A stretch of 64,000 nucleotides of DNA from positions 970,001 to 1,034,000 of the forward strand of contig NZ_CP104311.1 in NCBI RefSeq assembly GCF_036864975.1, given 5' to 3'. This document shows, one piece after another, positions 1 through 64,000 of this stretch. Under the pieces are notes generated by a model. The model worked only from the letters and a program-made list of their open reading frames with translations, was not told the DNA's origin and did no database searches. Made by a program: the position numbers and the translations under genes. The stretch's first letter is position 1, and each line of letters opens with the position of its first letter. The stretch comes from Methylococcus capsulatus. Its GTDB lineage: Bacteria; Pseudomonadota; Gammaproteobacteria; Methylococcales; Methylococcaceae.

Positions 1-221
1 CGCTGCTCGATGTGGCGACCATCCTGGCCAATGGCGAGGACGTCGCCACGCTAAGCCAACTGCCCGATCCATGCACGATCGAGCTGTACGGGCCGGTGCG
101 GGATACGTTTGCCGTCGAGGGCGGCACGCTAGAGTTCGTCGCCGACGTGCCGGGGCGGTATGAGTTGGTCGTCCTGGCGTTTCCCTGCCTGGACCACGCG
201 GTGGCGATCCATGCGCTATAG
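1..221 (+). CDS. Phage tail-fibre-region protein, 5'-truncated
   Basis: The reading frame is already open at the window edge (codons reading L-L-D-V-A-T from base 3), so only the C-terminal ~72 residues are visible. I do not recognise a family. The stop overlaps the start of the DUF4376 gene by 11 bases, so the two are probably co-translated. The position just left of the lysis genes, on the opposite strand, suggests the end of a tail-fibre or fibre-assembly gene. That role is inferred from context only. Confidence 0.5.
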   Translation, partial: LLDVATILANGEDVATLSQLPDPCTIELYGPVRDTFAVEGGTLEFVADVPGRYELVVLAFPCLDHAVAIHAL

Positions 222-582
222 GGCCACCCTCCCGATGCCGGAGCTGCGGCGGCTAAAGCAGGATCAGGTCAACGCGAGACGCGCTGAGCTGCTGGCCGAA
301 GGTTATGAATTTGAGGGCGCGACCTTCGCCACCGATCCGCAGTCGATCGCCAACATGACCGCAGTGCTGGCCGCCATCGGCGCCGGCGTGCCGCTGCCGG
401 AAGGATTCGCCTGGCGTGACTACGCCAACGTCAATGTGCCGATGGATGTGGAGACATTCAAACGGTTCGCCGGCGGATTGATCGGCCAGGTGAACCGGAT
501 CTATACCCAGTCCTGGAGCAAGAAGGATGAGATTGAAACCAGCGGAACACCGGCGTCGATCGATGTGGATTTGAAGATATGA
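211..582 (+). CDS. DUF4376-type phage protein
   Basis: A 123-residue protein read from the ATG at 211. The alternative upstream ATG at 160 lies inside the preceding gene and adds an unrelated stretch. The N-terminal pattern (PMPELRRLKQDQVNARR) and the later 'NVNVPMD..TFKRFAGGLIGQVNRIY' region resemble DUF4376 proteins, which accompany tail-fibre genes of many phages. Their biochemical role is unknown; fibre assembly is a guess. It overlaps the truncated gene before it and abuts a very short ORF by ATGA. Confidence 0.7.
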   Translation: MRYRATLPMPELRRLKQDQVNARRAELLAEGYEFEGATFATDPQSIANMTAVLAAIGAGVPLPEGFAWRDYANVNVPMDVETFKRFAGGLIGQVNRIYTQSWSKKDEIETSGTPASIDVDLKI

Positions 583-707
583 AAGACAGCGGCCGGCCGA
601 GTGTTGGAGCACCCGGCCAGCCAGCTGACCCGCAGCGTATACCTGCAAGCCAACCCAAGGCTGCCACCGAATGGCCACTCGGTGTGGCAAGCCTAGTGGA
701 TTTCTAA
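579..707 (+). CDS. Possible 42-residue small protein
   Basis: An ATG overlaps the stop of the DUF4376 gene in the arrangement ATGA, and the frame stays open for 42 codons to TAA at 705-707. The product is proline- and alanine-rich with no recognisable domain. The coupling resembles many real junctions in this prophage, but the length is within what chance allows in GC-rich DNA. It could instead be the untranslated leader of the methylase gene. Confidence 0.3.
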   Translation: MKDSGRPSVGAPGQPADPQRIPASQPKAATEWPLGVASLVDF

Positions 708-732
708 CGTTTCTGAAATAGTATTGCGTCCT

Positions 733-1494
733 ATGCAATATGCGAAACCTATCTTCCCCTGGATCGGCGGTAAGCGCCGGCTCGCGCGGCATATCCTTCC
801 TTTGTTCCCTGCGCACGACTGCTACGTCGAACCGTTCTGTGGCGCGGCGGCGCTGTTCTTCCTAAAAGAACCGGCCAAGTGCGAGGTCATCAACGACATC
901 AACGGCGAACTGGTCAACCTGTACCGGGTGGTGCAGCATCACCTCGAAGAGTTCGTCCGCCAGTTCAAGTGGGCGCTGACTTCCCGGCAGATCTATGAAT
1001 GGATGAACGCCACGCCCGAGGAAACACTAACCGACATCCAGCGGGCGGCCCGGTTCTTCTATCTGCAGAAGCTGGCGTTCGGCGGCAAGGTGGAGTCCAG
1101 GACCTTCGGCACGTCGACCACATCCGGTCCCCGGCTTAACTTCATGCGCCTCGAGGAGGAGCTGTTGGCGGCACACTTGCGGCTGTCACGAACCACCATC
1201 GAACATCTGCCGTGGGAGGAATGCATCTGCCGCTACGACCGGCCGCACACACTGTTCTATCTCGACCCGCCCTATTGGGGCACGGAAGGTTACGGGGTGG
1301 AGAATTACGTCCGTATGGCGGAGCTGGCTCGGACGATCGAGGGACGGATGGTTATCTCGGTGAACGATATCCCAGAGATGCGGGCGGCATTCGAAGGGCT
1401 GCCGACGAAACACGCCGAGCTCTGTTACTCAGTCGGTGGCGGTAAGCGATCCCGCGGATCGAGCGGTGAACTGATCATTCGGAGCTGGACGTGA
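733..1494 (+). CDS. Phage DNA adenine methylase (Dam/D12 class)
   Basis: A 253-residue D12-class N6-adenine methyltransferase that would transfer methyl from AdoMet to adenine. Visible motifs are FPWIGGKRRLA near the N-terminus (AdoMet-binding loop), VEPFCGAAALFF (motif I) and the catalytic YLDPPYWGTEGYG in the second half. I use the ATG at 733; a TTG three codons earlier is possible. There is no restriction gene beside it, so it is an orphan phage methylase. It would shield phage DNA from host restriction or act in GATC-type methylation; target specificity cannot be read from sequence. Confidence 0.88.
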   Translation: MQYAKPIFPWIGGKRRLARHILPLFPAHDCYVEPFCGAAALFFLKEPAKCEVINDINGELVNLYRVVQHHLEEFVRQFKWALTSRQIYEWMNATPEETLTDIQRAARFFYLQKLAFGGKVESRTFGTSTTSGPRLNFMRLEEELLAAHLRLSRTTIEHLPWEECICRYDRPHTLFYLDPPYWGTEGYGVENYVRMAELARTIEGRMVISVNDIPEMRAAFEGLPTKHAELCYSVGGGKRSRGSSGELIIRSWT

Positions 1495-1635
1495 TCTACG
1501 CGGCACATGCGTTGCTCATGAGGTTATTATGTTTCCCCACGCGCAAAATCGTCATGGACGATTTATCTCACAATTTCGTGTTCGTTTATCGCGCGCGGCT
1601 TCACCGTACAGGAAAAGTCGCACTTCGCTTTTGAC

Positions 1636-2241
1636 ATGATTCACTGGATAACGGGCGTGACGGAAATCCTGTTGGCAGTGTCAAATGCGCCCGCGTGCGA
1701 CCATCACAGCCAAGAGGAACTGCAGAAGCATGCGCGCTGGTTGATCGCGACATTGACCTGGATTCCCGATGACAAGGCATCGGTCACGTTCGTTGAGAAC
1801 TTCCAGATGACGGAGACGTTGTTCGAAGCCGCAATAGACGCGCGTAATCGCGGCTGCGATGAAATTGCGAGAGAAATCGGGGAGAGCCTCCTGTCCTGGA
1901 CGTTCAAGGGCGGGAGATATCAAACAGGATGGGGCATTCTGGAAAGAGGTCTTTGCGGGCTCGCTACATTTGCTCTACTTGGTGGGGACGAACAGGTTTC
2001 GGTGTTCAGAACGGCGCTTGCAGCTCATCTGTCGCGCGAGTCGGCACCAGCACAGGAAATCCGAGATCGCGCGGCAAGAGAAATCTTTGAGCGTGCGGAA
2101 AGTTTGTACAGGCAGGGACACTGGTCGTCTCGGATCGATATGGCGATCGATCGATCTGATCATGAGAAACTGCGGCCTCTACTTGAGGAAATCGCTGGCC
2201 TGCTGTCGCCTGGCATGGCCCACCAGACGTCGACCGTCTGA
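1636..2241 (+). CDS. Unrecognised 201-residue protein (possible moron gene)
   Basis: I do not recognise a family. The product is soluble, mostly helical-looking, with no signal or membrane segment. Its base composition is visibly lower in G+C than its neighbours. It sits alone on the plus strand between the Dam gene and the convergent endolysin gene, with a 140-base AT-richer upstream gap that could hold its own promoter. The frame stays open upstream to 1519 without another ATG. Placement next to the lysis end of a late operon is typical of cargo (moron) genes in prophages; any function is inference. Confidence 0.55.
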   Translation: MIHWITGVTEILLAVSNAPACDHHSQEELQKHARWLIATLTWIPDDKASVTFVENFQMTETLFEAAIDARNRGCDEIAREIGESLLSWTFKGGRYQTGWGILERGLCGLATFALLGGDEQVSVFRTALAAHLSRESAPAQEIRDRAAREIFERAESLYRQGHWSSRIDMAIDRSDHEKLRPLLEEIAGLLSPGMAHQTSTV

Positions 2242-2243
2242 TG

Positions 2244-2708
2244 TCAGCCGGATACCAGCAGAAGGACTTCTGCTTCGCGGCGGGCCACCAGTCCCGGTAG
2301 CACCTTCCCGGCGCCATACACCCACCGCCGCAGCTCCTTGGCAGCGCTCGGCCAGTCCCGCTGGTTGACCCGGTGCCGCAGGGTCGAGGTCTGCAGCCGC
2401 CCTGCGCCAAGGTTGAACGTGAAATCCACGATGGCGGCGAGCCGCGCCTCGGATTCGGTTGCCAGTACCGGACAGTACCGCAGTGTGGCGTTGAGCGCGG
2501 ATCTCAGATCGCGGGTCAGATAGGCCTCGCCATCGTCCTCGGTAATCGGCGGATGGTCCGGCTTGCAAAGGTGACCGTAGCCGATGGTCCAATACCCTGC
2601 CGGGCAAGTATAGGGGTAGGCGCGGCGCTGCGGATCGTGCTTGGGAACACGATGGAAGCCCTCGAAGCGCTTGGCCAGGTCGACCGCGGCCGATGGTACT
2701 TCGATCAC
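2244..2708 (-). CDS. Endolysin, phage-type lysozyme (GH24-like)
   Basis: A 154-residue lysozyme that would cut peptidoglycan at the end of the lytic cycle. The N-terminal segment 'AKRFEGFH..P..D' supplies the catalytic glutamate, followed by 'YTCPAGYWTIGYGHL' and 'ITEDDGEAYL', matching the lambdoid/P22 muramidase pattern; 'FTFNLGAGRLQTSTLR' and 'PGLVARREAE' near the C-terminus are also typical. It starts with GTG at 2708, overlapping the TGA of the holin gene as GTGA, so translation is coupled. No signal peptide is visible, so export depends on the holin. The ORF runs open far upstream, but that is a shadow of the holin gene. Confidence 0.9.
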   Translation of the reverse strand: MIEVPSAAVDLAKRFEGFHRVPKHDPQRRAYPYTCPAGYWTIGYGHLCKPDHPPITEDDGEAYLTRDLRSALNATLRYCPVLATESEARLAAIVDFTFNLGAGRLQTSTLRHRVNQRDWPSAAKELRRWVYGAGKVLPGLVARREAEVLLLVSG

Positions 2709-3181
2709 GTCCGTACCCGGTCGAACACGCGGCCGAGGAACCAGAAGTTCAGCACGCCGGCCCACAGCGCCTGGTCCGCCTCGGTCCAGGCGGCCTGGAT
2801 GGCCGGAATCCACTCCACACCCGCATCGACCGCGCCGACGAAGGCGGCGGTCTTGGCCGCGCAGTACAGCGTCATGAACCAGTAGGTGATGACCGGCCGC
2901 ACGCTGCTGGAGAGCGCGTCGGCCCACCGCACACCGGATCGCTGGCCCTGGGCGGCGACGGCCTCGCGCAAGGCCTCGACCGCACCGCTGTTCCAGGCGG
3001 CCTCGCTGGCGGCGGCGATCTCGGCCATGCGCTGGGCACCGCGCAGCTTCTCGAACTCCAGCGCCTTGTCCTGCATCGCCAGCTCGTGACCGCGCTCGCC
3101 CTTGCGGTCCAGCCACTTGAGGATCTCGGGCGCGAGGCGGAAGGCCCCGCCGAGGAGGCCGCCGAGCAGGGTCTCGATCAT
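2705..3181 (-). CDS. 3TM-type holin (GTA-holin-like)
   Basis: A 158-residue protein matching the three-TM holin family found in gene-transfer agents and siphoviruses. It has an N-terminal Gly/Leu-rich hydrophobic segment (MIETLLGGLLGGAFRLAPEI) and a charged 'KWLDRKGERGHELAMQDKALEFEKLRG' stretch. Further hydrophobic stretches follow around 'RPVITYWFMTLYCAAKTAAFVG' and 'ALWAGVLNFWFLGRVF'. Its predicted role is to form the membrane hole that releases the endolysin encoded directly downstream. The ATG at 3181 overlaps the TGA of the preceding gene (ATGA), and its own stop overlaps the endolysin GTG. Confidence 0.78.
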   Translation of the reverse strand: MIETLLGGLLGGAFRLAPEILKWLDRKGERGHELAMQDKALEFEKLRGAQRMAEIAAASEAAWNSGAVEALREAVAAQGQRSGVRWADALSSSVRPVITYWFMTLYCAAKTAAFVGAVDAGVEWIPAIQAAWTEADQALWAGVLNFWFLGRVFDRVRT

Positions 3182-3468
3182 TGGCCACCTCCGAACACCT
3201 TGAGCTTGATGGCGGCGCCGGCGACCAGGGCCAGGAGGAAGCCGGTGGTCACGAGCCGGACCACGGTCTGCCACGCAGTGTGCTTGGCGGTGTTGAAGGC
3301 TTCGAGCAGACCGCGCAACTCGCGGATGTCGTTCGCCGCCTCGGGACCATCAAGGCCGACGTCGGCCAGGGCGCGCCTCGCGCCGCGCTCGGCGGCGCGC
3401 GCGAGCAGATCCTCGAATTCGTCGCGCGGCATGACGACCATGCCGTCTTGCAAAGTGGGTGGGCTCAT
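3178..3468 (-). CDS. Small phage membrane protein (DUF6127-like)
   Basis: A 96-residue protein with an acidic/basic amphipathic N-terminal half (PRDEFEDLLARAAERGARRAL) and one C-terminal membrane segment (VVRLVTTGFLLALVAGAAIKL). Similar proteins, annotated DUF6127, sit just before the holin in many prophages, and a lysis-related or holin-accessory role is plausible but unproven. It begins ~20 bases downstream of a strong hairpin and has a GGAG Shine-Dalgarno seven bases before the ATG. The stop overlaps the holin start. Confidence 0.7.
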   Translation of the reverse strand: MSPPTLQDGMVVMPRDEFEDLLARAAERGARRALADVGLDGPEAANDIRELRGLLEAFNTAKHTAWQTVVRLVTTGFLLALVAGAAIKLKVFGGGQ

Positions 3469-3488
3469 TCGTGGTCTCCGAAAACGAA

Positions 3489-3510
3489 GAACCCGCCGGG
3501 CGGCGGGTTC
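3489..3510 (-). terminator. Hairpin between tail and lysis genes
   Basis: A perfect 9-bp inverted repeat (GAACCCGCC, loop GGGC, GGCGGGTTC). On the minus strand it is followed by TTCGTTTT and then, 21 bases on, by the GGAG and ATG of the next gene. It could act as a partial terminator that lowers lysis-gene expression, or stabilise RNA ends. Three other intergenic hairpins in this prophage share the adjoining TTCKTCGTTTC tail. Confidence 0.65.
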
Positions 3511-3534
3511 GGTGGATGATGGAAAGGGAAGCGA

Positions 3535-3888
3535 TCAGACGGCGATGCCCGGGCTCCACCCGGCCGCCTTGTAGACGGAGAGCACGCCCTCGTCCTCGAC
3601 GAAGCAGGTCCAGCCGATCTTGGGGACGTGGTACTCCCACGCGCCCGCGATGCGCACGGCGATCTGGTCGGTGCGACCCGCCCAGGCGCCGGTGGCCGCT
3701 GCCGCGACGATGTAGCGATCGCCATTCAAGGGGCTGGCCGGCGGTGTCCCCAGGTCGCGGTCTATGACCGACAGGCTGACGACGGCACCCAGCCGTTTCA
3801 GGTTGGCGTCCATGCCGGCGGCCCAGCCGCTTTCGCCGAGCGTCCAGCCATAATTGAGTCCGAGGTTCGGATCGGTGACTGCGGGCAT
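3535..3888 (-). CDS. DUF2793-domain phage tail protein
   Basis: A 117-residue protein. The N-terminal 'NYGWTLGESGWAAGMDANLKRLG' followed by 'PPASPLNGDRYIVAAAATGAWAGRTDQIAVR' and 'GAWEYHVPKIGWTCFVEDEG' is the DUF2793 signature found at the ends of tail or baseplate operons of siphoviruses and gene-transfer agents. The family probably forms a distal tail or receptor-contacting domain; this is inference. It directly follows the host-specificity protein gene, sharing one base, and is the last structural gene before the lysis hairpin. Confidence 0.78.
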   Translation of the reverse strand: MPAVTDPNLGLNYGWTLGESGWAAGMDANLKRLGAVVSLSVIDRDLGTPPASPLNGDRYIVAAAATGAWAGRTDQIAVRIAGAWEYHVPKIGWTCFVEDEGVLSVYKAAGWSPGIAV

Positions 3889-6074
3889 CAGATACCTCCG
3901 TAGTATTTGTCGTAGGAAAGTCCGTAGCCGGCGCGCTCGAACGCGACCGAGTGTTTCTGCAGGCTAATCACGCCCGAGCGGTTGGACTCGAGCTCGATGC
4001 GCAGCGCGGCGTTGGGGCGGCCGAGACCGGAGTCGGCGGTATCGTCGGCCAGGGTGTAGGTCTGGCTGGTACCGGTCAGGCCGCTGTAGGTGCGGCGCAG
4101 GCTGCCTGCTTCCCCGTAGATGCGCAGCGTGTAGGTCACGCCTGCCTCCGGGCCGATGTTGCCGTTGGTCTGAGGCACCAGGCTCACGGTCTGGCTCAGC
4201 CGGTCCCGGTGCGCCCAGGAGATAACCAGATCGCCCTTGGCGACCGCCGGGTAGGCCACGTTGTTGATCTTGACGTTGCCGGGCGGGTACGGCCGGTTTT
4301 GCCGGCGGTTCATCGCCAGGGAATCGGTTGGAGCCGATGCCAGCGCCAGCGTGCCCTTACCGGTCACGGTGAGCAGTCGCGCGTTCACCGTTTCGCCGGC
4401 GGCGTACTCGGTCGGGTCGACCCCTTGGAAACCGTCCGCGAACCAGATCCGGCTGCCGCTCGCATGGGCCACCGGCACGGTATCGAGCACGCCGCGATTC
4501 ACTGTCAGGCTCTTGGTCGTCGTGTTGATCGCGGTGACGGCCACCACCTCGTCATCGAGGTAGGCGTACCCGCCGACGGTGATCAGGTCGATGTCGGTCT
4601 CGGCGTTGTAAGTGATCGTGCTGGTCACTGCCTGGCCGACATCTGCCGCGAGCACGGCATGGGGGCAGAACTCCCCCTGGCCTCTCAGGTTGTAGGTCGA
4701 GGCCGAGCTGGTCTTGCTGTACAGGTCGTAGTTGAGCGCCCCGGATGCCGGGCGCCCGCCCAGGGTCTGCAAATAGCAGTCGGTGGCATCCAGGTAGGCG
4801 AGTTCCGACGCGGTCATGGCGCGCGCGATGTCCCAGTACGGCGCCTCGACGAGGCGTCGCGGCGTCGTCGCCGAGGGCGCCGGCACCGGATCGGTCCACC
4901 CCGGCGGTTGCGGTGCTGTGTAGCTCCCCTGCGGCAGACCGAAGACATCCTCGACCGCGTCGATGCCGATCGCCCCCTGCGTGAGCGTGCCGCCGTCGAT
5001 GGCGGCGATACGCATCACCAGGTTCTCGATGCCGAGCGTCGGCCAGGAGAGCTTGAACACGTCCCCGGGCGTCAGACTCCAGGCCCGTCGATTGACCTTC
5101 AGCCGCACCTTGGCGAGCGGCGTGGATACTGCCGCCAGGTCGCGCATCGCCACGCGGGCTGCCAGGGCATCGGAGGTGATGCCGGGATAGCGCCGCGTCT
5201 GCGACACCACCGCGCCCTGGGCCTGGATGTTGGCCAGGTCCTGCACCGTGATGCTGGTTTCCTTGAACGTGTCCGACTTGGTGTAGATGAGCACCAGCTC
5301 GTTGGTCGTCTCGCCCCACGCCGCGCGCTGAAAGCTCTCCAGCTCGATCACGTTGGTGGGATCGAGCACCGGCAGGCTCGCTACCGCGTAGTTCGCCCGT
5401 ACCAGCTTGAGCACGAAGCGTCCGGTCGAGGGCGAGGTGGTCAGCACCCCTCCGATGTGATCCAGCACCTCGCGCACGAACTGCTCGATCGTGCTCTGCT
5501 GCAGCCAGATCAGGTTCAGCCCGAACCCCTCGGACGAGAGCGTATCGGCGGCCGCCTTGAAGCTCGCGTCGTCGATGCTCACCGACGGATACCCCATGCC
5601 CCAGGCGGAGTTCGTCAGGCACTCGTAGAGGATGTGCGCCGGATTGGCCGCGCCCGAGATTTCCGCCTTGGTCGAGTACCAGGCCCGAAAGCAGCGCTTC
5701 ACGCGCACCGCCCAAGGCTTGATGTAGGGGTTGTTGGCGGCGATATAGACCTGGCGCAGGATCAGGCTCAGGAGGCCGCGATACGCCGGCTGCGGGGTTC
5801 CGATCGTCGAGGCCAGGTAGTCGTTCGCGCCCTGCGTCGATTCCCCGAAGGCCGCATCCACCGCGCCCGAGATCCCACCCTCGCGCTTTTCACCGCCGAA
5901 GAGCTCGGGCGCATTGACCGTGATGCGCCCGCTGGCCGTGAGGTTGCCGCTCCAAGCCTGCCGCTCGCCGACCTGGATCTCGGTGACGGCGTCGACCGGC
6001 CCATGGCAGATCGCCAGATGCATGCCGAGGTAGTAACGGTAGCCGACCGTGACGCTCTTGCTGCTACCGCCCAT
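3888..6074 (-). CDS. Phage tail tip / host-specificity protein
   Basis: A 728-residue protein equivalent to the central tail-tip (gpJ-like, Phage-tail_3) proteins of B3/D3112/GTA-type tails. The N-terminal third (YRYYLGMHLAICHGPVDAVTEIQVGERQAW) and 'PYIKPWAVRVKRC' with 'ANPAHILYECLTNSAWGMGYP' are family hallmarks. The C-terminal third is rich in beta-strand patterns and probably contacts the receptor. I choose the ATG at 6074, which has GGAGG five bases upstream, over the ATG at 6089. It overlaps the upstream 72-residue gene, consistent with coupled expression. Confidence 0.82.
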   Translation of the reverse strand: MGGSSKSVTVGYRYYLGMHLAICHGPVDAVTEIQVGERQAWSGNLTASGRITVNAPELFGGEKREGGISGAVDAAFGESTQGANDYLASTIGTPQPAYRGLLSLILRQVYIAANNPYIKPWAVRVKRCFRAWYSTKAEISGAANPAHILYECLTNSAWGMGYPSVSIDDASFKAAADTLSSEGFGLNLIWLQQSTIEQFVREVLDHIGGVLTTSPSTGRFVLKLVRANYAVASLPVLDPTNVIELESFQRAAWGETTNELVLIYTKSDTFKETSITVQDLANIQAQGAVVSQTRRYPGITSDALAARVAMRDLAAVSTPLAKVRLKVNRRAWSLTPGDVFKLSWPTLGIENLVMRIAAIDGGTLTQGAIGIDAVEDVFGLPQGSYTAPQPPGWTDPVPAPSATTPRRLVEAPYWDIARAMTASELAYLDATDCYLQTLGGRPASGALNYDLYSKTSSASTYNLRGQGEFCPHAVLAADVGQAVTSTITYNAETDIDLITVGGYAYLDDEVVAVTAINTTTKSLTVNRGVLDTVPVAHASGSRIWFADGFQGVDPTEYAAGETVNARLLTVTGKGTLALASAPTDSLAMNRRQNRPYPPGNVKINNVAYPAVAKGDLVISWAHRDRLSQTVSLVPQTNGNIGPEAGVTYTLRIYGEAGSLRRTYSGLTGTSQTYTLADDTADSGLGRPNAALRIELESNRSGVISLQKHSVAFERAGYGLSYDKYYGGI

Positions 6075-6282
6075 CCTCTCCTCCGGCATTCATCCGTCGG
6101 CGGGCCACTTGCACCACGTCCTGGGCCATGCTGTCGCCGGTGGCGAGCAACACGTCCGCGGGCAGCCCCTCGTCGATGAAAAGCGACCAGTCGAGCCCGT
6201 GACGGGCGAACCATTCCCGCGCGCCGCGGTTGCAGTACCCGAGGGAACGCATGTCGGCATGGGTCACGATCAGCTCGTTCAT
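6064..6282 (-). CDS. Small tail-module protein (72 residues)
   Basis: Begins MNELIVTHADMRSLGYCNRG and carries 'REWFARHGLDWSLFIDEGLPADVLLATGDSMAQDVV', a pattern seen in small proteins between the BR0599-family gene and the tail-tip gene in D3112/B3-like phages. No catalytic motif is evident. A structural or assembly-chaperone role is inferred from position. The start overlaps the previous stop (ATGA), and its 3' end carries the Shine-Dalgarno for the tail-tip gene. Confidence 0.7.
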   Translation of the reverse strand: MNELIVTHADMRSLGYCNRGAREWFARHGLDWSLFIDEGLPADVLLATGDSMAQDVVQVARRRMNAGGEDGR

Positions 6283-6512
6283 TTCTTGCCGCCCTTGGAC
6301 TTGATCGGCGTCGTGCGCAGGTCGCCGTACCACACGACGTTGGCGCTCTTCACCAGCACGGTTCCGAACACCACCGGCACGGGACGCCCCTCGTCGGCAG
6401 TCGGTGCATCGAAGTCCTTGAGCTCGGAGGCCTGCGGTTGGGGCGGCTTGGGGGCGAGGGCGTACTGGATCAACGCCGTGACGATCCAGACGACGATTTG
6501 CATCCAGGGCAT
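6279..6512 (-). CDS. Small tail-module protein with hydrophobic N-terminus
   Basis: A 77-residue protein. It has a hydrophobic N-terminal helix (QIVVWIVTALIQYAL), then a Pro-rich linker and a conserved tail 'DEGRPVPVVFGTVLVKSANVVWYGD'. This last motif also occurs near the N-termini of phage tail-tip proteins that specify a pre-existing structure in the tail tip. It is therefore probably a split-off piece of the tail-tip complex. It is coupled by ATGA to the next gene. Confidence 0.68.
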   Translation of the reverse strand: MPWMQIVVWIVTALIQYALAPKPPQPQASELKDFDAPTADEGRPVPVVFGTVLVKSANVVWYGDLRTTPIKSKGGKK

Positions 6513-6521
6513 GGGACACGC

Positions 6522-7331
6522 TCAGTAAATCGGACTTCCCCCGAAGGGGTTTTTGGTGGGAATGAACGGAAAGCCGCCGAAGTTGGCGCTGTTGCCGAAC
6601 TTGCTCTCGCAGGTGCTCAGGGTGTGATCGCACCCTGGATAGAGCACGACCGTTGCGCCGACCGAGAGTCCCGGCGGCGCCGCCGCGAGGGTGATGCTGT
6701 CGGCCGAATGGGCCACGATCATCCGCTTCTCGGTGATGCCGCTGGCCGACCAGGTGGCGAAACCGCCGGCGAAATGGCCGGGCGCGAAGCCGGCGGCGGC
6801 CGGCACGCTGACGACCGTGCCGGCGATGGACCCGACCGTTCCCTGCACCCGATGGACGATGGGGCTCGCCTGGCAGAGGCCGCCGTAGAGCACGTGCGGG
6901 CAGTTGCGCTGGTACAGCCGCCGCAGCCCGGTGCGCTGCAGGCTCGTGTAGACCGGCTCGCAGTTGAGCTCGACCTCGGAGCCCCGCCATTCGGCGTTGA
7001 GCACGCGCCCCATCCAGACCACCGCCGTCTCTGGCTCACCACGGTGCTGCCGATACACCGTCAGCAACGTCACCTCGGACGGCGGGGTCGCGATGAACTC
7101 ACCGACGACTTCAACGTCCCGGGCCAGGGTGATCCGCAGCCCCGCGCGCCCGATCTCATTGGTCTGCTCGATGCTTCCCCGCTTGAGGAGCACGGCGGTG
7201 TAGTTGAAGGCGTTATAGACGACGTCCTGCGATGCGCTGGTATAGCGCCACGCGTTCGAACCGCGCCGAAACTCGTAGAGTTCGACGGGGCTGGCGGCAT
7301 CGGTCGAAACCTCCCGGTCTGCGTAGGTCAT
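6522..7331 (-). CDS. BR0599-family phage tail protein (DUF2163-like)
   Basis: A 269-residue homologue of the BR0599/GTA tail hub family. It shows 'ELYEFRRGSNAWRYTSASQDVVYNAFNYTAVLLKRG', the central cysteine cluster 'YQRNCPHVLYGGLCQ', and 'LYPGCDHTLSTCESKFGNSANFGGFPFIPTKNPF' near the C-terminus. In GTA the equivalent protein is a cysteine-rich component at the tail hub, possibly metal- or Fe-S-binding. It is part of the distal tail and lies between the large minor tail protein and the small tail-tip genes. The start overlaps the previous stop as ATGA. Confidence 0.87.
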   Translation of the reverse strand: MTYADREVSTDAASPVELYEFRRGSNAWRYTSASQDVVYNAFNYTAVLLKRGSIEQTNEIGRAGLRITLARDVEVVGEFIATPPSEVTLLTVYRQHRGEPETAVVWMGRVLNAEWRGSEVELNCEPVYTSLQRTGLRRLYQRNCPHVLYGGLCQASPIVHRVQGTVGSIAGTVVSVPAAAGFAPGHFAGGFATWSASGITEKRMIVAHSADSITLAAAPPGLSVGATVVLYPGCDHTLSTCESKFGNSANFGGFPFIPTKNPFGGSPIY

Positions 7332-9022
7332 AGGTCGTCCCGGAGGCTTCGCAAGGGCAGCACGACCTCGGCCACCTCGTCGGTGACGTGCGCGATCTCC
7401 ACGTTGTCGGTGTCCAGCCGAACCAGGTGCATAAAGGAGATCCGCTGGAACTGGTGGGGCTGCAGCGTGGTGCCGAGCGTGCCGTCGATCGCGACCATCT
7501 CACTCGCGGCATCGATCTCGGAGGCGGCGGTGATGCGGCGGTAGAACCTCGCCCCCGAAACGGTGGTGATCAGGAGATCGCGCCGGCCGACCGCCGCCAC
7601 CGGCCCCTCGGCGTAGCCGCGGTTCTCCACGGTCAGAAAGGCGTCGGTGCCGCCGACCGGCGCGACGACCGCGAGGTCCGACTGGAAGCTCGGCAACCAG
7701 AACGGCTTCAGCTTGCCCGCCCGTGCCGCGAGCCACGCGCGAAAGGCTGCGACGGCGGCACGACCCACGAGTAGCCACCGGTGCGTCCGGTTCACACCTG
7801 CCACACCGGTCAGGTCATCGATCACGCGGCGGCCGGTCAGGTAGTCGAGGTCGTGCCATTTCCGCCCGAACCGGCCTTCGAGATCCTCCGTCCAGTTGGG
7901 CGGCGTCAGCATCACCGGGTAGCCGAGGTAGTCCTGCGACTCGGAGGCGGGCGTGATCGGCCATTCCTCTTCCAGTTGAAACTGAGGCCGGGAGGCCGCG
8001 ATCGCGTCGGTCAGGTAAGCCACGCCCAGGTCGTTCTGCACCCGGGCCGATCGCACCGGCACGATCTTGGTCCCGGCCGGCCAGTCGTCGGCGATCGGAT
8101 CATTGAGCGTCACCGAGTTCGCGGTCACGGCGGTGATTTCCGCGAACTCGGAGCGCAATCCATTCACCAGCCCCACGATGCCGCCGACCACGAAATCCTT
8201 GTTCGCCGTCGAAACGGCGAGGCTCGTCGCTCCGGCCGGGATGGCGATGGCGGTGATCGAGGCATCGGTCCAGACCGGCAGTCCATACACGCGCGCCTGC
8301 CAGGAGATCAGCCGGTTCTCCATCTGAACGCGCGCCTGATCGGAGCCCAGCAGTACGCGGTACTCGAAGCTTCGGCGCGGCTCGGCGCGCAGGCGTACCC
8401 GCTGTTCGACGCCGACATGGGACTCCATCACGTCGGTCATCCACTCCAGCCGCTCGATGACGGGCTCGCTCCAATCCGGCGCGAAGACCCAGCCCACGAT
8501 CCGGCGACCGAGCGCCCGCAGGACGGGCGCGTCGAGCGCGAAGTCGAAGCGGAACGCGGCATTGACGACGGGCGGCCCGTTCGGCGTGACCGACAGCACA
8601 TAGATCCGGGATTCGAGCGGTCCGAAGCTTGTCGGCGGCACCGAGGGACCGGACAGGGTCATCCCCTCGGCGTTGGTGGCAACGATGTCGGCCAGCGCGT
8701 TGGCTTCGAACCACGCGTTCCACACCTCGACCTCGCGCGTCTGCACCGACATCGTGTTGCCGAGGTCGATGCGATTCGGCCGCACGTGCACGCGGTAGTA
8801 GTAGTCCTCAACGAAGCTGCGCGCATGCACGCCGGCAAGTGCCCGGGGACTGCTGTCGACCGGCGCGTTGTTCGTGAGCGGGCCGAATCGACCGACGGGG
8901 ATCGCCGAGGCCCGGCGATCCTCGTAGAGGGCGTCGCCAAGCTGGTCCAGCGGCACCACGTTCAAGTGGTCCCGCGTCCATTGCAGGAACGCGGTGGGAT
9001 AGAACCCGGTCAGGGCCGGCAC
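7328..9022 (-). CDS. Large minor tail protein (distal tail)
   Basis: A 564-residue protein without enzyme motifs, beta-rich throughout, with a C-terminal conserved block (GRKWHDLDYLTGRRVIDDL...LKPFWLPSFQSDLAVV) of the kind seen in B3/D3112-like tails. It probably forms part of the distal tail ring to which the BR0599 protein binds. I start it at the GTG at 9022, two bases after the preceding stop; no ATG lies nearby in frame. The frame is open for another 150 codons upstream, but that part shadows the next tail gene. Role inferred from gene order. Confidence 0.75.
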   Translation of the reverse strand: MPALTGFYPTAFLQWTRDHLNVVPLDQLGDALYEDRRASAIPVGRFGPLTNNAPVDSSPRALAGVHARSFVEDYYYRVHVRPNRIDLGNTMSVQTREVEVWNAWFEANALADIVATNAEGMTLSGPSVPPTSFGPLESRIYVLSVTPNGPPVVNAAFRFDFALDAPVLRALGRRIVGWVFAPDWSEPVIERLEWMTDVMESHVGVEQRVRLRAEPRRSFEYRVLLGSDQARVQMENRLISWQARVYGLPVWTDASITAIAIPAGATSLAVSTANKDFVVGGIVGLVNGLRSEFAEITAVTANSVTLNDPIADDWPAGTKIVPVRSARVQNDLGVAYLTDAIAASRPQFQLEEEWPITPASESQDYLGYPVMLTPPNWTEDLEGRFGRKWHDLDYLTGRRVIDDLTGVAGVNRTHRWLLVGRAAVAAFRAWLAARAGKLKPFWLPSFQSDLAVVAPVGGTDAFLTVENRGYAEGPVAAVGRRDLLITTVSGARFYRRITAASEIDAASEMVAIDGTLGTTLQPHQFQRISFMHLVRLDTDNVEIAHVTDEVAEVVLPLRSLRDDL

Positions 9023-9024
9023 GA

Positions 9025-9951
9025 TCAGGGCCCGTCGTAGTGCACGGCGACCCCCAGGAGCCCCGTGCTGTAGTTGCCGTCGCTGTAGGCCACCTGCTTG
9101 CCGTCCGGATAGGCCGCGTTCTTGATGTGCCAGGGAAAGAGCTTCCAGCGGTCGGTGCCCAGCTCGATCACGTCGCCCGGGTTGTAGTTGGTCAGGCGCA
9201 CGAACCGCAGATGGCCGACGTGGCCGATGCTCATGTAGTGGCCGTCCGTGTTCTGCAGGAACAACTGGAACGGCGTCAGCACCGTCTGGCCGTTGAACAC
9301 GTTCGGGTTGTACTTGTGGATCGGGGAGACGATGGTCGGGCAATGCACGCCGATCGCCGTGCTCCCGATGGGCGGCTCCCAGACGTAGCCTCGCAGTTCG
9401 CAGTGGAGATTGCTGGCGGCGTTCTCCTGGTAATAGCCGTTCCAGGAGTCGCGCATGGAGGGGCTCCAGAAGAGCGCACACTCTCTCGGGCTGCTCGGGT
9501 AGTAGGGTTGCTGCGAGCCGTCAATGAGCGAGCACACGCCGCCGTCCGCGGAGGCCGGCGTGTGCTGAGCATGGAACCATCCGCCGCCAGCCCAGTTGCC
9601 GTACTTCTCGACCGTGCCGAAGCCGATGTGCTGGTGAGTGGTTACGGCGAAGTTGATCGTGCACCAGACGGTATCCGGGTTGTCGAACGCCGCGAGGTGA
9701 TAGGTGGCCGAGGCCGGCCACGCGGTGTTGTAGATCCGGGAATGACGCCCGCACAGGTCGGGCGCGACGAAGTTGCCGTTTCTCGCGCCCTCGATGCGGA
9801 CCTCGGAAGCGCTCGGCGCCGTCAGACGGATGTAGGTACCGCCCTTGCTCAACACGTTGCCGTTGGCCGTCCAGCCGTTGGCCACCGCGAAATCCGTGAT
9901 GGCGACGACCAGGTCTGCGGCCGAGGTGATGACGCCGGTCTGATAGGCCAT
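9025..9951 (-). CDS. Phage tail protein, paralogue-like pair member 1
   Basis: A 308-residue protein rich in Trp, His and aromatic residues, with no enzymatic motif. Its N-terminus (GVITSAADLVVAITDFAVANGWT) resembles that of the next gene. The C-terminal 'WKLFPWHIKNAAYPDGK...GLLGVAVHYDGP' ending is common in siphovirus proteins located after the tape measure. It probably contributes to the tail tip or adsorption apparatus. The ATG at 9951 overlaps the previous stop in TGATG; a GTG one codon earlier is less likely. Confidence 0.7.
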   Translation of the reverse strand: MAYQTGVITSAADLVVAITDFAVANGWTANGNVLSKGGTYIRLTAPSASEVRIEGARNGNFVAPDLCGRHSRIYNTAWPASATYHLAAFDNPDTVWCTINFAVTTHQHIGFGTVEKYGNWAGGGWFHAQHTPASADGGVCSLIDGSQQPYYPSSPRECALFWSPSMRDSWNGYYQENAASNLHCELRGYVWEPPIGSTAIGVHCPTIVSPIHKYNPNVFNGQTVLTPFQLFLQNTDGHYMSIGHVGHLRFVRLTNYNPGDVIELGTDRWKLFPWHIKNAAYPDGKQVAYSDGNYSTGLLGVAVHYDGP

Positions 9952-11201
9952 CACCCGATCCTCAAGGCGAAGAAGTCGCTGAGCCCGTTGCGGGTCACGT
10001 CCTGCAGGACGACGTGGGTCTCCGTCCCCACGGTCACCGTGTTCTCGACCGCATTGCCGAAGCCGGTGACGAAATGGATGCCGTCAAGCACGCCGTAGGT
10101 GTTCGACGTGTCGTACAGGGTGATCGGCAGCAAGGGGTAAGCGCCGTTGGTGTCGCGGAACGTCGTGGTCTTCGAGTACGGCCAGGCCTGGGGCTGAATC
10201 CACGATCCGTCGTTCTTGCGCAGTTTCAGCGTCGTCCGATTGCCCTTGTAGGGCAGGTTCACGGCGCTGTCGGAGTAGCGCGTCCCTGAGGCGGACGGCA
10301 GCGGCGCGCCGATCAGCAGCGGGTAGGGATACTGCTGGGGAGTGCCGAAGGGCAGCATCTTCCCCGCGTAGCTCGAGATGTAGGCCGTGTCGACCTTGGC
10401 CGAGATGATGACTCGCTGACCGTTGCCGCTGAACCAATACGGGATGGGCTGATTCCACAACGGGATCGCCAGGGCAGTGAGCGCACCCGGCTGATCGTCG
10501 AACTGGGCGGCGCCCACGAAGCCCGTGCAGCCGGTGACGGCGATGTTGTAGTAATCGTTGGTCGGGCGATCGTACAGCTGGAAGTTGATGTAGCACGGAT
10601 CGAAGCCGGTCATGCCCGGCGCCTTGAACCAAACCGCCGGCCGGCGCGCGTGGTTGAAGTCCTGGTAGATCTGCCATTCGGGCAGCAGCACCTGCCTGAT
10701 GACGGTGCTGGTGGTGTTGCCGCCGTTGGCCGAGACGAAGATTCGCCAGTGGGACTTCGCCCCCGGCGAGGTGCCATCGATCGTGAACTCCTTCGCTTCG
10801 TTGTTGGCCCAGGTGACGCCGGTGAAGACCTTCCGGTCGGTCCAATTGATCCCGTCATCCGACCATTGCAGCGTGAAGTCCCTGGGGGACTGGTTCGCGG
10901 TGGCGCTGCCGACCAGGGTCAGCCGGGCGATGTCGAACGGCTGGACCATCTTCCAGCGCAGCCAGCTGTTGGCGTACTGCCCGACGGCCGTCGCCCAGCC
11001 GTTCGCGTGCGCGTGGTACGGGCCCTTGAAGGCGGTCCAGGGTTCCCAGTTGACCACGAAGGAGCTGGCGTCGATCTCGGAGACCCCGGTGTGCCGGAGC
11101 ACCTGCCAGTTCTCCGCGGCCCCGAGCCCGGTGCTCAGGAACGTGACGAGTCGTTCGAAGAGATCCACATGGTTGGCGGCGGTGCCGATTTCGAATGCCA
11201 T
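9951..11201 (-). CDS. Phage tail protein with discoidin-like (F5/8 C-like) region
   Basis: A 416-residue protein. Residues ~60-180 show a carbohydrate-binding-like pattern (SWLRWKMVQPFDIARLTLVG, DFTLQWSDDGINWTDRKVFTG, HWRIFVSANGG) reminiscent of F5/8 type C folds, which could bind surface glycans. The C-terminal end 'GVLDGIHFVTGFGNAVENTVTVG' is typical of tail-tip-associated phage proteins. Its N-terminus parallels that of the following gene. It is the first gene after the tape measure, ten bases away, and so probably belongs to the distal tail. Confidence 0.72.
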   Translation of the reverse strand: MAFEIGTAANHVDLFERLVTFLSTGLGAAENWQVLRHTGVSEIDASSFVVNWEPWTAFKGPYHAHANGWATAVGQYANSWLRWKMVQPFDIARLTLVGSATANQSPRDFTLQWSDDGINWTDRKVFTGVTWANNEAKEFTIDGTSPGAKSHWRIFVSANGGNTTSTVIRQVLLPEWQIYQDFNHARRPAVWFKAPGMTGFDPCYINFQLYDRPTNDYYNIAVTGCTGFVGAAQFDDQPGALTALAIPLWNQPIPYWFSGNGQRVIISAKVDTAYISSYAGKMLPFGTPQQYPYPLLIGAPLPSASGTRYSDSAVNLPYKGNRTTLKLRKNDGSWIQPQAWPYSKTTTFRDTNGAYPLLPITLYDTSNTYGVLDGIHFVTGFGNAVENTVTVGTETHVVLQDVTRNGLSDFFALRIG

Positions 11202-11211
11202 ATCGTCGCCT

Positions 11212-14200
11212 TCAGCGCAGGACCTGTCGCACCGCGCCGGCGTTGCGTTGCAGGATGTTGAGGATGGTCTTCTCGCCCGCGGACGAGTTGAGGTAGTCGG
11301 CGGCCATCGCCGGGTCGATCACGTTGACGATGCGCACCGCCTGGCCCTGCGGTTGCGGGGGCGGCGTCTCGGGCACCAACCCGCCGGCGGCGAAAGCGAG
11401 CCGGGGCCCCTGGATGCGCGGTCCGCCGGAGAGACCGTTGATCGCCTCCAGGAACGCCACGCCCACGCGCTTCACGGCGGCGGCGTTGAGCACGTATTCG
11501 CCGGCGGAGAGCCGCGCCGGGATCGAGTCGCTGGTGGATGTGCCCGGACCGGTGACGTAGCCGCCGCCGGCGAAGCCCTGGAACAACGACGAGATCAGCG
11601 ATCCCAGGCTGAATCCGCCCGCACCGCCGCCTCCGAACAGGTTGCCGAACAGCGCCTCGGCGAGCTTCTGCGAGGCGATGCGGTTGATGGCGGCCAGCAC
11701 CGAGCGGGCGAAGTCGGCGAAGGCGTCCTTGGCCGATTTGGCGCCGCTGCCGATGGCCTCGAACATCTGCGCGAAGCCGTCCTGCACCGCCCCGTCGATG
11801 GCGACCGCCACGTCGTCCACCACGAGCTTCACCTGCGCGATCTCGTTTTTCCAGGTCTGTACCCGGGCGACGGCCTCCGGGCCAATGGCCGCGGCGGCGG
11901 CCTCCAACTGCGGCAGGAGCGCATCGAGCGATTCGCCAGTCTGCCGATGCAGCGCGAGGATCTGGCTTCGGGCCTGGGATTCCGAGAGCAGGCCCGACTG
12001 GCGCTGCAGGTTGATCGACTCCTCGGATGCACGCATCCGGGCGAGCGCGTCGTTGAACTGGCGCTCGTAGTCGGCGAGATCGGCGGCCGCCGACTTGACG
12101 TCGATGAGGCGCCCGACCGTGGCCACGCCTTCGGTGTCGCCCTCGGCACGCAGCCGCTCGATCAGCGTCTGGTACTGCCGCTCGATCGCCGCGCGTCGAT
12201 CCTGGCTGGTCGCCGCCCCGGTGAGGTCGAGCAGTTCGTCGCGCACCTTGGCAAGCTCCTCGCGCAGCTCGCGCTCGGCCTGGGCGGCCTTGCGGGCATT
12301 GGCGACCTCGACGTCCGCGCGCTTGTCGTTGAGGACGGTGAGCTCCGCTTCGAGCTTGGCGACCTCGGCTTTCGCCTTGAGGCGTGCCGGTTCGTCCTTG
12401 CCGGTCTTTTGCAGGCGCTGCTGCTCCGCGAGCGAGACCTGCACGCGCCGGATCTCCGCATCGATCTCCTGCTGCTCGATCCGGGTCTTGGCGGTGTAGT
12501 AGTCCTTGAGCGAGATCAGCCGGTCTTCTAGGGATGCGTCCAGTGCCCGCGCCTGACGGTCCAACCCGTCCTTGAGGAGCTTGAATTCGGCCTCGGCCTG
12601 GGCCTGCACGAGGGCGAGCTTCGCTGCTTCGCCTCCCTTGTCGGGGGCGGACAAGGACTGCGGCTGCGGACGGCCGAAGACGCCTGCCTGGGTTGATTCG
12701 GGGCGGATGCGCCGGGCGATGGCTTGCGCGGCGTCCCCGACGTAGTCGCGCGTGACGGCGTCGCGCACGGCTCCAGCCAGCTCCTTCCCGAAATCCCGCA
12801 CCTCGCCGAGCTGGCGGCCGAGTGCTGCGCGCAGCGCCTGCATCGAAAAGTCGCCGCTGAAGGCCGCTGCCACGTCCTGGCCCAAGGCCTTCGCCAGCTC
12901 TCCGATGTCGGAAAAGGCGCTACGAAAGCGCTCGACCAGGAAGGCGGCCGTGATGCCCACGACGCTGCCGATGGCGTTGAACGCGCCGATGACGACGTTC
13001 ACCATCGCGCGGACGGCCGTGCCGATGGCGTTCAGCGCGCCGACCATCGCCGCGCGCACGCGGACCCAGGAGAGATCGTTGGTGCCGACCAGCCTTCCTA
13101 AGGCGCTGACGACTTCGCCGACCTTCTCGACGACCAGGTCCCAGGCGGCGGCGACGATCTGCTTGATCGAGGCGGTCCTGCCGCCGAACTCGACCACGGC
13201 GTCGCGCGCCGAATAGAGTGCGCCCGCGAGCAGCCCCGCGGCGGTCACGATGACGCCGATGGGCCCGCCCAGGAGCGCGAGCACCCCGCGCAACAGACCC
13301 GCGGCGCGACCGAGCAGGGACGTGGACGCTACTGCCTGAGCCACGGCACCGGAAGCAGCGGTGGCTTGCAGCCGGGCCTTGGCCGCATCCGCGACCAGCG
13401 CGCCGGTGGCAAGCCCTTGCGCACGTGCCTGAGCCAAGGCGGCATCGGCGAGCCGCACCCGGGCGAGCGCCTCGGCTTCCAGCGTGCGCAGGTTGGCCAG
13501 GCGCGCGGCCGCTTCCGCCCGGGCGGCAGCAACACTGGTCGCGAAGGCGCCGGCCATCCGCCCGAACGCGGCAACCAGCACGACACCGGCCAAGTCGATC
13601 AGCAGCTCGAGATGCCCGGCGACGAGCTGGATGGCCTGCGCCAGTCCCGCCGTCAGACCCGAGCTCGCGTCGCGTTCGCCGAAGGCTCGCTGGAAGGCGT
13701 TCTTGAGGCGGGTGAGCGCACCCGACACCGTATCGGGGAGGCTCGCGTACTCCTCGGCGAGGCGCGTCCGCTCCTTGAGCAAGGCGTCGAGCACGGCCTT
13801 CGAGGTGATCTTGCCTTCCTGGGCCAGGGCTCGCAGTGAGCCGAGCGGCACGCCCATGCCGTCGGCGATGGCTTGCGCCAGGCGCGGCGTCTGCTCGATG
13901 ACGGAATTGAACTCCTCACCGCGCAGCTGGCCCGAGGCGAAGGCCTGCCCCAGCTGCAGCAGGGCACCGGCCGCCGCGTCGCTGGATGCGCCGGAGAGCG
14001 ACACGGCCTGCCCGATGGCGTCGGTAGCCGCCAGCACGTCCGCCTGCGAACGCCCCAACGCCTGCACCGAGGGTGCGAGCCGCGCATAGAGGGTGATGGT
14101 CTCTGCCAGGGGCGCGCGGTTTTTCTGGGCGATCTCGAAGAGGGCCGCGTCGGCGCGGTTGAACTCCTCTTGCGAGGTGACCGCGAGCTTGAGGCGCGCC

Positions 14201-14403
14201 TGCAGATTCTTGTACTGGTCGGCGACCTCGACCAGTTCGCGCACCCCCAGCCCGATGCCGATCGCACCGCCGATGCGGGAGAGCACCTGGCCGACCTGGG
14301 CGGCTTCGCCGCGCAGGCGGGCGAGATTTCCCTGTACGGACTGGAAGGCCCGTCGCGTCTCATCGACGGCGGTGATGAGGATCTGGGCACGGTTACCGGC
14401 CAC
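11212..14403 (-). CDS. Tail tape measure protein
   Basis: A 1063-residue tape measure protein that sets tail length and is ejected with DNA. The N-terminal ~200 residues match the tape-measure domain (ARLKLAVTSQEEFNRADAAL, IAQKNRAPLAETITLYARL, LSGASSDAAAGALLQLGQAFASGQLRGEEFNSV). The middle has hydrophobic stretches (~360-400, 460-500) and long Ala/Glu/Arg/Gln coiled coil at ~610-900, ending in a Gly-rich region. At about 3.2 kb it predicts a siphovirus tail of roughly 150 nm by the usual rule. I choose GTG 14403 because GAAGG lies seven bases upstream; a TTG at 14409 overlaps the previous stop. Confidence 0.92.
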   Translation of the reverse strand: MAGNRAQILITAVDETRRAFQSVQGNLARLRGEAAQVGQVLSRIGGAIGIGLGVRELVEVADQYKNLQARLKLAVTSQEEFNRADAALFEIAQKNRAPLAETITLYARLAPSVQALGRSQADVLAATDAIGQAVSLSGASSDAAAGALLQLGQAFASGQLRGEEFNSVIEQTPRLAQAIADGMGVPLGSLRALAQEGKITSKAVLDALLKERTRLAEEYASLPDTVSGALTRLKNAFQRAFGERDASSGLTAGLAQAIQLVAGHLELLIDLAGVVLVAAFGRMAGAFATSVAAARAEAAARLANLRTLEAEALARVRLADAALAQARAQGLATGALVADAAKARLQATAASGAVAQAVASTSLLGRAAGLLRGVLALLGGPIGVIVTAAGLLAGALYSARDAVVEFGGRTASIKQIVAAAWDLVVEKVGEVVSALGRLVGTNDLSWVRVRAAMVGALNAIGTAVRAMVNVVIGAFNAIGSVVGITAAFLVERFRSAFSDIGELAKALGQDVAAAFSGDFSMQALRAALGRQLGEVRDFGKELAGAVRDAVTRDYVGDAAQAIARRIRPESTQAGVFGRPQPQSLSAPDKGGEAAKLALVQAQAEAEFKLLKDGLDRQARALDASLEDRLISLKDYYTAKTRIEQQEIDAEIRRVQVSLAEQQRLQKTGKDEPARLKAKAEVAKLEAELTVLNDKRADVEVANARKAAQAERELREELAKVRDELLDLTGAATSQDRRAAIERQYQTLIERLRAEGDTEGVATVGRLIDVKSAAADLADYERQFNDALARMRASEESINLQRQSGLLSESQARSQILALHRQTGESLDALLPQLEAAAAAIGPEAVARVQTWKNEIAQVKLVVDDVAVAIDGAVQDGFAQMFEAIGSGAKSAKDAFADFARSVLAAINRIASQKLAEALFGNLFGGGGAGGFSLGSLISSLFQGFAGGGYVTGPGTSTSDSIPARLSAGEYVLNAAAVKRVGVAFLEAINGLSGGPRIQGPRLAFAAGGLVPETPPPQPQGQAVRIVNVIDPAMAADYLNSSAGEKTILNILQRNAGAVRQVLR

Positions 14404-14405
14404 GT

Positions 14406-15053
14406 TCAAACCTTCGACATTGCTTTACGGATGGCCGCCGTCAGGCGGGGAAGATCGCCTCGCACCGAGCGGGCGAGGTCGAACCGTTTTCTCAAGCTCA
14501 CACGTCGCACGAGCACGGCGATGGGAATCTCCTGGCCGCGCCGCACGCGCCTGGCGCCGGTGCGCTCCCGCTCGGCACGACGAAAGCGCGCGAGCGGCTG
14601 GGCGTTCTCGGCGATGTTCTCGGCCATCAGGATCTGCTGGCCGTTCTTTTCGATGAAGAAGGCGTTTCCGGAGCGCATCAGGGCATCGATCACCCGAGCG
14701 AACGCCTTGCGCCCGATGCGCCGGTGCTGCGGCAGCAGCGGGACGAGCATCCGCCCCCGGATCGTTCCGCCCCGTTCGTGGATACCCAGCCAGGGCACTT
14801 TCGAGCCGATGTAGAGGGCCGGGAATTCCTTGGCCTTGCGGTCGAACACCTTGGCGTGCATCGAGCGGAGGAACTTCGGCTTCACGACCTTGAAACCGGC
14901 GCGCATTTCGCCCCGCGCCCGCTCGGCCATCGCCTTGCCGGTGTCGCGCATCGCGCGGGCCACGGCGGTGTGGATCGCCTTGCGGGTGTCGCCCTGCCAG
15001 GCGCTGAAGCGCCGCCGATCCAGCAAACCGTCAGCGACCAGATCGATCTTCAT
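14406..15053 (-). CDS. DUF6441-family phage tail protein
   Basis: A 215-residue basic protein starting MKIDLVADGLLDRRRFSAW, with 'GRMLVPLLPQHRRIGRKAF' and 'FFIEKNGQQILMAEN' matching DUF6441 proteins. These sit between the tail chaperone frameshift pair and the tape measure. The function is unknown; a tail assembly or tube-completion role is plausible. The ATG at 15053 lies inside the 3' end of the frameshifted chaperone extension, overlapping it by 23 bases. The stop nearly touches the tape measure start. Confidence 0.78.
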   Translation of the reverse strand: MKIDLVADGLLDRRRFSAWQGDTRKAIHTAVARAMRDTGKAMAERARGEMRAGFKVVKPKFLRSMHAKVFDRKAKEFPALYIGSKVPWLGIHERGGTIRGRMLVPLLPQHRRIGRKAFARVIDALMRSGNAFFIEKNGQQILMAENIAENAQPLARFRRAERERTGARRVRRGQEIPIAVLVRRVSLRKRFDLARSVRGDLPRLTAAIRKAMSKV

Positions 15054-15329
15054 CACGCATGCCTCGATGGAGTTCGGCCTGGAGCTCACGGATGCCGTCG
15101 CGACTGCCCTGGGCGGCAGCGGTCATGACGGCAAGCCGGGTGGCGAGCCGTTCGTGTTCGAGGCGGCGATCGGCGGCGAGGAAGGCGTTCAGCTGGCCCA
15201 ACGTGTAGCCGAGGATGTCCGGGTAGCGGTGACCGCCCCGAATCAGGCGGGCGATGGCGTCAGCCCAGCCAAACGGCCGTTCAGACGCCGCGCCAGATCG
15301 CCCACTTTCGGCGCGATCCGGCGCACGAA
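15031..15329 (-). CDS. C-terminal extension of tail assembly chaperone (gpT-like, reached by -1 frameshift)
   Basis: This frame has no convincing start of its own. It encodes '...RPFGWADAIARLIRGGHRYPDILGYTLGQLNAFLAADRRLEHERLATRLAVM', the conserved sequence of the downstream chaperone half in siphoviruses. Translation would enter from the upstream chaperone gene by a -1 slip at TTTTTTC (15333-15327). This gives a fusion of about 200 residues: 102 from the zero frame and 98 from this one. In lambda the equivalent gpGT loads tail tube subunits on the tape measure, at a few percent of gpG. The rate here is unknown. Confidence 0.82.
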
Positions 15330-15632
15330 AAAATCCGCGTTCACCTCGAACACGGTCGCCGCCAGGGTGATCGCATCGTCGAGAGCCAGCGCGTCTACCC
15401 ACTCGCGCGGTTGGCGACTGGCGATCGCCAACGCGGTGAGCAACGCATCGCCGTGGTCCGAGAGCAAGGCGAGCCAGTCCGGTTCGCCCGCCAGTCGTTG
15501 CGCGAAAGGCTGCACGGCCTTGAGCATCGCCGGCAGCTCGCCGAGCACCAGCGGGCTGATCGCGAGGCGTTGGCCGGCCAGATCCACAACTTGCGGCTGC
15601 GGCACGAGAACATCCAGATCGGAGCCACTCAT
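15243..15632 (-). CDS. Tail assembly chaperone (gpG-like)
   Basis: A 129-residue protein (MSGSDLDVLVPQPQVVDLAGQ...) with a helical body 'ISPLVLGELPAMLKAVQPFAQRL' and 'WVDALALDDAITLAATVFEVNADFF'. It lies between the tail tube and the tape measure, where the chaperone pair of long-tailed phages sits. I choose the ATG at 15632 because GAGGGGG precedes it at good spacing; ATG 15638 and GTG 15647 are alternatives. The slippery TTTTTTC encodes Phe-Phe near residue 101-102, after which a fraction of ribosomes would shift to make the longer form. Confidence 0.83.
   Translation of the reverse strand: MSGSDLDVLVPQPQVVDLAGQRLAISPLVLGELPAMLKAVQPFAQRLAGEPDWLALLSDHGDALLTALAIASRQPREWVDALALDDAITLAATVFEVNADFFVRRIAPKVGDLARRLNGRLAGLTPSPA
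15327..15333 (-). promoter_or_regulatory. -1 ribosomal slippery heptamer TTTTTTC
   Basis: In the zero frame the codons read GAT TTT TTC, that is T_TTT_TTC, which fits X_XXY_YYZ. A -1 slip moves exactly into the open frame that carries the conserved tail-chaperone C-terminus, ending at 15031. The zero frame stops 84 bases further on, at 15243, within the overlap. Confidence 0.85.
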
Positions 15633-15643
15633 CGTCATCCCCC

Positions 15644-16396
15644 TCACAGCAGCACGATGCGGCCGAACTGGCCGAGGTCACCGGCGGCGGGCTTGAGCGT
15701 GTCGGCCAGCACCTGGCCTGAAAGCTCGAACTTCAGCAGCTCGTCGGTGATGACCGAGAGCTCCTTGGCCGGGTTGATGGCCACGCGGTAGAGATCGATC
15801 ACCACCTCGCGGTTGCCGTCGGCGGTGTTGAGCCCCTCGAAGCGCACCCAGCGCTCGGGCAGCGGCTGGGTGAACATCGCGGTGACCGAGGCCGTGCCGT
15901 AGGCGTAGTCGACCTTGAAGGGCTCGACGTAGGGGCCGCCGGTGGTGGCGTCGAGGATCACCAGCGAGCCGTGCTTGGCGTTCACCGAGTACTGCGCGAC
16001 CGGCAGGGTCTTCGGGGTGGCGCTGGAGTCCTTCACCACCACCGACGAGACGTCCTGCTTGGCGAGCAGGTAGAGGCTGCCGGGAGTGACCGGGTTCGGC
16101 AGCGCCTCGGCGGTGACCGTGCCCGGGGTCTGGGCGGTGGTGGCGCCGTAGAGGGCGAGCGCCAGGTTGGTCGCGATGAGCTCCTCCAGGGTGCAGGCGA
16201 ACTCGCCCTTCTTGGTCTTGATGAGCTGCAGATCGGTGAGGCGCTGGCCGCTCACCGACTCCTGGTGCTCCAGGGTCTCCACCGAGAGGGACACCTTGAG
16301 CTCGGGCACGTTGCCCACGTAGGCCAGGCCCTGCGGGTTGCCGAGTGCGTCGCGGGCGCCGATGTAGACGCGCCCCTGTCCGGAAAAGTAAGGCAT
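15644..16396 (-). CDS. Major tail tube protein
   Basis: A 250-residue protein with a strong beta pattern. It contains 'VYIGARDALGNPQGLAYVGNVPELKVSLSVETLEHQESVSGQRLTDLQLI' and 'RWVRFEGLNTADGNREVVIDLYRVAINPAKELSVI', both typical of siphovirus tail tube proteins of the D3112/B3 type. It should polymerise into the tail tube. It lies immediately before the chaperone pair, and its stop overlaps a GTG of that gene. Confidence 0.85.
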   Translation of the reverse strand: MPYFSGQGRVYIGARDALGNPQGLAYVGNVPELKVSLSVETLEHQESVSGQRLTDLQLIKTKKGEFACTLEELIATNLALALYGATTAQTPGTVTAEALPNPVTPGSLYLLAKQDVSSVVVKDSSATPKTLPVAQYSVNAKHGSLVILDATTGGPYVEPFKVDYAYGTASVTAMFTQPLPERWVRFEGLNTADGNREVVIDLYRVAINPAKELSVITDELLKFELSGQVLADTLKPAAGDLGQFGRIVLL

Positions 16397-16398
16397 GG

Positions 16399-16593
16399 TC
16401 AGTCTCCTTTACGGGTCTTGATCGGGGTCTGGGGTTGGGGGTCGGCCGGCCGCGCGGCTCCGCGCTCGATCAGCCCCCGCGCGGTCCCGCGCTCGATCAA
16501 CCATTGCGCCGCTGCCTCGTCGAGATCGAGGATCTCGCCGGGGGCGTGGAGTCGGCCGGCGTGGGTGTGCGGTTCGATGAGTTCGATGTGCAT
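16399..16593 (-). CDS. DUF7210-type small phage protein
   Basis: A 64-residue protein beginning MHIELIEPHTHAGRLHAPGEILDLDEAAAQWLIERG, a pattern recurrent in small phage proteins (DUF7210). These lie next to tail tube genes and resemble short SH3-like beta folds. The C-terminus is Arg/Pro-rich. The function is unknown. The ATG at 16593 is the only reasonable start; the longer frame upstream shadows the next gene. Confidence 0.72.
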   Translation of the reverse strand: MHIELIEPHTHAGRLHAPGEILDLDEAAAQWLIERGTARGLIERGAARPADPQPQTPIKTRKGD

Positions 16594-16598
16594 GGTGA

Positions 16599-17027
16599 CT
16601 ATCCTTTTTGGGTGAGGTCGGAGGCCAGGGTGCGGTAGCGGATCTCGTAGCGCGCGGGCACGGCCAGGGCTTGGCTGTCGGCGTCCTCCGTGTCCCACTC
16701 GCAGTCGATCTCGCGCACGCCCAGGGCCAGCCCGCCGAGGCTCGGCTCGGCCATCAGCGCGCCGTGCGCCGCGACGATGAGCGCGTCGGCCACGTCGAAG
16801 GCGTCGTCTTCGCGCGCGAGCGCGACCAGCCTCAGCGTCAGGGCGCGGTCGAGCCGGTCGTTCGCCTGCGTGAGGACCTGATCGCCTTCGATGAACAGCA
16901 GGAGCGCGGGGCTCGCCTCGCGCGGGAGCGGCACGGTGGGCTGGCGATGCAGCGGCGTCGGTGCGATCGCGGGACCGATACGCGCCACGACCGTCCGGAC
17001 CAGACGCTCGCGGACGGAGGACGTCAT
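16599..17027 (-). CDS. Probable tail terminator / minor tail protein
   Basis: A 142-residue protein beginning MTSSVRERLVRTVVARIGPAIAP, with 'ALLLFIEGDQVLTQANDRLDRALTLRLVALARED' and a C-terminal 'ARYEIRYRTLASDLTQKG'. The alpha-beta arrangement and its place between head-tail joining and tail tube genes fit a tail terminator (lambda gpU-like), which caps the tube and binds the head. I see no decisive motif, so the assignment is positional. The ATG overlaps the previous stop (ATGA). Confidence 0.65.
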   Translation of the reverse strand: MTSSVRERLVRTVVARIGPAIAPTPLHRQPTVPLPREASPALLLFIEGDQVLTQANDRLDRALTLRLVALAREDDAFDVADALIVAAHGALMAEPSLGGLALGVREIDCEWDTEDADSQALAVPARYEIRYRTLASDLTQKG

Positions 17028-17305
17028 AGCCGGGTCAGCTTGGCCTGCATCTCGGAGCCGTCGCGCAGCTGGCGGACCTCGCGCACCCGATACGGGCTTC
17101 CCGCGATCTCCACCGTGTCGCCGGCGGCGAGGGTGAGCCAGGCGCTCGGGTACTCGAGGTGGTAGTCGCGGTTCAGTGCGAGCCCGTCGAGCGCCAGCTC
17201 GTCCGGGGCGCTGAAGACGCACTGCACCGTGAGCGAACCCACCATGACGTCGGTGAGCAGCCCGGCGCGGCCGGCGGCCTCGTATAGATCCGTCACCTGC
17301 GTCAT
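17024..17305 (-). CDS. Head-tail joining protein (gpFII-like)
   Basis: A 93-residue protein (MTQVTDLYEAAGRAGLLTDV...) ending 'TVEIAGSPYRVREVRQLRDGSEMQAKLTRL'. This is the short beta-barrel layout of phage head-tail attachment proteins. It follows the major capsid gene with a TGATG overlap and precedes the putative tail terminator with an ATGA overlap, matching the lambda E-FI/FII-Z-U order. The role is joining the finished head to the tail. Confidence 0.72.
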   Translation of the reverse strand: MTQVTDLYEAAGRAGLLTDVMVGSLTVQCVFSAPDELALDGLALNRDYHLEYPSAWLTLAAGDTVEIAGSPYRVREVRQLRDGSEMQAKLTRL

Positions 17306-18309
17306 CACGCTGCCGTCAGCTTCACCAGCACACCGGGCCGGTGGCACATGGGCAGCGGGTTGCTCTGGGTGTGCAGGTCGGTGCCGCGGTCGAACTTGCG
17401 CGGCTCCTGCTTGGCGTAGAGCGGCAGGCCCAGGGTGTTGACCGTCTCGTTGAAGTCGGCGGGCGCGACGTAGGTGGCGAAGGTGTCGACGGTGCCGAGC
17501 GGGAAGCAGTGGGCCTCGCCGGCGGCGATGAAGCGGCGCGCGTTGCCGTTGGCGTCGGTGGCCTGGCCCCGGTACTCCTCGAAGGTGATGCCGGCGAAGA
17601 CGAAGCCGGCGCGCACGTCGTTGATCAGGATCGCGCCCTGTTGCCACTGGGTATAGGCCTCCTTGACCGACTTGTGGCCGGTGAGCGCCCGGAAAAACTC
17701 GGGCGAACAGAGGACGTGCACGCCGGTCATGAACTCGCCCTTCAGGTTCTCCTCGATGTGGGCCAGCACCTCGTAGCAGTGGCCCTTGACGTCGCTCGCG
17801 GCATTGGCCAGATCGAAGGCGATGGTGGTCTGCCGGAGATCGAACTCGTCGAACAGGTCGTAGATCGTGCTGCCGTCGGCGTCCAGGATCTGGCCCTTGA
17901 GTGCCCCCATGCGCAGGTGTTCGAGGGTGATCGCATGCTTGTTGCGCATGGTCTCCAGGTGCCGTGCCAGCACGCCAGCGACGGCCTCAACTTCCGTCTC
18001 CGAGCCGAAGGCCCGGATGCCCTGGACCTCCTCGGGCAGCACCACGTCGTCGTGCGGGATGTGCGGGACGACGAAGGAACGCAGCCGGCGCTGGCCGCGT
18101 TCGCCCACGGTGCCCGGCGAGCCGGGCGGCCGGGTGGGCAGCAGGTTCAGGCGCCCGGCGTACTCCTCGATGACGACCTGGCGCGTGCGCACGGGCTTGG
18201 CCGGAAACAGGTTCAAGGCTTCCAGCCGCCCGTAGCGGTTGGGGATGAGGTTGATGGCTGCCGTGAGGCTCGCCATCGAGAAGCCGGGGGAATCGAAGGG
18301 GTTGAGCAT
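17305..18309 (-). CDS. Major capsid protein (lambda gpE family)
   Basis: A 334-residue capsid protein. Family features are 'LTAAINLIPNRYGRLEALNLFP' at the N-terminus, 'SFVVPHIPHDDVVLPEEVQGIRAFGSE', 'RNKHAITLEHLRMGALKGQILDADGSTIYDLFDEF' and 'VHVLCSPEFFRALTGHKSVKEAY', all characteristic of Phage_cap_E. It forms the icosahedral shell. A hairpin ending 23 bases upstream, followed by GGAG, separates it from the decoration protein gene and may tune or stabilise the capsid message. Confidence 0.95.
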   Translation of the reverse strand: MLNPFDSPGFSMASLTAAINLIPNRYGRLEALNLFPAKPVRTRQVVIEEYAGRLNLLPTRPPGSPGTVGERGQRRLRSFVVPHIPHDDVVLPEEVQGIRAFGSETEVEAVAGVLARHLETMRNKHAITLEHLRMGALKGQILDADGSTIYDLFDEFDLRQTTIAFDLANAASDVKGHCYEVLAHIEENLKGEFMTGVHVLCSPEFFRALTGHKSVKEAYTQWQQGAILINDVRAGFVFAGITFEEYRGQATDANGNARRFIAAGEAHCFPLGTVDTFATYVAPADFNETVNTLGLPLYAKQEPRKFDRGTDLHTQSNPLPMCHRPGVLVKLTAA

Positions 18310-18331
18310 CGGGAGACTCCAGAAACGACGA

Positions 18332-18349
18332 ACCCGCCGAATGGCGGGT
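18332..18349 (-). terminator. Hairpin between decoration and capsid genes
   Basis: Inverted repeat ACCCGCC-GAAT-GGCGGGT. The minus-strand sequence after it is TTCGTCGTTTCTGGAG, leading into the capsid start 23 bases away. Its position inside a structural operon suggests partial termination or mRNA 5'-end protection rather than full termination. Confidence 0.6.
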
Positions 18350-18375
18350 CGTCCGAGGTGTGGGGAGGGGCGGAA

Positions 18376-18753
18376 TCAGGCGCTGTCGCGCACCACGATG
18401 CCGCGCGCTTCGAGCTGGGCGATCGCAGCGAGCTGCTGCGCGGTGGTGATCCCCGCGGGCCAGACCAGTGCGTTTCGCGCGACGATGGCGTGGCGGGCGA
18501 TCAGGATCGCGTCCTCCCGGTCGATCAGCGTCGCATCGACGGCCAGCGCGAGCACGCCCACGGCGACTTCGCTGCCGTCGCCGGCCGCGGGGTCGAGGGC
18601 CTTGAGCTTGGCCGTGGCCGTCTCGCGGCCGACCACGGCGCCGAGCGGCAGGTTCTGCCCGGCGGCCACGGTCGCCGGCTCGCGCGAATACAGGTTGGGT
18701 GCCTCGTACTTCAGCAGGTCGCCGAGGTTGGGGGCTTGGGTGAGCGTGGGCAT
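18376..18753 (-). CDS. Head decoration protein (lambda gpD-like)
   Basis: A 125-residue protein matching the HDPD family. It has 'NLGDLLKYEAPNLYSREPATVAAGQNLPLGAVVGRET' then 'ALDPAAGDGSEVAVGVLALAVDATLID' and 'AIVARNALVWPAGI', the usual pattern of gpD trimers that stabilise the expanded capsid. It sits between the protease/scaffold gene and the capsid gene exactly as in lambda. Confidence 0.9.
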   Translation of the reverse strand: MPTLTQAPNLGDLLKYEAPNLYSREPATVAAGQNLPLGAVVGRETATAKLKALDPAAGDGSEVAVGVLALAVDATLIDREDAILIARHAIVARNALVWPAGITTAQQLAAIAQLEARGIVVRDSA

Positions 18754-18756
18754 GGC

Positions 18757-19095
18757 TTACTCCGCGGCAAGGGGTTCTCGACGGACGAGTTTCTTCACGG
18801 CGGCGACCACGGGCGAGGCGGCCGGATCGGCGCCGGGGGTGGCCCAGTCCTGGGGCACGTGGGTCGAGCGCACGGCGGACTCCATGCTGTGGGCGGCGCG
18901 CGCCTCGATCAGGGCGCGGCGCACCTCGGCTTCGGTGCGGCCGGCGGCGATGAACTCGGCGGCGCGCTCGGGGCAGCCGGCGATCAGGCACAGTTCCGCG
19001 ATCGCTTGCGCGGACTGCGCCACTTCGCGGCGGGCCTCGGCCACCCGGGCGGTGGCCTCATCCACGCCGAGGGTCTCGGGCGGGGTGTCGGTCAT
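18757..19095 (-). CDS. Nested scaffold protein (Nu3-like internal start)
   Basis: An in-frame ATG at 19095 inside the protease gene is preceded by GAGGA about nine bases upstream. It would give a 112-residue product (MTDTPPETLGVDEATARVAEARREV...) that is Ala/Arg/Glu-rich and helical, as scaffolds are. In lambda the Nu3 scaffold is made from an internal start of gene C in the same way. Existence of the separate product is inference from this parallel. Confidence 0.55.
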   Translation of the reverse strand: MTDTPPETLGVDEATARVAEARREVAQSAQAIAELCLIAGCPERAAEFIAAGRTEAEVRRALIEARAAHSMESAVRSTHVPQDWATPGADPAASPVVAAVKKLVRREPLAAE

Positions 19096-19995
19096 GGTGG
19101 GGGTTCCTCGCAGTAAGGTCGCCTTCCCGGTCGGGGCTGGGCGCGGCGGGGAAGACGGACGCCGCGCGGCAGAAAGATGTCGGTCGAACTCGGCGAGCAC
19201 CGCGGGGAGCGTGGCCACCCCGTCGGCCAGCCCGGCTCGAGCAGCCTGCGGGCCGAAGAAGAGCGCGGCCTCGGTCGCGCGCACCACGTCCTCGTCGAGG
19301 CCGCGCATCGCCGCCACGTGCGCGACGAAGAGCGTGTGGAGCCGGTCCACCTCGGCCTGCAGCGCCGCGCGGGCGGCATCGTGTAGCGGCTCGTGCGGCG
19401 AGTAGTCGTTCTTGCGGGCGCCCGCGGTGATCGCGGTGTAGCGGTAGCCGTCCCGGGCGTCCTTGACCGACTGGTCGACGTGCAACGCGATCACGCCGAT
19501 CGAGCCCACGCCGCCGGTCTCGGTGACGAAGAGCCGCTCGGCGGCGCAGCCGATGGCGTAGGCCGCGGAGAAGGCGGCGTCGTTGGCCACCGCCCAGACC
19601 GGCTTGAGGCCGGCCGCCTCGCGCACGCGGCGGGCGAGTTCGAAGCAGCCGCCGGTCTCGCCGCCGGGCGAGTCGATGTCGAGCACGATGCCGGCGACCC
19701 TCGGGTCGCCGAGTGCCGCCTCCAGCCGCGTGCCGATCTCGGCGTAGCTGGTCAACCCCGAGGCCGCCTCCAACCCCAGCGTGCGCTTGACCAGCGTGCC
19801 GTGGATCGGCAGGACCGCGATCGAGCTTGACGGAAACGCCGGAGGGTTCGGGGCCCTCGGCAGCGGCGGCGCGAGTGCGACGTCCGGCGCGGTGAGATGG
19901 AGGCGCTCGGAGAGCACCGCGAGGATCACGTCGAGCTTGGCGCGCTGGACGAGCAAGGGCGTCCCGAACAGGCGGGAGGCGAGATGGGGCAGCAT
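18757..19995 (-). CDS. S49 family capsid protease (gpC-like)
   Basis: A 412-residue SppA/S49-type serine protease used in procapsid maturation. Visible features are 'IAVLPIHGTLVKRT', 'GIVLDIDSPGGETGGCFELARRV', the nucleophile region 'AVANDAAFSAAYAIGCAAERL', 'GGVGSIGVIALHVDQS' and the probable catalytic Lys in 'ITAGARKNDYSPHEP'. The C-terminal ~110 residues after ~300 look like a separate helical scaffold domain with its own internal ATG at 19095. This is the lambda C/Nu3 arrangement. It follows the portal gene. Confidence 0.92.
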   Translation of the reverse strand: MLPHLASRLFGTPLLVQRAKLDVILAVLSERLHLTAPDVALAPPLPRAPNPPAFPSSSIAVLPIHGTLVKRTLGLEAASGLTSYAEIGTRLEAALGDPRVAGIVLDIDSPGGETGGCFELARRVREAAGLKPVWAVANDAAFSAAYAIGCAAERLFVTETGGVGSIGVIALHVDQSVKDARDGYRYTAITAGARKNDYSPHEPLHDAARAALQAEVDRLHTLFVAHVAAMRGLDEDVVRATEAALFFGPQAARAGLADGVATLPAVLAEFDRHLSAARRPSSPPRPAPTGKATLLRGTPTMTDTPPETLGVDEATARVAEARREVAQSAQAIAELCLIAGCPERAAEFIAAGRTEAEVRRALIEARAAHSMESAVRSTHVPQDWATPGADPAASPVVAAVKKLVRREPLAAE

Positions 19996-20000
19996 CGGTG

Positions 20001-21491
20001 TCAGTCCTGAAGTTCGGTGTCGGGCGCAGGTGTCGGCACCAGCCTCGATGCTTGGTCGTGCCGCGGATCCGAGTCGAAGACCAGCCCCAGTTCATCGGCG
20101 CGCCGGTTGTCGGCGGCGATCTCGCGGTCGATGTCTTCGGCGTCGTAGCCGTAGGCCGAGATCGCCTCCGAGCGGCTCATCAGCCCGGCGCGGATCGCGA
20201 GCTTGAGCGCGTTGAACTCCTTGAGCGGATCGACCCACTGCCAGCCCTGCGGGATCCACTTGGCGGCCTGGTACGCGCGCCGGCGGCGGGCGTAGCCGGG
20301 CAGGCTCAGCGCCCCTTCGAGCACGGCCTGCTCCATCCAGGCCCGCCACACCGGGCGGCACAGCTGGTGCACGATCACCCCGTGCTGGATGGCCTCGCAA
20401 CGGCGGCGGAACTCCAGCAGCCCCGCGCGGATGCTGGAGTAGTTCACCTGGGTGAGATCACCGGTGAGCATCTCGTAGGTGATGCCCATGGCGGCGGCCA
20501 CGGCCCGGAACTGCTGGCGCATGAACTCGCCGTAGCTCGCGCCCACGTCGGCCGGCGCCGAGAACTTGATGTCCTCGCCCGGCTCCAGGATCTGCAAGGT
20601 GCCGGGTTCCAGCCCGGCCAGTGCCGCACCCTGGGCGTCCGGCAGCCCTTCGCCCATCAGGCTGTCCTCGGGCGCGAGCCGCGTGATGAAGCCGGCGAAC
20701 ATCGCCGCGGTCTTCTTGCGCACCAGTTCCGCGTCGTCGTACTGGTCGAGTTCGTGCAGCTTCACCAGGGCGCGGGCGAGCCACGGCTCGCCGCGGATCT
20801 GCCCCGGGCGCAGCGGGCGGAACAGGTGGATGACCTCGGAGGCACCCACGCGCACGGTGTCGAGACCTCCCGCGGAGGTACCCGTGCCCGACATCGGCGC
20901 CAGGCTTCCATCCCCAGGGTGCGAGCGGGTCAGGTGATAGGCCACGCGCCGCCCGAGCCGGTCGAACTCGATGCCGGCGCGGATGACGTGGCCCGAGGGC
21001 AGGTCGCGGTTGAGCGTCGTCGGCAGGTGTTCGGGCTCGAGCACCTGCAGCTGCAGGCCCACCGGCAGACCGTCCTCCGGACGGCGCCAGCGCAGGCGCA
21101 CCAGCGCCTCGCCGCCTTCGAGCATCGCGCGAGTGGCGAGTGCCTGCAGGCCGTAGAAGTCGGTCAAGCCCGCCGCATCGGCCTCCTCCACCCAGTCCCA
21201 CCACAGGGCGTGGATGGCCTCGCGTACCGCGGCGTCCTCGACCATGCTCTGCGGCTTGATGCCGGTGCCGATGGCGTTGGCGACGAACGCCTCGATGCCC
21301 GCGGCCGCCCAGGCGTTGCGCCGGGCGAGATCGCGGCTCTTGGCGCGCAGTTCGTTCTGCGTGAAAGCCAGCGCCGCGACCGCCCCGGGGTTGCCGACCT
21401 GCCAGGCCACGGCCCTGCGGCCGCCGCCCACGCCGTCGTAGGTGGGGCTGGTGCCGAGCAGCCGGCGCTTGAGGGTATGCCACCAGCCCAT
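20001..21491 (-). CDS. Portal protein (lambda gpB family)
   Basis: A 496-residue portal. Typical segments are 'RAKSRDLARRNAWAAAGIEAFVANAIGTGIKPQS', 'EVIHLFRPLRPGQIRGEPWLARAL', 'DIKFSAPADVGASYGEFMRQQFRAVAAAMGITYEMLTGDLTQVNYSSIRAGLLEFRRR' and 'PVWRAWMEQAV'. It forms the dodecameric DNA entry ring at one capsid vertex. The ATG at 21491 overlaps the stop of the gpW gene (TGATG); the much longer upstream frame is a shadow. Confidence 0.94.
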   Translation of the reverse strand: MGWWHTLKRRLLGTSPTYDGVGGGRRAVAWQVGNPGAVAALAFTQNELRAKSRDLARRNAWAAAGIEAFVANAIGTGIKPQSMVEDAAVREAIHALWWDWVEEADAAGLTDFYGLQALATRAMLEGGEALVRLRWRRPEDGLPVGLQLQVLEPEHLPTTLNRDLPSGHVIRAGIEFDRLGRRVAYHLTRSHPGDGSLAPMSGTGTSAGGLDTVRVGASEVIHLFRPLRPGQIRGEPWLARALVKLHELDQYDDAELVRKKTAAMFAGFITRLAPEDSLMGEGLPDAQGAALAGLEPGTLQILEPGEDIKFSAPADVGASYGEFMRQQFRAVAAAMGITYEMLTGDLTQVNYSSIRAGLLEFRRRCEAIQHGVIVHQLCRPVWRAWMEQAVLEGALSLPGYARRRRAYQAAKWIPQGWQWVDPLKEFNALKLAIRAGLMSRSEAISAYGYDAEDIDREIAADNRRADELGLVFDSDPRHDQASRLVPTPAPDTELQD

Positions 21492-21712
21492 CACGTCCCC
21501 TTGGTCGTGTGAAGGCGGATCTGTCGCGGCGCGCCGGGCCATAGGCCCGTGGCTACGGCCTGCTCGAAGAGGTCGCGTTTCACCTGGCGAATAGCGGCCT
21601 GCAGTTCCTCCACGCTGCGGTACTCGACCGTCTTGTCGCCGAAGCTCACGCGCTTCTCGCCCTTGGCGAGCGCGGCTTGCAGGGCCTCGAGGTCGGCTTG
21701 GGTGTAGGCCAT
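21491..21712 (-). CDS. Head-tail joining protein gpW
   Basis: A 73-residue protein (MAYTQADLEALQAALAKGEKRVSFGDKTVEYRSVEELQAAI...) matching the gpW fold: two helices flanking a beta hairpin 'RVSFGDKTVEYRS'. It binds below the portal to retain DNA and prepare for tail joining. Overlaps on both sides are TGATG. In lambda gpW sits directly after the terminase; here two fibre-like genes separate them. Confidence 0.88.
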   Translation of the reverse strand: MAYTQADLEALQAALAKGEKRVSFGDKTVEYRSVEELQAAIRQVKRDLFEQAVATGLWPGAPRQIRLHTTKGT

Positions 21713-22104
21713 CAGCGGTAGACCACGAGGTCGATCTCGGCGGAGTCGGCGAAGGACGCGGCGGTGGTCGCGCAGCCCACATCGACGTGCGTCGGCGTCT
21801 TCTCGTCGGCGGTCGCGCGCACGATCAGCAGCCGCTGCGTGCCCGTGTTGGTGTTGCTGCGTGCGACGCCCACCCAGCAGTAGTTCGCGTCCGGCAGCGG
21901 GCTGGCGAAGTGCACGCGGTAGCGCCCTGCGGCCAGCCGCGTGACCGAGGCGACGTTGTGCGCAGCGCGCACGACGACCTGGTTGCCGACATAGCCGAAA
22001 CACACCCAGGCCCGCGCCAGCCCGGGGTGGCCGGCATCGATCTTGGTCTTGACCTCCAGACCGATGCGGCTGGCCAAGGCGGCGATGCGCGCAGCCAGAC
22101 TCAT
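21712..22104 (-). CDS. Fibre-like phage structural protein
   Basis: A 130-residue protein. After an N-terminal helix (MSLAARIAALASRIGLEVKTKI) comes 'ARAWVCFGYVGNQVVVRAAHNVASVTRLAAGRYRVHFASPLPDANYCWVGVARSN'. This pattern is usual in C-terminal domains of tail fibres. Its N-terminus resembles that of the gene before it, so the two may share a trimerisation anchor. A virion decoration or fibre role is likely; the unusual position inside the head operon makes the exact role unclear. Confidence 0.65.
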   Translation of the reverse strand: MSLAARIAALASRIGLEVKTKIDAGHPGLARAWVCFGYVGNQVVVRAAHNVASVTRLAAGRYRVHFASPLPDANYCWVGVARSNTNTGTQRLLIVRATADEKTPTHVDVGCATTAASFADSAEIDLVVYR

Positions 22105-22595
22105 CAGAGCAGCGCCCCTTCGAAGATCGCGACGAAGTCGGTGTCGGTGTCGCCCACATCGGCCGCGGCCACGGCACCGATGTTGCTGCGCGCCTGGGCC
22201 TGCTCGGCAGCCGTCAGGGTCTGCGCGGCGTCGAAGCGCACGCGGCGGTTCACCGCAGTGAGCAAGGCGTCCAGGCCGCTGGTGCCGTCTTGCAGCAGCT
22301 GCTGGATCTCCAGCAGCGTGTCGTAGGCGGCATCGGCCCCGCCCAGGATCTCGGCCTTGAGCACCTCCAGCAGCGTGACGATCTTGCTCGACGAGTAGGT
22401 GCTGGTGGTGGCGACCTGGGTGTCGTCGATCGCGCCCGAGGCCACCACCGCGGCCTTCAGCTCGTTGATGGCCGCCACCAGGCTCGACTTGTCGGTGGTG
22501 GTGAGGTGGGCGAGATTGCCGGCCTTCGCGCGGACGTCGTTGAACTCCTGCGCGACGCGCAGGACGAGGCTTTCGATGCGGGTGGCCAGGGACAT
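22104..22595 (-). CDS. Fibre-like / structural protein with coiled coil
   Basis: A 163-residue protein starting MSLATRIESLVLRVAQEFNDVRAKAGNLAHLTTTDKSSLVAAINELKAAV. It continues with 'LEVLKAEILGGADAAYDTLLEIQQLLQDG' and 'TLTAAEQAQARSNIGA'. These segments are standard building blocks of phage tail fibres and baseplate-attached spikes. It is the first gene after the terminase and is coupled by TGATG to the next fibre-like gene. A head or neck fibre is one possibility; no enzyme motif is seen. Confidence 0.67.
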   Translation of the reverse strand: MSLATRIESLVLRVAQEFNDVRAKAGNLAHLTTTDKSSLVAAINELKAAVVASGAIDDTQVATTSTYSSSKIVTLLEVLKAEILGGADAAYDTLLEIQQLLQDGTSGLDALLTAVNRRVRFDAAQTLTAAEQAQARSNIGAVAAADVGDTDTDFVAIFEGALL

Positions 22596-22607
22596 AGCGT
22601 CTCCTCG

Positions 22608-24581
22608 TCAGGACAGCCAGCGGCTCTTGATCACGCGCCGGCCGGTGTTGCGGTTGCCAGAAACACCCAGGCCACCTCGATGGGTGGCCTCGGTGATCGA
22701 TTCAGTAGGTGTTTCAAGGGCTGGCGGACTGGCCAGCCCCAGTTGCCGCTCCAGTTCGCGCCAGTGGCGTTCCTCGAAGCGGTCGAGCCCTGCGGCCGCA
22801 GCAGCAGCACGGGCATACACGTAGCAGTCCAGCGCTTCGTTGCGCTCGCGCACCTTCTGCCACTCCCGCACCGGAAAGCCATTCCTGTCGCGGCGGGTGA
22901 TCAGTTGCTCGGCGCAGAGCTGCTGGATGAACTCGGCGTCGATCTTGGGCAGGTGGACGAAACCGGCCGGGTAGGTCACCGTCACGCCGTCGTCGGCCAC
23001 CTCCGCGCTCTGGCGCAGGTGGTTGTAGAACTCGAGTTTGGCGAGCCCCACCGCGACCGCATACACCTTGATGCCCCGGCGCAGCTTCTTGCCCGCCTGC
23101 GAGACATCGACCGCCGTCGGTGTGCCGATCAGGGCTGCGCCCCCCATCGAACCCGTCCGCACGCCCTTGACCGCCATCACCCGCGCGTCGCGGCAGGCGC
23201 GCACGAAGGCGTAGGCCTCCTGTGTCGCAAAGCCGGTGTCCAGCGCCAAGCGGGCCAGCGGCATGGCCGCGCCCGAGGCATGGGTCCAGGTCTCGGCGAG
23301 CATCCCGCCCAGCGCCTTCCACACCGCATCCCGTGCGGTGTCGCCCATCAGCACCCGGTGCTCGATGAGCCAGGCCTCCTTGCCGCGCCCGAAGGCCCAG
23401 ACCGAGACCTCGATGCGGTCCTTCTGCACGTCGGCGCCGGCGGTGAGCAGCAGGCCGCCTGCGGGAATGGTGCCGATGGCATAGTCCTCGCGGCGCTCCA
23501 GCAGGCGTTGCCAGTCGGGCGCTTCGCCCTCCTCGACCCAGGTCTCGCCGAGCTCGGTGTTCTTGAAAGTCTTGATGGCAGCGGCCGATCCCGACTCTTT
23601 ACTGACGGCGGCTTCCCACGCAGCGGCGATCTCGCACCAGGCGCGCCAGCCCAGCGGGCTGTACAGCGACGACAGATGAAACCCCGCCGTCTTGCCCGAG
23701 CCTTCCGCCGTCGCGCGCCACTCGCCGTGCTCCAGCATCCAGGTCTTGTGGTGCTCGGCGATCGCCGTCTCGCATGATTCGCACACATACGCCGCCGTCT
23801 CGGGCCGGCCCTTCTCCCAACGCAGTTGCTCGAAGCGCAGCCACTGCCGGTGCGAGCAATGCGGGCAGGGCACGAAGTAGCGGCGCTGATCGCTGGCCTC
23901 GTACTCACGCTCGATGGCCGAGGCGCCCGCGATCGTCGGCGTCGAGACGATGAAGATCTTGCGCCGCGCAAAGGTGCGCGTGCGCGCCTCAGCGAGCGAG
24001 ATCGCATCGCCCTCCCCCTCGACATCGAGCGGGTAGGCGTCCACCTCGTCGAGAAAGAGATAGCGCACCGGCATCGAGCGCAGGCCCACCGCGCTGTTCG
24101 CGCCGGTCATCACCAGCACGCCGCCGCGGAACTCCTTGGCGAGGATGGTGTTGCCCGAGTCGCGCGAGCGTGCCGGGGCGATGAGTTCGCAGAGCACCGG
24201 CGACTCCTCGATCAGCGGGTCGATGCGCTGCTTGGAGTTGCGCTTGGCCATCTCCACGGTGGGCCACACCGCCATCATCGGCCCGGGGGCGTGGTGGATC
24301 ACGTAGCCGATCCAGTTCGAGCCGGTCTCGGTTGCGCCCACCTGCGCGCCCTTCATGAACACCACGCGCTCGATGGGCGAGGTCGGCGACAGGCAGTCCA
24401 TGATCGCCTTCAGATACGGCGTGCGGCTGGTGCGCCAGCGCCCCGGCTCGCTCGAGGCCTTGCTCGACAGCACCCGGTGACGGTCGGCCCATTCGGAGAC
24501 GGTGAGCAGCGGGTCCGGCGTGAGGCCCTCGCGCCAAGCGCGCTCGATGGCGTCCCAGCCCTCATAGGCGAACTCGTCCAT
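22608..24581 (-). CDS. Terminase large subunit (gpA family)
   Basis: A 657-residue terminase that packages DNA into the procapsid. The ATPase half has 'ERVVFMKGAQVGATETGSNWIGYVI' (Walker A-like) and the Walker B 'VRYLFLDEVDAYP'. A zinc-binding 'CPHCSHRQWLRF...CESCETAI' follows, and the nuclease half carries 'LLLTAGADVQKDRIEVSVWAFG' with its Asp residues. Family is GpA (lambda type), implying cos-site cutting. The start at 24581 overlaps the small subunit stop (TGATG). Confidence 0.95.
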   Translation of the reverse strand: MDEFAYEGWDAIERAWREGLTPDPLLTVSEWADRHRVLSSKASSEPGRWRTSRTPYLKAIMDCLSPTSPIERVVFMKGAQVGATETGSNWIGYVIHHAPGPMMAVWPTVEMAKRNSKQRIDPLIEESPVLCELIAPARSRDSGNTILAKEFRGGVLVMTGANSAVGLRSMPVRYLFLDEVDAYPLDVEGEGDAISLAEARTRTFARRKIFIVSTPTIAGASAIEREYEASDQRRYFVPCPHCSHRQWLRFEQLRWEKGRPETAAYVCESCETAIAEHHKTWMLEHGEWRATAEGSGKTAGFHLSSLYSPLGWRAWCEIAAAWEAAVSKESGSAAAIKTFKNTELGETWVEEGEAPDWQRLLERREDYAIGTIPAGGLLLTAGADVQKDRIEVSVWAFGRGKEAWLIEHRVLMGDTARDAVWKALGGMLAETWTHASGAAMPLARLALDTGFATQEAYAFVRACRDARVMAVKGVRTGSMGGAALIGTPTAVDVSQAGKKLRRGIKVYAVAVGLAKLEFYNHLRQSAEVADDGVTVTYPAGFVHLPKIDAEFIQQLCAEQLITRRDRNGFPVREWQKVRERNEALDCYVYARAAAAAAGLDRFEERHWRELERQLGLASPPALETPTESITEATHRGGLGVSGNRNTGRRVIKSRWLS

Positions 24582-25111
24582 CAATCGACCCGAACCTTGA
24601 GTTCCCCGAGCTCGGCGAGGTGCTCGCGCACGGCGGCATCCAGGGCCACGTGCAGGGTGTGAGCCTCCACGCCGAGCCGGGCCGCCATCTGCGCCGAGAT
24701 CCGCGCCGGCCAGTTGAGCCAAGCGTCGCGTTCGGTGCGGGCGAGCTTGAACACATGCGCGATGGCCTGGTGGCGATCGACCAGTTCGCCCTTGAGGCGG
24801 GCCAGCCGCACCTTGTTGGTCTGCGCCTTGACCACCTCGTTGACCGTGCGCGCCTGCACGAGCGTGGTGCCGCCTGCGGGCAGGCCGGTGGCGAGGTTGG
24901 GGGCCGGATCCTCCGCCACCCGCACCTTCACGGTCCGGGAGCCCGTTCCCGCCTTCGGCGGCTCGGAGTTCCGGGTCCAGTCGCGGTCGGCCCGGTCTGG
25001 GTCGATGGTGCCGTCCGCCTCGGGCGTGATGCGCCCGGTGCGGATGGCCTTGTGCACGGCGGTGTCCGATACCCCACGGTGGCGGGCGTAGGCGCGAATC
25101 GAGATGCCCAT
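24581..25111 (-). CDS. Terminase small subunit (Nu1-like)
   Basis: A 176-residue protein. An N-terminal winged/HTH segment 'ISIRAYARHRGVSDTAVHKAIRTGRITPEADGTIDPDRADRDW' is the Nu1 DNA-recognition pattern. A helical C-terminal part (TLVQARTVNEVVKAQTNKVRLARLKGELVDR, ...RISAQMAARLGVEAHTLHVALD) would oligomerise and bind the large subunit. It should recognise the cos/pac region, likely near 25.1-25.6 kb or elsewhere; the site is not identifiable by eye. First gene of the late operon. Confidence 0.88.
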   Translation of the reverse strand: MGISIRAYARHRGVSDTAVHKAIRTGRITPEADGTIDPDRADRDWTRNSEPPKAGTGSRTVKVRVAEDPAPNLATGLPAGGTTLVQARTVNEVVKAQTNKVRLARLKGELVDRHQAIAHVFKLARTERDAWLNWPARISAQMAARLGVEAHTLHVALDAAVREHLAELGELKVRVD

Positions 25112-25160
25112 GGCCCTTTTCGATCAAGTCATCGTCAGTTCTTGGCCAACACCCGCAGAA

Positions 25161-25213
25161 AACGCTTGGCTTCACGGGTGAACAGCGCGTTCATCACGTC
25201 ACCCCGAACCACC
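25161..25213 (+). repeat. Leader repeat, copy 1
   Basis: About 50 bases (AACGCTTGGCTTCacgggTGAACAGCGCGTTCATCAC...) that recur upstream of the next small gene at 25524-25572. The core GAACAGCGCGTTC is a near-palindrome. The repeat sits 20-70 bases before the start of the 88-residue gene, so it is probably a shared promoter/operator or RNA leader element. Confidence 0.6.
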
Positions 25214-25231
25214 CGATCGAAAGGACGCCCG

Positions 25232-25498
25232 ATGAACCCCCACACCCCCGACCTCCTCGCCACCAAGCTCGCCGAGGCCGCCCTGACCGTGCTGGTGCGC
25301 ACTTGCCGCAAGGAGGTGGCCGCCGCCAGCCGCGACGAGCTCGAAGCCGCCTGCGTCGCCATGCGCACCCAGGCACGCCCGGTCATCGACCAGTTGCTCG
25401 ACGACGCACGGGCGGCACCCTGGGTGGCTGAAGCCGCCTTCCACGCCGCCGCGCTCGAACTGGCGCAGGCCGGCATCGCGGTGTTGCGCAAGGTCTGA
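25232..25498 (+). CDS. Small unrecognised phage protein (88 residues)
   Basis: Starts at ATG 25232 with AAAGGA ten bases upstream. The product is helical and Ala/Leu-rich (DLLATKLAEAALTVLVRTCRKEVAAASRDELEAAC...), with no membrane segment or known domain. It begins a rightward group of three small genes lying between the late operon (left) and the methyltransferase genes (right). Genes here are often early accessory or anti-host functions, but I cannot assign one. Confidence 0.6.
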   Translation: MNPHTPDLLATKLAEAALTVLVRTCRKEVAAASRDELEAACVAMRTQARPVIDQLLDDARAAPWVAEAAFHAAALELAQAGIAVLRKV

Positions 25499-25508
25499 CG
25501 AGCAATGC

Positions 25509-25572
25509 GAAGCCAAGCAAGAACGCTTGGCTTCTCACGCGAACAGCGCGTTCATCACCTCACCCGATCACC
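25509..25572 (+). repeat. Leader repeat, copy 2, with 10-bp hairpin
   Basis: A second copy of the 25161 leader (AACGCTTGGCTTC...GAACAGCGCGTTCATCAC). It is preceded by GAAGCCAAGC, making a perfect 10-bp inverted repeat (25509-25518 with 25525-25534, loop AAGAAC). It lies 20-80 bases before the next gene and could be an attenuator-like hairpin or protein operator. It lacks a following T run. Confidence 0.6.
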
Positions 25573-25591
25573 ACGCACCAAGGAGCAGACC

Positions 25592-25837
25592 ATGACCCTG
25601 CGCATCCGCCAACCCCAGGTCACCGACACCAACGGCAACGCCCTCGGCACCCGCCTGATCCGAATCGAGTTCGACGAGCAAGGCCCAGCGACCGTGATGC
25701 ACGACGGCCAGCGTTACGACTTCACCGGCAAGACCGGCACCCACCGCAAAACCGGCTTGGCGGTGCGCGAGATGGCCACCGCGCGCGATGCGCGCCTGTG
25801 GATCAGCCTCGATGGCGAGCACCTCTGGGAAGACTGA
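25592..25837 (+). CDS. Small unrecognised phage protein (81 residues)
   Basis: Begins MTLRIRQPQVTDTNGNALGTRLIRIEFDEQGPATVMHDGQRYDFTGKTGTHRKTG, a compact beta-rich protein without known family. Its ribosome-binding region AAGGAGCAGACCATGA is identical to that of the following DUF3489 gene, so the two were probably duplicated or shuffled together. It is downstream of the second leader repeat. Confidence 0.6.
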   Translation: MTLRIRQPQVTDTNGNALGTRLIRIEFDEQGPATVMHDGQRYDFTGKTGTHRKTGLAVREMATARDARLWISLDGEHLWED

Positions 25838-25871
25838 CTCGAGCCGATCCACCCCTATCAAGGAGCAGACC

Positions 25872-26459
25872 ATGAGCACCATCACCCTGACCCCCGCCCA
25901 GCACGCGATCCTGGCCCATGCGCTCGAGCACAGCGACGGCCGAATCGACTGGTTCCCCGAGCACATCCAAGGCGGTGCCCGCCGCAAGGTGCTCGACGGC
26001 CTGGCCAACCGCGCCCTGATCGCCCGCCAGGGCGAGGTCTGGGTCGTTGCCGACGCAGGCTACGAGGCCTTGGGCGTGCCGCGCCCGGGTGCCCGCACCG
26101 CCCCGCGCCAGTCCTTCGTCGCCCAGCTCGATGCGGTGATCGCCCGGGCCGAGCAGGTGCAGACGGCGCGCGACGAGGCCGACCTGGAGGCGGCGGTGAA
26201 CGCCGCCGAAGCGGCCTGGGCGCAGGATGCGCATCGCAGCGCCGAGCCGCGCCGCCCCCGCGCCGACAGCAAGCAGGCGCAGGTGATCGCGATGCTGCAG
26301 CGTCCCGAAGGCGCCACCCTCCGCCAGATCATGGACAGCACCGGCTGGCAGGCGCACACGGTGCGCGGCACCTTGGCCGGGGCGCTGAAGAAGAAACTGG
26401 GCCTGACGATCGTCTCCGAGAGATCCCCGGGCGGCGAGCGCGTCTACCGGCTTGCCTGA
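25872..26459 (+). CDS. DUF3489-domain protein
   Basis: A 195-residue protein. The C-terminal part 'KQAQVIAMLQRPEGATLRQIMDSTGWQAHTVRGTLAGALKKKLGLTIVSERSPGGERVYRL' is the DUF3489 winged-helix-like domain widespread in proteobacterial prophages. The N-terminal half (LTPAQHAILAHALEH...WFPEHIQGGARRKVLDGLANRALI) is a second helical module. It may bind DNA; its role is unknown. It is the last of the rightward small-gene group and is convergent with the methyltransferase operon. Confidence 0.8.
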   Translation: MSTITLTPAQHAILAHALEHSDGRIDWFPEHIQGGARRKVLDGLANRALIARQGEVWVVADAGYEALGVPRPGARTAPRQSFVAQLDAVIARAEQVQTARDEADLEAAVNAAEAAWAQDAHRSAEPRRPRADSKQAQVIAMLQRPEGATLRQIMDSTGWQAHTVRGTLAGALKKKLGLTIVSERSPGGERVYRLA

Positions 26460-26515
26460 GTCGCGATGGGGCAGCACATCCCGCGCGGGCTGCCCAATCT
26501 GACCGGGTTCGTGAT

Positions 26516-27781
26516 TCACTGCGCGATCGCCGACGAGTCGCTCGCCGCCTGATCGAAGGCCAGGCCATCCGCCTCGCGGGTGGCTTGCTGGCCCGTCCAG
26601 TCCTGCCAGCGCCGCACGATCACGTCCGCATACTTCGGGTCGAGCTCGATCAGCCGCGCCACGCGCCCGGCCTTCTCGGCGGCGATCAAGGTCGTGCCCG
26701 AGCCGCCGAAGGGGTCCAGCACCACGTCGCCCGGGCGGCTGGAGTTGCGGATGGCACGCTCGACCAGATCCACCGGCTTCATGGTCGGGTGCAGATCGTT
26801 CTTCGCTGGCTTCTTGATCTGCCAGACGTCGCCCTGGTCGCGGTCGCCGCACCAGTGGCGCGTCGCGCCTTCGGGCCAGCCGTAGAGGATCGGCTCGTAC
26901 TGGCGCTGGTAGTCCGAGCGGCCCAGCGTGAAGGTGTTCTTGGCCCAGATGATGAAGGTCGACCAGTGCCCGCCGGCGGCGCGGAAGGCCGCTTGCAGCG
27001 TGTCCAGTTCGCTGGAGGACATGGCGACGTAGATCGCGCCTCGGGTGTGCGCCATGATCAGCGCCAGCGCGTCGTAGAGGAAATCGTAGAAGCCTTCGCC
27101 CAGCGCATCGTTGAGGATGGGGCGGTGTTTGCCGCGCAGCTTGTCGCGGGCCGAGTTGGCGTAGTTGACGTTGTAGGGCGGATCGGTGAACACCATGTCC
27201 GCCCGCTCGCCGTCCGGAAACAGGCGCGCGTAGGCCTCGGCGGTGGTCGCGTCCCCGCAGACCAGGCGGTGCGGCCCGAGCCGCCAGACGTCGCCCGGCC
27301 GAGACACCGGCTCTTCCGGCATCTCCGGGATGGCATCGTCCTCCGTCCGGCCATCGATCTGTGGTTCCTCATCGGCCAGCAGTTCTGCCAGTGCATCGGC
27401 GTCGAACCCGGTGAGATCGAGATCGAAGCCATCGTCCTGCAGCGCCTCCAGTTCGATGCGCAGCAGGGCATCGTCCCAGGTCGCGAGTTCCGCGAGCCGG
27501 TTGTCCGCGAGCACCAGTGCCCGTCGTTGGGTGGGCGTCAGGTGATCGAGCACCACCACCGGCACGGTGGGCAGGCCCAGCTTGCGCGCGGCGGCAAGCC
27601 GCCCATGGCCCGCGACCAGCACACCGTCGGCGCCGGTGAGAATGGGATTGACGAAGCCGAACTCCGCGATGGAGGCCGCGATCTGGGCGATCTGCTCGTC
27701 CGAGTGCTGGCGGGCGTTGCGCACGTAGGGCAGCAGCTTGTCGATCGGCCAGTGCTCGATGCGATCGGCCAGCCAGCTCAT
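26516..27781 (-). CDS. ParB-domain / DNA methyltransferase fusion (DPPY type)
   Basis: A 421-residue fusion. Residues ~10-110 form a ParB/Srx-like domain (IDKLLPYVRNARQHSDEQIAQIAASIAEFGFVNPIL, 'LVAGHGRLAAARKLG'). From ~165 comes a beta-class methyltransferase with catalytic 'MVFTDPPYNVNY' and AdoMet-binding 'DVVLDPFGGSGTTLIAAE'. The likely product is N6-methyladenine (DPPY). It is coupled by ATGA to a second, related fusion gene. The ParB part may add specificity or nuclease/NTP-binding function; this is not known for the family. It probably protects phage DNA from restriction. Confidence 0.88.
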   Translation of the reverse strand: MSWLADRIEHWPIDKLLPYVRNARQHSDEQIAQIAASIAEFGFVNPILTGADGVLVAGHGRLAAARKLGLPTVPVVVLDHLTPTQRRALVLADNRLAELATWDDALLRIELEALQDDGFDLDLTGFDADALAELLADEEPQIDGRTEDDAIPEMPEEPVSRPGDVWRLGPHRLVCGDATTAEAYARLFPDGERADMVFTDPPYNVNYANSARDKLRGKHRPILNDALGEGFYDFLYDALALIMAHTRGAIYVAMSSSELDTLQAAFRAAGGHWSTFIIWAKNTFTLGRSDYQRQYEPILYGWPEGATRHWCGDRDQGDVWQIKKPAKNDLHPTMKPVDLVERAIRNSSRPGDVVLDPFGGSGTTLIAAEKAGRVARLIELDPKYADVIVRRWQDWTGQQATREADGLAFDQAASDSSAIAQ

Positions 27782-29199
27782 GCAGTGACCTCCGCCGTCT
27801 CGCCCAGCCGCTCGGCGGCGACTTCGGCGAAGGTCCGGCCGCTGCCCTCCAGCACCGGCACCGTGCCCGGGTGGTGCTGCAGCCAGCGGCGCAGCGCGAC
27901 GTCCACGTACTCGGGGGCGAGTTCGATGGCGCGCACTTTGCGGTCGGTGTGTTGCCCGGCCAGCAGCGTGGTGCCGGAGCCCGCGAACGGCTCGAAGACG
28001 ATCTCGCCCGCGTCGGTGTAGGCCTCGATGAAGAACTTCGGCAGGCCCAGCGGGAACACCGCCGGATGATCGATGCCTTCACCGATGCGGCCGCGCTGGC
28101 GCGTCACCTCGACGACGGAATCCGGGATGCGGAACTCCTGCGTGGGCTGTCCGGCGTGGTTCCATTCGCCGACCTTGCCATCCTTGGCGCGCATCGCGGT
28201 GGATGACCCATCGGCGCGCAGATGCGTCTCGTGACCGGCCCACTTGCAGGGCACGATCTTGTTCGGCTTGCGCGCCTGGCGGTTGAAGTGGAACACGAAC
28301 TCGTGGCGCGGCGCGAGGCGCCCGGCCCAGTCGCCGGGCACGGTCACCGACTGATCCCAGACGTACCAGCCGAAGCGGCGCCAGCCCTGAGTGCGCATCC
28401 ATTCGATCCAGCCGTCCCAGTACGGCTGCCACTCGCCGTCGCGATGGACCAGGCCGAGGTTGACCAGGATTTGCGCGTCCTCGTGCAGCGCGCTGCGGGC
28501 GGCGCCGAACACGCCCTGCATGAGCGCGTTCCAGTCAACGATTCCGCCGGTGGTGTAGTCGCGCTGATTGGCATACGGCGGGCTGGTAAAGAGCAGGTGA
28601 GCGCGCTCGCCATTGATGAGGCGCGCGACGGCGGCCGCGTCGCGGCTGTCGGCGCAGAGCAGTCGGTGTTCACCGATCAGCCACAGATCGCCGGGGCGCG
28701 TGACCGCCACCGTGGGCGGTGTGACGTCGTCCTCGTCCGGGTCGCGGACCAAAGCACTCGTGTCCTCTTCGGCGGACGGTTCGGTCTCCTCGATGGCATC
28801 GAGCAGGCCTTCGACCTCGGAGGCCGAGAAGCCGGTCAGGTCCAGATCGAAGCCGGCGTCGGCCAGTTCGGCGAACTCCAGCGCCAACATCGCCTGGTCC
28901 CAGCCGGCGTCGAGTGCGAGCCGGTTGTCGGCGATCACGTAGGCGCGCTTCTGCGCAGGCGTCAGGTGCGCAAGCTCGATCACCGGCACCTCGGCGAGCC
29001 CCAGCTTGCGTGCGGCCAGCAGCCGGCCATGGCCGGCGATCACACCGTGGTCGCCATCGACCAGGATCGGGTTGGTCCAGCCGAACTCGGCGATGCTGGC
29101 GGCGATGCGCGCGACCTGCTCGTCGCTGTGCGTGCGCGGATTGCGGGCGTAGGGGATCAGCGTCTCGACCTTGCGGTACGTGACGGCGAGCGTGTCCAG
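27778..29199 (-). CDS. ParB-domain / DNA methyltransferase fusion (SPPY type)
   Basis: About 473 residues. The N-terminal ParB-like part (VETLIPYARNPRTHSDEQVARIAASIAEFGWTNPILVDG, 'VIAGHGRLLAARKLG') closely resembles that of its neighbour. The methyltransferase part has 'LLFTSPPYANQRDY' and 'EIVFEPFAGSGTTLLAG', so TSPPY suggests N4-cytosine or N6-adenine specificity. The start is uncertain: the frame is open to 29457, but a terminator-type hairpin at 29223-29252 precedes it. No ATG or GTG lies between the hairpin and the domain, so a rare CTG (29199) or ATT (29202) after GAGG is the best guess. Confidence 0.83.
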   Translation of the reverse strand: MDTLAVTYRKVETLIPYARNPRTHSDEQVARIAASIAEFGWTNPILVDGDHGVIAGHGRLLAARKLGLAEVPVIELAHLTPAQKRAYVIADNRLALDAGWDQAMLALEFAELADAGFDLDLTGFSASEVEGLLDAIEETEPSAEEDTSALVRDPDEDDVTPPTVAVTRPGDLWLIGEHRLLCADSRDAAAVARLINGERAHLLFTSPPYANQRDYTTGGIVDWNALMQGVFGAARSALHEDAQILVNLGLVHRDGEWQPYWDGWIEWMRTQGWRRFGWYVWDQSVTVPGDWAGRLAPRHEFVFHFNRQARKPNKIVPCKWAGHETHLRADGSSTAMRAKDGKVGEWNHAGQPTQEFRIPDSVVEVTRQRGRIGEGIDHPAVFPLGLPKFFIEAYTDAGEIVFEPFAGSGTTLLAGQHTDRKVRAIELAPEYVDVALRRWLQHHPGTVPVLEGSGRTFAEVAAERLGETAEVTA

Positions 29200-29222
29200 A
29201 ATCGGTGCCTCGGAAACGAAGA

Positions 29223-29252
29223 AGCCCGCCGACGGCGGACCGTGGGCGGGCT
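29223..29252 (-). terminator. Hairpin before methyltransferase gene
   Basis: AGCCCGCC...GGCGGGCT with a 14-base GC-rich interior. On the minus strand TTCTTCGTTTCC follows, then GAGG and the likely start ~24 bases away. Same design as the hairpins at 3489 and 18332. Confidence 0.55.
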
Positions 29253-29424
29253 GGGGGTGTCGGGGAGAAGGTCTCGGGCTGGAGGGCTGCAAACCGCAAA
29301 CCCTGCAAACCTCGGTTTGCGGTCGGACGCTAGGCCAATGCTGCGCTCGCGCCCCCCGCATGGCTTTTCGGCCAGGAAGGACCCATCGCGCTCGGCGGGT
29401 CGGATCGCGAAGGCAGAAACGACG

Positions 29425-29450
29425 AAGGCCACGGATCGCTCCGTGGCCTT
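29425..29450 (-). terminator. Strong hairpin, end of early operon
   Basis: Perfect stem AAGGCCACGGA / TCCGTGGCCTT with a TCGC loop. On the minus strand it is followed by CGTCGTTTC, the same tail seen after three other prophage hairpins. It lies 144 bases beyond the last early gene (stop at 29594), so it is a likely terminator for that operon. Confidence 0.65.
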
Positions 29451-29593
29451 CGCACATGCTTCTCTCGCGAGGTTAGCGAAATCCTAGCGCAAAAACGGGT
29501 GAAGTGTTGCACGTCCAAAATGGCTCGAAACCGGCATCTTTCCGCATCCGCACGCATGGCTTGGATCGCTTTGGAAACGACCCGCAACTTCAC

Positions 29594-29995
29594 TCATGAA
29601 AGGCTGGCCACCGTCCGGCGGGTCTGCTCGTTCAGACGGCAGGCGACGATGTCGAGCGCCTTCTGCCACCGCCGCCACGCCGTGGTCCGGTCGCAGCCGA
29701 AGCGGGCGCAGATGTCGCGCCAGCGGTGGCGCTCGGCGCGCATCCATACCAGGTGGCGTTCCTCTTCCTCCAGCCACAAGACCCAGCGCATGGTCTCGAG
29801 CATGCGCTCGATAGCCTCAGGGCTGGGTGGGAAGCGCCGGATCGAGGGTTCGGCCCCCAGCGTCTCCCAGGGCATGCGCCGGATCGCGGGCCAGGTGTTG
29901 AAGTAGCCCTGCACGCGCACGGGCGGCAGGCGGTGGGCGGTGATGGCCGCCTCCCGGAAGCGTTCGGCCACACGCTCGACGGTCCACTCAGCCAT
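29594..29995 (-). CDS. DUF6362-family phage protein (HTH-like)
   Basis: A 133-residue protein, 'EWTVERVAERFREAAITAHRLPPVRVQGYFNTWPAIRR', matching DUF6362. A C-terminal helix-turn-helix-like stretch 'RHRWRDICARFGCDRTTAWRRWQKALDIVACRLN' suggests DNA binding. It is the last gene of the leftward early operon and could be a late-gene regulator or sigma-like factor; this is inferred from position and the HTH. It starts at ATG 29995, overlapping the preceding gene. Confidence 0.75.
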   Translation of the reverse strand: MAEWTVERVAERFREAAITAHRLPPVRVQGYFNTWPAIRRMPWETLGAEPSIRRFPPSPEAIERMLETMRWVLWLEEEERHLVWMRAERHRWRDICARFGCDRTTAWRRWQKALDIVACRLNEQTRRTVASLS

Positions 29996-30197
29996 GGCGC
30001 GCCTCCCATGCACCGTAGAGCCGCTCGCCGATTCGGCGGATCAGCTCGCGCTCCGTCCAATCGAGCCGGTCATCGTCGAGGCAGACGACGAGCAGGCGTC
30101 GCTCGCGCCAGCCGCGGCGCTTGACGGCCTCCACGTCCATCGGCTCGGGCTGCAGGCGCCCCAGCGGGCAGCGGTAGCGAGGGGTCGGAACAATCAT
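29988..30197 (-). CDS. Small unrecognised phage protein (69 residues)
   Basis: MIVPTPRYRCPLGRLQPEPMDVEAVKRRGWRERRLLVVCLDDDRLDWTERELIRRIGERLYG. A compact, charged protein seen in similar places in other prophages, next to the DUF6362 gene; no known domain. It starts one base after the RuvC-like stop and overlaps the DUF6362 start by eight bases, so all three are co-translated. Confidence 0.6.
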   Translation of the reverse strand: MIVPTPRYRCPLGRLQPEPMDVEAVKRRGWRERRLLVVCLDDDRLDWTERELIRRIGERLYGAWEARHG

Positions 30198-30198
30198 C

Positions 30199-30732
30199 TC
30201 AGTCCTCCTGCGCCGCGTCGTGATGCTGGATTGCCCAGTGCAACAGCGCCAGGGCGTCGGCCTCGTCGTCGTCCGCCGGGGCGTGGCCCCGCGCACGCAC
30301 GGCCGCCATCATCTCGTCCTTGCTCGCATTGCCCTTGCCGGTGGCGTGCTTCTTGATCGTGCCCACCGGCACGCCCTGGTAGGGAATGCCGTGGTGCTCG
30401 CACCAGGCGGTGAGCTGCGCCATGAAACCGCCGTAGGCGTGGGCGGCATCCACTCCGGCGTGGCGGCGGACCTCCTCGAAGTACACCGCATCCAACCCGT
30501 CCGCCGATTGCTTGATCTCGGCAAGCCAGCGCTTGAAGCGCAGGTAGCGCATGCCGCCGCCCTCGAAGCGCTGGGGCTTGAAGGACTCCGAGCCGCTGGT
30601 GATGGAGCCGTCACGGCCGAGCACCGCCCAGCCGGTCCGGGTGCCGAGGTCGAGGCTCAGGATGGCCGTGCCCGGTTCACGATCCCGACCGTCGATGCCG
30701 GGCAGACCCCTTCGGGTCGGGGGAGAGGACAC
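30199..30732 (-). CDS. RuvC-like Holliday junction endonuclease
   Basis: The RuvC core shows 'AILSLDLGTRTGWAVL' (first catalytic Asp), 'AVYFEEVRRHAGVDAAHAYGGF' (Glu), 'VPVGTIKKHATGKGNASKDEMM' and 'DDDEADALALLHWA' (C-terminal Asp pair). It would resolve branched replication or recombination intermediates before packaging. The start is uncertain. The GTG at 30732, with GAGAGGA seven bases upstream, gives a normal-sized 177-residue protein. A longer frame from ATG 30984, with a perfect AGGAGG and ATGA overlap with the helicase gene, would add ~84 repeat-encoded residues. Confidence 0.8.
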   Translation of the reverse strand: MSSPPTRRGLPGIDGRDREPGTAILSLDLGTRTGWAVLGRDGSITSGSESFKPQRFEGGGMRYLRFKRWLAEIKQSADGLDAVYFEEVRRHAGVDAAHAYGGFMAQLTAWCEHHGIPYQGVPVGTIKKHATGKGNASKDEMMAAVRARGHAPADDDEADALALLHWAIQHHDAAQED

Positions 30733-30758
30733 GACGTGGTCCTCTCCCCCCGAAGGGG
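30707..30758. repeat. Large palindrome (REP-like)
   Basis: A 12-bp perfect stem GGGGGAGAGGAC/GTCCTCTCCCCC around an 8-base loop, extended by CCCCTTCGG/CCGAAGGGG. It includes the likely GTG start and Shine-Dalgarno of the RuvC-like gene, so it could hide or expose that site. It resembles mobile REP-type elements. Confidence 0.7.
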
Positions 30759-30819
30759 GGAGGGAGTTTTCGCCAACTGGGAAATCCCCGAAAGGTAAGT
30801 AAAAACATGGTGTTAGCTC

Positions 30820-30967
30820 AGTTGGCAAATTGGCAGGCGTTGCCAACTGCCAACTTGCCAACTGATCTGTAATGCATTGATTTTTTTGATTTTCCAGTTG
30901 GCAGACGTTTGCCAACTGAATCCAGTTGGCAAAATTCGGGTTCCAGTTGGCAGAATTTTTGCCAACT
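30820..30967. repeat. Iteron-like array of AGTTGGCA (candidate replication origin)
   Basis: Nine exact copies of AGTTGGCA in either orientation start at 30820, 30841, 30848, 30856, 30896, 30910, 30924, 30945 and 30960. A degenerate copy at ~30829 and a near copy at ~30772 extend the set. Two form a perfect palindrome CAGTTGGCA-N6-TGCCAACTG (30895-30918). An AT-rich tract with seven consecutive T lies between the two groups (30868-30894). This layout, directly downstream of the TOPRIM-helicase gene, looks like an initiator-binding array beside a duplex-unwinding element. Confidence 0.7.
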
Positions 30968-30980
30968 TGCCTGCGCGTGT

Positions 30981-33170
30981 TCATGCGTCCTCCTGCGGCT
31001 TGATGAAGTCGTCTTGGTAAACCCACACCTCGGGGTTCTCGACCGGCAATGCGGCCCCCGATTGCGGGCATTTGAAGTGAGTGGGCAGTACCGGCATTTG
31101 GCGCAGCGGCAGTTCGCCGGTGTCGGGGTCGGGCTCGCCCGCCGGCATGCGCAAGACCATGCCTTCCACGCACAGGTAGCCGTACTTGGTGCGGCCGATG
31201 CGTGGCAGGCCATAGTCCTGTGCGTTGCGGAAGTACTTGATGTAACCCTGGGTCGAAAGCGCAGAGAGGCGCTCGCGGATGGTGCGCTCGCCACCGAGCC
31301 CCGCCTTGCCCTCGAAGCTTTCCGCGAACTGGTTGGCGGTGTAGCAGCGCCCCTGGGCCGCCTCGTCGAACAAGATCTGCAGGATGGCGTCGCGCTTGCG
31401 CCGGCGCTCGGCATCGAGGCGCTCGCCGTAGTCCTTCATCACCAGCCGCTCGTTGGCATCCACCTCCCGCCACTCGCCGCGGATCTTGTCCACGTGCATC
31501 GACGGGATGGCCGCGCCGTTGCGCAGCTCGAAGATCAGCTGGCGCGTGGTGCGCGTCTCGTCCGGGCGGAACAGCAACATGCCGGTGGTGTAGTAGCCGC
31601 GCAGACTCCCGGCCCCGGCCAGTGCCTGGAACGGGTCCTCCTCGAACTGCTTCTTGCCGAGTTTTTTGGTGTGGTGGGCCAGCACGATGCCGGCGTCCGG
31701 GTTCACCGCATCGCGCAGGCGTTCGACCCGCTGCGACAGGAAGTAGAGCATCGCCGCGTTGTCGTTCTCGCCGCCGGACTCCCCGCCGTCGAAGACGTTG
31801 CGGATGGGATCGATGGCGATGATGTCGGGCGGCTCGCCGCCGAAGGCCTGTGCGATGGCGGGGATCACCTGGGCGAGGCCTGCGTCGTCCAGCACCAGCC
31901 GCAGCTGCGGGGTGGCGACGAAGTTGGCGCGTGCCGCACTCAGGCGACTGGGCGGGAGGCGGATCTCCTTCACGCGCTCGCGCAGGTAGTGGTACTGCAC
32001 CTCCGCCTGCAGGTAGAACACCCGCAGCGGGCGCGGCGGCGTCATGGCGAGAAAGGTCGCGCCCGCCGCCATGTGCGTGAGCCAGGCCAGCAGAAAATCG
32101 CTCTTGCCGACCTTGGGCGCGCCGCCGAAGACGAGCATCCCGCCCGGGGTGAGCACGCGCGGCGCGACGAGGTCGGTCGGCAGCGGCGAGTCGTCGTCCA
32201 ACAGCATGCCCAGGGTGAAGGTCGGGAGCCCGGGGGCGGCGGTCTTCACGACCCTGCGCTCGCCCTCACGAATGAACTCGGCGCAATCGAAGCCCTCGGC
32301 CACAGCATCGGCCGCGTCCCACTTGTCCGGTTTGTCCATGGGCGGCACGAGGATGGCGACCGACGCCGCACCGGCGGCTACGCAGGCGCGCGCGGCGTTC
32401 TCCGCGTAGTCCCAGCCCGGCGCATCGCGATCCGGCCAGATCAGCACGTGCTTGCCCGCGAGCGGCGTCCAGTCGGTCTTGTCGATCGGCGCCCGCGCGC
32501 CGTTCATGGCCGTGGTCGCCGTGATGCCCGCCCCGATCAGGGCGCAAGCCGCCTTCTCGCCCTCGACCAGCACCACCTCGCGCGCCTCGGCCACGGCTGG
32601 CAGGTTGTAGAGCGGACGCGGGTCGGGGGCGCGCCACATGCGGGCGCGCACGTCCCAGGGGCGGTACTCCTTGCCGGTGGGCGGGTCGTAGCGGTAGACG
32701 CAGGCGATGAGCCGACCGTCCTCCGCGAGGTAATCCCACTTCGCGGTGTAGGGGCCGAGCTCGTCGATCGGTGCGCTGCGGACATCCGATGGCTTCGCTC
32801 GGCCGATGGGCGGTGCGAGCCCGAGCCATCGGCGGATCTCGTCCGCGAGCCGGGGAAAGTCGTGCCGGGCGGAATGCCCCCGCGAGCGCGCCCATAGATC
32901 GATGACATCCCCGCCTTCGTCGGAGGCGAAGTCCTTCCACAGACCGCGCCGCTCGCCCTCGAGCTCGACCACCAGGCTCTTGCCACGGTTGCCGTCGACG
33001 TCACCGACATAGAACCTGCCGCCGCGGATGCGGCCCTGTGGGAACAGGTAGAGCAGCACCGCCTCCAGGCGATCGAGAAGACCCCTGCGCAGCGCCTCGG
33101 TATCGGATGACGCATGCGTCTGCTGATCCGGTGCATCATTGAAATCGAGCCAGACGATGTTTTCCGCCAT
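30981..33170 (-). CDS. TOPRIM-domain / RepA-like AAA helicase (phage replication protein)
   Basis: A 729-residue replication protein. The N-terminal ~200 residues resemble a primase-associated DNA-binding part. Residues ~200-270 carry a TOPRIM domain ('VVLVEGEKAACALIGAG' with the Glu and 'HVLIWPDRDAPGWDYAENAA' with Asp-x-Asp). From ~345 comes a RecA-fold ATPase ('LVFGGAPKVGKSDFLLAWL' Walker A, 'DIIAIDPIRNVFDGG' Walker B, 'IVLAHHTKK' sensor). A winged-helix tail (~600-660) follows. It likely primes and unwinds phage DNA. The start overlaps the nuclease stop (TGATG). Confidence 0.87.
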   Translation of the reverse strand: MAENIVWLDFNDAPDQQTHASSDTEALRRGLLDRLEAVLLYLFPQGRIRGGRFYVGDVDGNRGKSLVVELEGERRGLWKDFASDEGGDVIDLWARSRGHSARHDFPRLADEIRRWLGLAPPIGRAKPSDVRSAPIDELGPYTAKWDYLAEDGRLIACVYRYDPPTGKEYRPWDVRARMWRAPDPRPLYNLPAVAEAREVVLVEGEKAACALIGAGITATTAMNGARAPIDKTDWTPLAGKHVLIWPDRDAPGWDYAENAARACVAAGAASVAILVPPMDKPDKWDAADAVAEGFDCAEFIREGERRVVKTAAPGLPTFTLGMLLDDDSPLPTDLVAPRVLTPGGMLVFGGAPKVGKSDFLLAWLTHMAAGATFLAMTPPRPLRVFYLQAEVQYHYLRERVKEIRLPPSRLSAARANFVATPQLRLVLDDAGLAQVIPAIAQAFGGEPPDIIAIDPIRNVFDGGESGGENDNAAMLYFLSQRVERLRDAVNPDAGIVLAHHTKKLGKKQFEEDPFQALAGAGSLRGYYTTGMLLFRPDETRTTRQLIFELRNGAAIPSMHVDKIRGEWREVDANERLVMKDYGERLDAERRRKRDAILQILFDEAAQGRCYTANQFAESFEGKAGLGGERTIRERLSALSTQGYIKYFRNAQDYGLPRIGRTKYGYLCVEGMVLRMPAGEPDPDTGELPLRQMPVLPTHFKCPQSGAALPVENPEVWVYQDDFIKPQEDA

Positions 33171-33937
33171 CAAGCCGGTCTCCAGCAGCGGTCCTGCCAG
33201 GGACACGACTTGCACTCGAAGTGGGTCGGCGTGGTGGAGTGCCGGGGCAGCAGCTCGCCGGCCTCGGTGGCGGTGATGACCCGCACGGCCCGGTCCGACA
33301 TGCGCTGCGCGAGCCCGCCGTCGAACGGCACGAGCTCGAACCAGATCTCCTCGCTGTCCTTGTTGATGGCGGTGAACAGCGCGGGATTGCTCGCGATGCC
33401 CGGCACGGCGCCTTCCATGTAGGCCTGGTAGACGGCGAGCTGGGCGGCATAGATCGGCTTGGCGCGGGCCACGCCCTGCTTGACGGTCTCGCGCCAGGAC
33501 TTGTCGTTCATCGTCTTGCACTCCCACAGCGCGGGCCAACGCATGGAGAAGTCGAGATCGATGTCGGCGGGGCCGGCGGCGAGAATGCCGTCGACGTGTC
33601 CTTGGATGCGGCCGCCGGCGACGGAAAAACCGAACTGCCCGCCGTCGGCCCTGCGCGTGTAGAGCTCGAAGCCGGCCAGGCGCAGCCAGCGGATCGCCAG
33701 ATCCTCCAGGGCATGCCCGACCTCGAACACCCGCAGCACCCGCCCGGGCAGCTCGCGGCCGGGATCGACCGGCGCCTGGGCGTACTCGTACTGCAGGGCG
33801 CGCTCGCAGGCCACGCCGAGCCGTGACGCGCCGAGATAACGGCGCGGCGTTTGTGAGGCACGTTCACGCGCCAGCGCCTCGTCGATGACGGCGCCGAGGC
33901 GCTCGTGGAACTTGGGGCGGTGGTTGTAATCGAGCAT
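33170..33937 (-). CDS. PD-(D/E)XK nuclease (RecB/Cas4-like)
   Basis: A 255-residue protein with the layout of phage RecB-like/Cas4-like nucleases. It has an N-terminal 'RRYLGASRLGVACERALQYEY' (first Cys), 'VFEVGHALEDLAIRWLRLAGFEL', catalytic 'GHVDGIL...ALWECKTMNDKSW' (Asp, Glu-x-Lys), 'YAAQLAVYQAYM', and a C-terminal 'FECKSCPWQDRCW' that could complete a four-Cys Fe-S cluster. It likely processes DNA ends for recombination together with the Sak4-like ATPase. Good GGAGG precedes ATG 33937. Confidence 0.85.
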   Translation of the reverse strand: MLDYNHRPKFHERLGAVIDEALARERASQTPRRYLGASRLGVACERALQYEYAQAPVDPGRELPGRVLRVFEVGHALEDLAIRWLRLAGFELYTRRADGGQFGFSVAGGRIQGHVDGILAAGPADIDLDFSMRWPALWECKTMNDKSWRETVKQGVARAKPIYAAQLAVYQAYMEGAVPGIASNPALFTAINKDSEEIWFELVPFDGGLAQRMSDRAVRVITATEAGELLPRHSTTPTHFECKSCPWQDRCWRPA

Positions 33938-33947
33938 CACCGCCTCC

Positions 33948-34304
33948 TCAAAACGGCACATCGTCGGGCGTGCGCTCCCGCAGGTTGTCGAAGTAGGCGG
34001 TGAGCACCACGTCGACCAGTTGCAGGACCTCCTTGCGGCTGTAGGCCGACAGCGGCCGGTCCATCCCGATGGCGGCGACGTATTCGCCGAGGTGGGGCAG
34101 CACGGCCTCCATCGCGGCCTTCTCGTTGTGGGTGGGATCAATCACGACGCCACCTCCCGCCTTCAGGCTGTGCAGATGGATGTCCTGGCAGCGCATCGAG
34201 CAGAAGCGCTTGAACAGGGGTTTTCCGTCCGGCGCACGCGGGCCATTCCTCGGCGACAGCCAGCAGAAGCCGCGTCCCTCTCGTCCGCAGATCGCGCATA
34301 TCAC
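33948..34304 (-). CDS. DUF6511-type zinc-binding phage protein
   Basis: 118 residues starting at GTG 34304, which overlaps the helicase stop (GTGA). 'ICAICGREGRGFCW' and 'RFCSMRCQDIH' supply two CxxC/CxxxC pairs, probably a zinc ribbon. The rest is helical. Similar proteins (DUF6511) lie beside helicase and nuclease genes of proteobacterial prophages. Role unknown; a replication accessory is plausible. Confidence 0.68.
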   Translation of the reverse strand: MICAICGREGRGFCWLSPRNGPRAPDGKPLFKRFCSMRCQDIHLHSLKAGGGVVIDPTHNEKAAMEAVLPHLGEYVAAIGMDRPLSAYSRKEVLQLVDVVLTAYFDNLRERTPDDVPF

Positions 34305-35977
34305 GCCGCCCTCCGGTGTTCGTCGTTGGCTGCCAGCACGAGGCGCTGGATGGACGACTTGTTGAACTGGAAGGCGAGCAGCGCCGAGGCCTGGTAGCGG
34401 GTGAGCCCGAAGTCGGAACGTATGGCCTGCGGCAGGTAGCGCAGCTGCTTCTCGGTGGGCGGCTCGTTGAGCCAGCGGCGCGTCTTGTGGGCGGTGTCGA
34501 GGGACTCGTTCTCGTTCAACCAGTCGTCCGCCTTGGCCATGCAGACCGTGCGATCGCCCACCGCCAGCAGACGGGGCAGCAGGTCCTTGCCACCGCCGAC
34601 CGCGTGCCAGCGGCCGTTCAGGAAGAAGACGCCACCCCAGGCGCCGAAGCCGGTGGCCATCAATGCATCGTCGCAGCCAAAGAGATCGCACCAGCGGAAG
34701 TTGGAGCGCTTGAGCAGGTCGATCTCCGTCATGACGAAGTCGTCCATGGCTTCCGCCTGCTCGGCCGGATCAATGGTCCATTCGAAGCCGCACAGTGGGC
34801 ACTCGCGGCAGCCGAGCGGCACGGTCGCCTCGCAGGAGGGACACTCCTTGGTGGGCGCCTCGCCCTGGTGCTGGTGGCCGTCCAGGTTGGCCTCCTGCTC
34901 CAGCGAGCCGTGCATGAGCGTCGCGGTGCCGAAGTCGAGCACGATGCAATCGGTCTTGACCACGCCGGGATGCTCGGCCGGGTCGACGGTGCGCAGCCCA
35001 CGACCGATCATCTGGGTCAGTGTCGACTTGTGCGAGCTCGGTCGCAGCAGCACCACGCAGGACGTGGGCGTGTAGTCGTAGCCCTCGGTCAGCACCGCCA
35101 CGTTGACGACGACTTGCGCCTCGCCGGTCTCGTACTCGGCCAGGCGCACCTTGCGTTCGGCGTCCGACAACTCGCCGTGGATCAGCACGGCGCGGATGCC
35201 GGCGGCGACGAAGGCGTCGGCCACGCACTGCGCGTGCGCCACGGTCGAGCAGAACACGATGGTCTTGCGCTCACCTGCCTTCTCGCGCCAGTGGCGGATC
35301 ACCGCGTCGGTGATCGGCGTCTTGTTGAGGATCGCCTCCACCTCGGTCATGTCGAAGTCGGTGGCTGTGCGACGCACCTGGGCGAGGGCCGATTGCGCGC
35401 CGACATCGATGACGAAGGTGCGCGGCGGCACCAGATGGCCAGAGGCGATGAGCTCGCCCAGGGTGATCTGGTCGGCCACGTTGCTGAAGACCTCCCGCAG
35501 CCCCTTGCCGTCGCTGCGTGCGGGCGTGGCCGTGGCGCCGAAGATCAGCGCCCTGGGGTTGCGCGACAGCACGCGATCGATCACGCGCCGATAGGACTTT
35601 GATGCGGCATGGTGCGCCTCGTCGACCACCAGCAGATCGAGCGTGGGCATCGCGTCGAGATGCGCGTCGCGTGAGAGCGTCTGCACCATCGCGAAGGTGG
35701 CGCGCCCGGCCCAGGACTTCTCCTTGGCATCGAACACCGAGGTCGCGACGCCCGGATTGACCCGGCCGAACTTCTCCCGGTTCTGGGCGGTGAGCTCATC
35801 GCGGTGCGCGAGGATGCAGGCCTTCGCGTCGGGCTCCTCCAACACGCCGCCGGCGACCGCCGACAGCATGATGGTCTTGCCGGAGCCGGTCGGGCCGATG
35901 GCCAGGGTGTTGCCGTGCAGGTAGAGCGCGGCGAGCGAGCGCTCCACCAGCAGGGCCTGACGGGGACGAAGCATCAT
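34301..35977 (-). CDS. DEAD/DEAH-box (superfamily II) helicase
   Basis: A 558-residue SF2 helicase. It shows 'GNTLAIGPTGSGKTIML' (Walker A), 'LLVVDEAHHAASKSY' (motif II), 'ALIFGATATPARSDGKG' (motif III), 'TIVFCSTVAHAQCVADAF' and 'MIGRGLRTVDP' (motifs IV-VI). A zinc ribbon follows (ECPSCEATVPLGCRECPLCGF). The C-terminus is phage-specific. It probably remodels replication forks or recombination intermediates. Two adjacent ATGs (35977, 35974) are possible starts. Confidence 0.9.
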   Translation of the reverse strand: MMLRPRQALLVERSLAALYLHGNTLAIGPTGSGKTIMLSAVAGGVLEEPDAKACILAHRDELTAQNREKFGRVNPGVATSVFDAKEKSWAGRATFAMVQTLSRDAHLDAMPTLDLLVVDEAHHAASKSYRRVIDRVLSRNPRALIFGATATPARSDGKGLREVFSNVADQITLGELIASGHLVPPRTFVIDVGAQSALAQVRRTATDFDMTEVEAILNKTPITDAVIRHWREKAGERKTIVFCSTVAHAQCVADAFVAAGIRAVLIHGELSDAERKVRLAEYETGEAQVVVNVAVLTEGYDYTPTSCVVLLRPSSHKSTLTQMIGRGLRTVDPAEHPGVVKTDCIVLDFGTATLMHGSLEQEANLDGHQHQGEAPTKECPSCEATVPLGCRECPLCGFEWTIDPAEQAEAMDDFVMTEIDLLKRSNFRWCDLFGCDDALMATGFGAWGGVFFLNGRWHAVGGGKDLLPRLLAVGDRTVCMAKADDWLNENESLDTAHKTRRWLNEPPTEKQLRYLPQAIRSDFGLTRYQASALLAFQFNKSSIQRLVLAANDEHRRAA

Positions 35978-35991
35978 GCCCGCAGCCCCCC

Positions 35992-36588
35992 TTACTGCGC
36001 CCAGCTCGGACGGCCCGTGATCGGAGCGCGACCCGTGGCTTGGGCATATGCGTTGGGCGTGGTGGGCGCCGGGGCGGACGGACGCGCGTTGCCCATCAAT
36101 GCGGCGTAGTCCTTGTGATCGGGCTGGATCGCCTGCTTGATGACGGCCTTGTCCTGACCGTGCTGATCCTTCTCCCAGTCGACTTTGCCGAGGAACTCGA
36201 TGCCGTCGAGGTCGGCGAAGCCGGCAATGCGCCGGGCGTTCTGGGCCTGGGGACTGGCGTCGCCCGGATGGACGCCGCGCGCGGAGTTCAGGATCGCCTT
36301 GACGAAGGCGCGGCCCATATTGGCCCACTCGGGGCCCTTGGGGCTATGGAGGCCGATCAGCGACCACATCTTGCGGCGGGCGTACTCGCCCTCCATCACG
36401 ACGAACTCGCAGTTGAGGTACACCGAACCGGTGTTGTCGTTGCGGGTGGCGTAGCCGCCGGTCCAGCCCCGGCTCGCATCGTCGAAGCCGCCGGGGCGGA
36501 TGGTCATGCGCACGCGCACCAGCGTGCCCTTGGGGATCAGGTCGAACGAAGACTGCTCGTTGGCATCGTTGAAATCGAAATAACTCAT
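35992..36588 (-). CDS. Phage single-strand-binding-like protein (DUF669-like)
   Basis: A 198-residue protein 'MSYFDFNDANEQSSFDLIPKGTLVRVRMTIRPGG', with 'VYLNCEFVVMEGEYARRKMWSLIGLHS' and a flexible Pro/Ala-rich C-terminus. Proteins of this layout sit beside Sak4-type ATPases in many phages. They are thought to bind single-stranded DNA in the manner of SSB; the flexible acidic or proline tail fits that. No direct motif proves it here. Confidence 0.7.
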   Translation of the reverse strand: MSYFDFNDANEQSSFDLIPKGTLVRVRMTIRPGGFDDASRGWTGGYATRNDNTGSVYLNCEFVVMEGEYARRKMWSLIGLHSPKGPEWANMGRAFVKAILNSARGVHPGDASPQAQNARRIAGFADLDGIEFLGKVDWEKDQHGQDKAVIKQAIQPDHKDYAALMGNARPSAPAPTTPNAYAQATGRAPITGRPSWAQ

Positions 36589-36600
36589 GGTCGTGGCTCC

Positions 36601-37458
36601 TTATTGCTGTACGGGTTCGGAAGGCGCGGGGCGCGCGAAGTCGAGGCGTTCGAGGGCGGGGCGCGCGGGGCCGGCGATCTTGGCCATCAGCCGGCCAAGA
36701 TGCGGCTCCTCGATCTGGTCCAGGCGGCCGGAGCGGTCCTTGGCGGGGTAGCCCCAGGGATTGAGCGTGTGGCAGACGAAGGCGCGGTAGGCGCTGCCGT
36801 CGTCGGCCTTGAGCTCGGCCAGCGTCACCACCTCGTCGACGATGCCCGGCAGCTCGAGCCCGGTCTTGGAACCGTCGATCTGCAGTTGGAAGACGCGGCG
36901 ATTGAAGTCGTCGAGTCGCTCGTCGAGGATGCCGACGAACCACACGTTCTTGCCGCGCGTGTGCTGCAGGTGGGTGAGCCAGGCGATCATCTCCTGGCCC
37001 ATCAGGCCGTAGGCCCCGCGAAGGTCGGGCTTGCCGGTCTTCTCGGAGTAGGCCTGCGGCTGGCCCTTGCACCACTGCAGACACAGACGCCCGGCGACGG
37101 TGATCGAGTCGACGAACACGGTCTCGTACTTGTCGAGCACGCTGGGGTCGCCGAAGCGGGCGCAGACGGCGTCGAAGTGGGCCTGGCTGAACGGCTGGTC
37201 GTCGCGCAGCGCCGGGTTCGGCCCGCCGATGTACACCGCGAAGTCGCGGCATTCCTGCCAGGTGCGCGGCCGGATCGTGTCGCCGGCCCATCCTTCGACG
37301 GCGAGATCGCCCGCCTCGAGGTCGAAGAACAGGGTGGCCTCGGGCGCCAGCGTCCAGAGCTGCGAGGTCTTGCCGATGCCGCTCTTGCCGACCAGCACGC
37401 CCTTGACGCCGCGCTTCTCGGCCAGGCGCTGGTCGGCGGAGATGATGGGAAGGGTCAT
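36601..37458 (-). CDS. Sak4-like RecA-fold ATPase (phage recombination)
   Basis: A 285-residue AAA_24-type protein. It has 'KGVLVGKSGIGKTSQLWTL' (Walker A), 'ATLFFDLEAGDLAVEGW', 'YETVFVDSITVAGRLCLQW' (Walker B) and 'GLMGQEMIAWLTHLQHT'. In phages the family promotes single-strand annealing with a partner SSB, here probably the product of the downstream gene 12 bases away. Its start overlaps the preceding gene's stop as ATGA. Confidence 0.82.
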   Translation of the reverse strand: MTLPIISADQRLAEKRGVKGVLVGKSGIGKTSQLWTLAPEATLFFDLEAGDLAVEGWAGDTIRPRTWQECRDFAVYIGGPNPALRDDQPFSQAHFDAVCARFGDPSVLDKYETVFVDSITVAGRLCLQWCKGQPQAYSEKTGKPDLRGAYGLMGQEMIAWLTHLQHTRGKNVWFVGILDERLDDFNRRVFQLQIDGSKTGLELPGIVDEVVTLAELKADDGSAYRAFVCHTLNPWGYPAKDRSGRLDQIEEPHLGRLMAKIAGPARPALERLDFARPAPSEPVQQ

Positions 37459-37736
37459 GAGCGGCCTCCTTTGTCGGCGAAGGCGTCTCCGATCCGGTGC
37501 GCGCCGAGTGCGCCGTGTTTGCGGGCGAGGTCGTAGAGCTCCCGCAGAGCGTTCATGCGGCGGCTGATGGGCCGGACCTCGTTTTCGAGGGCGATGACGG
37601 CGAAGGTGATCTGGTCCAGGGTGGCGCTTTCGAGCGGCATCTCGATACCATCCACGCGGACCGTGGCCGGCAACTCGTCCAGCAGGTAGGGATGCTTGTT
37701 CTTCAGCTTCTCGAGCAAAGTGCGGTTCTTGAACAT
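37455..37736 (-). CDS. Small phage early protein (93 residues)
   Basis: Begins MFKNRTLLEKLKNKHPYLLDELPATVRVDGIEMPLESATLDQITFAVIALENEVRPISRRMNALRELYDLARKHGALG. Helical and charged with no known domain. Coupled to the Sak4-like gene by ATGA. Such small genes before Sak4 are common, but I know no function. Confidence 0.65.
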   Translation of the reverse strand: MFKNRTLLEKLKNKHPYLLDELPATVRVDGIEMPLESATLDQITFAVIALENEVRPISRRMNALRELYDLARKHGALGAHRIGDAFADKGGRS

Positions 37737-37741
37737 GGCGG

Positions 37742-38212
37742 TCACTCCTTCATCAGGGCGAGGCGGAAGCCGGGCTTGCCGGTCTTGAGCGTGCGGGCGG
37801 GCGCGAAGGCGCTCTTCAGCGACTCCGGCCAGGCGTTGAACTTGGTTTCCGAGACGCGATAGCTGATCTCGACGTACTCGGCCGGGTCCTCGCCGCCGTT
37901 GGCGATGCGGCGAACGACCTCGGCAAGGCGCCGCTGATCCCACTCGACCCGCTTGGGTAGGTCGGCAGTGACGCGCACGTGGCCGTCGTCGAAATGCACG
38001 ACACCGGTATCCTTGCGGGCGGCCAGGCGCAGGGCATGGGCGCGGTCGGCGTATTTCAGTTCGAGTGCCCGGTCGATGTGCTCGACGATGGCGCGGGCCA
38101 CCGAGAGCAGATCGGCGGCATCGTTCTTCAGCTGGAACAGCGCCTCGCTTTGCAGCGCGGCCAGCTCGCCGGCCGGCGTGGCGAGAACCTGGTCGGGGGT
38201 GAGGCGGCTCAT
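37742..38212 (-). CDS. Unrecognised phage early protein (156 residues)
   Basis: Begins MSRLTPDQVLATPAGELAALQSEALFQLKNDAADLLSVARAIVEHIDRALELKYADRAHALR. The N-terminal half is a long helix, and the C-terminal part (VHFDDGHVRVTADLPKRVEWDQRRLAEVVRRIANGGEDPAEYVEISYRVSE) looks globular. I recognise no family. Conserved position between the HTH gene and the Sak4 group suggests a replication/recombination accessory. Confidence 0.62.
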   Translation of the reverse strand: MSRLTPDQVLATPAGELAALQSEALFQLKNDAADLLSVARAIVEHIDRALELKYADRAHALRLAARKDTGVVHFDDGHVRVTADLPKRVEWDQRRLAEVVRRIANGGEDPAEYVEISYRVSETKFNAWPESLKSAFAPARTLKTGKPGFRLALMKE

Positions 38213-38421
38213 GCGACACCTCCCGCGCCGACGCGCTCGGAGGTGCTCTTGCGCAGGCACTCCGCCTCGTAGGACTCGACGTCCTCGACGCGGTAGAGCA
38301 CGCGGCCTTGGATCTTCAGAAAGACCGGCCCGATCCCTTCGGAGCGCCAACGTTCCAGGGTGGCTTCGCTGACGCCCCAACGGTCGGCCAGTTGGCGTTG
38401 GTTGAGGTGTTTGATACTCAC
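38209..38421 (-). CDS. Small HTH protein (AlpA/excisionase-like)
   Basis: A 70-residue MerR-superfamily-like HTH protein 'LNQRQLADRWGVSEATLERWRSEGIGPVFLKIQGRVLYRVEDVESYEAE', typical of AlpA/Xis-type regulators. It is the first gene of the leftward early operon, starts with GTG at 38421, and overlaps the next gene by ATGA. It may act as excisionase for the serine recombinase or as an early transcription regulator. Confidence 0.8.
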   Translation of the reverse strand: MSIKHLNQRQLADRWGVSEATLERWRSEGIGPVFLKIQGRVLYRVEDVESYEAECLRKSTSERVGAGGVA

Positions 38422-38558
38422 GATTCGCTCCTTACGGGTTGTTGCGGAAACGTGAGGTCATTCTGGGTTTCAGGGGGTGGACAAACCGGCGGGCAAAGCG
38501 GGCAGGATGGGCGGGCAAATCGTGCAAATCGGCCCTGCGCAGAGCCGGAAAAGAAAAA
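38422..38558. other. Early-operon upstream region, gene-free
   Basis: Non-coding stretch before the HTH gene. It contains repeated GCGGGCAAA/GGGCAAATCG-type short motifs (about 38480-38535) that could be binding sites of the HTH protein or repressor, but spacing is irregular. The leftward early promoter should lie here; no clear -35/-10 pair stands out to me. Confidence 0.3.
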
Positions 38559-38583
38559 GGCCCGGAGTGGTTGGCTCCGGGCC
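38559..38583 (-). terminator. Rho-independent terminator after DUF2188 gene
   Basis: Perfect stem GGCCCGGAG / CTCCGGGCC with a 7-base loop. On the minus strand it is followed by TTTTTCTTTT, a good intrinsic terminator. It ends the leftward operon starting near 41.1 kb and isolates it from the early operon. Confidence 0.85.
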
Positions 38584-38610
38584 CTTATCGGGGGTGGAAA
38601 TGCGGGGTGG

Positions 38611-38835
38611 TCAGCCGGGAGGCGGGAACGGATCTTTGCCGTAGCTGTTGCGCTCGCGGATCTTCCCGTCCTCGCCCTGGATGAGCACCTCGCTGCCCTG
38701 GTTGCGCGCGATGTCGCGTGCGCGCTCGAAGGCTTCCTGTTGTGTATCGTGTACGGAGGTCAGGCGGTCGTTGCCTTCCCCCCGGACACCCCACTTGTCG
38801 CCGTTGCGGACGACCCACTGGTTCTTACCACTCAT
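38611..38835 (-). CDS. DUF2188-domain protein
   Basis: A 74-residue protein 'MSGKNQWVVRNGDKWGVRGEGNDRLTSVHDTQQEAFERARDIARNQGSEVLIQGEDGKIRERNSYGKDPFPPPG', a full-length match to the DUF2188 pattern (YdeI-like short proteins). I use ATG 38835 with GAGG eight bases upstream. An alternative ATG at 38901 lies in TGATG with the upstream stop and right after AAAGGAGG, but the extra 22 residues look unrelated. Last gene of the operon opposite the repressor. Function unknown. Confidence 0.78.
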   Translation of the reverse strand: MSGKNQWVVRNGDKWGVRGEGNDRLTSVHDTQQEAFERARDIARNQGSEVLIQGEDGKIRERNSYGKDPFPPPG

Positions 38836-38900
38836 GTCATTTACCTCATCCAGATCGAAGTTGAACTGCCGGATGAAAGGATTGCGCTTCGTTGGGTGCA

Positions 38901-39857
38901 TCACCTCCTTTGGTCGTTGACGAATTCGGGTTTCAGCCAATAGTGACCGTCGTTGTCGTGGGCGACGAAGGTGCGGTAGACGGCCTTGTGCCGCTTGCAG
39001 ATGTCCGCGCCCTTGCACTTGTCGACATCGATTTCCAAGGCGTCGGCGATGGTGCGTTTATGGACGGGATCGCCGCCGCCCTGCGCGAGTACCGAAAGAA
39101 AGCGGTAGACCTGGGGCGACAGTGCGTGCCGCTCTCCGTCGATCAGTGCGATGCGGCCGGAGTGCATGAGCCGCAGGGAGGTTTCCGAATCCCGTTCGCC
39201 GATCCCGGCGGAGCCGTCGAGGTATGCGTCGAGATTCTCGATGACGAAGCCGGCCTTGCGGAGATGCGCCACGGCACGCAGCGGAACGACGAGATGGCCG
39301 GCGGCCTGGATCGCTTGGGCGACGTCGGGTGTAGTGGTGATGAGGACGCCGCAACCCGGTGCGCAGGCAGTGCGAAGTCGATGTTCGATGATGGGCGTCA
39401 AGGCCGGGTCGTTCAGCCTTCGACCGAAGAAGATAATGCGCCGCTTTCGCCGATGTTCGATCTCGCCCAGGCGCCACAGCGCTGTCGGAACCAGCTCTTC
39501 ATGTTGATACCGTCCCGCAAGGCCCAGGGCCGAGGCGAGCCAGCGGACGATGCGCGTGATGTCTACCCTGAGCCGTGTCACTTGATCACTGGCCAGATCC
39601 ACCCAGCCGCAGTCCGTGCAGTACCCCTGGCGGCCTCCTTGCTCGAAGCGAATCCCCTCCAGATCGCCCATTCCGCACCAGGGACAGAGAATGCTCGATC
39701 CGACACCGTCGCCCGCCCCGAGGGCGCCGAGGTCGAGGAGATGCCGATAGGCATCCATTTGTCCGGAATACCGGGCGGCATCCGGATGGAGGCTTTCCTC
39801 GGATTCCTCGACGAGCCCGCAGAGCAGGCCGAAGGCGATGTCGTTGCGTGCTTGCAC
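38901..39857 (-). CDS. Unrecognised protein: zinc ribbon plus C-terminal wHTH-like domain
   Basis: 318 residues starting with GTG. Residues ~55-90 contain two CxxC pairs (CPWCGMGDLEGIRFEQ...YCTDCGW), a zinc ribbon. The C-terminal ~80 residues (HALSPQVYRFLSVLAQGGGDPVHKRTIADALEIDVDKCKGADICKRHKAVYRTFV...WLKPEF) resemble a winged-helix effector domain with two extra Cys. The middle 'CGVLITTTPDVAQAIQAAGHLVVPL' looks Rossmann-like. A DNA-binding regulator or sensor is a fair guess. It follows the 407-residue gene by eight bases and overlaps the next possible start. Confidence 0.68.
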   Translation of the reverse strand: MQARNDIAFGLLCGLVEESEESLHPDAARYSGQMDAYRHLLDLGALGAGDGVGSSILCPWCGMGDLEGIRFEQGGRQGYCTDCGWVDLASDQVTRLRVDITRIVRWLASALGLAGRYQHEELVPTALWRLGEIEHRRKRRIIFFGRRLNDPALTPIIEHRLRTACAPGCGVLITTTPDVAQAIQAAGHLVVPLRAVAHLRKAGFVIENLDAYLDGSAGIGERDSETSLRLMHSGRIALIDGERHALSPQVYRFLSVLAQGGGDPVHKRTIADALEIDVDKCKGADICKRHKAVYRTFVAHDNDGHYWLKPEFVNDQRR

Positions 39858-39865
39858 GGCGGCTT

Positions 39866-41089
39866 CTACGCGACCAGGGCCAGTTCGACTTCGGTCGGTT
39901 CGGAGACGCGCCAGGCACGCAGGAGGCGCTCAGCGAGCTTGGCGTCCTCCTCTGCCATGTCCTGGAGGTTGGAGATCCCCGATTGCTTGAGGTCGATATT
40001 CAGTACGCGACCGCGCTTGCCCACCTCGGCAGGGGCGAAGTAGATGCTGATGAGGGCCTCGACGATATTGAACGGACCGCGGAACAGGTCGTGGTCCTTC
40101 AGGTGGGCGCTCGATGCAGCGAGCACGCAGTGTTCGGCCTGATCCGCCGGTACGCCTACCCAGAAGTCGCAGATCGGCGCCCTCGTGCTCCTGAGCCGGG
40201 CGCGGCGGAGGCGAATGCGATCAATGCCGTGGGCGGCGAGGTCGATGTCGCTGTCCTCCGGAAGGTCCAAGCCGTGCCGCAGCCGGTTGAGATAGAACAT
40301 CGGCTGCTTCACTGCCTCGGGCTTGACCTCCTGTTTCAGCAGATGGCGTGCGAAGAGCGTCACCAGCGGCTGGTGGACCTTGGCGCCGCCCCGGCCGACG
40401 GTGTCGACGATGCCGGATGCGGGAAAGTAGACCAGCGCGAGATTGGTCGCCGGGCGGGTCGTTCGGCGGCGCATGCCCTCCTCGACGAACTCCACCAGAT
40501 CGTTGGGATCGTCCTCCACGTAGACGCTGATCTGCACACCGCCGTCCAGGTGACGGTCGCAGACGTCCACATGGCAGGCGCGCCGTGGTCCCTTGCGTTT
40601 CGAGAGCACCTCGGACAAGGCGGCCTGCAATCCCTCGATGTCGGCAGCCTCTCGGGACACCGGCTCGGTCACCTTGATGGCTTGCCGTTTCCACGACCGC
40701 TTGCCGACGCCGAGATCGAATTGGAGCAGCGCCTCCGCCGTCATGAAGGTGTTCGGCCAGTTCACCAGCACCCACAAGGCCCGTTCGGCGTGGTTGCGCA
40801 GTTTTCCGAAGTCCTCCCGAATGGCCGCGTCGTTGTCGCTGGCGTTGAGGATCGCATCGATGCCTTTCTGGGTCGCGAGGGCGTGGGCATGGCGCAGTTC
40901 CGCGTGCAGCAGTGCCTGTTGATCCGGTTCGAGTTCCTCCAGGAGGGCGATCAGGGCATCGGAAAATGCCTTTTCCTCGGCGTTCCAGTCAAAAGATTCG
41001 GGGATGGCGATGGAACGGGAGGACAGATACGCCTGCCAAGTGGTGGCCGGAACCTGACGGGCGAGGTGACGAGGGTTGAACGCGGTCAT
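39866..41089 (-). CDS. Unrecognised 407-residue protein, first gene of repressor-controlled operon
   Basis: Begins MTAFNPRHLARQVPATTWQAYLSSRSIAIPE. It is soluble with no signal or membrane segments. Segments 'WVLVNWPNTFMTAEALLQFDLGVGKRSWKRQAIKV' and 'LALVYFPASGIVDTVGRGGAKVHQPLVTLFARHLLKQE' look globular and conserved, and the C-terminal part is 'IVEALISIYFAPAEVGKRGRVLNIDLKQSGISNL'. I know no family. It is the first gene downstream of a strong promoter overlapped by an operator palindrome and diverges from the XRE/ImmA genes. Defence, superinfection exclusion or induction control are all possible. Confidence 0.68.
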   Translation of the reverse strand: MTAFNPRHLARQVPATTWQAYLSSRSIAIPESFDWNAEEKAFSDALIALLEELEPDQQALLHAELRHAHALATQKGIDAILNASDNDAAIREDFGKLRNHAERALWVLVNWPNTFMTAEALLQFDLGVGKRSWKRQAIKVTEPVSREAADIEGLQAALSEVLSKRKGPRRACHVDVCDRHLDGGVQISVYVEDDPNDLVEFVEEGMRRRTTRPATNLALVYFPASGIVDTVGRGGAKVHQPLVTLFARHLLKQEVKPEAVKQPMFYLNRLRHGLDLPEDSDIDLAAHGIDRIRLRRARLRSTRAPICDFWVGVPADQAEHCVLAASSAHLKDHDLFRGPFNIVEALISIYFAPAEVGKRGRVLNIDLKQSGISNLQDMAEEDAKLAERLLRAWRVSEPTEVELALVA

Positions 41090-41151
41090 GCCTTTCTTCT
41101 CCTTCTTCAAACGGACGATGCCCGGCGCCGCCACATCCCACCAAGGACGCG

Positions 41152-41173
41152 AACGTTCGGTGTGCCGAACGTT
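41152..41173. promoter_or_regulatory. Operator palindrome AACGTTCGG-TGTG-CCGAACGTT
   Basis: A perfect 9-bp inverted repeat with a 4-base spacer, placed at the predicted start point of the leftward promoter. Related half-sites ATCGTTCGG (41219-41227) and AGAACGAT (41256-41263) lie nearer the XRE gene. It is the probable binding site of the XRE repressor. Confidence 0.72.
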
Positions 41174-41177
41174 TCGG

Positions 41178-41207
41178 ATTGTCTCGGACTGATGCTGGGT
41201 TTGTCAA
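41178..41207 (-). promoter_or_regulatory. Leftward sigma-70-type promoter
   Basis: Minus-strand TTGACA (41207-41202), an 18-base spacer, and GACAAT (41183-41178). Transcription would start near 41171, inside the operator palindrome, so repressor binding should block it. Confidence 0.65.
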
Positions 41208-41275
41208 GCAGGTACGAAATCGTTCGGCGTAGTGGTAACATCTTCGGCCTGACGCAGAACGATTAGGAGATACCG

Positions 41276-41596
41276 GTGCCATCGCCCTTGGGGGACAAGA
41301 TCCGCGCATTGCGGAAACAGAAGAAGCTCAGCCTTGAGCAGTTGGCCGAACTGACCGACTCCAGCAAGAGCTACATCTGGGAGCTGGAGAACAAGGACGA
41401 ACCGAAGCCCTCGGCTGAGAAGATCGGCAAGATCGCTGCCGTACTCGAGGTGACTACAGAATTCCTGCTCACCGAGTCGGCGACCACGCCGGACGAAGAA
41501 GTGCTCGATGAGGCCTTCTTCCGTAAGTACAAAAGCATGTCCGAGCCGGACAAGAAGAAGATCCGCAAGATTCTCGACGCGTGGGAAGATGAATGA
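41276..41596 (+). CDS. XRE-family repressor
   Basis: A 106-residue regulator with an N-terminal HTH 'LGDKIRALRKQKKLSLEQLAELTDSSKSYIWELENKDEPKPSAEKIGKIAAVLEVTTEFLL'. The C-terminal part is short and acidic (FFRKYKSMSEPDKKKIRKILDAWEDE), of the kind found in ImmR/HigA-like repressors. It starts at GTG 41276 with AGGAG upstream and overlaps the ImmA/IrrE gene by ATGA. It is probably the prophage repressor, binding the adjacent palindrome. Confidence 0.88.
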   Translation: MPSPLGDKIRALRKQKKLSLEQLAELTDSSKSYIWELENKDEPKPSAEKIGKIAAVLEVTTEFLLTESATTPDEEVLDEAFFRKYKSMSEPDKKKIRKILDAWEDE

Positions 41597-42504
41597 CAGA
41601 GGCCAAGAAGCCCATGGCCGAGGCCAACCGCATCTCGGCCATGCTCAACACGGTTCTCGGGGCGGATCGGTTTCCCGTCAAGGTCGATGAGCTCGCCCTG
41701 GAGTACTCGCGCCAGTGTTTCGCCGACTCGCCGATCGACAAGATCCGGGGGGAGGATCTGGACGGCTTCGACGGCCTCCTGGCGGCCAACAAGACGCGGT
41801 CGAAGTGGCTGATCCTCTACAACAGCGCCACTCCATCGGAGGGACGCAAGCGCTTCACGATCGCGCACGAGTTCGGTCACTACATCCTCCATCGCCATCA
41901 GCAGGATCGTTTCGAGTGCGGTGACGACGACATCGAGACCGGTGACAACGACGAGCGGGACATCGAGGCCGAGGCAGATCTTTTCGCGTCGACCCTGCTG
42001 ATGCCGCTGGACGACTTTCGGCGTCAGGTCGACGGGCAGCCGATCAGCTTCGATCTGCTGGGTCACTGCGCCGACCGCTACGGCGTCTCGTTGACCGCGG
42101 CAGCTCTGCGCTGGACCGAGATCGCGCCCAAGCGGGCAGTGCTGGTCGCCAGCCGCGACGACCACATGCTGTGGGCCAAGTCGAACAAGGCGGCGCTCAG
42201 GTCTGGCGCCTACTTCGCGACCCGCAGGAACACCATCGAGCTGCCGCACGATGCTCTGGCGCACAGCTACAACGCCTTTGACATGGCCGACAGCCGGACG
42301 GGGCGTGCCCAGTCCTGGTTTGCCCGTGAACCTGCCACCATGCCGATCACCGAAATGACCCGCGTCGCTGCCCAATACGACTACACATTGACCCTGCTGG
42401 TGCTGCCCGAGGCCGAATGGCAGGGCGCGCGCCAGGACGACGAGGAGCCGGAGGAAGACACCTACGATCGTTTCATTCGCAACGGCCAGTATCCGGTGCG
42501 GTAG
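41593..42504 (+). CDS. ImmA/IrrE-family metallopeptidase
   Basis: A 303-residue protein with the zinc protease motif HEFGHYILH near residue 95 and a downstream Glu in 'DIEAEADLFASTLLMP'. ImmA proteins cleave their partner XRE repressor when induced, as in ICEBs1. The ATGA overlap with the repressor gene supports that pairing. The C-terminal ~120 residues are a separate domain of unknown function, longer than in minimal ImmA proteins. Confidence 0.9.
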   Translation: MTEAKKPMAEANRISAMLNTVLGADRFPVKVDELALEYSRQCFADSPIDKIRGEDLDGFDGLLAANKTRSKWLILYNSATPSEGRKRFTIAHEFGHYILHRHQQDRFECGDDDIETGDNDERDIEAEADLFASTLLMPLDDFRRQVDGQPISFDLLGHCADRYGVSLTAAALRWTEIAPKRAVLVASRDDHMLWAKSNKAALRSGAYFATRRNTIELPHDALAHSYNAFDMADSRTGRAQSWFAREPATMPITEMTRVAAQYDYTLTLLVLPEAEWQGARQDDEEPEEDTYDRFIRNGQYPVR

Positions 42505-42521
42505 CCCATGGCGGATCGATC

Positions 42522-43736
42522 GTGAGCGCCCACAAGTGGCAATTCACCTCCCGTTTTCGCCGTCATGCGTTCGGCTGGCGATCCGACACGCCGGTGCAGC
42601 GGATCAAGGAAGCCATCGCGGAGATCAAGCAGGTCGCACGCAAGGAGCCTGTTCTCGCAGCTGAGGGCGCCATCACCCTGCTGGAAAAGCTCTCGCCAGC
42701 CCTGGAGCAAGTGGACAGCTCATCGGGCGCCCTGGGTTCGGCCGTCAACAAGGCCATCGACACCCTGGTGCCCATCATCGTCAAAGCGGATGTCGAGCCA
42801 CAGATGCGGCGACGCTGGCTGGAGCGTTTGTGGCAGGCGCTGCAAGACGACGAAATGCCCTACATCGAACTACTGGGCGACTACTGGGGCGAGCTGTGCG
42901 TGACCCCGGAGCTGGCGTCACACTGGGCCGACGAGTTCATGCCGGTCGTCGAAAGCGTATGGAGCCCGAAGGCGTCTGGCCACGGATTCTTCAAGGGCAC
43001 GAGCGCCTGCCTGGCATCCCTGTGTGCGGCAGGCCGCCATCAGGAACTGCTGGCGTTGCTCGACAAGGCGCCTTTCAAGTGGTGGCACGACCGGCGCTGG
43101 GGTGTGAAGGCACTGTCGGCGATGGGCAAGAAGGCGGAAGCGATCCGCTACGCCGAGGAATCACGTGGTCTCAATGACCCGGGTTGGCAGATCGCGCAAG
43201 CCTGCGAGGCCCTCCTGTTGTCCTCCGGGTTGATCGACGAAGCCTACCGGCGCTATGCCTTGGAGGCGAATCAGGGCACAACGAACCTGGCGACGTTTCG
43301 TGCCATTGCCAAGAAGTATCCCGACAAGCTGCCGGAAGAGATCCTGCGCGACCTGATTGCCAGCACGCCCGGCGCCGAAGGCAAATGGTTTGCCGCTGCC
43401 AAGGACGCGGGTCTCTTCACCGTGGCTGCTGAACTGGCGACACGCAGCCCGACCGATCCGCGCACCTTGACCCGCGCCGCCCGCGATTGTGCCGTGAAGC
43501 AGCCTGACTTCGCGCTCGCCGCCGGCCTGGCCGCGTTGCACTGGATCTCCCTCGGATATGGCTACGACATCACCGGGGCTGATGTGCTCGATGCGTATTC
43601 GGCAGTCACGCAGGCGGCGGCAGGCGCAGGCGTCCCTGCCCAGCGCGTCAACGAGCAGATCCGGGAAATGATCGCCAGCGCTCAGCCCGGAGATTCGCTG
43701 GTGAAGACGATCCTCGCCCGTCATTTATCGAACTGA
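42522..43736 (+). CDS. Unrecognised helical-repeat-like protein, third gene of repressor operon
   Basis: 404 residues from GTG 42522, 17 bases after the ImmA/IrrE stop. It is almost wholly helical with repeated pairs of the type 'LLALLDKAPFKWWHDRRWGVKALSAMGKKAEAIRYAEESRGLNDPGWQIAQACEALLLSSGLIDEAYRRYAL', suggesting a TPR/alpha-solenoid protein-binding scaffold. No catalytic motif is evident. Association with the repressor and protease is conserved only as far as this window shows. It could sense the inducing signal or be an independent cargo gene. Confidence 0.7.
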   Translation: MSAHKWQFTSRFRRHAFGWRSDTPVQRIKEAIAEIKQVARKEPVLAAEGAITLLEKLSPALEQVDSSSGALGSAVNKAIDTLVPIIVKADVEPQMRRRWLERLWQALQDDEMPYIELLGDYWGELCVTPELASHWADEFMPVVESVWSPKASGHGFFKGTSACLASLCAAGRHQELLALLDKAPFKWWHDRRWGVKALSAMGKKAEAIRYAEESRGLNDPGWQIAQACEALLLSSGLIDEAYRRYALEANQGTTNLATFRAIAKKYPDKLPEEILRDLIASTPGAEGKWFAAAKDAGLFTVAAELATRSPTDPRTLTRAARDCAVKQPDFALAAGLAALHWISLGYGYDITGADVLDAYSAVTQAAAGAGVPAQRVNEQIREMIASAQPGDSLVKTILARHLSN

Positions 43737-43861
43737 CAGGAACCTACTTTTCGCCACAGCCCGCATCAGTCCGCACGCCTCCGAAACTCCCTGATGGTGT
43801 CGGCGGCGGTCCATCCGGACAATTTCGCGTCACGCGAGTTGGACAGACAGGACCGCTACCG

Positions 43862-44080
43862 ATGCATCGATTCAACCACCTACCACCCGACCGGATGACG
43901 CCGGAGCAGCGCCGGCGCGAAATTGCGTCCCTGCTGGCAAACGGGCTGGTGCGCTTGCGCAACGCCGGTGCTGCGCAGTCCGCAAACATAGCCGCAGAGA
44001 GCGAGTTTGAGCTTGGCTTCTCCGGCCACCAGCGCCTTCATAGCCACCCCGTCAACAACACTTTGGAGGAGGCTCCATGA
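43862..44080 (+). CDS. Small conserved protein of recombinase module
   Basis: 72 residues: MHRFNHLPPDRMTPEQRRREIASLLANGLVRLRNAGAAQSANIAAESEFELGFSGHQRLHSHPVNNTLEEAP. The segment 'LTPEQRRREIASLLANGLVRL' is characteristic of small proteins encoded just before DUF2924 and serine-recombinase genes in proteobacterial elements. It overlaps the DUF2924 gene by ATGA. The function is unknown, perhaps accessory to recombination. Confidence 0.75.
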   Translation: MHRFNHLPPDRMTPEQRRREIASLLANGLVRLRNAGAAQSANIAAESEFELGFSGHQRLHSHPVNNTLEEAP

Positions 44081-44574
44081 AGGCAAGCACCGTCCCACCC
44101 ACCCCGCCGAGCGTCGTCGCCCGGATCGCCGGGCTCCCGGATCTCTCGATAGAGGAAATGAGGGCGCTTTGGCGAGAACTCTTCGGCAGCGACAACCCAA
44201 CGCCCAATCGCCAGTTCATGGAGAGGCGGATCGCCTACAAGCTGCAGGAGATCGAGTTCCGCAAGGTCGATCCCAACCTGCTGGAGCGCAACAAGCGGCG
44301 CATCAAGGCCCTGGTGGAGACCGGCAAGGCGCGCAAGCTCGATCGCGACATCCGGCTGATGCCCGGCACCGTGCTCACCCGGGAGTACCAGGGGATCGAG
44401 CACCGGGTGACGGTCGCCCAGGACGGGCAGTACGAGTTCGAGGGCAGGCGCTACCCGAGCCTGTCCATGATCGCCCGCGAGATCACCGGCACCCGCTGGT
44501 CCGGGCCGCTCTTCTTCGGCGTGAAGGCACCGGCCAAGGCGAAGAATCCGAAGAAGCAGGGAGGTCGGCGATGA
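44077..44574 (+). CDS. DUF2924-domain protein
   Basis: 165 residues. 'RIAGLPDLSIEEMRALWRELFGSDNPTPNRQFMERRIAYKLQEIEF' and 'MPGTVLTREYQGIEHRVTVAQDGQYEFEGRRYPSLSMIAREITGTRWSGPLFFGV' are the two DUF2924 halves. The latter is a RAMA/SAWADEE-like small domain probably binding DNA or modified bases. It is always next to a serine recombinase gene in such modules and overlaps it by ATGA here. Confidence 0.88.
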   Translation: MKASTVPPTPPSVVARIAGLPDLSIEEMRALWRELFGSDNPTPNRQFMERRIAYKLQEIEFRKVDPNLLERNKRRIKALVETGKARKLDRDIRLMPGTVLTREYQGIEHRVTVAQDGQYEFEGRRYPSLSMIAREITGTRWSGPLFFGVKAPAKAKNPKKQGGRR

Positions 44575-45929
44575 GCGAAGCCCTGAAGCGCCGCCTGCGC
44601 TGCGCCGTCTACACTCGGAAGTCCACCGACGAGGGGCTCGACCAGGAGTACAACTCCATCGACGCCCAGCGTGACGCCGGCCACGCCTACATCGCCAGCC
44701 AGCGCGCGGAGGGCTGGATTCCGGTGGCCGACGACTACGACGATCCCGCCTTCTCCGGTGGCAACATGGACCGGCCGGCGCTCAAGCGGCTGCTGGCCGA
44801 CATCGAGGCCGGCAGGATCGACATCGTGGTGGTCTACAAGATCGATCGCCTGACGCGATCGCTGACTGACTTCTCGCGAATGATCGACGTCTTCGAGCGC
44901 CACGATGTGTCGTTCGTCTCGGTCACCCAGCAGTTCAACACCACCACCTCGATGGGGCGGTTGATGCTCAACATCCTGCTCTCCTTTGCCCAGTTCGAGC
45001 GCGAGGTGACCGGCGAGCGCATCCGCGACAAGATCGCCGCCAGCAAGCGCAAGGGCATGTGGATGGGTGGCGTGCCGCCGCTCGGCTACGACGTCGACAA
45101 CCGGCGGTTGGTGCCCAACGAGCGCGAGGCCAAGATCGTCCGCCACATCTTCCAGCGCTTCGTCGAGCTCGGGTCCTCGACCCTGCTCGTGAAGGAGCTG
45201 CGCCTCGACGGCGTGACCTCCAAGGCCTGGACTACCCAAGACGGGCGGGTGCGCGATGGCAAGCCCATCGACAAGAGCCTCGTCTACAAGATCCTCAACA
45301 ACCGCGTCTACCTGGGCGAGATCCGCCATCGCGATCAGTGGTATCCGGGCGAACACCCGCCCGTCGTCGAGCGCAGGCTGTGGGATGCCGCCCAGGCGAT
45401 CCTCGCGCAGAACTCGCGTGTGCGAGGCAACAACACCCGCGCCCGGGTGCCGTTCCTGCTCAAGGGGATCGTCGTGGGGATCGATGGCCGGGCGCTCACG
45501 CCCTGGTCCACGCGCAAGAAGAACGGACGTATCTACCGCTACTACCTGCCGACGCGGGAGAACAAGGAGCACGCCGGCGCCTCCGGGCTGCCGCGCTTGC
45601 CGGCCGGTGAGCTGGAGGCCGCCGTGCTGGAGCAGATGCGCCGGGTGCTGCGCGCACCGGACATGATCGCCGGGGTAGCCGAGCATGCCGCCCGGCTCGA
45701 CCCCTCCCTGGACGAGGCCCAGGTCACGGTGGCCATGACCCGGTTGGATGCGATTTGGGATCAGCTCTTCCCGGCCGAGCAGCAGCGCATTGTGCGACTC
45801 CTCATCGACAAGGTGATCGTCTCGCCGAACGACATCGAGGTGCGGTTCCGGCCCAACGGCATCGAGGTGCTCGCCCTGGAGCTGCGCCCCGAGCCCACCC
45901 CGGAAACCCTTGAGGAGGCCGTGGCATGA
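44571..45929 (+). CDS. Large serine recombinase (phage integrase)
   Basis: A 452-residue site-specific recombinase. The resolvase N-domain has the nucleophile in 'AVYTRKSTDEG' (Ser18), then 'DIVVVYKIDRLTRSLTDFSRMIDVFERHDVSFVSVTQQFNT', 'LLSFAQFEREVTGERIRDKIAASK'. It is followed by the Recombinase domain 'GVPPLGYDVDNRRLVPNEREAKIVRHIF' and a C-terminal helical part. It should integrate and excise the prophage at short att sites. It is preceded by GGGAGG at good spacing and coupled to genes on both sides. Confidence 0.93.
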   Translation: MSEALKRRLRCAVYTRKSTDEGLDQEYNSIDAQRDAGHAYIASQRAEGWIPVADDYDDPAFSGGNMDRPALKRLLADIEAGRIDIVVVYKIDRLTRSLTDFSRMIDVFERHDVSFVSVTQQFNTTTSMGRLMLNILLSFAQFEREVTGERIRDKIAASKRKGMWMGGVPPLGYDVDNRRLVPNEREAKIVRHIFQRFVELGSSTLLVKELRLDGVTSKAWTTQDGRVRDGKPIDKSLVYKILNNRVYLGEIRHRDQWYPGEHPPVVERRLWDAAQAILAQNSRVRGNNTRARVPFLLKGIVVGIDGRALTPWSTRKKNGRIYRYYLPTRENKEHAGASGLPRLPAGELEAAVLEQMRRVLRAPDMIAGVAEHAARLDPSLDEAQVTVAMTRLDAIWDQLFPAEQQRIVRLLIDKVIVSPNDIEVRFRPNGIEVLALELRPEPTPETLEEAVA

Positions 45930-46390
45930 ATGAAATCTTGATCTACAAGACCGGCCAGGCCGAGGTGATCACCGCCAGCGACGGCAGCCTCACTGTCACC
46001 ATGCCGATCCGGATCAAGCGCCGCGGCAGCCGCAAGGCCGTGACCCTGCCGGACGGCGGCGCCGTGCAACCACGCCCGTGGGACGACACGCCGACGCCGA
46101 TCCAGCTCGCGCTCGCCCGCGGCCACCGCTGGCTGGCGATGGTGGAGTCCGGCGAGGCGCGCACGCTATCCGAGGTGGCCGAGCGCGAGGGGATGGATCG
46201 GGCCTATGTGAGCCGAATGGTGAACCTCACCACCCTGGCGCCGGACATCGTCGCCGCCATCCTCGACGAAACGTTGCCGCCGGAGGTGACCCTGTTCGAC
46301 TTGGCGTCGGGGACGCCGTTGTTGTGGGATGAGCAGCGGAAATTGATTCGAGCGAGTGAGGACGATCACCGTCTCACAAAGATTGAATGA
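45926..46390 (+). CDS. HTH protein of recombinase module (ParB-HTH-like)
   Basis: 154 residues. The middle contains 'ALARGHRWLAMVESGEARTLSEVAEREGMDRAYVSRMVNLTTLAPDIVAAILDETLPPEVTLFDLA', an HTH of the KorB/ParB type common after serine recombinases. It may assist the recombinase as directionality or att-binding factor. It is the last gene of the module, with ATGA overlap, and marks the probable right end of the prophage. Confidence 0.8.
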   Translation: MNEILIYKTGQAEVITASDGSLTVTMPIRIKRRGSRKAVTLPDGGAVQPRPWDDTPTPIQLALARGHRWLAMVESGEARTLSEVAEREGMDRAYVSRMVNLTTLAPDIVAAILDETLPPEVTLFDLASGTPLLWDEQRKLIRASEDDHRLTKIE

Positions 46391-46492
46391 TCATGGGCTG
46401 GCCATGGCTCCTTGACGAGCATCGCATCCCCCGCACCGCCCGCCCCACGGGATTCCGTTTGAATGTCATAGGGCGTCAGTAAGTACACGGGA
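46391..46492. other. Probable prophage right boundary region
   Basis: About 100 bases with no gene between the recombinase module and the convergent CGNR gene. The right attachment site should lie here or just inside. The left end is outside the window, so the core cannot be read by comparison. Confidence 0.35.
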
Positions 46493-47128
46493 TTACTTTC
46501 GAGATGAGCGTTTGCCGTGATGTCGGGCATTCTTGTCTGCGTTGCCGCAAGTTGCCATGTCACACCAGCGTCGGCGTCCTGGTTTCGACCGGTCGAGGAA
46601 GAACCAGCCACAATTGACGCCGGCACAGCGTTTCAGGCGAGGCGAAGCAAAATCTTCCCCAAGCCGGACGAAGGCGTCCAACACTCTCATCGAGACCAGG
46701 GCAAGCCCGGCCTCGACCTCGCGCGTACCTATGCCGGATGCCGAGTCGATCACCAACTCGCTATGGCGGCAAAGTTTTTGCCACATCCGTCTGATCACCT
46801 CAAGGTCATTCGCACGGGGGGGCGTGCCGTCGATGCGCGCCGTCAGGAGCCCATGGAGGGCTGCGCGCAGGGTCTTGGCTTCCTTTAGGGCGACAGCGGC
46901 GCGACGGGGTGATGACGCTGCAAGGTCGCGTAGGCGATCGGCCTCCATCCGGCCGAGAAGGCCGCTGAATAGCGCCCAATCGACGAGTGCAGCATAGTCG
47001 AGGATCCAGTCCCTCGGCCGAACGTCCCATCCGGTCACCGTATTGACGAAGTCAATGGCGGGGTGGCCTCCGATGAGGTCGGCCTCACGGAATTCGTGGC
47101 TTTCGATCTGCAACGTCCCACCCATCAT
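46493..47128 (-). CDS. CGNR zinc-finger / ABATE-domain regulator
   Basis: 211 residues. The N-terminal ABATE domain is 'LIGGHPAIDFVNTVTGWDVRPRDWILDYAALVDWALFSGLL', and the C-terminal zinc finger 'LKRCAGVNCGWFFLDRSKPGRRRWCDMATCGNADKNARH' carries the CGNR motif. These proteins are thought to be stress or small-molecule regulators. It diverges from an arginase-family gene with a repeat-rich promoter between them, so it may control that gene and itself. Two adjacent ATGs (47128, 47125) follow GGGAG. Confidence 0.85.
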   Translation of the reverse strand: MMGGTLQIESHEFREADLIGGHPAIDFVNTVTGWDVRPRDWILDYAALVDWALFSGLLGRMEADRLRDLAASSPRRAAVALKEAKTLRAALHGLLTARIDGTPPRANDLEVIRRMWQKLCRHSELVIDSASGIGTREVEAGLALVSMRVLDAFVRLGEDFASPRLKRCAGVNCGWFFLDRSKPGRRRWCDMATCGNADKNARHHGKRSSRK

Positions 47129-47182
47129 CACTCCCGCGTCTGGCACCCAAGTCAACGTTGCCGCCTGCCTACAGTCGGCTTG

Positions 47183-47249
47183 TACAACCAGTAAAAAGGA
47201 TTTTATGGGTTGACTTGCGCTGTCAACCAATTATGATGCTTTTATTGGT
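47183..47249. promoter_or_regulatory. Divergent promoter with repeated TTTTAtNGGTTGA motifs
   Basis: Rightward -35 TTGACT (47210-47215), 16-base spacer and -10 TATGAT (47232-47237). An inverted repeat GGTTGAC/GTCAACC overlaps the -35. TTTTATGGGTTGA (47201) and TTTTATTGGTTGA (47239) are direct copies, and CAACCAGTAAAAAGG (~47186) is an inverted copy. This looks like a multi-site operator. Confidence 0.65.
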
Positions 47250-47272
47250 TGATGGCGAGAGGATGGACGAAA

Positions 47273-48190
47273 GTGATCAGGGACGGATTCGTCATCTGCG
47301 CTCCGAGCAATCTTGGTCTGCGCCCTGAAGCCGACGGCAAGGAGCCGGGAGCCTGGGAGGCGCCGCTTGCCCTGCTATCGGAGGGACTGCAGGCCGCGAT
47401 CGGCGCCATGGACGTCGAATGGCTGCCGCGCCCTGCATATCGGTTCGATGCGGAGGAGGGTACGCGAATCCGGAACGGCCATGCGATCCGTGACTACAGC
47501 CTCGATCTGGCGCATCGCATCCAGACGCGCCTCTCTGATGGCGGATTCCCGATTGTCATCGGCGGCGACTGCAGCATCCTGCTGGGTTGCCTTCTCGGCG
47601 CACGAGGAGCCGGCCGCGTGGGTCTGCTCCATCTCGATGGACACAGCGATTTCTTTCACCCCGGAAACTATGACACGCAAAGCCGTCTTGGATCGGTCGC
47701 CGGAATGGACCTCGCCCTCGCAACGGGGCGTGGAGAGAGGCTACTCACCGAATGGCCTGGTATCCACGGACCTCTCGTTCAGGATGCGGACGTGACGCAA
47801 CTGGGAGAGCGCGATGCCTTACGTCCGGAGTACGCTCGATATTACGGAGATATTCGTGAAACGGCGATCAACCGGATCATCATTCAGGACATGCTCCGGG
47901 ATGGAATGCCCACAACTGCGGAAAAGGTGAAGACGTGGGCATTGGGCAGGGTAATTTCGCGATTCTGGCTTCACCTCGATCTCGACATCTTGGCGGAATC
48001 CGTGATGCCCGCGGTGGATTCGCCAGGGGAGCCGGGGCTGGATTTCGAACAATTGGCCCGACTCGTGTCCCTCTTGAGAAAGCATGTTCCGGTCATCGGA
48101 ATCGACGTCACGATCTACGATCCCGCAAAGGATCGGGATCGGCGCCATGCCAAGGCCATCGTGGAATGTCTCGGCAAGGCATTGGGTTGA
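47273..48190 (+). CDS. Arginase/agmatinase-family ureohydrolase
   Basis: About 305 residues with the family's binuclear-metal motifs: 'IVIGGDCSILLGCLLGA', 'VGLLHLDGHSDFFHP' and 'FWLHLDLDILAESVMPAVDSPGEPGLDFEQL'. It hydrolyses a guanidino or amidino compound, but the substrate cannot be read from these motifs. I prefer GTG 47273 (GAGAGGA upstream, ~30-base leader from the predicted start); ATG 47252 is an alternative. It faces away from the CGNR gene. Confidence 0.8.
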   Translation: MIRDGFVICAPSNLGLRPEADGKEPGAWEAPLALLSEGLQAAIGAMDVEWLPRPAYRFDAEEGTRIRNGHAIRDYSLDLAHRIQTRLSDGGFPIVIGGDCSILLGCLLGARGAGRVGLLHLDGHSDFFHPGNYDTQSRLGSVAGMDLALATGRGERLLTEWPGIHGPLVQDADVTQLGERDALRPEYARYYGDIRETAINRIIIQDMLRDGMPTTAEKVKTWALGRVISRFWLHLDLDILAESVMPAVDSPGEPGLDFEQLARLVSLLRKHVPVIGIDVTIYDPAKDRDRRHAKAIVECLGKALG

Positions 48191-48279
48191 CCGGATCATT
48201 GTCGGCCCGAAAGTAGCCGCACCTTTCGGCGGATGCGGAAGCTCACGGGAAACCGGTTGCACATGAACATGGTGAGCCA

Positions 48280-48828
48280 ATGAAAACATCGATCGACTCG
48301 AATCCCCGCAGCTTTTTCGAAGGACTCGCAGCCAGCGGACCAGCCCCCGAATATGCCGACCGACTCATGCTTTACGGACAGTTCGTCGGCGACTGGTTGG
48401 CTGAGGCCGATGAATTCGCGGCGGACGGCACGGTAACGCGTTCGCAATGGGATATTCGATTCGACTGGGTGCTTGAAGGGCGGGCGATCCAGGATCTTTG
48501 GATCACACCGGTGAGGAACGGCAACGAGGTCGGTTGGTCCGAGCCCGGCAACCGCTATTCGACGACCCTACGGATCTACGATCCGAAGATCGACGCCTGG
48601 CACATCCTCTGGATCAACCCTCCGGGCGGATACATTACCCGGCAGCTCGCTCGCAAGGTCGGTGACGAGATCATCCAGGTGGCTGACGTCGATGCCTCCG
48701 GGTCACTCACCCGGTGGGTTTACCGGGACATCACGCCGAACAGCTTTCGCTGGTGTAACGAACAATCTGTCGACCAGGGCAAGAGTTGGCGTCTGGTGCA
48801 GGAGATGCGGGCGAAGCGGCGACGTTGA
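48280..48828 (+). CDS. Unrecognised small-molecule-type protein (182 residues)
   Basis: Begins MKTSIDSNPRSFFEGLAASGPAPEYADRLMLYGQFVGDWLAEADEFAADGTV. It contains a run of beta-strand-like segments (WDIRFDWVLEGRAIQDLWITP, YSTTLRIYDPKIDAWHILWINPPGGYITRQ), consistent with a DUF1579/lipocalin-like barrel. It likely binds a small hydrophobic ligand. The family call is tentative. It follows the arginase-like gene by ~90 bases in the same direction. Confidence 0.65.
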   Translation: MKTSIDSNPRSFFEGLAASGPAPEYADRLMLYGQFVGDWLAEADEFAADGTVTRSQWDIRFDWVLEGRAIQDLWITPVRNGNEVGWSEPGNRYSTTLRIYDPKIDAWHILWINPPGGYITRQLARKVGDEIIQVADVDASGSLTRWVYRDITPNSFRWCNEQSVDQGKSWRLVQEMRAKRRR

Positions 48829-49001
48829 CGAATGGAATGATATGGCTGTGCTGGCACCCATCCGGCGCGCTTTACGAGGTGTGCAGCGCGAAGGCGAGCA
48901 ATCGAGCGGCGCCCCGTCAGTGCATGCAAAGGCTGCGTACCGGACGGCTCGCGCCGTGACGGCACTTCGGATGCTACGAACCGAAAGGAGCGTGCGACAA
49001 G

Positions 49002-49445
49002 ATGACCGACGACGTGAAGGCCCGCTATCGGCGGTACCTGGAGCAGGCGTGGACGGCTGACGGCGATCGTCTCGACGCGCTCGTCGCCGAACTGGTCACC
49101 GCGGATTTCGTCATCCACCAGACCCGTACCGACGGTGCACCGTCCGAGCGGATCCGCGGTCCGGCGGCGCTGACTCGACTGATCCGGGAGAGCCGCCTCC
49201 TGTTTCGGGAAGTGTCCAGCGTCATCGAGGTCGGCCCGATCGTCGAAGGAGATCTGGTCGCCGCGCACTGGCGGTTCCACGGCACGTACGTGGGCGGGAT
49301 GCCGGGCGCCACGGCCAAGCCGGGAACGAAGGTCCAGTTCGCCGGTATCGACATGCTGCGCAGCAGCGGGGACCGGTTCGCCGAGTACTGGGTGGTCTCG
49401 GAGGCAATGCGCCTCATGGCGCAGCTCGGCATCGGCAAGGGCTGA
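49002..49445 (+). CDS. SnoaL-like ester cyclase-family protein
   Basis: 147 residues with the SnoaL polyketide-cyclase-like pattern: 'YRRYLEQAWTADGDRLDALVAELVTADFVIHQ', 'GPAALTRLIRESRLLFREVSSVIEVGPIVEGDLVAAHWRFHGTY' and 'KVQFAGIDMLRSSGDRFAEYWVVSEAM'. The NTF2-like fold binds or isomerises small hydrophobic ligands; the true substrate is unknown. AAAGGAG precedes the ATG. Confidence 0.82.
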   Translation: MTDDVKARYRRYLEQAWTADGDRLDALVAELVTADFVIHQTRTDGAPSERIRGPAALTRLIRESRLLFREVSSVIEVGPIVEGDLVAAHWRFHGTYVGGMPGATAKPGTKVQFAGIDMLRSSGDRFAEYWVVSEAMRLMAQLGIGKG

Positions 49446-49518
49446 CCGGGCATCACAGCCGTCGATTTGCCACGAAGTTTGTGTTCGATCCGGATCCGTG
49501 GGTCGGAGGGAGGATGAA

Positions 49519-49908
49519 ATGACGGAAGACGAACAGGCAATCCGAGAAGTCGTTGCGACATGGATGCGAGCCAGTCAGGCCGGGGATACCCCTACGGTAC
49601 TCTCGCTCATGACCGAGGATGCGGTCTTCATGGTTCCCAGCCAAGAACCGTTCGGTCGAGAGACTTTCGAAGCGAGCGCCAACCAGATCGCTGCTGCGGG
49701 ACTGCGAATCGACGCAACGTACGACATCGTCGAACTGCAGGTCTGGGGAGATTGGGCATTTACGCGTAACCGGATCGACTTGAGCATCACGCCTCCCGCC
49801 GGCGAGCCGGTGCGGCGTGCGGGCTACACGCTGACCTTGTTCCGTAAAGAGGGAGATGGCTGCTGGCGAATTGCACGTGACGCCAACCTCTTGGCGCTGA
49901 AGACGTAA
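49519..49908 (+). CDS. SgcJ/EcaC-type NTF2-like protein (DUF4440-like)
   Basis: 129 residues: 'DEQAIREVVATWMRASQAGDTPTVLSLMTEDAVFMVPSQEPFGRETFEASANQIAAAG' and 'WAFTRNRIDLSITPPAGEPVRRAGYTLTLFRKEGDGCWRIARDANLL', the usual SgcJ/EcaC form. It is a second NTF2-fold protein beside the SnoaL-like gene. The substrate is unknown. GAGGGAGG lies just upstream of ATG 49519. Confidence 0.82.
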   Translation: MTEDEQAIREVVATWMRASQAGDTPTVLSLMTEDAVFMVPSQEPFGRETFEASANQIAAAGLRIDATYDIVELQVWGDWAFTRNRIDLSITPPAGEPVRRAGYTLTLFRKEGDGCWRIARDANLLALKT

Positions 49909-50621
49909 GAAAAGGGTCAGTAGCCCAGTCGAGTTTTTTCCTGATTGGCCCTGATCCTCGGCCATGAAAGTTCTCGCTGCCCGCCGAACTGGCTCCTGAC
50001 AAGGCTTGCAGCGCATCTGGCGGTCCGTCGCGGCAACAAGTCGCGTCGTCGGAACCCGCGGCCGAAGCAGTACGCCGCTTCCACTCACCAAATGGCGCCG
50101 AGCGTGCTTGGCCTGGTGCACGGCGCGGCAGCCGCCGTCAATCGCCCGCTTCACGTTGCGCGGCAAGTGGTTGACGCTGCGCGCATCCTTCATCTCACGC
50201 CGTTGAGACAGGTGTCATCGACCTGCACGAAGCCATCGCGTTTCCTCGGCGCTTCGTGCTCGGCTATCGACAGACTGCGCTGGGCGGCAAAATCCAGAAT
50301 GCGATGGCGCGAACTTTCCATGTCGTCATCATGTTGCGAAATGTCGGTAGTTGCCAGGAATAGCCGACAAAACACAACGAACATGGTTGCCTTTGCCTGC
50401 CGATGCCGCAATCCAACTGCTTGATTCGTCCGTGCGTAACCCGTTGATTTGCAGGTGTCGTCCTCGCGGCCTTTGTGGACTTCGGCGCATTGAAGGGGAG
50501 GAAGCCGGAGAGAAAAACGGCGCGGAGAGAGCGAAATGGGGCCAAAGGCGGGCGAGACGGCTGGGAAAGGAAGTCCACAGGAATCCGCGAGAGTCCCCGC
50601 GAACACGCGGGAGCGCGCAAG
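49909..50621. other. Gene-poor stretch, possibly decayed
   Basis: About 700 bases with only short overlapping frames, none with a convincing domain. Some frames (for example the minus one at about 50190-50430) have biased composition suggestive of a decayed gene or transposase fragment, but I could not identify one. It lies between the small-gene cluster and tRNA-Phe. Confidence 0.4.
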
Positions 50622-50650
50622 AAAAAAGGCCAACCGAGAACGGTTGACCT
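50622..50650 (-). terminator. Rho-independent terminator of tRNA-Phe
   Basis: Stem AGGTCAACCG / CGGTTGGCCT (one mismatch) with a TTCT loop on the minus strand, followed by TTTTTTC. It starts nine bases after the tRNA CCA end. Confidence 0.85.
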
Positions 50651-50658
50651 TTATATAT

Positions 50659-50734
50659 TGGTGGCCAGGGACGGAATCGAACCGCCGACACGGGGATTTT
50701 CAGTCCCCTGCTCTACCAACTGAGCTACCTGGCC
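50659..50734 (-). tRNA. tRNA-Phe (anticodon GAA)
   Basis: A 76-base cloverleaf on the minus strand. It shows acceptor GGCCAGG/CCTGGCC, D-arm GCTC...GAGC, anticodon stem GGGGA/TCCCC with loop CTGAAAA, T-loop GGTTCGATTCC, and an encoded CCA. The anticodon GAA specifies phenylalanine. Such genes are common island attachment points. Confidence 0.96.
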
Positions 50735-50750
50735 TGAACAAGAGGCGCGA

Positions 50751-50780
50751 ATTAAACCAGGGAACAGTCCCTTGAGTCAA
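50751..50780 (-). promoter_or_regulatory. tRNA-Phe promoter
   Basis: Minus-strand TTGACT (50780-50775), 18-base spacer, TTTAAT (50756-50751). Predicted start near 50744, ten bases before the mature tRNA. Confidence 0.65.
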
Positions 50781-50781
50781 G

Positions 50782-51975
50782 TCAATTGTGTGAGGCGGCG
50801 GCCGGCACTTCGTAGCGGACACGGTAAATGGCGCCCGCATAGTCGTCGGACACGTAGATGGCGCCGTCGGGCCCTTCGGCGACATCCACCGGCCGGCCGA
50901 TGACATCTTCGTCGATATTGAATCCGCTCATGAAGGGACGCTCGGCTATCCTGCCGTCAGCGCCGAAATGCAGTGACACGACTTCGTAGCCCTGTTTTTT
51001 CGACCGGTTCCAGGAGCCGTGCAGGGCGACCAGGGCGGCGCCACGGTAGTCCTGCGGCAATCCCGCGCCTTTGAGAAAAACCATGCCGAGCGGGGCGACG
51101 TGCGCACGGAATTCATAGACGGGCGGCAAGCTGCGTTGAATGTCGGCCTCGTGTCCCCGGCCATAATCGGGATCCGGGACGCGGTTGCCGTTGGCGTAAG
51201 GCCAGCCGTAAAAGCCGCCTTTTTCGATGCGGTTGAGTTCACACGGTGGGAAATCATCGCCCAGCAGATCACGGCCATTGTCGGTGCCATAAAGCTCGCG
51301 GGTGCCAGGGTGCCAGTCGAAACCGACGGTATTACGCAGTCCGGTGGCATAGATTTGCCGCTTCGTGCCATCCGGCTCGAAGCGCAGCAGCGTCGCGCGA
51401 AGCGGGTCATCTTCAATACAAACGTTGCAGCTCGAACCCACGGAAACGTACATTCCGCCATCGGGGCCGAACTTGAGGGTACGACTCCAGTGATTACCCC
51501 CACCCGGAATCCCGCTGACCACCGTTTCGGGCGCCCCGGAAGTCTGCCGCTGGGTCGCGTCGTAACGGACGCGAACGACACCATAGGTTTCCGCGACGTA
51601 GAGCCAGCCGTTGCGGAGGTCGAGACCGTGCGGTCGGCTGAGGTCTGTCAGCAGTTGCCGCCGGCCGTCGGGATGCCCATCACCGTCGGCATCCTTTTCC
51701 AGCAGAACGATGGCACCGGCGTTCGGCTGGCTGACCAGCAGATCGCCGGTCCCGGTGAAGCGCAGCATCCTGACGCCGGGCAAATCCGCCGCGTAAACCG
51801 TGACGCTGAAGCCTGGCGGTAGCACTATCCTTTGCCGCAAAGCCTCTTCGGCGGGCGCCGCCGCCACGCCGAACACGGATTTTAGCGGGAGGTTGACCGC
51901 AAGAGGGCCAAAGCGCTGCACCAGAAAGGCAAACAGCAATGCAGGCAAAACGACATACCAGAAAGCCTTGTTCAT
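50782..51975 (-). CDS. Glucose/sorbosone dehydrogenase-family protein (PQQ-type beta-propeller)
   Basis: A 397-residue protein. It has an N-terminal hydrophobic segment 'AFWYVVLPALLFAFLVQRFGPLAV' (signal anchor). A six-bladed propeller follows: 'LPPGFSVTVYAADLPGVRMLRFTGTGDLLVSQPNAGAIVLLEKDADGDGHPD', 'RPHGLDLRNGWLYVAETYGVVRVRY', 'GTRELYGTDNGRDLLGDDFPPCELNRIEKGGFYGWPY' and 'GLPQDYRGAALVALHGSWNR'. These match L-sorbosone/soluble glucose dehydrogenases of the PQQ type, acting in the periplasm. The substrate is unproven. Confidence 0.85.
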   Translation of the reverse strand: MNKAFWYVVLPALLFAFLVQRFGPLAVNLPLKSVFGVAAAPAEEALRQRIVLPPGFSVTVYAADLPGVRMLRFTGTGDLLVSQPNAGAIVLLEKDADGDGHPDGRRQLLTDLSRPHGLDLRNGWLYVAETYGVVRVRYDATQRQTSGAPETVVSGIPGGGNHWSRTLKFGPDGGMYVSVGSSCNVCIEDDPLRATLLRFEPDGTKRQIYATGLRNTVGFDWHPGTRELYGTDNGRDLLGDDFPPCELNRIEKGGFYGWPYANGNRVPDPDYGRGHEADIQRSLPPVYEFRAHVAPLGMVFLKGAGLPQDYRGAALVALHGSWNRSKKQGYEVVSLHFGADGRIAERPFMSGFNIDEDVIGRPVDVAEGPDGAIYVSDDYAGAIYRVRYEVPAAASHN

Positions 51976-52103
51976 GACTTCAGGTCCTCCGTCGACCGGC
52001 GGTTTTCGAACTTCAAGATAGCGCACTTGAAGACGGCGGGAAACTTACGGAGAGATCGGCAGGAAGAGTAACATTTAAATATAAGGAAATCAGAAAAAGC
52101 TCT

Positions 52104-52133
52104 TTGCCGAATGGACACGGCGCATCTTATAGT
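52104..52133 (+). promoter_or_regulatory. Putative promoter of YeeE/YedE pair
   Basis: TTGCCG (52104-52109), 18-base spacer, TATAGT (52128-52133), followed 35 bases later by ATG 52169. It lies in an AT-rich stretch between divergent genes. Confidence 0.5.
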
Positions 52134-52168
52134 GCTACGCATCGGTATGCGAAGCGGACGGGATCCTC

Positions 52169-52591
52169 ATGAACACTCAAACCCTACTATCGGCCGTGGG
52201 CGGCGGTGCCTTGATCGGCACAGCCGCCTGCGGCCTTCTCTATTTCAACGGTCGGCTGGCCGGCGTCAGCACTGTGCTGGCGGGGACGCTTTGGCCCGCC
52301 TCGGAAGACCGGGCATGGCGATGCGCCTTCGTGCTGGGGCTGCTGGCTGCGGGCGTGCTGTGGCTCGGTGTCTACCCGGAGGCTTTCGACACGGCGCCGA
52401 GGCCGCTGTGGGTGCTGGCCATCGGCGGCTTTCTGGTCGGCCTGGGGGCACAACTCAGCAACGGCTGCACCAGCGGCCACGGGGTCTGTGGGCTGGGTCG
52501 GCGGTCTCTGCGCTCCGTGGTTGCCACACTGATCTTCATGAGCACCGGCATGGCAACCGTGTTCCTTTTCAACCGCCTGAGCGGAGGTTGA
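52169..52591 (+). CDS. YeeE/YedE-family membrane protein, first half
   Basis: 140 residues with about four membrane segments and the conserved 'VLGLLAAGVLWLGVYPEAF', 'LVGLGAQLSNGCTSGHGVCGLGRRSLRSVVATLIFMSTGM'. The cysteine in 'NGCTSGHGVCG' is the family's key residue, which in YeeE passes thiosulfate or a similar sulfur compound. Together with the next gene it forms a split YeeE/YedE. It may import or export a sulfur species; the link with sulfur metabolism in this organism is inference. Confidence 0.87.
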   Translation: MNTQTLLSAVGGGALIGTAACGLLYFNGRLAGVSTVLAGTLWPASEDRAWRCAFVLGLLAAGVLWLGVYPEAFDTAPRPLWVLAIGGFLVGLGAQLSNGCTSGHGVCGLGRRSLRSVVATLIFMSTGMATVFLFNRLSGG

Positions 52592-52597
52592 ACCGGT

Positions 52598-53083
52598 ATG
52601 CCCGCTTTCAGTGCTTTTCTTTGGGGTGTGATCTTCGCAACAGGACTGGGGCTGGCGGGCATGACCCGGCCCGGAAAAATCCTGGCATTCTTGAACGTCG
52701 GTGGAAACTGGGACCCGTCGCTGATGCTGGTGATGGGGGGAGCGGTGGGCCTGACGTTTACCTTGTTTCCGCGGATTCTGCGACTGGGGCGCCCTGTGCT
52801 GGGAGATCGCTTCGATCTTCCGGTCCGGAAACACGTGGACCGCCGCCTCGTGGGCGGCGCTGCGGTTTTCGGGGTTGGCTGGGGCCTATCGGGTTATTGT
52901 CCCGGACCTGCCGTGGTTTCCCTCGTCACGGCCGACGCTGGAGTATGGGTTTTCCTGGCCTGCATGTTGGGGGGAATGGCGGCGGGACGCTGGGTCAGCG
53001 CCAGACGGGCCATCCAGCCTGGAGCGATCGAATCCGCCGCCATCGAAGCCATCCGGGTTCCCGGCTCGGCCGACGACACCTGA
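52598..53083 (+). CDS. YeeE/YedE-family membrane protein, second half (DUF6691-like)
   Basis: 161 residues, four or more hydrophobic segments, with the second conserved cysteine motif 'GVGWGLSGYCPGPAVVSL' and 'FATGLGLAGMTRPGKILAFLNVGGNWDPSLMLVMGGAV'. It complements the first gene, six bases upstream, in forming the full transporter-like unit. Cytoplasmic membrane protein. Confidence 0.87.
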   Translation: MPAFSAFLWGVIFATGLGLAGMTRPGKILAFLNVGGNWDPSLMLVMGGAVGLTFTLFPRILRLGRPVLGDRFDLPVRKHVDRRLVGGAAVFGVGWGLSGYCPGPAVVSLVTADAGVWVFLACMLGGMAAGRWVSARRAIQPGAIESAAIEAIRVPGSADDT

Positions 53084-53507
53084 TCCCTGCAGGATATTTC
53101 GGCAATAAAAAGCTGCCCATAGGGAGATGGCCGAAAATAACCTCCCTGGCTGAGCGATCGCGATTGTCGTTCAGAGCACCGTCGTGCCGGCAAGGACCGC
53201 CGGCAGCCTGGTCGGGATGTTCCCCCGCCATGTCATCCCCCGGCCGAGTGCTGGGCAGGCTCTGGAGCCTGGGTTCCGCCACAAATCGACCGGGCGCGGA
53301 TATCAGGCGGCAGTTCCCTGGCCGCCCCTTTCGGGCATTGCGCGAGCCAATCCGCTTTCCTGCCGATTTGTGCATTTCCCCAAAGGGCGGCAGGCAGGAT
53401 GGCCTGCCATGAGTCCATGCCGGAACGACGGCGGTCAATTCCGGAAATTATTCTTTGCCAAATCCATAAAAGCTGAGTTTGTAGGCCCCCCCAAAAGAAA
53501 TCCATCC
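53084..53507. other. Gene-free interval between convergent genes
   Basis: About 420 bases between the YeeE/YedE pair and the convergent mtdB gene. I see no gene, tRNA or clear promoter. Frames here are short and lack domains. Confidence 0.5.
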
Positions 53508-54413
53508 TCAGACGATTTCGCGTGCCCGCTCGAATGCGGCCCGGAAATCGAAGAAGACCGGACTTTCCGACTGCAACAGCAGCGCCAGCAGGTGATTTTG
53601 CAACTGGTATTTCACGTTGCCGACGGCAAGGGCTCCTACCCCGACGGCACCGGGACTGTTGACTGCATGCACCAGTGGTTCGCCGTTGTGCTTCAGCTTG
53701 ATCCCTTCGATGCCGAGCGGCGGCACCGCGTTGACGTCGCCAGCAACTTTGAGGCGTTTGGCATCGGCCAGTACCGATGCGTTGAGCACTTCGACACCGG
53801 CCTTGGCGGTGCAGAACACCACGTCGGCATTCGACAAGAGGCGCGCCTTGTCGGCTTCCGAACCGGCGAAAGTGCCGTGCAGGCGGGCGCCGCAGCGGTG
53901 GTTGTATTCATCGGCCTTGGCCAGCGCGGTTTCGACGTTGAACGGATCGACCAGAGTCACGTCCGCCCCGGCCAGCGACGCAATGACGCCGGTGGCGATG
54001 CCCACCGGGCCCGTGCCGCCGAACACCACCGCACGCTGCCCCGCCAACTCCGTACCGTGCTTCAGCTTGAGCTGCTTTTCGACCAGCGCCACCAACGCCG
54101 CCGCGGTCGTGAATCCGCCGCTGGGATCGGCCAGCACCGATACTTCGAACGGGGGCACCATCGCGGCTTTGGCGGTTTCCAGCATGGTGAGGGCGACCGC
54201 CAGATCGCGCCCGCCGATGAAGATACCGGTGCGTTTCACGCCCGCCGGCCCGCGCGAGAAAATCGCATCCTGCACCAGGCCATGCACCTCTTCCGCCTTG
54301 ACGTTGCCATAGGGCACGATGACATCGAAACCGGCGTCGACCGCCATGTTGATGTCGAAGGGGCTCACATGCGGCATGGGGTCGAACATGTGGAGGATGG
54401 CGCGTTTTTCCAT
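53508..54413 (-). CDS. mtdB: NAD(P)-dependent methylene-tetrahydromethanopterin dehydrogenase (MtdB-type)
   Basis: A 301-residue enzyme of the tetrahydromethanopterin-linked formaldehyde oxidation pathway, oxidising methylene-H4MPT to methenyl-H4MPT. Family segments are 'AILHMFDPMPHVSPFDINMAVDAGFDVIVPYGN', 'DAIFSRGPAGVKRTGIFIGG', 'DPSGGFTTAAALVALVEKQL' and the Rossmann 'VVFGGTGPVGIATGVIASLAGADVTLVDPF'. The Asp after the second beta strand would favour NAD+ over NADP+; this is inferred from the fold. It lies ~50 bases from a paralogue in the same direction. Cytoplasmic. Confidence 0.87.
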   Translation of the reverse strand: MEKRAILHMFDPMPHVSPFDINMAVDAGFDVIVPYGNVKAEEVHGLVQDAIFSRGPAGVKRTGIFIGGRDLAVALTMLETAKAAMVPPFEVSVLADPSGGFTTAAALVALVEKQLKLKHGTELAGQRAVVFGGTGPVGIATGVIASLAGADVTLVDPFNVETALAKADEYNHRCGARLHGTFAGSEADKARLLSNADVVFCTAKAGVEVLNASVLADAKRLKVAGDVNAVPPLGIEGIKLKHNGEPLVHAVNSPGAVGVGALAVGNVKYQLQNHLLALLLQSESPVFFDFRAAFERAREIV

Positions 54414-54466
54414 TCTGGGTCTGTCTCGGGAAGAATATCGGTAACAAAAAAGGCATCAGGCCCGGC

Positions 54467-55372
54467 TCAACCGCCGCGGACGACTTCGCGGGCGATCTCG
54501 AAAGCCTCATTGAATGCCAGATAGACCGGTTTGTCGGTGTTGCGCATCCGCAGCAGTAGGCGGTGCTGGGCCTGATATTTGACATTGCCGATGGCCAGTG
54601 CGCCGATGCCGATGGCCCCGCTCGGCGAACCTTCGATCGGCGCGCCTTTGTGGTGGGGTCCCAAGCCGGCGATGCCGGAAGGCGGCACGGCGTTGACGTC
54701 GGCGGCCACCTTGAGCTGGGGCGATGCCGCCAGCAGTTCGGCGCTCAGCACCTGGATGCCGGCGGCGGCGGTCGCGAAGACGACGTCGGCAGTCTTGAGC
54801 AGTTCGCCCTTGTTGGCGTCGGCGTCGCCCTCGATGGCGGTCTGGCCTTCGCCAAATTCGGCATTGCACAGCTCGGCGACTTTCTGGGCCTTTTCGAGCT
54901 GGCGCCCGATGATCTTGACCTTGGCACCGGCACGGGCCGCCAGCACGGCGGCAATCTGGCCGACCGGGCCGGTACCGCCCAGAGCCAGTACCGACTTACC
55001 TTCGAGGCCGGTCTGGTGATGCTTCCGCAGCTCCCCCTCGGCCATCGCGACCATCGCCGCAGCGGTCGTGAAGGCGCCGCTCGGATCGGCGAAAGCAGAA
55101 ATCTCGAACGGCGGCACCATCGATTTCTGGGCGGTACGCAGCATGGCCATGGCGGTCCCAACATCGCGTCCGCCGATGAAGATGGCGGTGCGCTTCACAC
55201 CGGCGAGGCTGCGCGAGAAGATCGCATCCTGCACCAGGGCGGTGATTTCCCCCAGTTCCAGGTTCGTATAGGGCACCAGGGACAACCAGCCTGCATCGAG
55301 CGCCATGTTCGCATCGAACGGGCTCAGATTCTTTTCCGGCGTGAACATGTGCAGGATATAAGGCTTTTCCAC
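54467..55372 (-). CDS. MtdB-type methylene-H4MPT dehydrogenase, paralogue
   Basis: 301 residues, the same length as its neighbour. 'YILHMFTPEKNLSPFDANMALDAGWLSLVPYTNLELGEITALVQDAIFSR' is close to classical MtdB, and 'LALGGTGPVGQIAAVLAARAGAKVKIIGRQLEKAQKVAEL' is the Rossmann part, where Arg follows the second strand and would favour NADP+. It acts on methylene-H4MPT (or possibly methylene-H4F) in C1 oxidation. It probably arose by gene duplication; I cannot say which copy carries the main flux. Confidence 0.83.
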   Translation of the reverse strand: MEKPYILHMFTPEKNLSPFDANMALDAGWLSLVPYTNLELGEITALVQDAIFSRSLAGVKRTAIFIGGRDVGTAMAMLRTAQKSMVPPFEISAFADPSGAFTTAAAMVAMAEGELRKHHQTGLEGKSVLALGGTGPVGQIAAVLAARAGAKVKIIGRQLEKAQKVAELCNAEFGEGQTAIEGDADANKGELLKTADVVFATAAAGIQVLSAELLAASPQLKVAADVNAVPPSGIAGLGPHHKGAPIEGSPSGAIGIGALAIGNVKYQAQHRLLLRMRNTDKPVYLAFNEAFEIAREVVRGG

Positions 55373-55491
55373 GGCGCACTCCTCGTTTCGGCCAATTTAC
55401 AGGGTCGGCGAAGTATACGGACGCGGTGGAACGATGGCAAACCGCAGCCTGAGTGCTTCGCGCGGGGCTCCCCCTCCCTTTCGAGCGTGTC

Positions 55492-58218
55492 TCAATCCCC
55501 GTTCATCAAGGCCGCGTGTGCCGCTGCCAGCCGGGCGACAGGCACCCGCGGCGCCGAACAGGAGACATAGCTGAGACCAATGCCGTCGCAGAAACGGATG
55601 GAGCCGGGATGCCCGCCGTGCTCGCCACAGATGCCGATTTCAAGGTCCGGCCGGACGCTGCGTCCCTTTTCCACCGCCATCCGCATCATGGCACCGACAC
55701 CGGCGACATCGAGCACTTCGAACGGGTTGTCCTTGAGGATGCCGCTGCCGATGTACTGGGGGAGGAACTTGTTTTCCGCATCCTCCCGCGAAAACGACCA
55801 AGTAGCCTGGGTCAAGTCGTTGGTCCCGAAGGAGAAGAATTCCGCGGTCCGCGCCAATCCATCGGCTGTCACGCAGGCGCGCACGGTTTCCACCATGCTG
55901 CCGAACTTGAAATCGAGGTGGACGCCGTGGCTGGCTTCGATTTCCTGCCGCAGGCGATCGACCATCGCCCGGACGCATTCCAGCTCCGCGCCGTCGACGA
56001 CCTGGGGCACCATGATCTCCGGTGCGGTGGCCACGCCGGCCTTGGCGCACTCCGCCGCGGCCTCAAGCACGGCGCGGATCTGCATCTCATAGATTTCGGG
56101 GAAGGTGATCCCGAGCCGAACCCCACGGTGCCCCAGCATCGGGTTGATCTCGTGCAGTTCCCGGACCTTGGCCAGCAGCCGTTCCTTGCGGGCGATGACG
56201 GCAGCCACGGCATCCTCGCCGACGCCGTCCGCCTCGGCGGCCTGACCCAGCGCGCTCAACGCCGCCGCCCGCCCTTTCGCAACCCGCCGGAATTGCCGCA
56301 GCGCATCGATCTCGTCCGCCAGGAAATGCTCGTCTGGAAGGAATTCGTGGATGGGCGGGTCCAGCAGCCGGACGGTGACCGGGTAGGGAGCCATCAGGGC
56401 GAAAATCGCCTGGAAGTCGCCGCGCTGCATCGGCAACAGCTTGTCCAGCGCAGCCTTGCGTTCCTCCACATCGGGCGCCAGGATCATCTCCACCACCACC
56501 GGGAGCCGGTCGCTGGCGTTGAACATACGTTCGGTGCGGCACAGCCCAATGCCCACGGCTCCGAATTCGCGCGCCTCTTTCGCCGCCTCAGGGGTGTCGG
56601 CATTGGCCTTGACCTTGAGATGCGCGGCCTCGTCGGCCCAGGACAGCAGCGTCCTGAGGTGTTCGGAGAAGGTCGGCGCGATCGTCGGGATCGCGCCGAG
56701 GTAGACATTGCCGGTGCTGCCGTCGATGGTGATGATGTCACCTTCGTGCAAGGTGACGTCCCCCACCGTTGCCAGCCGCGCCCGGCTGTCCACCCTGATG
56801 CCTTCGGCACCAGCCACGCAGGCCTTACCCATGCCCCGGGCAACCACGGCGGCATGCGAGGTCTTGCCGCCGCGACTGGTGAGGATGCCCTGGGCCGCGA
56901 AGAAGCCGTGAATGTCTTCCGGCTTGGTCTCTTCCCGCACCAGGATGACCTTTTCACCAGCCCGCCCCAGCAGTTCGGCCTGATCGGCATCGAACACGCA
57001 ACGGCCGCTGGCTGCGCCGGGCGAGGCGGGCAGTCCCTGTGCCAGCGGTACGGGATTGTGCGAGGTATCGAGGCAGGGATGGAGCAACTGTTCCAGATGG
57101 GCGGGGTTGACCCGCAGGAGGGCGCGTTCCCGTGTGATCAAACCTTCCTGGCACATCTCGACTGAAGTACGCACCATCGCTTGGGCATTCATCTTGCCGT
57201 TGCGCGTCTGCAGGCAGTACAAGACTCCTTTCTCGATGGTGTACTCGAAGTCCTGCACCTCGTGGTAATGGGCTTCGAGCTTGTCGCGCAGCTCCACCAG
57301 TTGGGCGTAAAGCTCCGGCATTTCGGTCGCCATCTCGTGCACGGGCTTGGGCGTACGGATTCCGGCCACCACATCCTCACCCTGGGCGTTGACCAGGTAC
57401 TCGCCGAACATTTCATTCTCACCGGTACCGGGATTGCGGGTGAAGCCGACACCGGTGGCGGAGTCATCGCCCATGTTGCCGAACACCATGGTCACCACGT
57501 TCACCGCCGTGCCGTTGGCCTGGTCGGGCGTGATGTGGAATTCGCGGCGGTAATCCACCGCGCGCTTTCCCATCCAGGAGTCGAATACCGCCCGGATCGC
57601 GATTTCCAGCTGCTCGTAGACGTCTTCGGGGAAAGGCTTGCCGGTATGGCGGCGCACGACGGCGAGGAAACGTTCACCGATGTCGGCGAGATGGGCGGCA
57701 CTGAGTCCGATGTCGGCGGCAACCCCGGCCTGATGCTTGACGGCTTCGAATTCGGCGTCGAACAGCTCGTCGGGAACGCCGAGGGCGACTTTGCCGAACA
57801 ACTGGATGAACCGCCGGTAGGCATCGTAACCGAAGCGCTCGTTGCCGGTCTGCCGGATCAACCCCTGGAGTGTATCGTGGTTGAGGCCGAGGTTGAGGAT
57901 GGTATCCATCATGCCCGGCATCGACAGGGCCGAACCGGAACGCACCGAAACCAGAAGGGGATTGCCGGGATCGCCGAAGCGCTTGCCGGTTGCCTGTTCC
58001 AACCGGGCCATGTGCTCCCTAACTTCGTCCATCAAACCGACCGGCAGCTTCTTGTCTGCCAGGTATTCGAGGCAGGCTTCCGTGGTAATGACGAAACCCG
58101 GCGGCACGTTGAGCCCGATCTGCGTCATCTCGCAGAGGTTGGCGCCCTTGCCGCCGAGCAGGCGCTTGTTCTTGCCGTCGCCTTCGGAGAAGGCGTAGAC
58201 ACGCTTTTTCATCGTCAT
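55492..58218 (-). CDS. ppdK: Pyruvate, phosphate dikinase
   Basis: A 908-residue enzyme that reversibly converts pyruvate, ATP and Pi to PEP, AMP and PPi. The N-terminal ATP-grasp part (MKKRVYAFSEGDGKNKRLLGGKGANLCEM, 'VSVRSGSALSMPGMMDTILNLG') is followed by the phosphohistidine loop 'ILTSRGGKTSHAAVVARGMG' and the PEP-binding C-terminus ('SFGTNDLTQATWSFSREDAE', 'GICGEHGGHPGSIRFCDGIGLSYVSCS'). In methanotrophs it serves PPi-linked glycolysis/gluconeogenesis. The ATG at 58218 has AGGAG seven bases upstream. Confidence 0.96.
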   Translation of the reverse strand: MTMKKRVYAFSEGDGKNKRLLGGKGANLCEMTQIGLNVPPGFVITTEACLEYLADKKLPVGLMDEVREHMARLEQATGKRFGDPGNPLLVSVRSGSALSMPGMMDTILNLGLNHDTLQGLIRQTGNERFGYDAYRRFIQLFGKVALGVPDELFDAEFEAVKHQAGVAADIGLSAAHLADIGERFLAVVRRHTGKPFPEDVYEQLEIAIRAVFDSWMGKRAVDYRREFHITPDQANGTAVNVVTMVFGNMGDDSATGVGFTRNPGTGENEMFGEYLVNAQGEDVVAGIRTPKPVHEMATEMPELYAQLVELRDKLEAHYHEVQDFEYTIEKGVLYCLQTRNGKMNAQAMVRTSVEMCQEGLITRERALLRVNPAHLEQLLHPCLDTSHNPVPLAQGLPASPGAASGRCVFDADQAELLGRAGEKVILVREETKPEDIHGFFAAQGILTSRGGKTSHAAVVARGMGKACVAGAEGIRVDSRARLATVGDVTLHEGDIITIDGSTGNVYLGAIPTIAPTFSEHLRTLLSWADEAAHLKVKANADTPEAAKEAREFGAVGIGLCRTERMFNASDRLPVVVEMILAPDVEERKAALDKLLPMQRGDFQAIFALMAPYPVTVRLLDPPIHEFLPDEHFLADEIDALRQFRRVAKGRAAALSALGQAAEADGVGEDAVAAVIARKERLLAKVRELHEINPMLGHRGVRLGITFPEIYEMQIRAVLEAAAECAKAGVATAPEIMVPQVVDGAELECVRAMVDRLRQEIEASHGVHLDFKFGSMVETVRACVTADGLARTAEFFSFGTNDLTQATWSFSREDAENKFLPQYIGSGILKDNPFEVLDVAGVGAMMRMAVEKGRSVRPDLEIGICGEHGGHPGSIRFCDGIGLSYVSCSAPRVPVARLAAAHAALMNGD

Positions 58219-58264
58219 GATGGTTCTCCTCGAACTATCGCGTTCGCGGCTTGTCACCGCAGGA

Positions 58265-58726
58265 TCAGAGCCTGGACCGGCCTGACTTTTGTGCGCTCAG
58301 CCTCTCCAGCAGGCGCAACTGCGCCAGGGCCTTGAGCAATTCCACATAGGCGCGGTCGCGCTCGCTGGGAATCCGGTTCTCGCGGAGCATGCGCTCGGCG
58401 CTGCGCTTGGCCGCCAGGGCCGCGTCCCGGTCGATCTCATGGGAACGGAGCACCTGGTCGGCCAGGATGCTGACCTCCCAGTGCTGCACCTCCATGTAGC
58501 CCCCCGAGAGATAGAAGTACTGGTCTTCGCCCGCCTCGGTCCTGAGCCTTATCTCGCCGGGCCGGAGCCGGGTCAGGAACGGCGTATGGCGGGGCAGGAC
58601 GCCGACCTCGCCGTCCGCCGCCGGAGCGATCACCCGGCTGCAGCGCCCGGAAAATATCTCCCGGCAGACATCGACGATCTCGACCTGAAGCAGACGGGGG
58701 GCGGCCTGTCCCTCCGCAGGGTTCAT
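58265..58726 (-). CDS. ATP synthase epsilon-subunit-like protein (orphan)
   Basis: 153 residues with the epsilon pattern '[49 protein letters not shown]', '[45 protein letters not shown]'. No other ATP synthase gene is nearby. Instead it sits between ppdK and a cytidylate-kinase-like gene, coupled to the latter by ATGA. It may be a stray subunit of a second F-ATPase or a freestanding ATP-sensing domain. Confidence 0.8.
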
Positions 58727-59448
58727 GGAGCTGCCCGCTGCTGGAGGTCGAAGATTTCGAAGCCGAACTGCTGCACCGCGAGGAGTATGACCGGCATGGC
58801 GTGGGCGGGCGGCAAATGGTCGGTGTTGAGCACGAGATCGAAATTGATGGCACGTTCCAGGGAGCAGTCGTCGTAGAGGTCACTGAACAGCGTCTGCACC
58901 GATTTGTGCCGCTTGTTGTTGGTCTCGAACACCAGGCGCTCGGCTTCGGCCTGAGCGATGCCCAGCTCGGCCGCAATGCGTTCTCCGCAAACCGGGCGCG
59001 ACCCGACCACGCGCAGACGGAATACCTTGCGACCCGCCAGGATCAGGTGGGCACCGCGCCCGACGATGATGCAGTCGCTCTTCGCCAGCTCGGTCACCAC
59101 GTCGATCAAAGCACGGCGGTAGTCGTGACGGGTGGCCGCCGTGCCGAACGCGAGGTTATAGAGCAGGTCGCTGATGCGCTCGGCGCTGTCCTCATCATGA
59201 TGCTCGAGGTGGATTTTGTCGATCCGGGTCTTCTGCGCCACCCGGTCGAGAATCTCTTTGTCGTAGATCGGCAGGTCGAGAAAGCGGGCCAGCTCCGCGG
59301 CCAGCGCTTCGCCGCCGGCGCCGAAATCACGGGACAGGGTGATGACCAGAGGCTCGGCGCGCTTGCGGGGCTGGCGCCGGTGGTGTTCGGCCTTGAAATC
59401 CTTGGCCAGAATCGATTCGAGAAATTTGAGCGTATCGGAACTGGTCAT
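58723..59448 (-). CDS. Cytidylate-kinase-like family protein
   Basis: 241 residues: '[45 protein letters not shown]' (P-loop with degenerate G-AGG) and '[39 protein letters not shown]'. These are typical of the cytidylate kinase-like (Cytidylate_kin2) family, whose members are phosphotransferases of unclear substrate. It is the first gene of a leftward group with the epsilon-like gene and ppdK. I start it at ATG 59448. Confidence 0.83.
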
Positions 59449-59571
59449 ATGCACCTTCTGCCTTCGCGGGAACCGGGGCTCCGGAACGCCCGGCTCATGG
59501 TTCGAATTGTGCTGACTTTTCCCCAAACTGTCGATGCACAGTTGGATGACAGGCCGTAACAACTCGCCGGA

Positions 59572-60177
59572 TCAGTTGCTTAGCAGGTCCCGCAGCCGGT
59601 CGGCGAGGATGGATGCAGCCTGGCCCCGATGACTCAGGCGGTTTTTGTCCGCCGGCGAAAGTTCTGCGGCCGAAAGGCCGGTTTCCGGCACGATGAACAC
59701 GGGGTCGTAACCGAAGCCACCGCCACCCCGGCGGGTCTGGCCGATCCGGCCTTCCCAGCATCCCTCGGCGATAATGGGATCGGCGTCGTCCGCATCGCGG
59801 ACCAGGGCCATGACACAGCGGAAGCGCGCACCGCGGCGTCCGGGCTCGATGCCGTCCAAGGCCGCCAATAGTTTGTCGATGTTTTCGTCGTCGGAGGCCG
59901 ACGGCCCTGCGTAGCGCGCCGAATAGACACCGGGGGCGCCGCCCAACGCATTTACCTCAAGCCCCGAATCGTCGGCGATGGCGGGCAATCCGCTGTGTCT
60001 GGCCGCGTGGTACGCCTTGATCAGCGCATTTTCGACGAAGCTGGCGCCGGTTTCCTCGACCTCCGGAATCCCCAATGCCCCCTGGGGGACGATCTCGAAG
60101 CCCAGCATCGAAATCAGCGCCTGGAGTTCCCGCATCTTGCCCGCGTTATTACTGGCGAGGACCAGTTTGCGCCGCAT
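59572..60177 (-). CDS. rdgB: RdgB/HAM1 non-canonical purine NTP pyrophosphatase
   Basis: 201 residues, normal length. 'KLVLASNNAGKMRELQALIS', 'TGASFVENALIKAYHAARHSGLPAIADDSGLEVNALGGAPGVYSARYAG' and 'RRGGGGFGYDPVFIVPETGLSAAELSPADKNRLSHRGQA' are complete family motifs. It hydrolyses dITP/ITP/XTP, keeping them out of DNA. It lies seven bases after rph in the same direction. Confidence 0.96.
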   Translation of the reverse strand: MRRKLVLASNNAGKMRELQALISMLGFEIVPQGALGIPEVEETGASFVENALIKAYHAARHSGLPAIADDSGLEVNALGGAPGVYSARYAGPSASDDENIDKLLAALDGIEPGRRGARFRCVMALVRDADDADPIIAEGCWEGRIGQTRRGGGGFGYDPVFIVPETGLSAAELSPADKNRLSHRGQAASILADRLRDLLSN

Positions 60178-60184
60178 GAGCGGC

Positions 60185-60916
60185 CTAGCTTTTAATGCCA
60201 CAGCTTTCCAACGCCTCCTGCTGGTGCAGCAGAAGATCGGCGATACCGGCCTCGGCGAGACGCAGCATGGCGTCCAGTTCGTCGCGGCGGAACGCGTGGC
60301 CCTCGGCCGTACCCTGGATTTCGATGAAAGCGCCGGCATCGTTCATGACCACGTTCATGTCGGTTTCGGCGTCGCAGTCCTCGGCGTAGTCCAGGTCGAG
60401 GACGGGGACCCCCTGGCAGATGCCGACCGAGACCGACGCGATCTGGCCGTGCACTGGATTGGTCTTGATCTTGCGGTTCTTCAGCAGCCGCTGCACGGCC
60501 AGTACCAGAGCGACGTAGCCGCCGGTGATCGATGCGGTACGGGTGCCGCCGTCGGCCTGGATGACGTCGCAGTCGAGGGTGACGGTACGCTCGCCCAGGG
60601 CCTCCAGGTTCAGCGCGGCGCGCAGGGAACGGCCGATCAAGCGCTGGATCTCCATGGTCCGCCCGCCCTGTCTGCCACGGGCGGCCTCGCGGCCGGTACG
60701 TTCGTGGGTGGCACGGGGCAGCATACCGTATTCGGCAGTGATCCAGCCGCTGCCCTTGCCCTTGAGGAAAGGCGGAACCCGTTCCTCCACGCTGGCGGTG
60801 CAGATGACGCGGGTATCGCCGAATTCGACGAGCACCGAGCCTTCGGCATGCTTGGTGTAGTGGCAGGTGAAGGCGATGTGACGGAGTTGATCGGGACGGC
60901 GTCCGCTGGGTCTCAT
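60185..60916 (-). CDS. rph: Ribonuclease PH
   Basis: 243 residues, normal length. It contains '[51 protein letters not shown]', '[37 protein letters not shown]', '[19 protein letters not shown]' and '[20 protein letters not shown]', the full RNase PH phosphorolytic exonuclease pattern. It trims tRNA 3' ends using phosphate. It is paired with rdgB as in many gammaproteobacteria and faces the acylase gene. Confidence 0.96.
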
Positions 60917-60989
60917 ATGGGCTTGCTTATCCGATGAAAAGCGCGTCAGTATACTCGAATTACCACAGCGGCGCCGAAGCACTTTCGCC

Positions 60990-63350
60990 ATGAAATTCAA
61001 GCATATCCTGTACCTCGCGGGCTTCGGGATCCTGGCCCTCGCGACCTATGCCGGCACCCGCCTGGAAAAAGCCGCGGCCTCGCTCCCGGCCGCCGGCGGT
61101 GAGAGCGTACTGCCCGGGCTCACCCGGCCCGCCACCGTCGAATTCGATCGGCTCGGCATCCCCCGGGTGACGGCGGCGAACCGGGAAGATGCCATGCGCG
61201 TGCTCGGTTACCTCCACGCGCGCGACCGGTTGTTCCAGATGGACCTGATGCGGCGCAAAGGTGCGGGCCGGCTGGCCGAAATCTTCGGAGAACAGGCCCG
61301 GGCGCACGACCGCGCGCAGCGGATCTACGCCTTCGGACGCGCCGCCGCGGCCATCGTCGCCGCTCTTCCGGAATCTCAGCGGCGGGCGCTCGACGCCTAT
61401 GTCGCGGGCGTCAATGCCCGCATGGCCGAGCAGACCGTGCTGCCGCCGGAGATGCTGGTCCTCGGCTATACCCCGGAACCGTGGGGGGCGGATGACAGTC
61501 TGCTGGTCGGGCTCAACATGTTCCAGACCCTCAACGGTCATCCCGACGAAGAGCGCATGCTCAGTGTAATGGCCGAAACCTTGCCGCCGGAAGTCCTCGC
61601 TTTCCTGACGCCGGACGTCGATGCCTACACCACGGTCCTCGCCGGCGGGAACGGCTCGCGGCGCCCCGAACGGCCGGTACCCGCGGCTGCGCTGGCGGAA
61701 CTCCTCAGCGAAACCCGGCATCTCACCCTGGGCGCCGCGGTCGATGCCGACCCCCTCCCCGCCGGCTCCAACAACTGGGCGGTCGCCGGCACCCGGACCC
61801 GGGACGGGAGGGCGATCGTCGCCAACGATATGCATCTGAACCTGGGTGTACCCAACATCTGGTACCGGGCCGAACTGCGCTACGGCGAAGCCGTGATGAG
61901 CGGCGTGACCTTGCCCGGCCTGCCGCTGCTGGTGGCCGGTAGCAACGGCCGGATCGCCTGGGGCTTCACCAACGTCGACGCGGATGTGCTCGATCTGGTG
62001 AAGCTGGAAATGCATGCCTTTGAACCGGACCGCTACCGCACGCCCGAAGGCTGGGCGACACTGGACACGCGCACCGAAACCTTGCGTGTGAAAGACGGCG
62101 CGGACGAGACCCTGGTACTTAAATCCAGCCGCTGGGGACCGGTCATGGCCGAACCACTGCTGGGCGTGCCGGTGGCGCTGCGCTGGACCGCCCTCGAGGT
62201 CCAGGGGGTCGATCTCGGCTTGCTGGACATGGACGGTGCCGGCGATCTGGATTCGGCCATGGCAGTCATGAACCGTGCCGGCAGCCCGCCGCAGAACGTG
62301 GTGCTGGCCGACCGGGCAGGTCACATCGCCTGGACTCTCACCGGACGGTTTCCGCTGCGGCGCGGCTTCGACGGTTCGGTGAGCCGGCGCTGGAGCGACG
62401 GCGCCGCCTGGGATGGATTCGTTCCGCCCGAACGGCTGCCGCGGGTGGTCGATCCCGCACAGGGATACCTCGCCACGGCCAACAACCGCACGCTCGGCCG
62501 CGATTATCCCTATGTCATCGGCCACAACTATTCCAACAGTTACCGCGCCTATCGTATCGGCGAAAGACTGAAGCAGGCACAGGCACTGACCGAAACCGAG
62601 TTGTTCGGCTTACAGCTCGATACCCGCAGTGAGTTCTTCGAGTTCTACCGCGACCTGGTCCTGGCGTTGACGGCGAATGCCGACGACCCGGCCCTCATCG
62701 AAGCCCACCGGGCGGCGAAGGCGTGGGATGGACGGATGGAGGCCGACAGCCGTGGCATCGCGCTGCTGGTACGCTACCGGCGCAATCTCGCCCGCACGAT
62801 ATTCTCCCGCCTGCTGGCCCGTTGCAATCAGGCCGACCCCGGATTCGTCTATGCCTGGCGCGAAGCGGAGACACCACTGCGCGCGCTGATTTCTTCCCGC
62901 CTGCCGGGCACGGTTCCGGACCGCAGTGGCTCTTGGGACGCTTTTCTGCGCGGTGTCCTGGAACAAAGCGTGGACGAACTGAAAAACGAATTCGGTGCCG
63001 CCGCACTTCAAGACCTGGCCTGGGGCCGTGTCAACCGGGTGGCGGTCCGGCATCCGTTCAGCAAGAACCTGCCGCTCGCATCGGCACTGCTGGACATGCC
63101 AGCGGTAGACGGCGCCGGCTGCGGCGGCCATTGCATCCGGGTGCTGACGCCCCATCAGGGGGCCAGCGAACGGCTAGTGGTATCGCCCGGTCATCATGAC
63201 GACGGCGTACTGCACATGCCGGCCGGGCAGTCCGGCCATCCGCTTTCACCGCACTACCGCGATCAGCAGGATGCCTGGGCCAGCGGCCGGCCCTTGCCGT
63301 TCGAACCGGGCCCGGCCGTGGAGACACTGCGGCTGCGGCCGGCGCCCTGA
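60990..63350 (+). CDS. Penicillin acylase-family Ntn hydrolase
   Basis: 786 residues. A signal/anchor segment ([21 protein letters not shown]) is followed by the small-subunit part '[51 protein letters not shown]'. The autocatalytic Ser lies at ~260 in '[18 protein letters not shown]', where the precursor splits, then '[18 protein letters not shown]' and '[32 protein letters not shown]'. It is a periplasmic acylase; penicillin is probably not the natural substrate, and acyl-homoserine lactone cleavage is one possibility. Confidence 0.9.
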
Positions 63351-63431
63351 CGCCTCGTCGGCGGGGGTTTTACGCGATCCTCCGCAGGGCATAGTATGCG
63401 GAGCCTGGGACAGGGGTTTAGGGAGAACATC

Positions 63432-64000
63432 ATGATCCGCAGCATGACGGCTTTCGGGACCGCGCAAGGGACGGTGGGCAACTGGCGGGTGAGCTGGGAC
63501 CTGCGTGCCGTCAATCATCGCTATCTCGATCTCGGCCTGCGCCTGCCGGACCCCTTGCGCGGTCTGGAGCTGGCGGTGCGCAACAGGATAGGCGAGTCGT
63601 TCAAACGGGGGCGCGTGGACTGCACCCTGACGTGGAAACCCTTGGCGCCAGAAACCGGCCCGACACGTATCGACATGGCGCTGGTACGCGACCTGCTCGA
63701 TGCGCTGCACCATATCGAAGCACTGGAGGACCGCAGCTGGGCCGGCTTCAGCGCCATCGAACTGCTGCGCTGGCCGGGCGTCATGCAGGAAACCGAACCG
63801 GACCTCGCCACGCTCGAACCCGGGATTCTCGCCGTGCTCGACCGGGCACTGGCCGAGGCGCTGGCGTTCCGTGAGCGCGAGGGTGCCCAGATCGCGGCAT
63901 TGCTGGACCTGCGCTGTACCGACATCCTGAGTGCGGTCGGCACAGTAAGGGAACGCCTGCCGGCGGTTCTCGCGGGACTCAGGGACAAGCTGAGGGCGCG
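63432..64000 (+). CDS. yicC: YicC-family endoribonuclease (3' part outside window)
   Basis: The first ~189 residues of a protein of about 290. 'MIRSMTAFGTAQGTVGNWRVSWDLRAVNHRYLDLGLRLPDPLRGLELAVRNRIGESFKRGRVDCTLTW' is the YicC N-terminal signature, followed by the long helical linker. In E. coli YicC is an RNase influencing RyhB and biofilm regulators. GGGAG lies a few bases before the ATG. The frame runs off the window end. Confidence 0.92.
   Translation, partial: MIRSMTAFGTAQGTVGNWRVSWDLRAVNHRYLDLGLRLPDPLRGLELAVRNRIGESFKRGRVDCTLTWKPLAPETGPTRIDMALVRDLLDALHHIEALEDRSWAGFSAIELLRWPGVMQETEPDLATLEPGILAVLDRALAEALAFREREGAQIAALLDLRCTDILSAVGTVRERLPAVLAGLRDKLRA

Follow-up and report, generated by a model that had tools for sequence, protein, structure and literature searches.

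The two large proteins of a leftward prophage operon, here called P1 and P2, probably form a two-protein transcription activator that would relay a DNA-damage signal to the phage's replication operon. The proposal draws on the anatomy of the locus, the pairing and occasional fusion of the two genes, the operator and terminator of their operon, direct repeats matched to P1-P2 alleles, and the predicted folds of both proteins. Many prophages and immune islands carry regulators of the ImmA/CapP type, and it is often unclear there how cleavage of the repressor activates the rest of the element. The anatomy of P1-P2 would give a concrete answer, namely a pair of proteins dedicated to activation, whose promoter sites are readable and specific to each allele. 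Such a role would also assign a function to phrog_37634, link a RexA/RdgC/kinetochore-like fold with transcription activation at the lysis-lysogeny switch, and suggest an induction route for some bacterial ubiquitin-like operons.

In the window (the whole 64-kb stretch of DNA analysed), the operon lies on the reverse strand and consists of P1 (407 amino acids, 39866–41089), P2 (318 amino acids, 38901–39857) and a 96-residue DUF2188 protein (38611–38901; Pfam PF09954, E=5.5e-25; PADLOC candidate PDC-S16, 1.4e-35), whose start overlaps the P2 stop in an ATGA. The promoter scan places a sigma-70-like promoter before it (TTGACA-18-GACAAT, 41178–41207, reverse strand). Immediately past the -10, where transcription is expected to start, lies a perfect inverted repeat, AACGTTCGG-TGTG-CCGAACGTT, with 9-bp arms and a 4-bp centre (41152–41173), and two imperfect copies of its half-site lie on the capH side (41218–41264, arms 41218–41230 and 41252–41264). 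A 12-pair stem with a T-run ends the operon (38556–38586, reverse strand). Opposite, on the forward strand, are genes for a CapH-like XRE repressor (41276–41596; PADLOC capH, E=5.2e-32) and a CapP-like M78/ImmA metalloprotease (41593–42504; PADLOC capP, E=1.4e-73; Pfam PF06114, 9.5e-19), and beyond them the prophage's large serine integrase (44571–45929, forward; phrog_95, 2.2e-111). The sequence-only reading had described a self-contained, inducible-looking prophage unit, with three leftward genes, a strong promoter, a perfect operator, a clear terminator, DUF2188 as third gene and an XRE/ImmA pair opposite, and every one of these elements could be located.

Beyond the terminator, and also on the reverse strand, comes the putative target operon. 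Its first gene encodes a small excisionase/MerR-like HTH protein (38209–38421; phrog_66, 1.6e-8); its AAA ATPase (36601–37458) shares 31% identity with a protein that is annotated as Sak4-like in a Vibrio phage, and a DNA helicase represents the replication module (34301–36328 as the ORF is listed; phrog_16, 6.5e-84). Terminator-like hairpins occupy 55 of 76 distinct P2-HTH gaps when loops of up to 8 are allowed (0.2–0.4 expected) and 68 of 76 with loops of up to 20 (0.8 expected); once loops above 8 are allowed they are present in 10 of the 11 gaps of LexA-type members, L075 being the one without. Judged from these hairpins, the P1-P2 operon being a transcriptionally isolated unit is supported.

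The operator core, GTTCGGN4CCGAAC, occurs once in the window, at the P1-P2 promoter. Of 74 loci in which XRE and P1 are divergent, 61 have its exact form in the interval between the two, and it occurs nowhere else in 995,199 bases, a distribution beyond chance. Where CapH is at least 70% identical to that of the window, 56 of 57 loci carry it; below 70%, 5 of 17 do. In other CapH/CapP pairs single-stranded DNA is reported to activate the protease, which then cleaves the repressor (PMC13373217), and by analogy CapP may cleave CapH here.

Co-occurrence across genomes, proposed earlier as a check, holds for the pair itself: of 50 genome-contig loci with P1 by profile, 48 have P2, adjacent and on the same strand in all 48, and the other two are either cut by a contig end (L100) or lack P2 (L109). 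It fails in part for the regulators, as XRE/ImmA, the commonest neighbour, is replaced by LexA-like or XRE-ImmA+PIN regulators in other members, and for DUF2188, which, among the early loci covered, was found in clade-A loci and not in L014 or L018–L020. Five loci have P1 and P2 fused into a single protein (e.g., gp6 of phage AcaML1). On sequence grounds, P1-P2 is an old and nearly always paired module. With the AAA ATPase as family marker, the best 80 of at least 599 IMG/VR loci by ATPase identity included 50 with a complete interval, and P1 was present in all 50; P1-P2 as cargo in a variable slot was therefore set aside as the main reading. A more distant related element, without P1-P2, carries QatC.

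Exchange of P1-P2 as a block, with extreme divergence of its alleles, is supported by comparison of 606 locus pairs whose ATPases are at least 95% identical. P1 falls below 30% identity in 162 of these pairs and P2 in 162, and the integrase never falls below 75% (237 pairs) nor the helicase below 71% (368 pairs). Distinct P1 sequences number 13 among 17 clade-A loci and 60 among 71 clade-B loci, and counts overstate independence because of relatedness among the loci, some of which represent one and the same phage. With tblastn, P1 had no phage match and one plasmid match (Tenderia), and P2 neither phage nor plasmid matches. No paper naming the pair was found in the PMC literature, where a search has no agreed name to aim at.

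The gap between the terminator and the HTH gene of the window contains three direct repeats, TTTGCCCGCC, TTTGCCCGCC and TTTGTCCACC, found by repeat search (38476–38519, reverse strand; starts 22 and 12 bp apart), which we propose as the P1-P2 site; the 64-kb window has no further clade-A repeat pairs. A -10-like CAGAAT lies 10 nt past the last of them (38460–38465, reverse strand), and no sigma-70-like promoter emerged from the promoter scan at this target. Three or more copies of a 9-mer within 75 bp occur in 62 of 73 unique P2-HTH gaps (drawn from 82 loci) against 1.7 expected from dinucleotide shuffles. Their spacings are mostly 11–12 or 21–23 bp (12+23, 22+12, or runs of 11), and they lie between the terminator of the P1-P2 operon and the replication operon's -10-like element, about 11 nt upstream of the latter. 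In 56 of 66 sequences (the 62 gaps and four multi-ubiquitin loci), across different repeat units, a -10-like hexamer starts 9–13 nt past the last scored repeat; only the fixed distance is informative, because 74% of shuffled tails also contain such a hexamer at some position. The window was scored at a distance of 27, from its first repeats only, and the third repeat gives the 10 nt above.

These repeats differ with the allele. Of 17 clade-A loci, 16 carry unit A and none unit B; of 71 clade-B loci, 66 carry unit B (68 once two sites shifted by insertions are counted) and none unit A. In 48 other loci the 900 nt that follow P2 contain neither unit. Part of this matching may be hitch-hiking, as no more than a few hundred bases separate the repeats from P2. 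By this comparison, P1-P2 alleles are accompanied by short direct repeats of their own. Phased repeats are absent downstream of P2 in L020 and L198, where the P2 profile match reaches almost to the end of the protein, and also in L071, L110, L112 and the four loci (L018, L050, L052, L053) whose P2 profile match ends before the winged helix. The absence in these four agrees with a winged helix that reads the repeats, and members without repeats, L020 and L198 above all, count against the proposal. The fused AcaML1 and L015 have none downstream of the fusion or upstream of the HTH gene, where repeats of another kind are found (spacings 9 and 15).

The 407-residue protein had been called impossible to place, and in family and PDB-sequence searches P1 still matches only phrog_37634 (E=5.2e-226), a family of unknown function; P2 gives weak matches at best. 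Neither matched a family of known function in Pfam, PHROGs, NCBIfam or PADLOC (PADLOC-DB 2.0.0, 0 families at E up to 1). Of the searches suggested earlier, those by profile likewise led to no family of known function, and Foldseek pointed to RdgC/RexA/Chl4-like and winged-helix folds. P1 is predicted (pLDDT 86.5) to have an N-terminal helical domain and beta domains of the kind seen in RdgC and kinetochore Chl4/CENP-N, a fold common to lambda RexA. Foldseek matched it to Chl4 (8ovw_N, E=3.0e-6) and RdgC (2owl_A, E=4.0e-4), both at probability 1.00, and in BFVD to a recombination-associated protein (7.2e-5), with likeness limited to domains and topology because TM-scores are low (about 0.2–0.44). 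Genes in two frames (L020, L054, L070, L106), used elsewhere only as separate pieces, and fragments (L057, L061, L062) were left out of structure alignments. A Pfam scan of 35 P1 members at E up to 10 returned neither RdgC, CENP-N nor DUF4747, only 17 families with one member each (best RecC_C, 0.0038). Scores of P1 against 54 RdgC and 3 RexA sequences in hhalign were at the level of unrelated controls. With no sequence homology seen in these comparisons, P1 is not assigned to the RdgC (PF04381) or RexA families, and the profile-profile comparison of P1 with P2 gave noise.

The earlier description of P2 as a zinc-ribbon/winged-helix protein is retained, resting on a weak profile match and a predicted structure. 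A candidate zinc ribbon (C58, C61, C80, C83) resembles the Rpb9-type ribbon 1qyp (E=0.0025), and a C-terminal OmpR-type winged helix is predicted (pLDDT 85.1). The NsrR, CadC and YycF domains match the latter at probability 0.98–1.00 with modest E of 0.04–0.3 (NsrR 5dcm_A, probability 1.00, TM by target 0.65, E 0.11; CadC 5ju7, probability 1.00, E 0.04). OmpR/PhoB-type regulators use 11-bp steps, close to those of the repeats here; P2 differs from them in that a zinc ribbon and an RdgC-like partner subunit take the place of a receiver domain.

From this anatomy we infer the following course of events. In the lysogen, CapH would occupy the operator and keep P1-P2 silent; damage or infection would produce single-stranded DNA, activate CapP and lead to cleavage of CapH. 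P1-P2-DUF2188 would then be transcribed as an isolated unit up to its own terminator. P2 would read the downstream direct repeats through its winged helix, P1 serving as its RdgC/RexA-like, DNA-clasping partner, and the complex would substitute for the missing -35, allowing RNA polymerase to initiate at the -10-like element that precedes the HTH/replication operon. Bound to the repeats, P1-P2 could instead repress. A relay of this kind is described for SXT/R391, where SetR, a DNA-damage-sensitive repressor, silences the two-protein activator SetC-SetD, which in turn activates promoters without a -35 that drive the genes for transfer and excision of the element (PMC4344509). The likeness to SetR/SetC-SetD, and to AcaCD of IncC plasmids, is one of anatomy: SetCD is FlhCD-related, a family absent from the Pfam, PHROGs and NCBIfam matches of P1 and P2, and SetR is a self-cleaving lambda CI-type repressor, whereas a repressor and a protease, CapH and CapP, stand here. 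That P1-P2 works like SetC-SetD, with unrelated proteins, appears the best explanation.

Defence, superinfection exclusion and an induction switch had all been offered as possible roles, and of these the evidence favours the switch. Exclusion or anti-phage defence, in which single-stranded DNA of an infecting phage induces P1-P2 and the pair blocks that phage by DNA binding, as lambda RexA or CarolAnn (DUF4747) might, is unlikely. Regulation of the CapH/CapP type has been reported in immune operons, and the damage-responsive pair CapK/CapS precedes a DUF4747/CarolAnn system in 17 cases (PMC13373217). Among P1-P2 copies, that of L018 adjoins Zorya type I genes and that of L020 HerA and a type II methylase; in L052 and L053, judged by eye, Type I/III restriction-modification genes lie alongside. 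The predicted RexA/RdgC/Chl4 fold of P1, the extreme divergence of the alleles and the QatC of the related element agree with defence too. This locus shares with CapH-CapP immune operons the PADLOC matches and an operator between the repressor and the controlled operon. It differs in that no immune effector is recognised in that operon, nor any effector or membrane domain in P1-P2, and in the other regulators used by its relatives; neither protein has a PADLOC match. Unlike typical cargo, moreover, P1 is never missing from the complete intervals among the best 80 of at least 599 relatives, and allele-matched repeats precede the phage's own replication operon. The DUF4747 search is uninformative, as 339 genomes and 14 controls alike gave no match. 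RexA, RdgC and Chl4 are DNA-binding proteins, and RexB, the partner of RexA, is a membrane protein; P1 has P2 as its partner, is transcribed divergently from the repressor and shows no similarity to RexA or RdgC at the sequence level.

Winged helices are common in replication initiators, and in lambdoid O-ori types initiator and origin are exchanged together. P1-P2 might similarly be a Rep/O-like complex with the repeats as iterons of the phage origin, since these lie next to the replication operon and change along with the protein alleles; the fixed distance to the -10-like element and a similar layout before genes unrelated to replication make this quite improbable. The earlier exclusion of replication fits the proteins themselves, not their likely target, which is the replication operon. 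Least probable is a Cro-like repressor delaying the replication promoter or an RdgC-like modulator restraining RecA during the action of phage recombination genes, to which the predicted fold of P1, the repeats in the expected -35 position and the bias RexA gives the lambda lysis-lysogeny switch (PMC11077077) would lend themselves, but the promoter scan gave no sigma-70-like promoter to repress at the window's target, and allele-specific repeats would be superfluous for a RecA modulator.

The layout that argues against an initiator is found in all four multi-ubiquitin loci, where ATTCACAC- or TTCACCCC-type repeats lie between P2 and the Multi_ubiq gene and are followed by Multi_ubiq-JAB-E1, none of them a replication gene. 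Steps are 10–12 and 21–23 (in L064 the second step is interrupted by an additional match), and the -10-like hexamers are CATAAT, CATACT, CATACT or AATACT; for single loci, shuffles equal the repeat number in 0 to 25% of cases. The same kind of P1-P2 pair may activate the ubiquitin-like operon in these loci. More tentatively, and with somewhat less than an even chance, P1-P2 could be a portable activator family on a bacterial RexA/RdgC/CENP-N fold, placed between interchangeable damage sensors (CapH/CapP, LexA-like, XRE-ImmA+PIN) and equally interchangeable targets (phage replication operon, ubiquitin-like conjugation operon), each allele with its own promoter code; one kind of switch would then govern both the induction of phages and a ubiquitin-like pathway of bacteria. 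Downstream of capP, the window also encodes a protein with only a weak DUF6880 match (42522–43736, forward, start set as in relatives), whose cluster, C9, is present in 12 of 51 loci.

The anatomy of the operon is as the sequence-only reading had described it. From a promoter upstream of P1 (41207-41178, minus strand), with a perfect inverted repeat (41152-41173) over the expected start site, the genes of P1 (407 aa; 39866-41089) and P2 (318 aa; 38901-39857) and of a third, 96-aa DUF2188 protein (38611-38901) run along the minus strand to a strong terminator (38586-38556, minus strand), and on the opposite strand the two divergent genes score against PADLOC's capH (5.2e-32) and capP (1.4e-73) models. 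No second CI-type repressor was found among the approximately 24 window ORFs scanned. The surrounding element, in a genome of 3.43 Mb, carries endolysin, tail-fibre, ParB/methylase, primase/helicase, helicase, AAA ATPase and serine integrase genes. Its ATPase, downstream of the operon (36601-37458, minus strand), is 69% identical to that of AcaML1, with Wolbachia WO phages further off (52-56%), and marks a phage family related to AcaML1 and, more remotely, to the WO phages. On the 3′ side of capP lies the gene for a roughly 404-residue protein of unknown function (42522-43736, plus strand; weak DUF6880 match), which may be part of the CapH/CapP operon; its family (cluster C9) holds this place in 12 of the 51 genome_contigs loci and also in many from IMG/VR.

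P1 and P2 are one module. The sole strong family match of P1 is phrog_37634, of unknown function, and P2 has weak family matches only. Profile searches find P1 relatives in 51 genome_contigs loci, in IMG/VR, and in 18 of the 369 class genomes, a count that takes in the genome of the window. P2 is present in 48 of the 50 genome_contigs loci with a profile-found P1, always as its neighbour on the same strand; of the exceptions, L100 runs off the contig end and L109 has no detectable P2. Sequence identity drops below 20% between P1 clades. Both profiles match, in order, all five natural P1-P2 fusions (L015, which belongs to the same genome as the window, L138, L145, L162 and AcaML1 gp6), with P1 at 2.9e-63 to 8.2e-32 and P2 at 1.2e-22 to 1.5e-30, and gp6 is also matched by an external PHROG model (6.9e-10). 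The fused gene of L015 (G000:C1:883000-898000), a second serine-recombinase element, stands behind an HTH/PIN-like pair, in the gene order of AcaML1 gp8-gp7-gp6. In the class survey, one locus (L057) has a partial P1 without P2, and two (L061, L062) have only isolated fragments matching the N-terminal 84 or so residues of P1, that of L061 beside a methylase-like ORF.

In the complete IMG/VR loci of the phage family the module is constant. Among the best 80 of at least 599 IMG/VR loci, ranked by ATPase identity, 50 have the whole interval between the ATPase and the integrase/repressor side. P1 is present in all 50, accompanied by a separate P2 in 48 and fused to P2 in L138 and L145. The proposed association with an XRE/ImmA pair stood in part: CapP and XRE accompany the module in 32 of these 50 loci, but 11 have a LexA-like regulator, and the others have CapP with PIN (2), CapP alone (1), XRE alone (1) or none (3). 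The ATPase was found in 10 of the 369 class genomes; among these, G390 has QatC instead of P1-P2, G194 has P1-P2 in a different arrangement, and the contig of G292 is too short to score. The G390 element (L196; G390:C13:235000-254000) is a related serine-recombinase element whose QatC-like gene (PADLOC 2.1e-59) neighbours an unknown 262-aa protein.

Sequence comparison also indicates that P1 and P2 are exchanged as a block. The 106 loci that have both the ATPase and P1 give 5565 pairs, which are not independent, and the ATPase is at least 95% identical in 606 of them; in 162 of these P1, and in 162 P2, is below 30%, while the helicase never falls below 71% (368 pairs) nor the integrase below 75% (237 pairs). 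Compared with CapP, P1 identity can reach 99% where that of CapP is 43%, and can be 17-18% where CapP is at 94-97%.

Of 74 divergent loci, 61 have the operator core GTTCGGN4CCGAAC in the interval that separates XRE from P1, and it occurs nowhere else in their 995,199 bases. It is present in 56 of the 57 loci whose CapH shares 70% or more identity with that of the window, and in 5 of the 17 below this level. In 51 of those 57 loci P1 has less than 30% identity to its counterpart in the window, and 50 of the 51 have the motif. The window holds one copy, with no further exact CapH site beyond the P1-P2 operator. Since a terminator-like hairpin divides P2 or DUF2188 from HTH, the small excisionase/MerR-like gene that follows, P1-P2 generally forms a transcription unit of its own: when loops of at most 8 are allowed, 55 of the 76 distinct gaps have the hairpin (expected 0.2 to 0.4), and with a limit of 20 it is present in 68 (expected 0.8), LexA-type members included.

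Between this terminator and the HTH/replication operon the window has the direct repeats TTTGCCCGCC, TTTGCCCGCC and TTTGTCCACC, and no other such unit-A pair. Of 73 unique gaps (82 loci), 62 contain some 9-mer three or more times in a stretch of 75 bp (expected 1.7). The unit varies with the allele of P1-P2: clade B has GCCCGTACAT, one LexA clade TTTGAGGAA and the Magnetococcales TCCTNCC. The steps recur across units, mostly 12+23, 22+12 or runs of about 11, with few deviations (e.g., L168, L176). Within 900 nt downstream of P2, unit A occurs in 16 of 17 clade-A loci (13 distinct P1 sequences) and 0 of 71 clade-B loci (60 distinct), unit B in 66 of the 71 and 0 of the 17, and neither in 48 other loci. 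Farther out, four unit-B matches represent the proper site before HTH, which insertions have moved away from P2 in L135 and L193; a single unit-A match, in L068, is stray. Where no exact match exists, variant repeats are present in L104, L139 and L192, and L165 has none. In 56 of 66 sequences a -10-like hexamer starts 9-13 nt past the final repeat that was scored, and because 74% of shuffled tails contain one somewhere, it is the fixed distance, not the presence, that counts as evidence. Against a general role of such sites, phased repeats are absent where expected in L020, L198, L071, L110, L112 and the AcaML1 and L015 fusions. A different site in fused-type elements consists of AACGAAA/AACCGAAA repeats, spaced 9 and 15, upstream of HTH (L199, about 6600-6829; L015, near 6588).

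The predicted structures bring P1 close to DNA-binding proteins. In its model (pLDDT 86.5) the N-terminus is helical, the middle rich in beta structure and the C-terminal part of beta-beta-alpha-beta-beta-alpha order, and Foldseek matches the model to yeast Chl4 (3.0e-6), human CENP-N (7.3e-5) and E. coli RdgC (4.0e-4), each with probability 1.00 and low TM-scores; against viral models it matches a recombination-associated protein. Sequence profiles did not detect this link to the RdgC/RexA group. A 2024 paper (PMC11077077) shows this fold to be common to lambda RexA, RdgC and Iml3/Chl4, and DNA to be bound by RexA and RdgC. The P2 model (pLDDT 85.1) ends in a winged helix nearest to OmpR-type domains, and the cysteines of its zinc ribbon are missing in several relatives. 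In L018, L050, L052 and L053 the P2 match ends before the winged-helix C-terminus, and phased repeats are absent downstream.

Because the one recognised site of the repressor controls P1-P2, whose alleles match repeats located where a -35 element of the next operon would be expected, P1-P2 is best read, on these comparisons, as a relay between a DNA-damage-type repressor and the replication operon, in which CapP would act on CapH, CapH on P1-P2, and P1-P2 on the replication operon, probably as an activator, though it might instead repress. SetR/SetCD (PMC4344509) works alike, although its proteins are unrelated to this set. A defence module is possible, given the CapH/CapP regulators, the RexA-like fold of P1 and its defence-gene neighbours; it leaves, however, the allele-matched repeats and the constant presence of P1-P2 without explanation. 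Outside the ATPase family P1-P2 neighbours Zorya type I genes in L018, HerA with a type II methylase in L020, and multi-ubiquitin/JAB/E1 genes in L014 and L063-L065. That the repeats are a replication origin is less favoured, since similar repeats also precede Multi_ubiq, JAB and ThiF, none of them replication genes, and transcription activation is preferred.

In these four multi-ubiquitin loci the Multi_ubiq-JAB-ThiF(E1) operon lies directly downstream of P1-P2, and all four have ATTCACAC- or TTCACCCC-type repeats in the P2-to-Multi_ubiq gap, in steps of 10-12 and 21-23 (L064 with an extra match in between), followed by CATAAT, CATACT, AATACT or CATACT. When individual loci are shuffled, three repeats arise in 0 to 25% of cases, so it is the common geometry that lends support. 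Possibly these are Bub-like operons under a P1-P2-type activator. In L065 an XRE-ImmA and a PIN gene flank P1-P2 on the side away from that operon.
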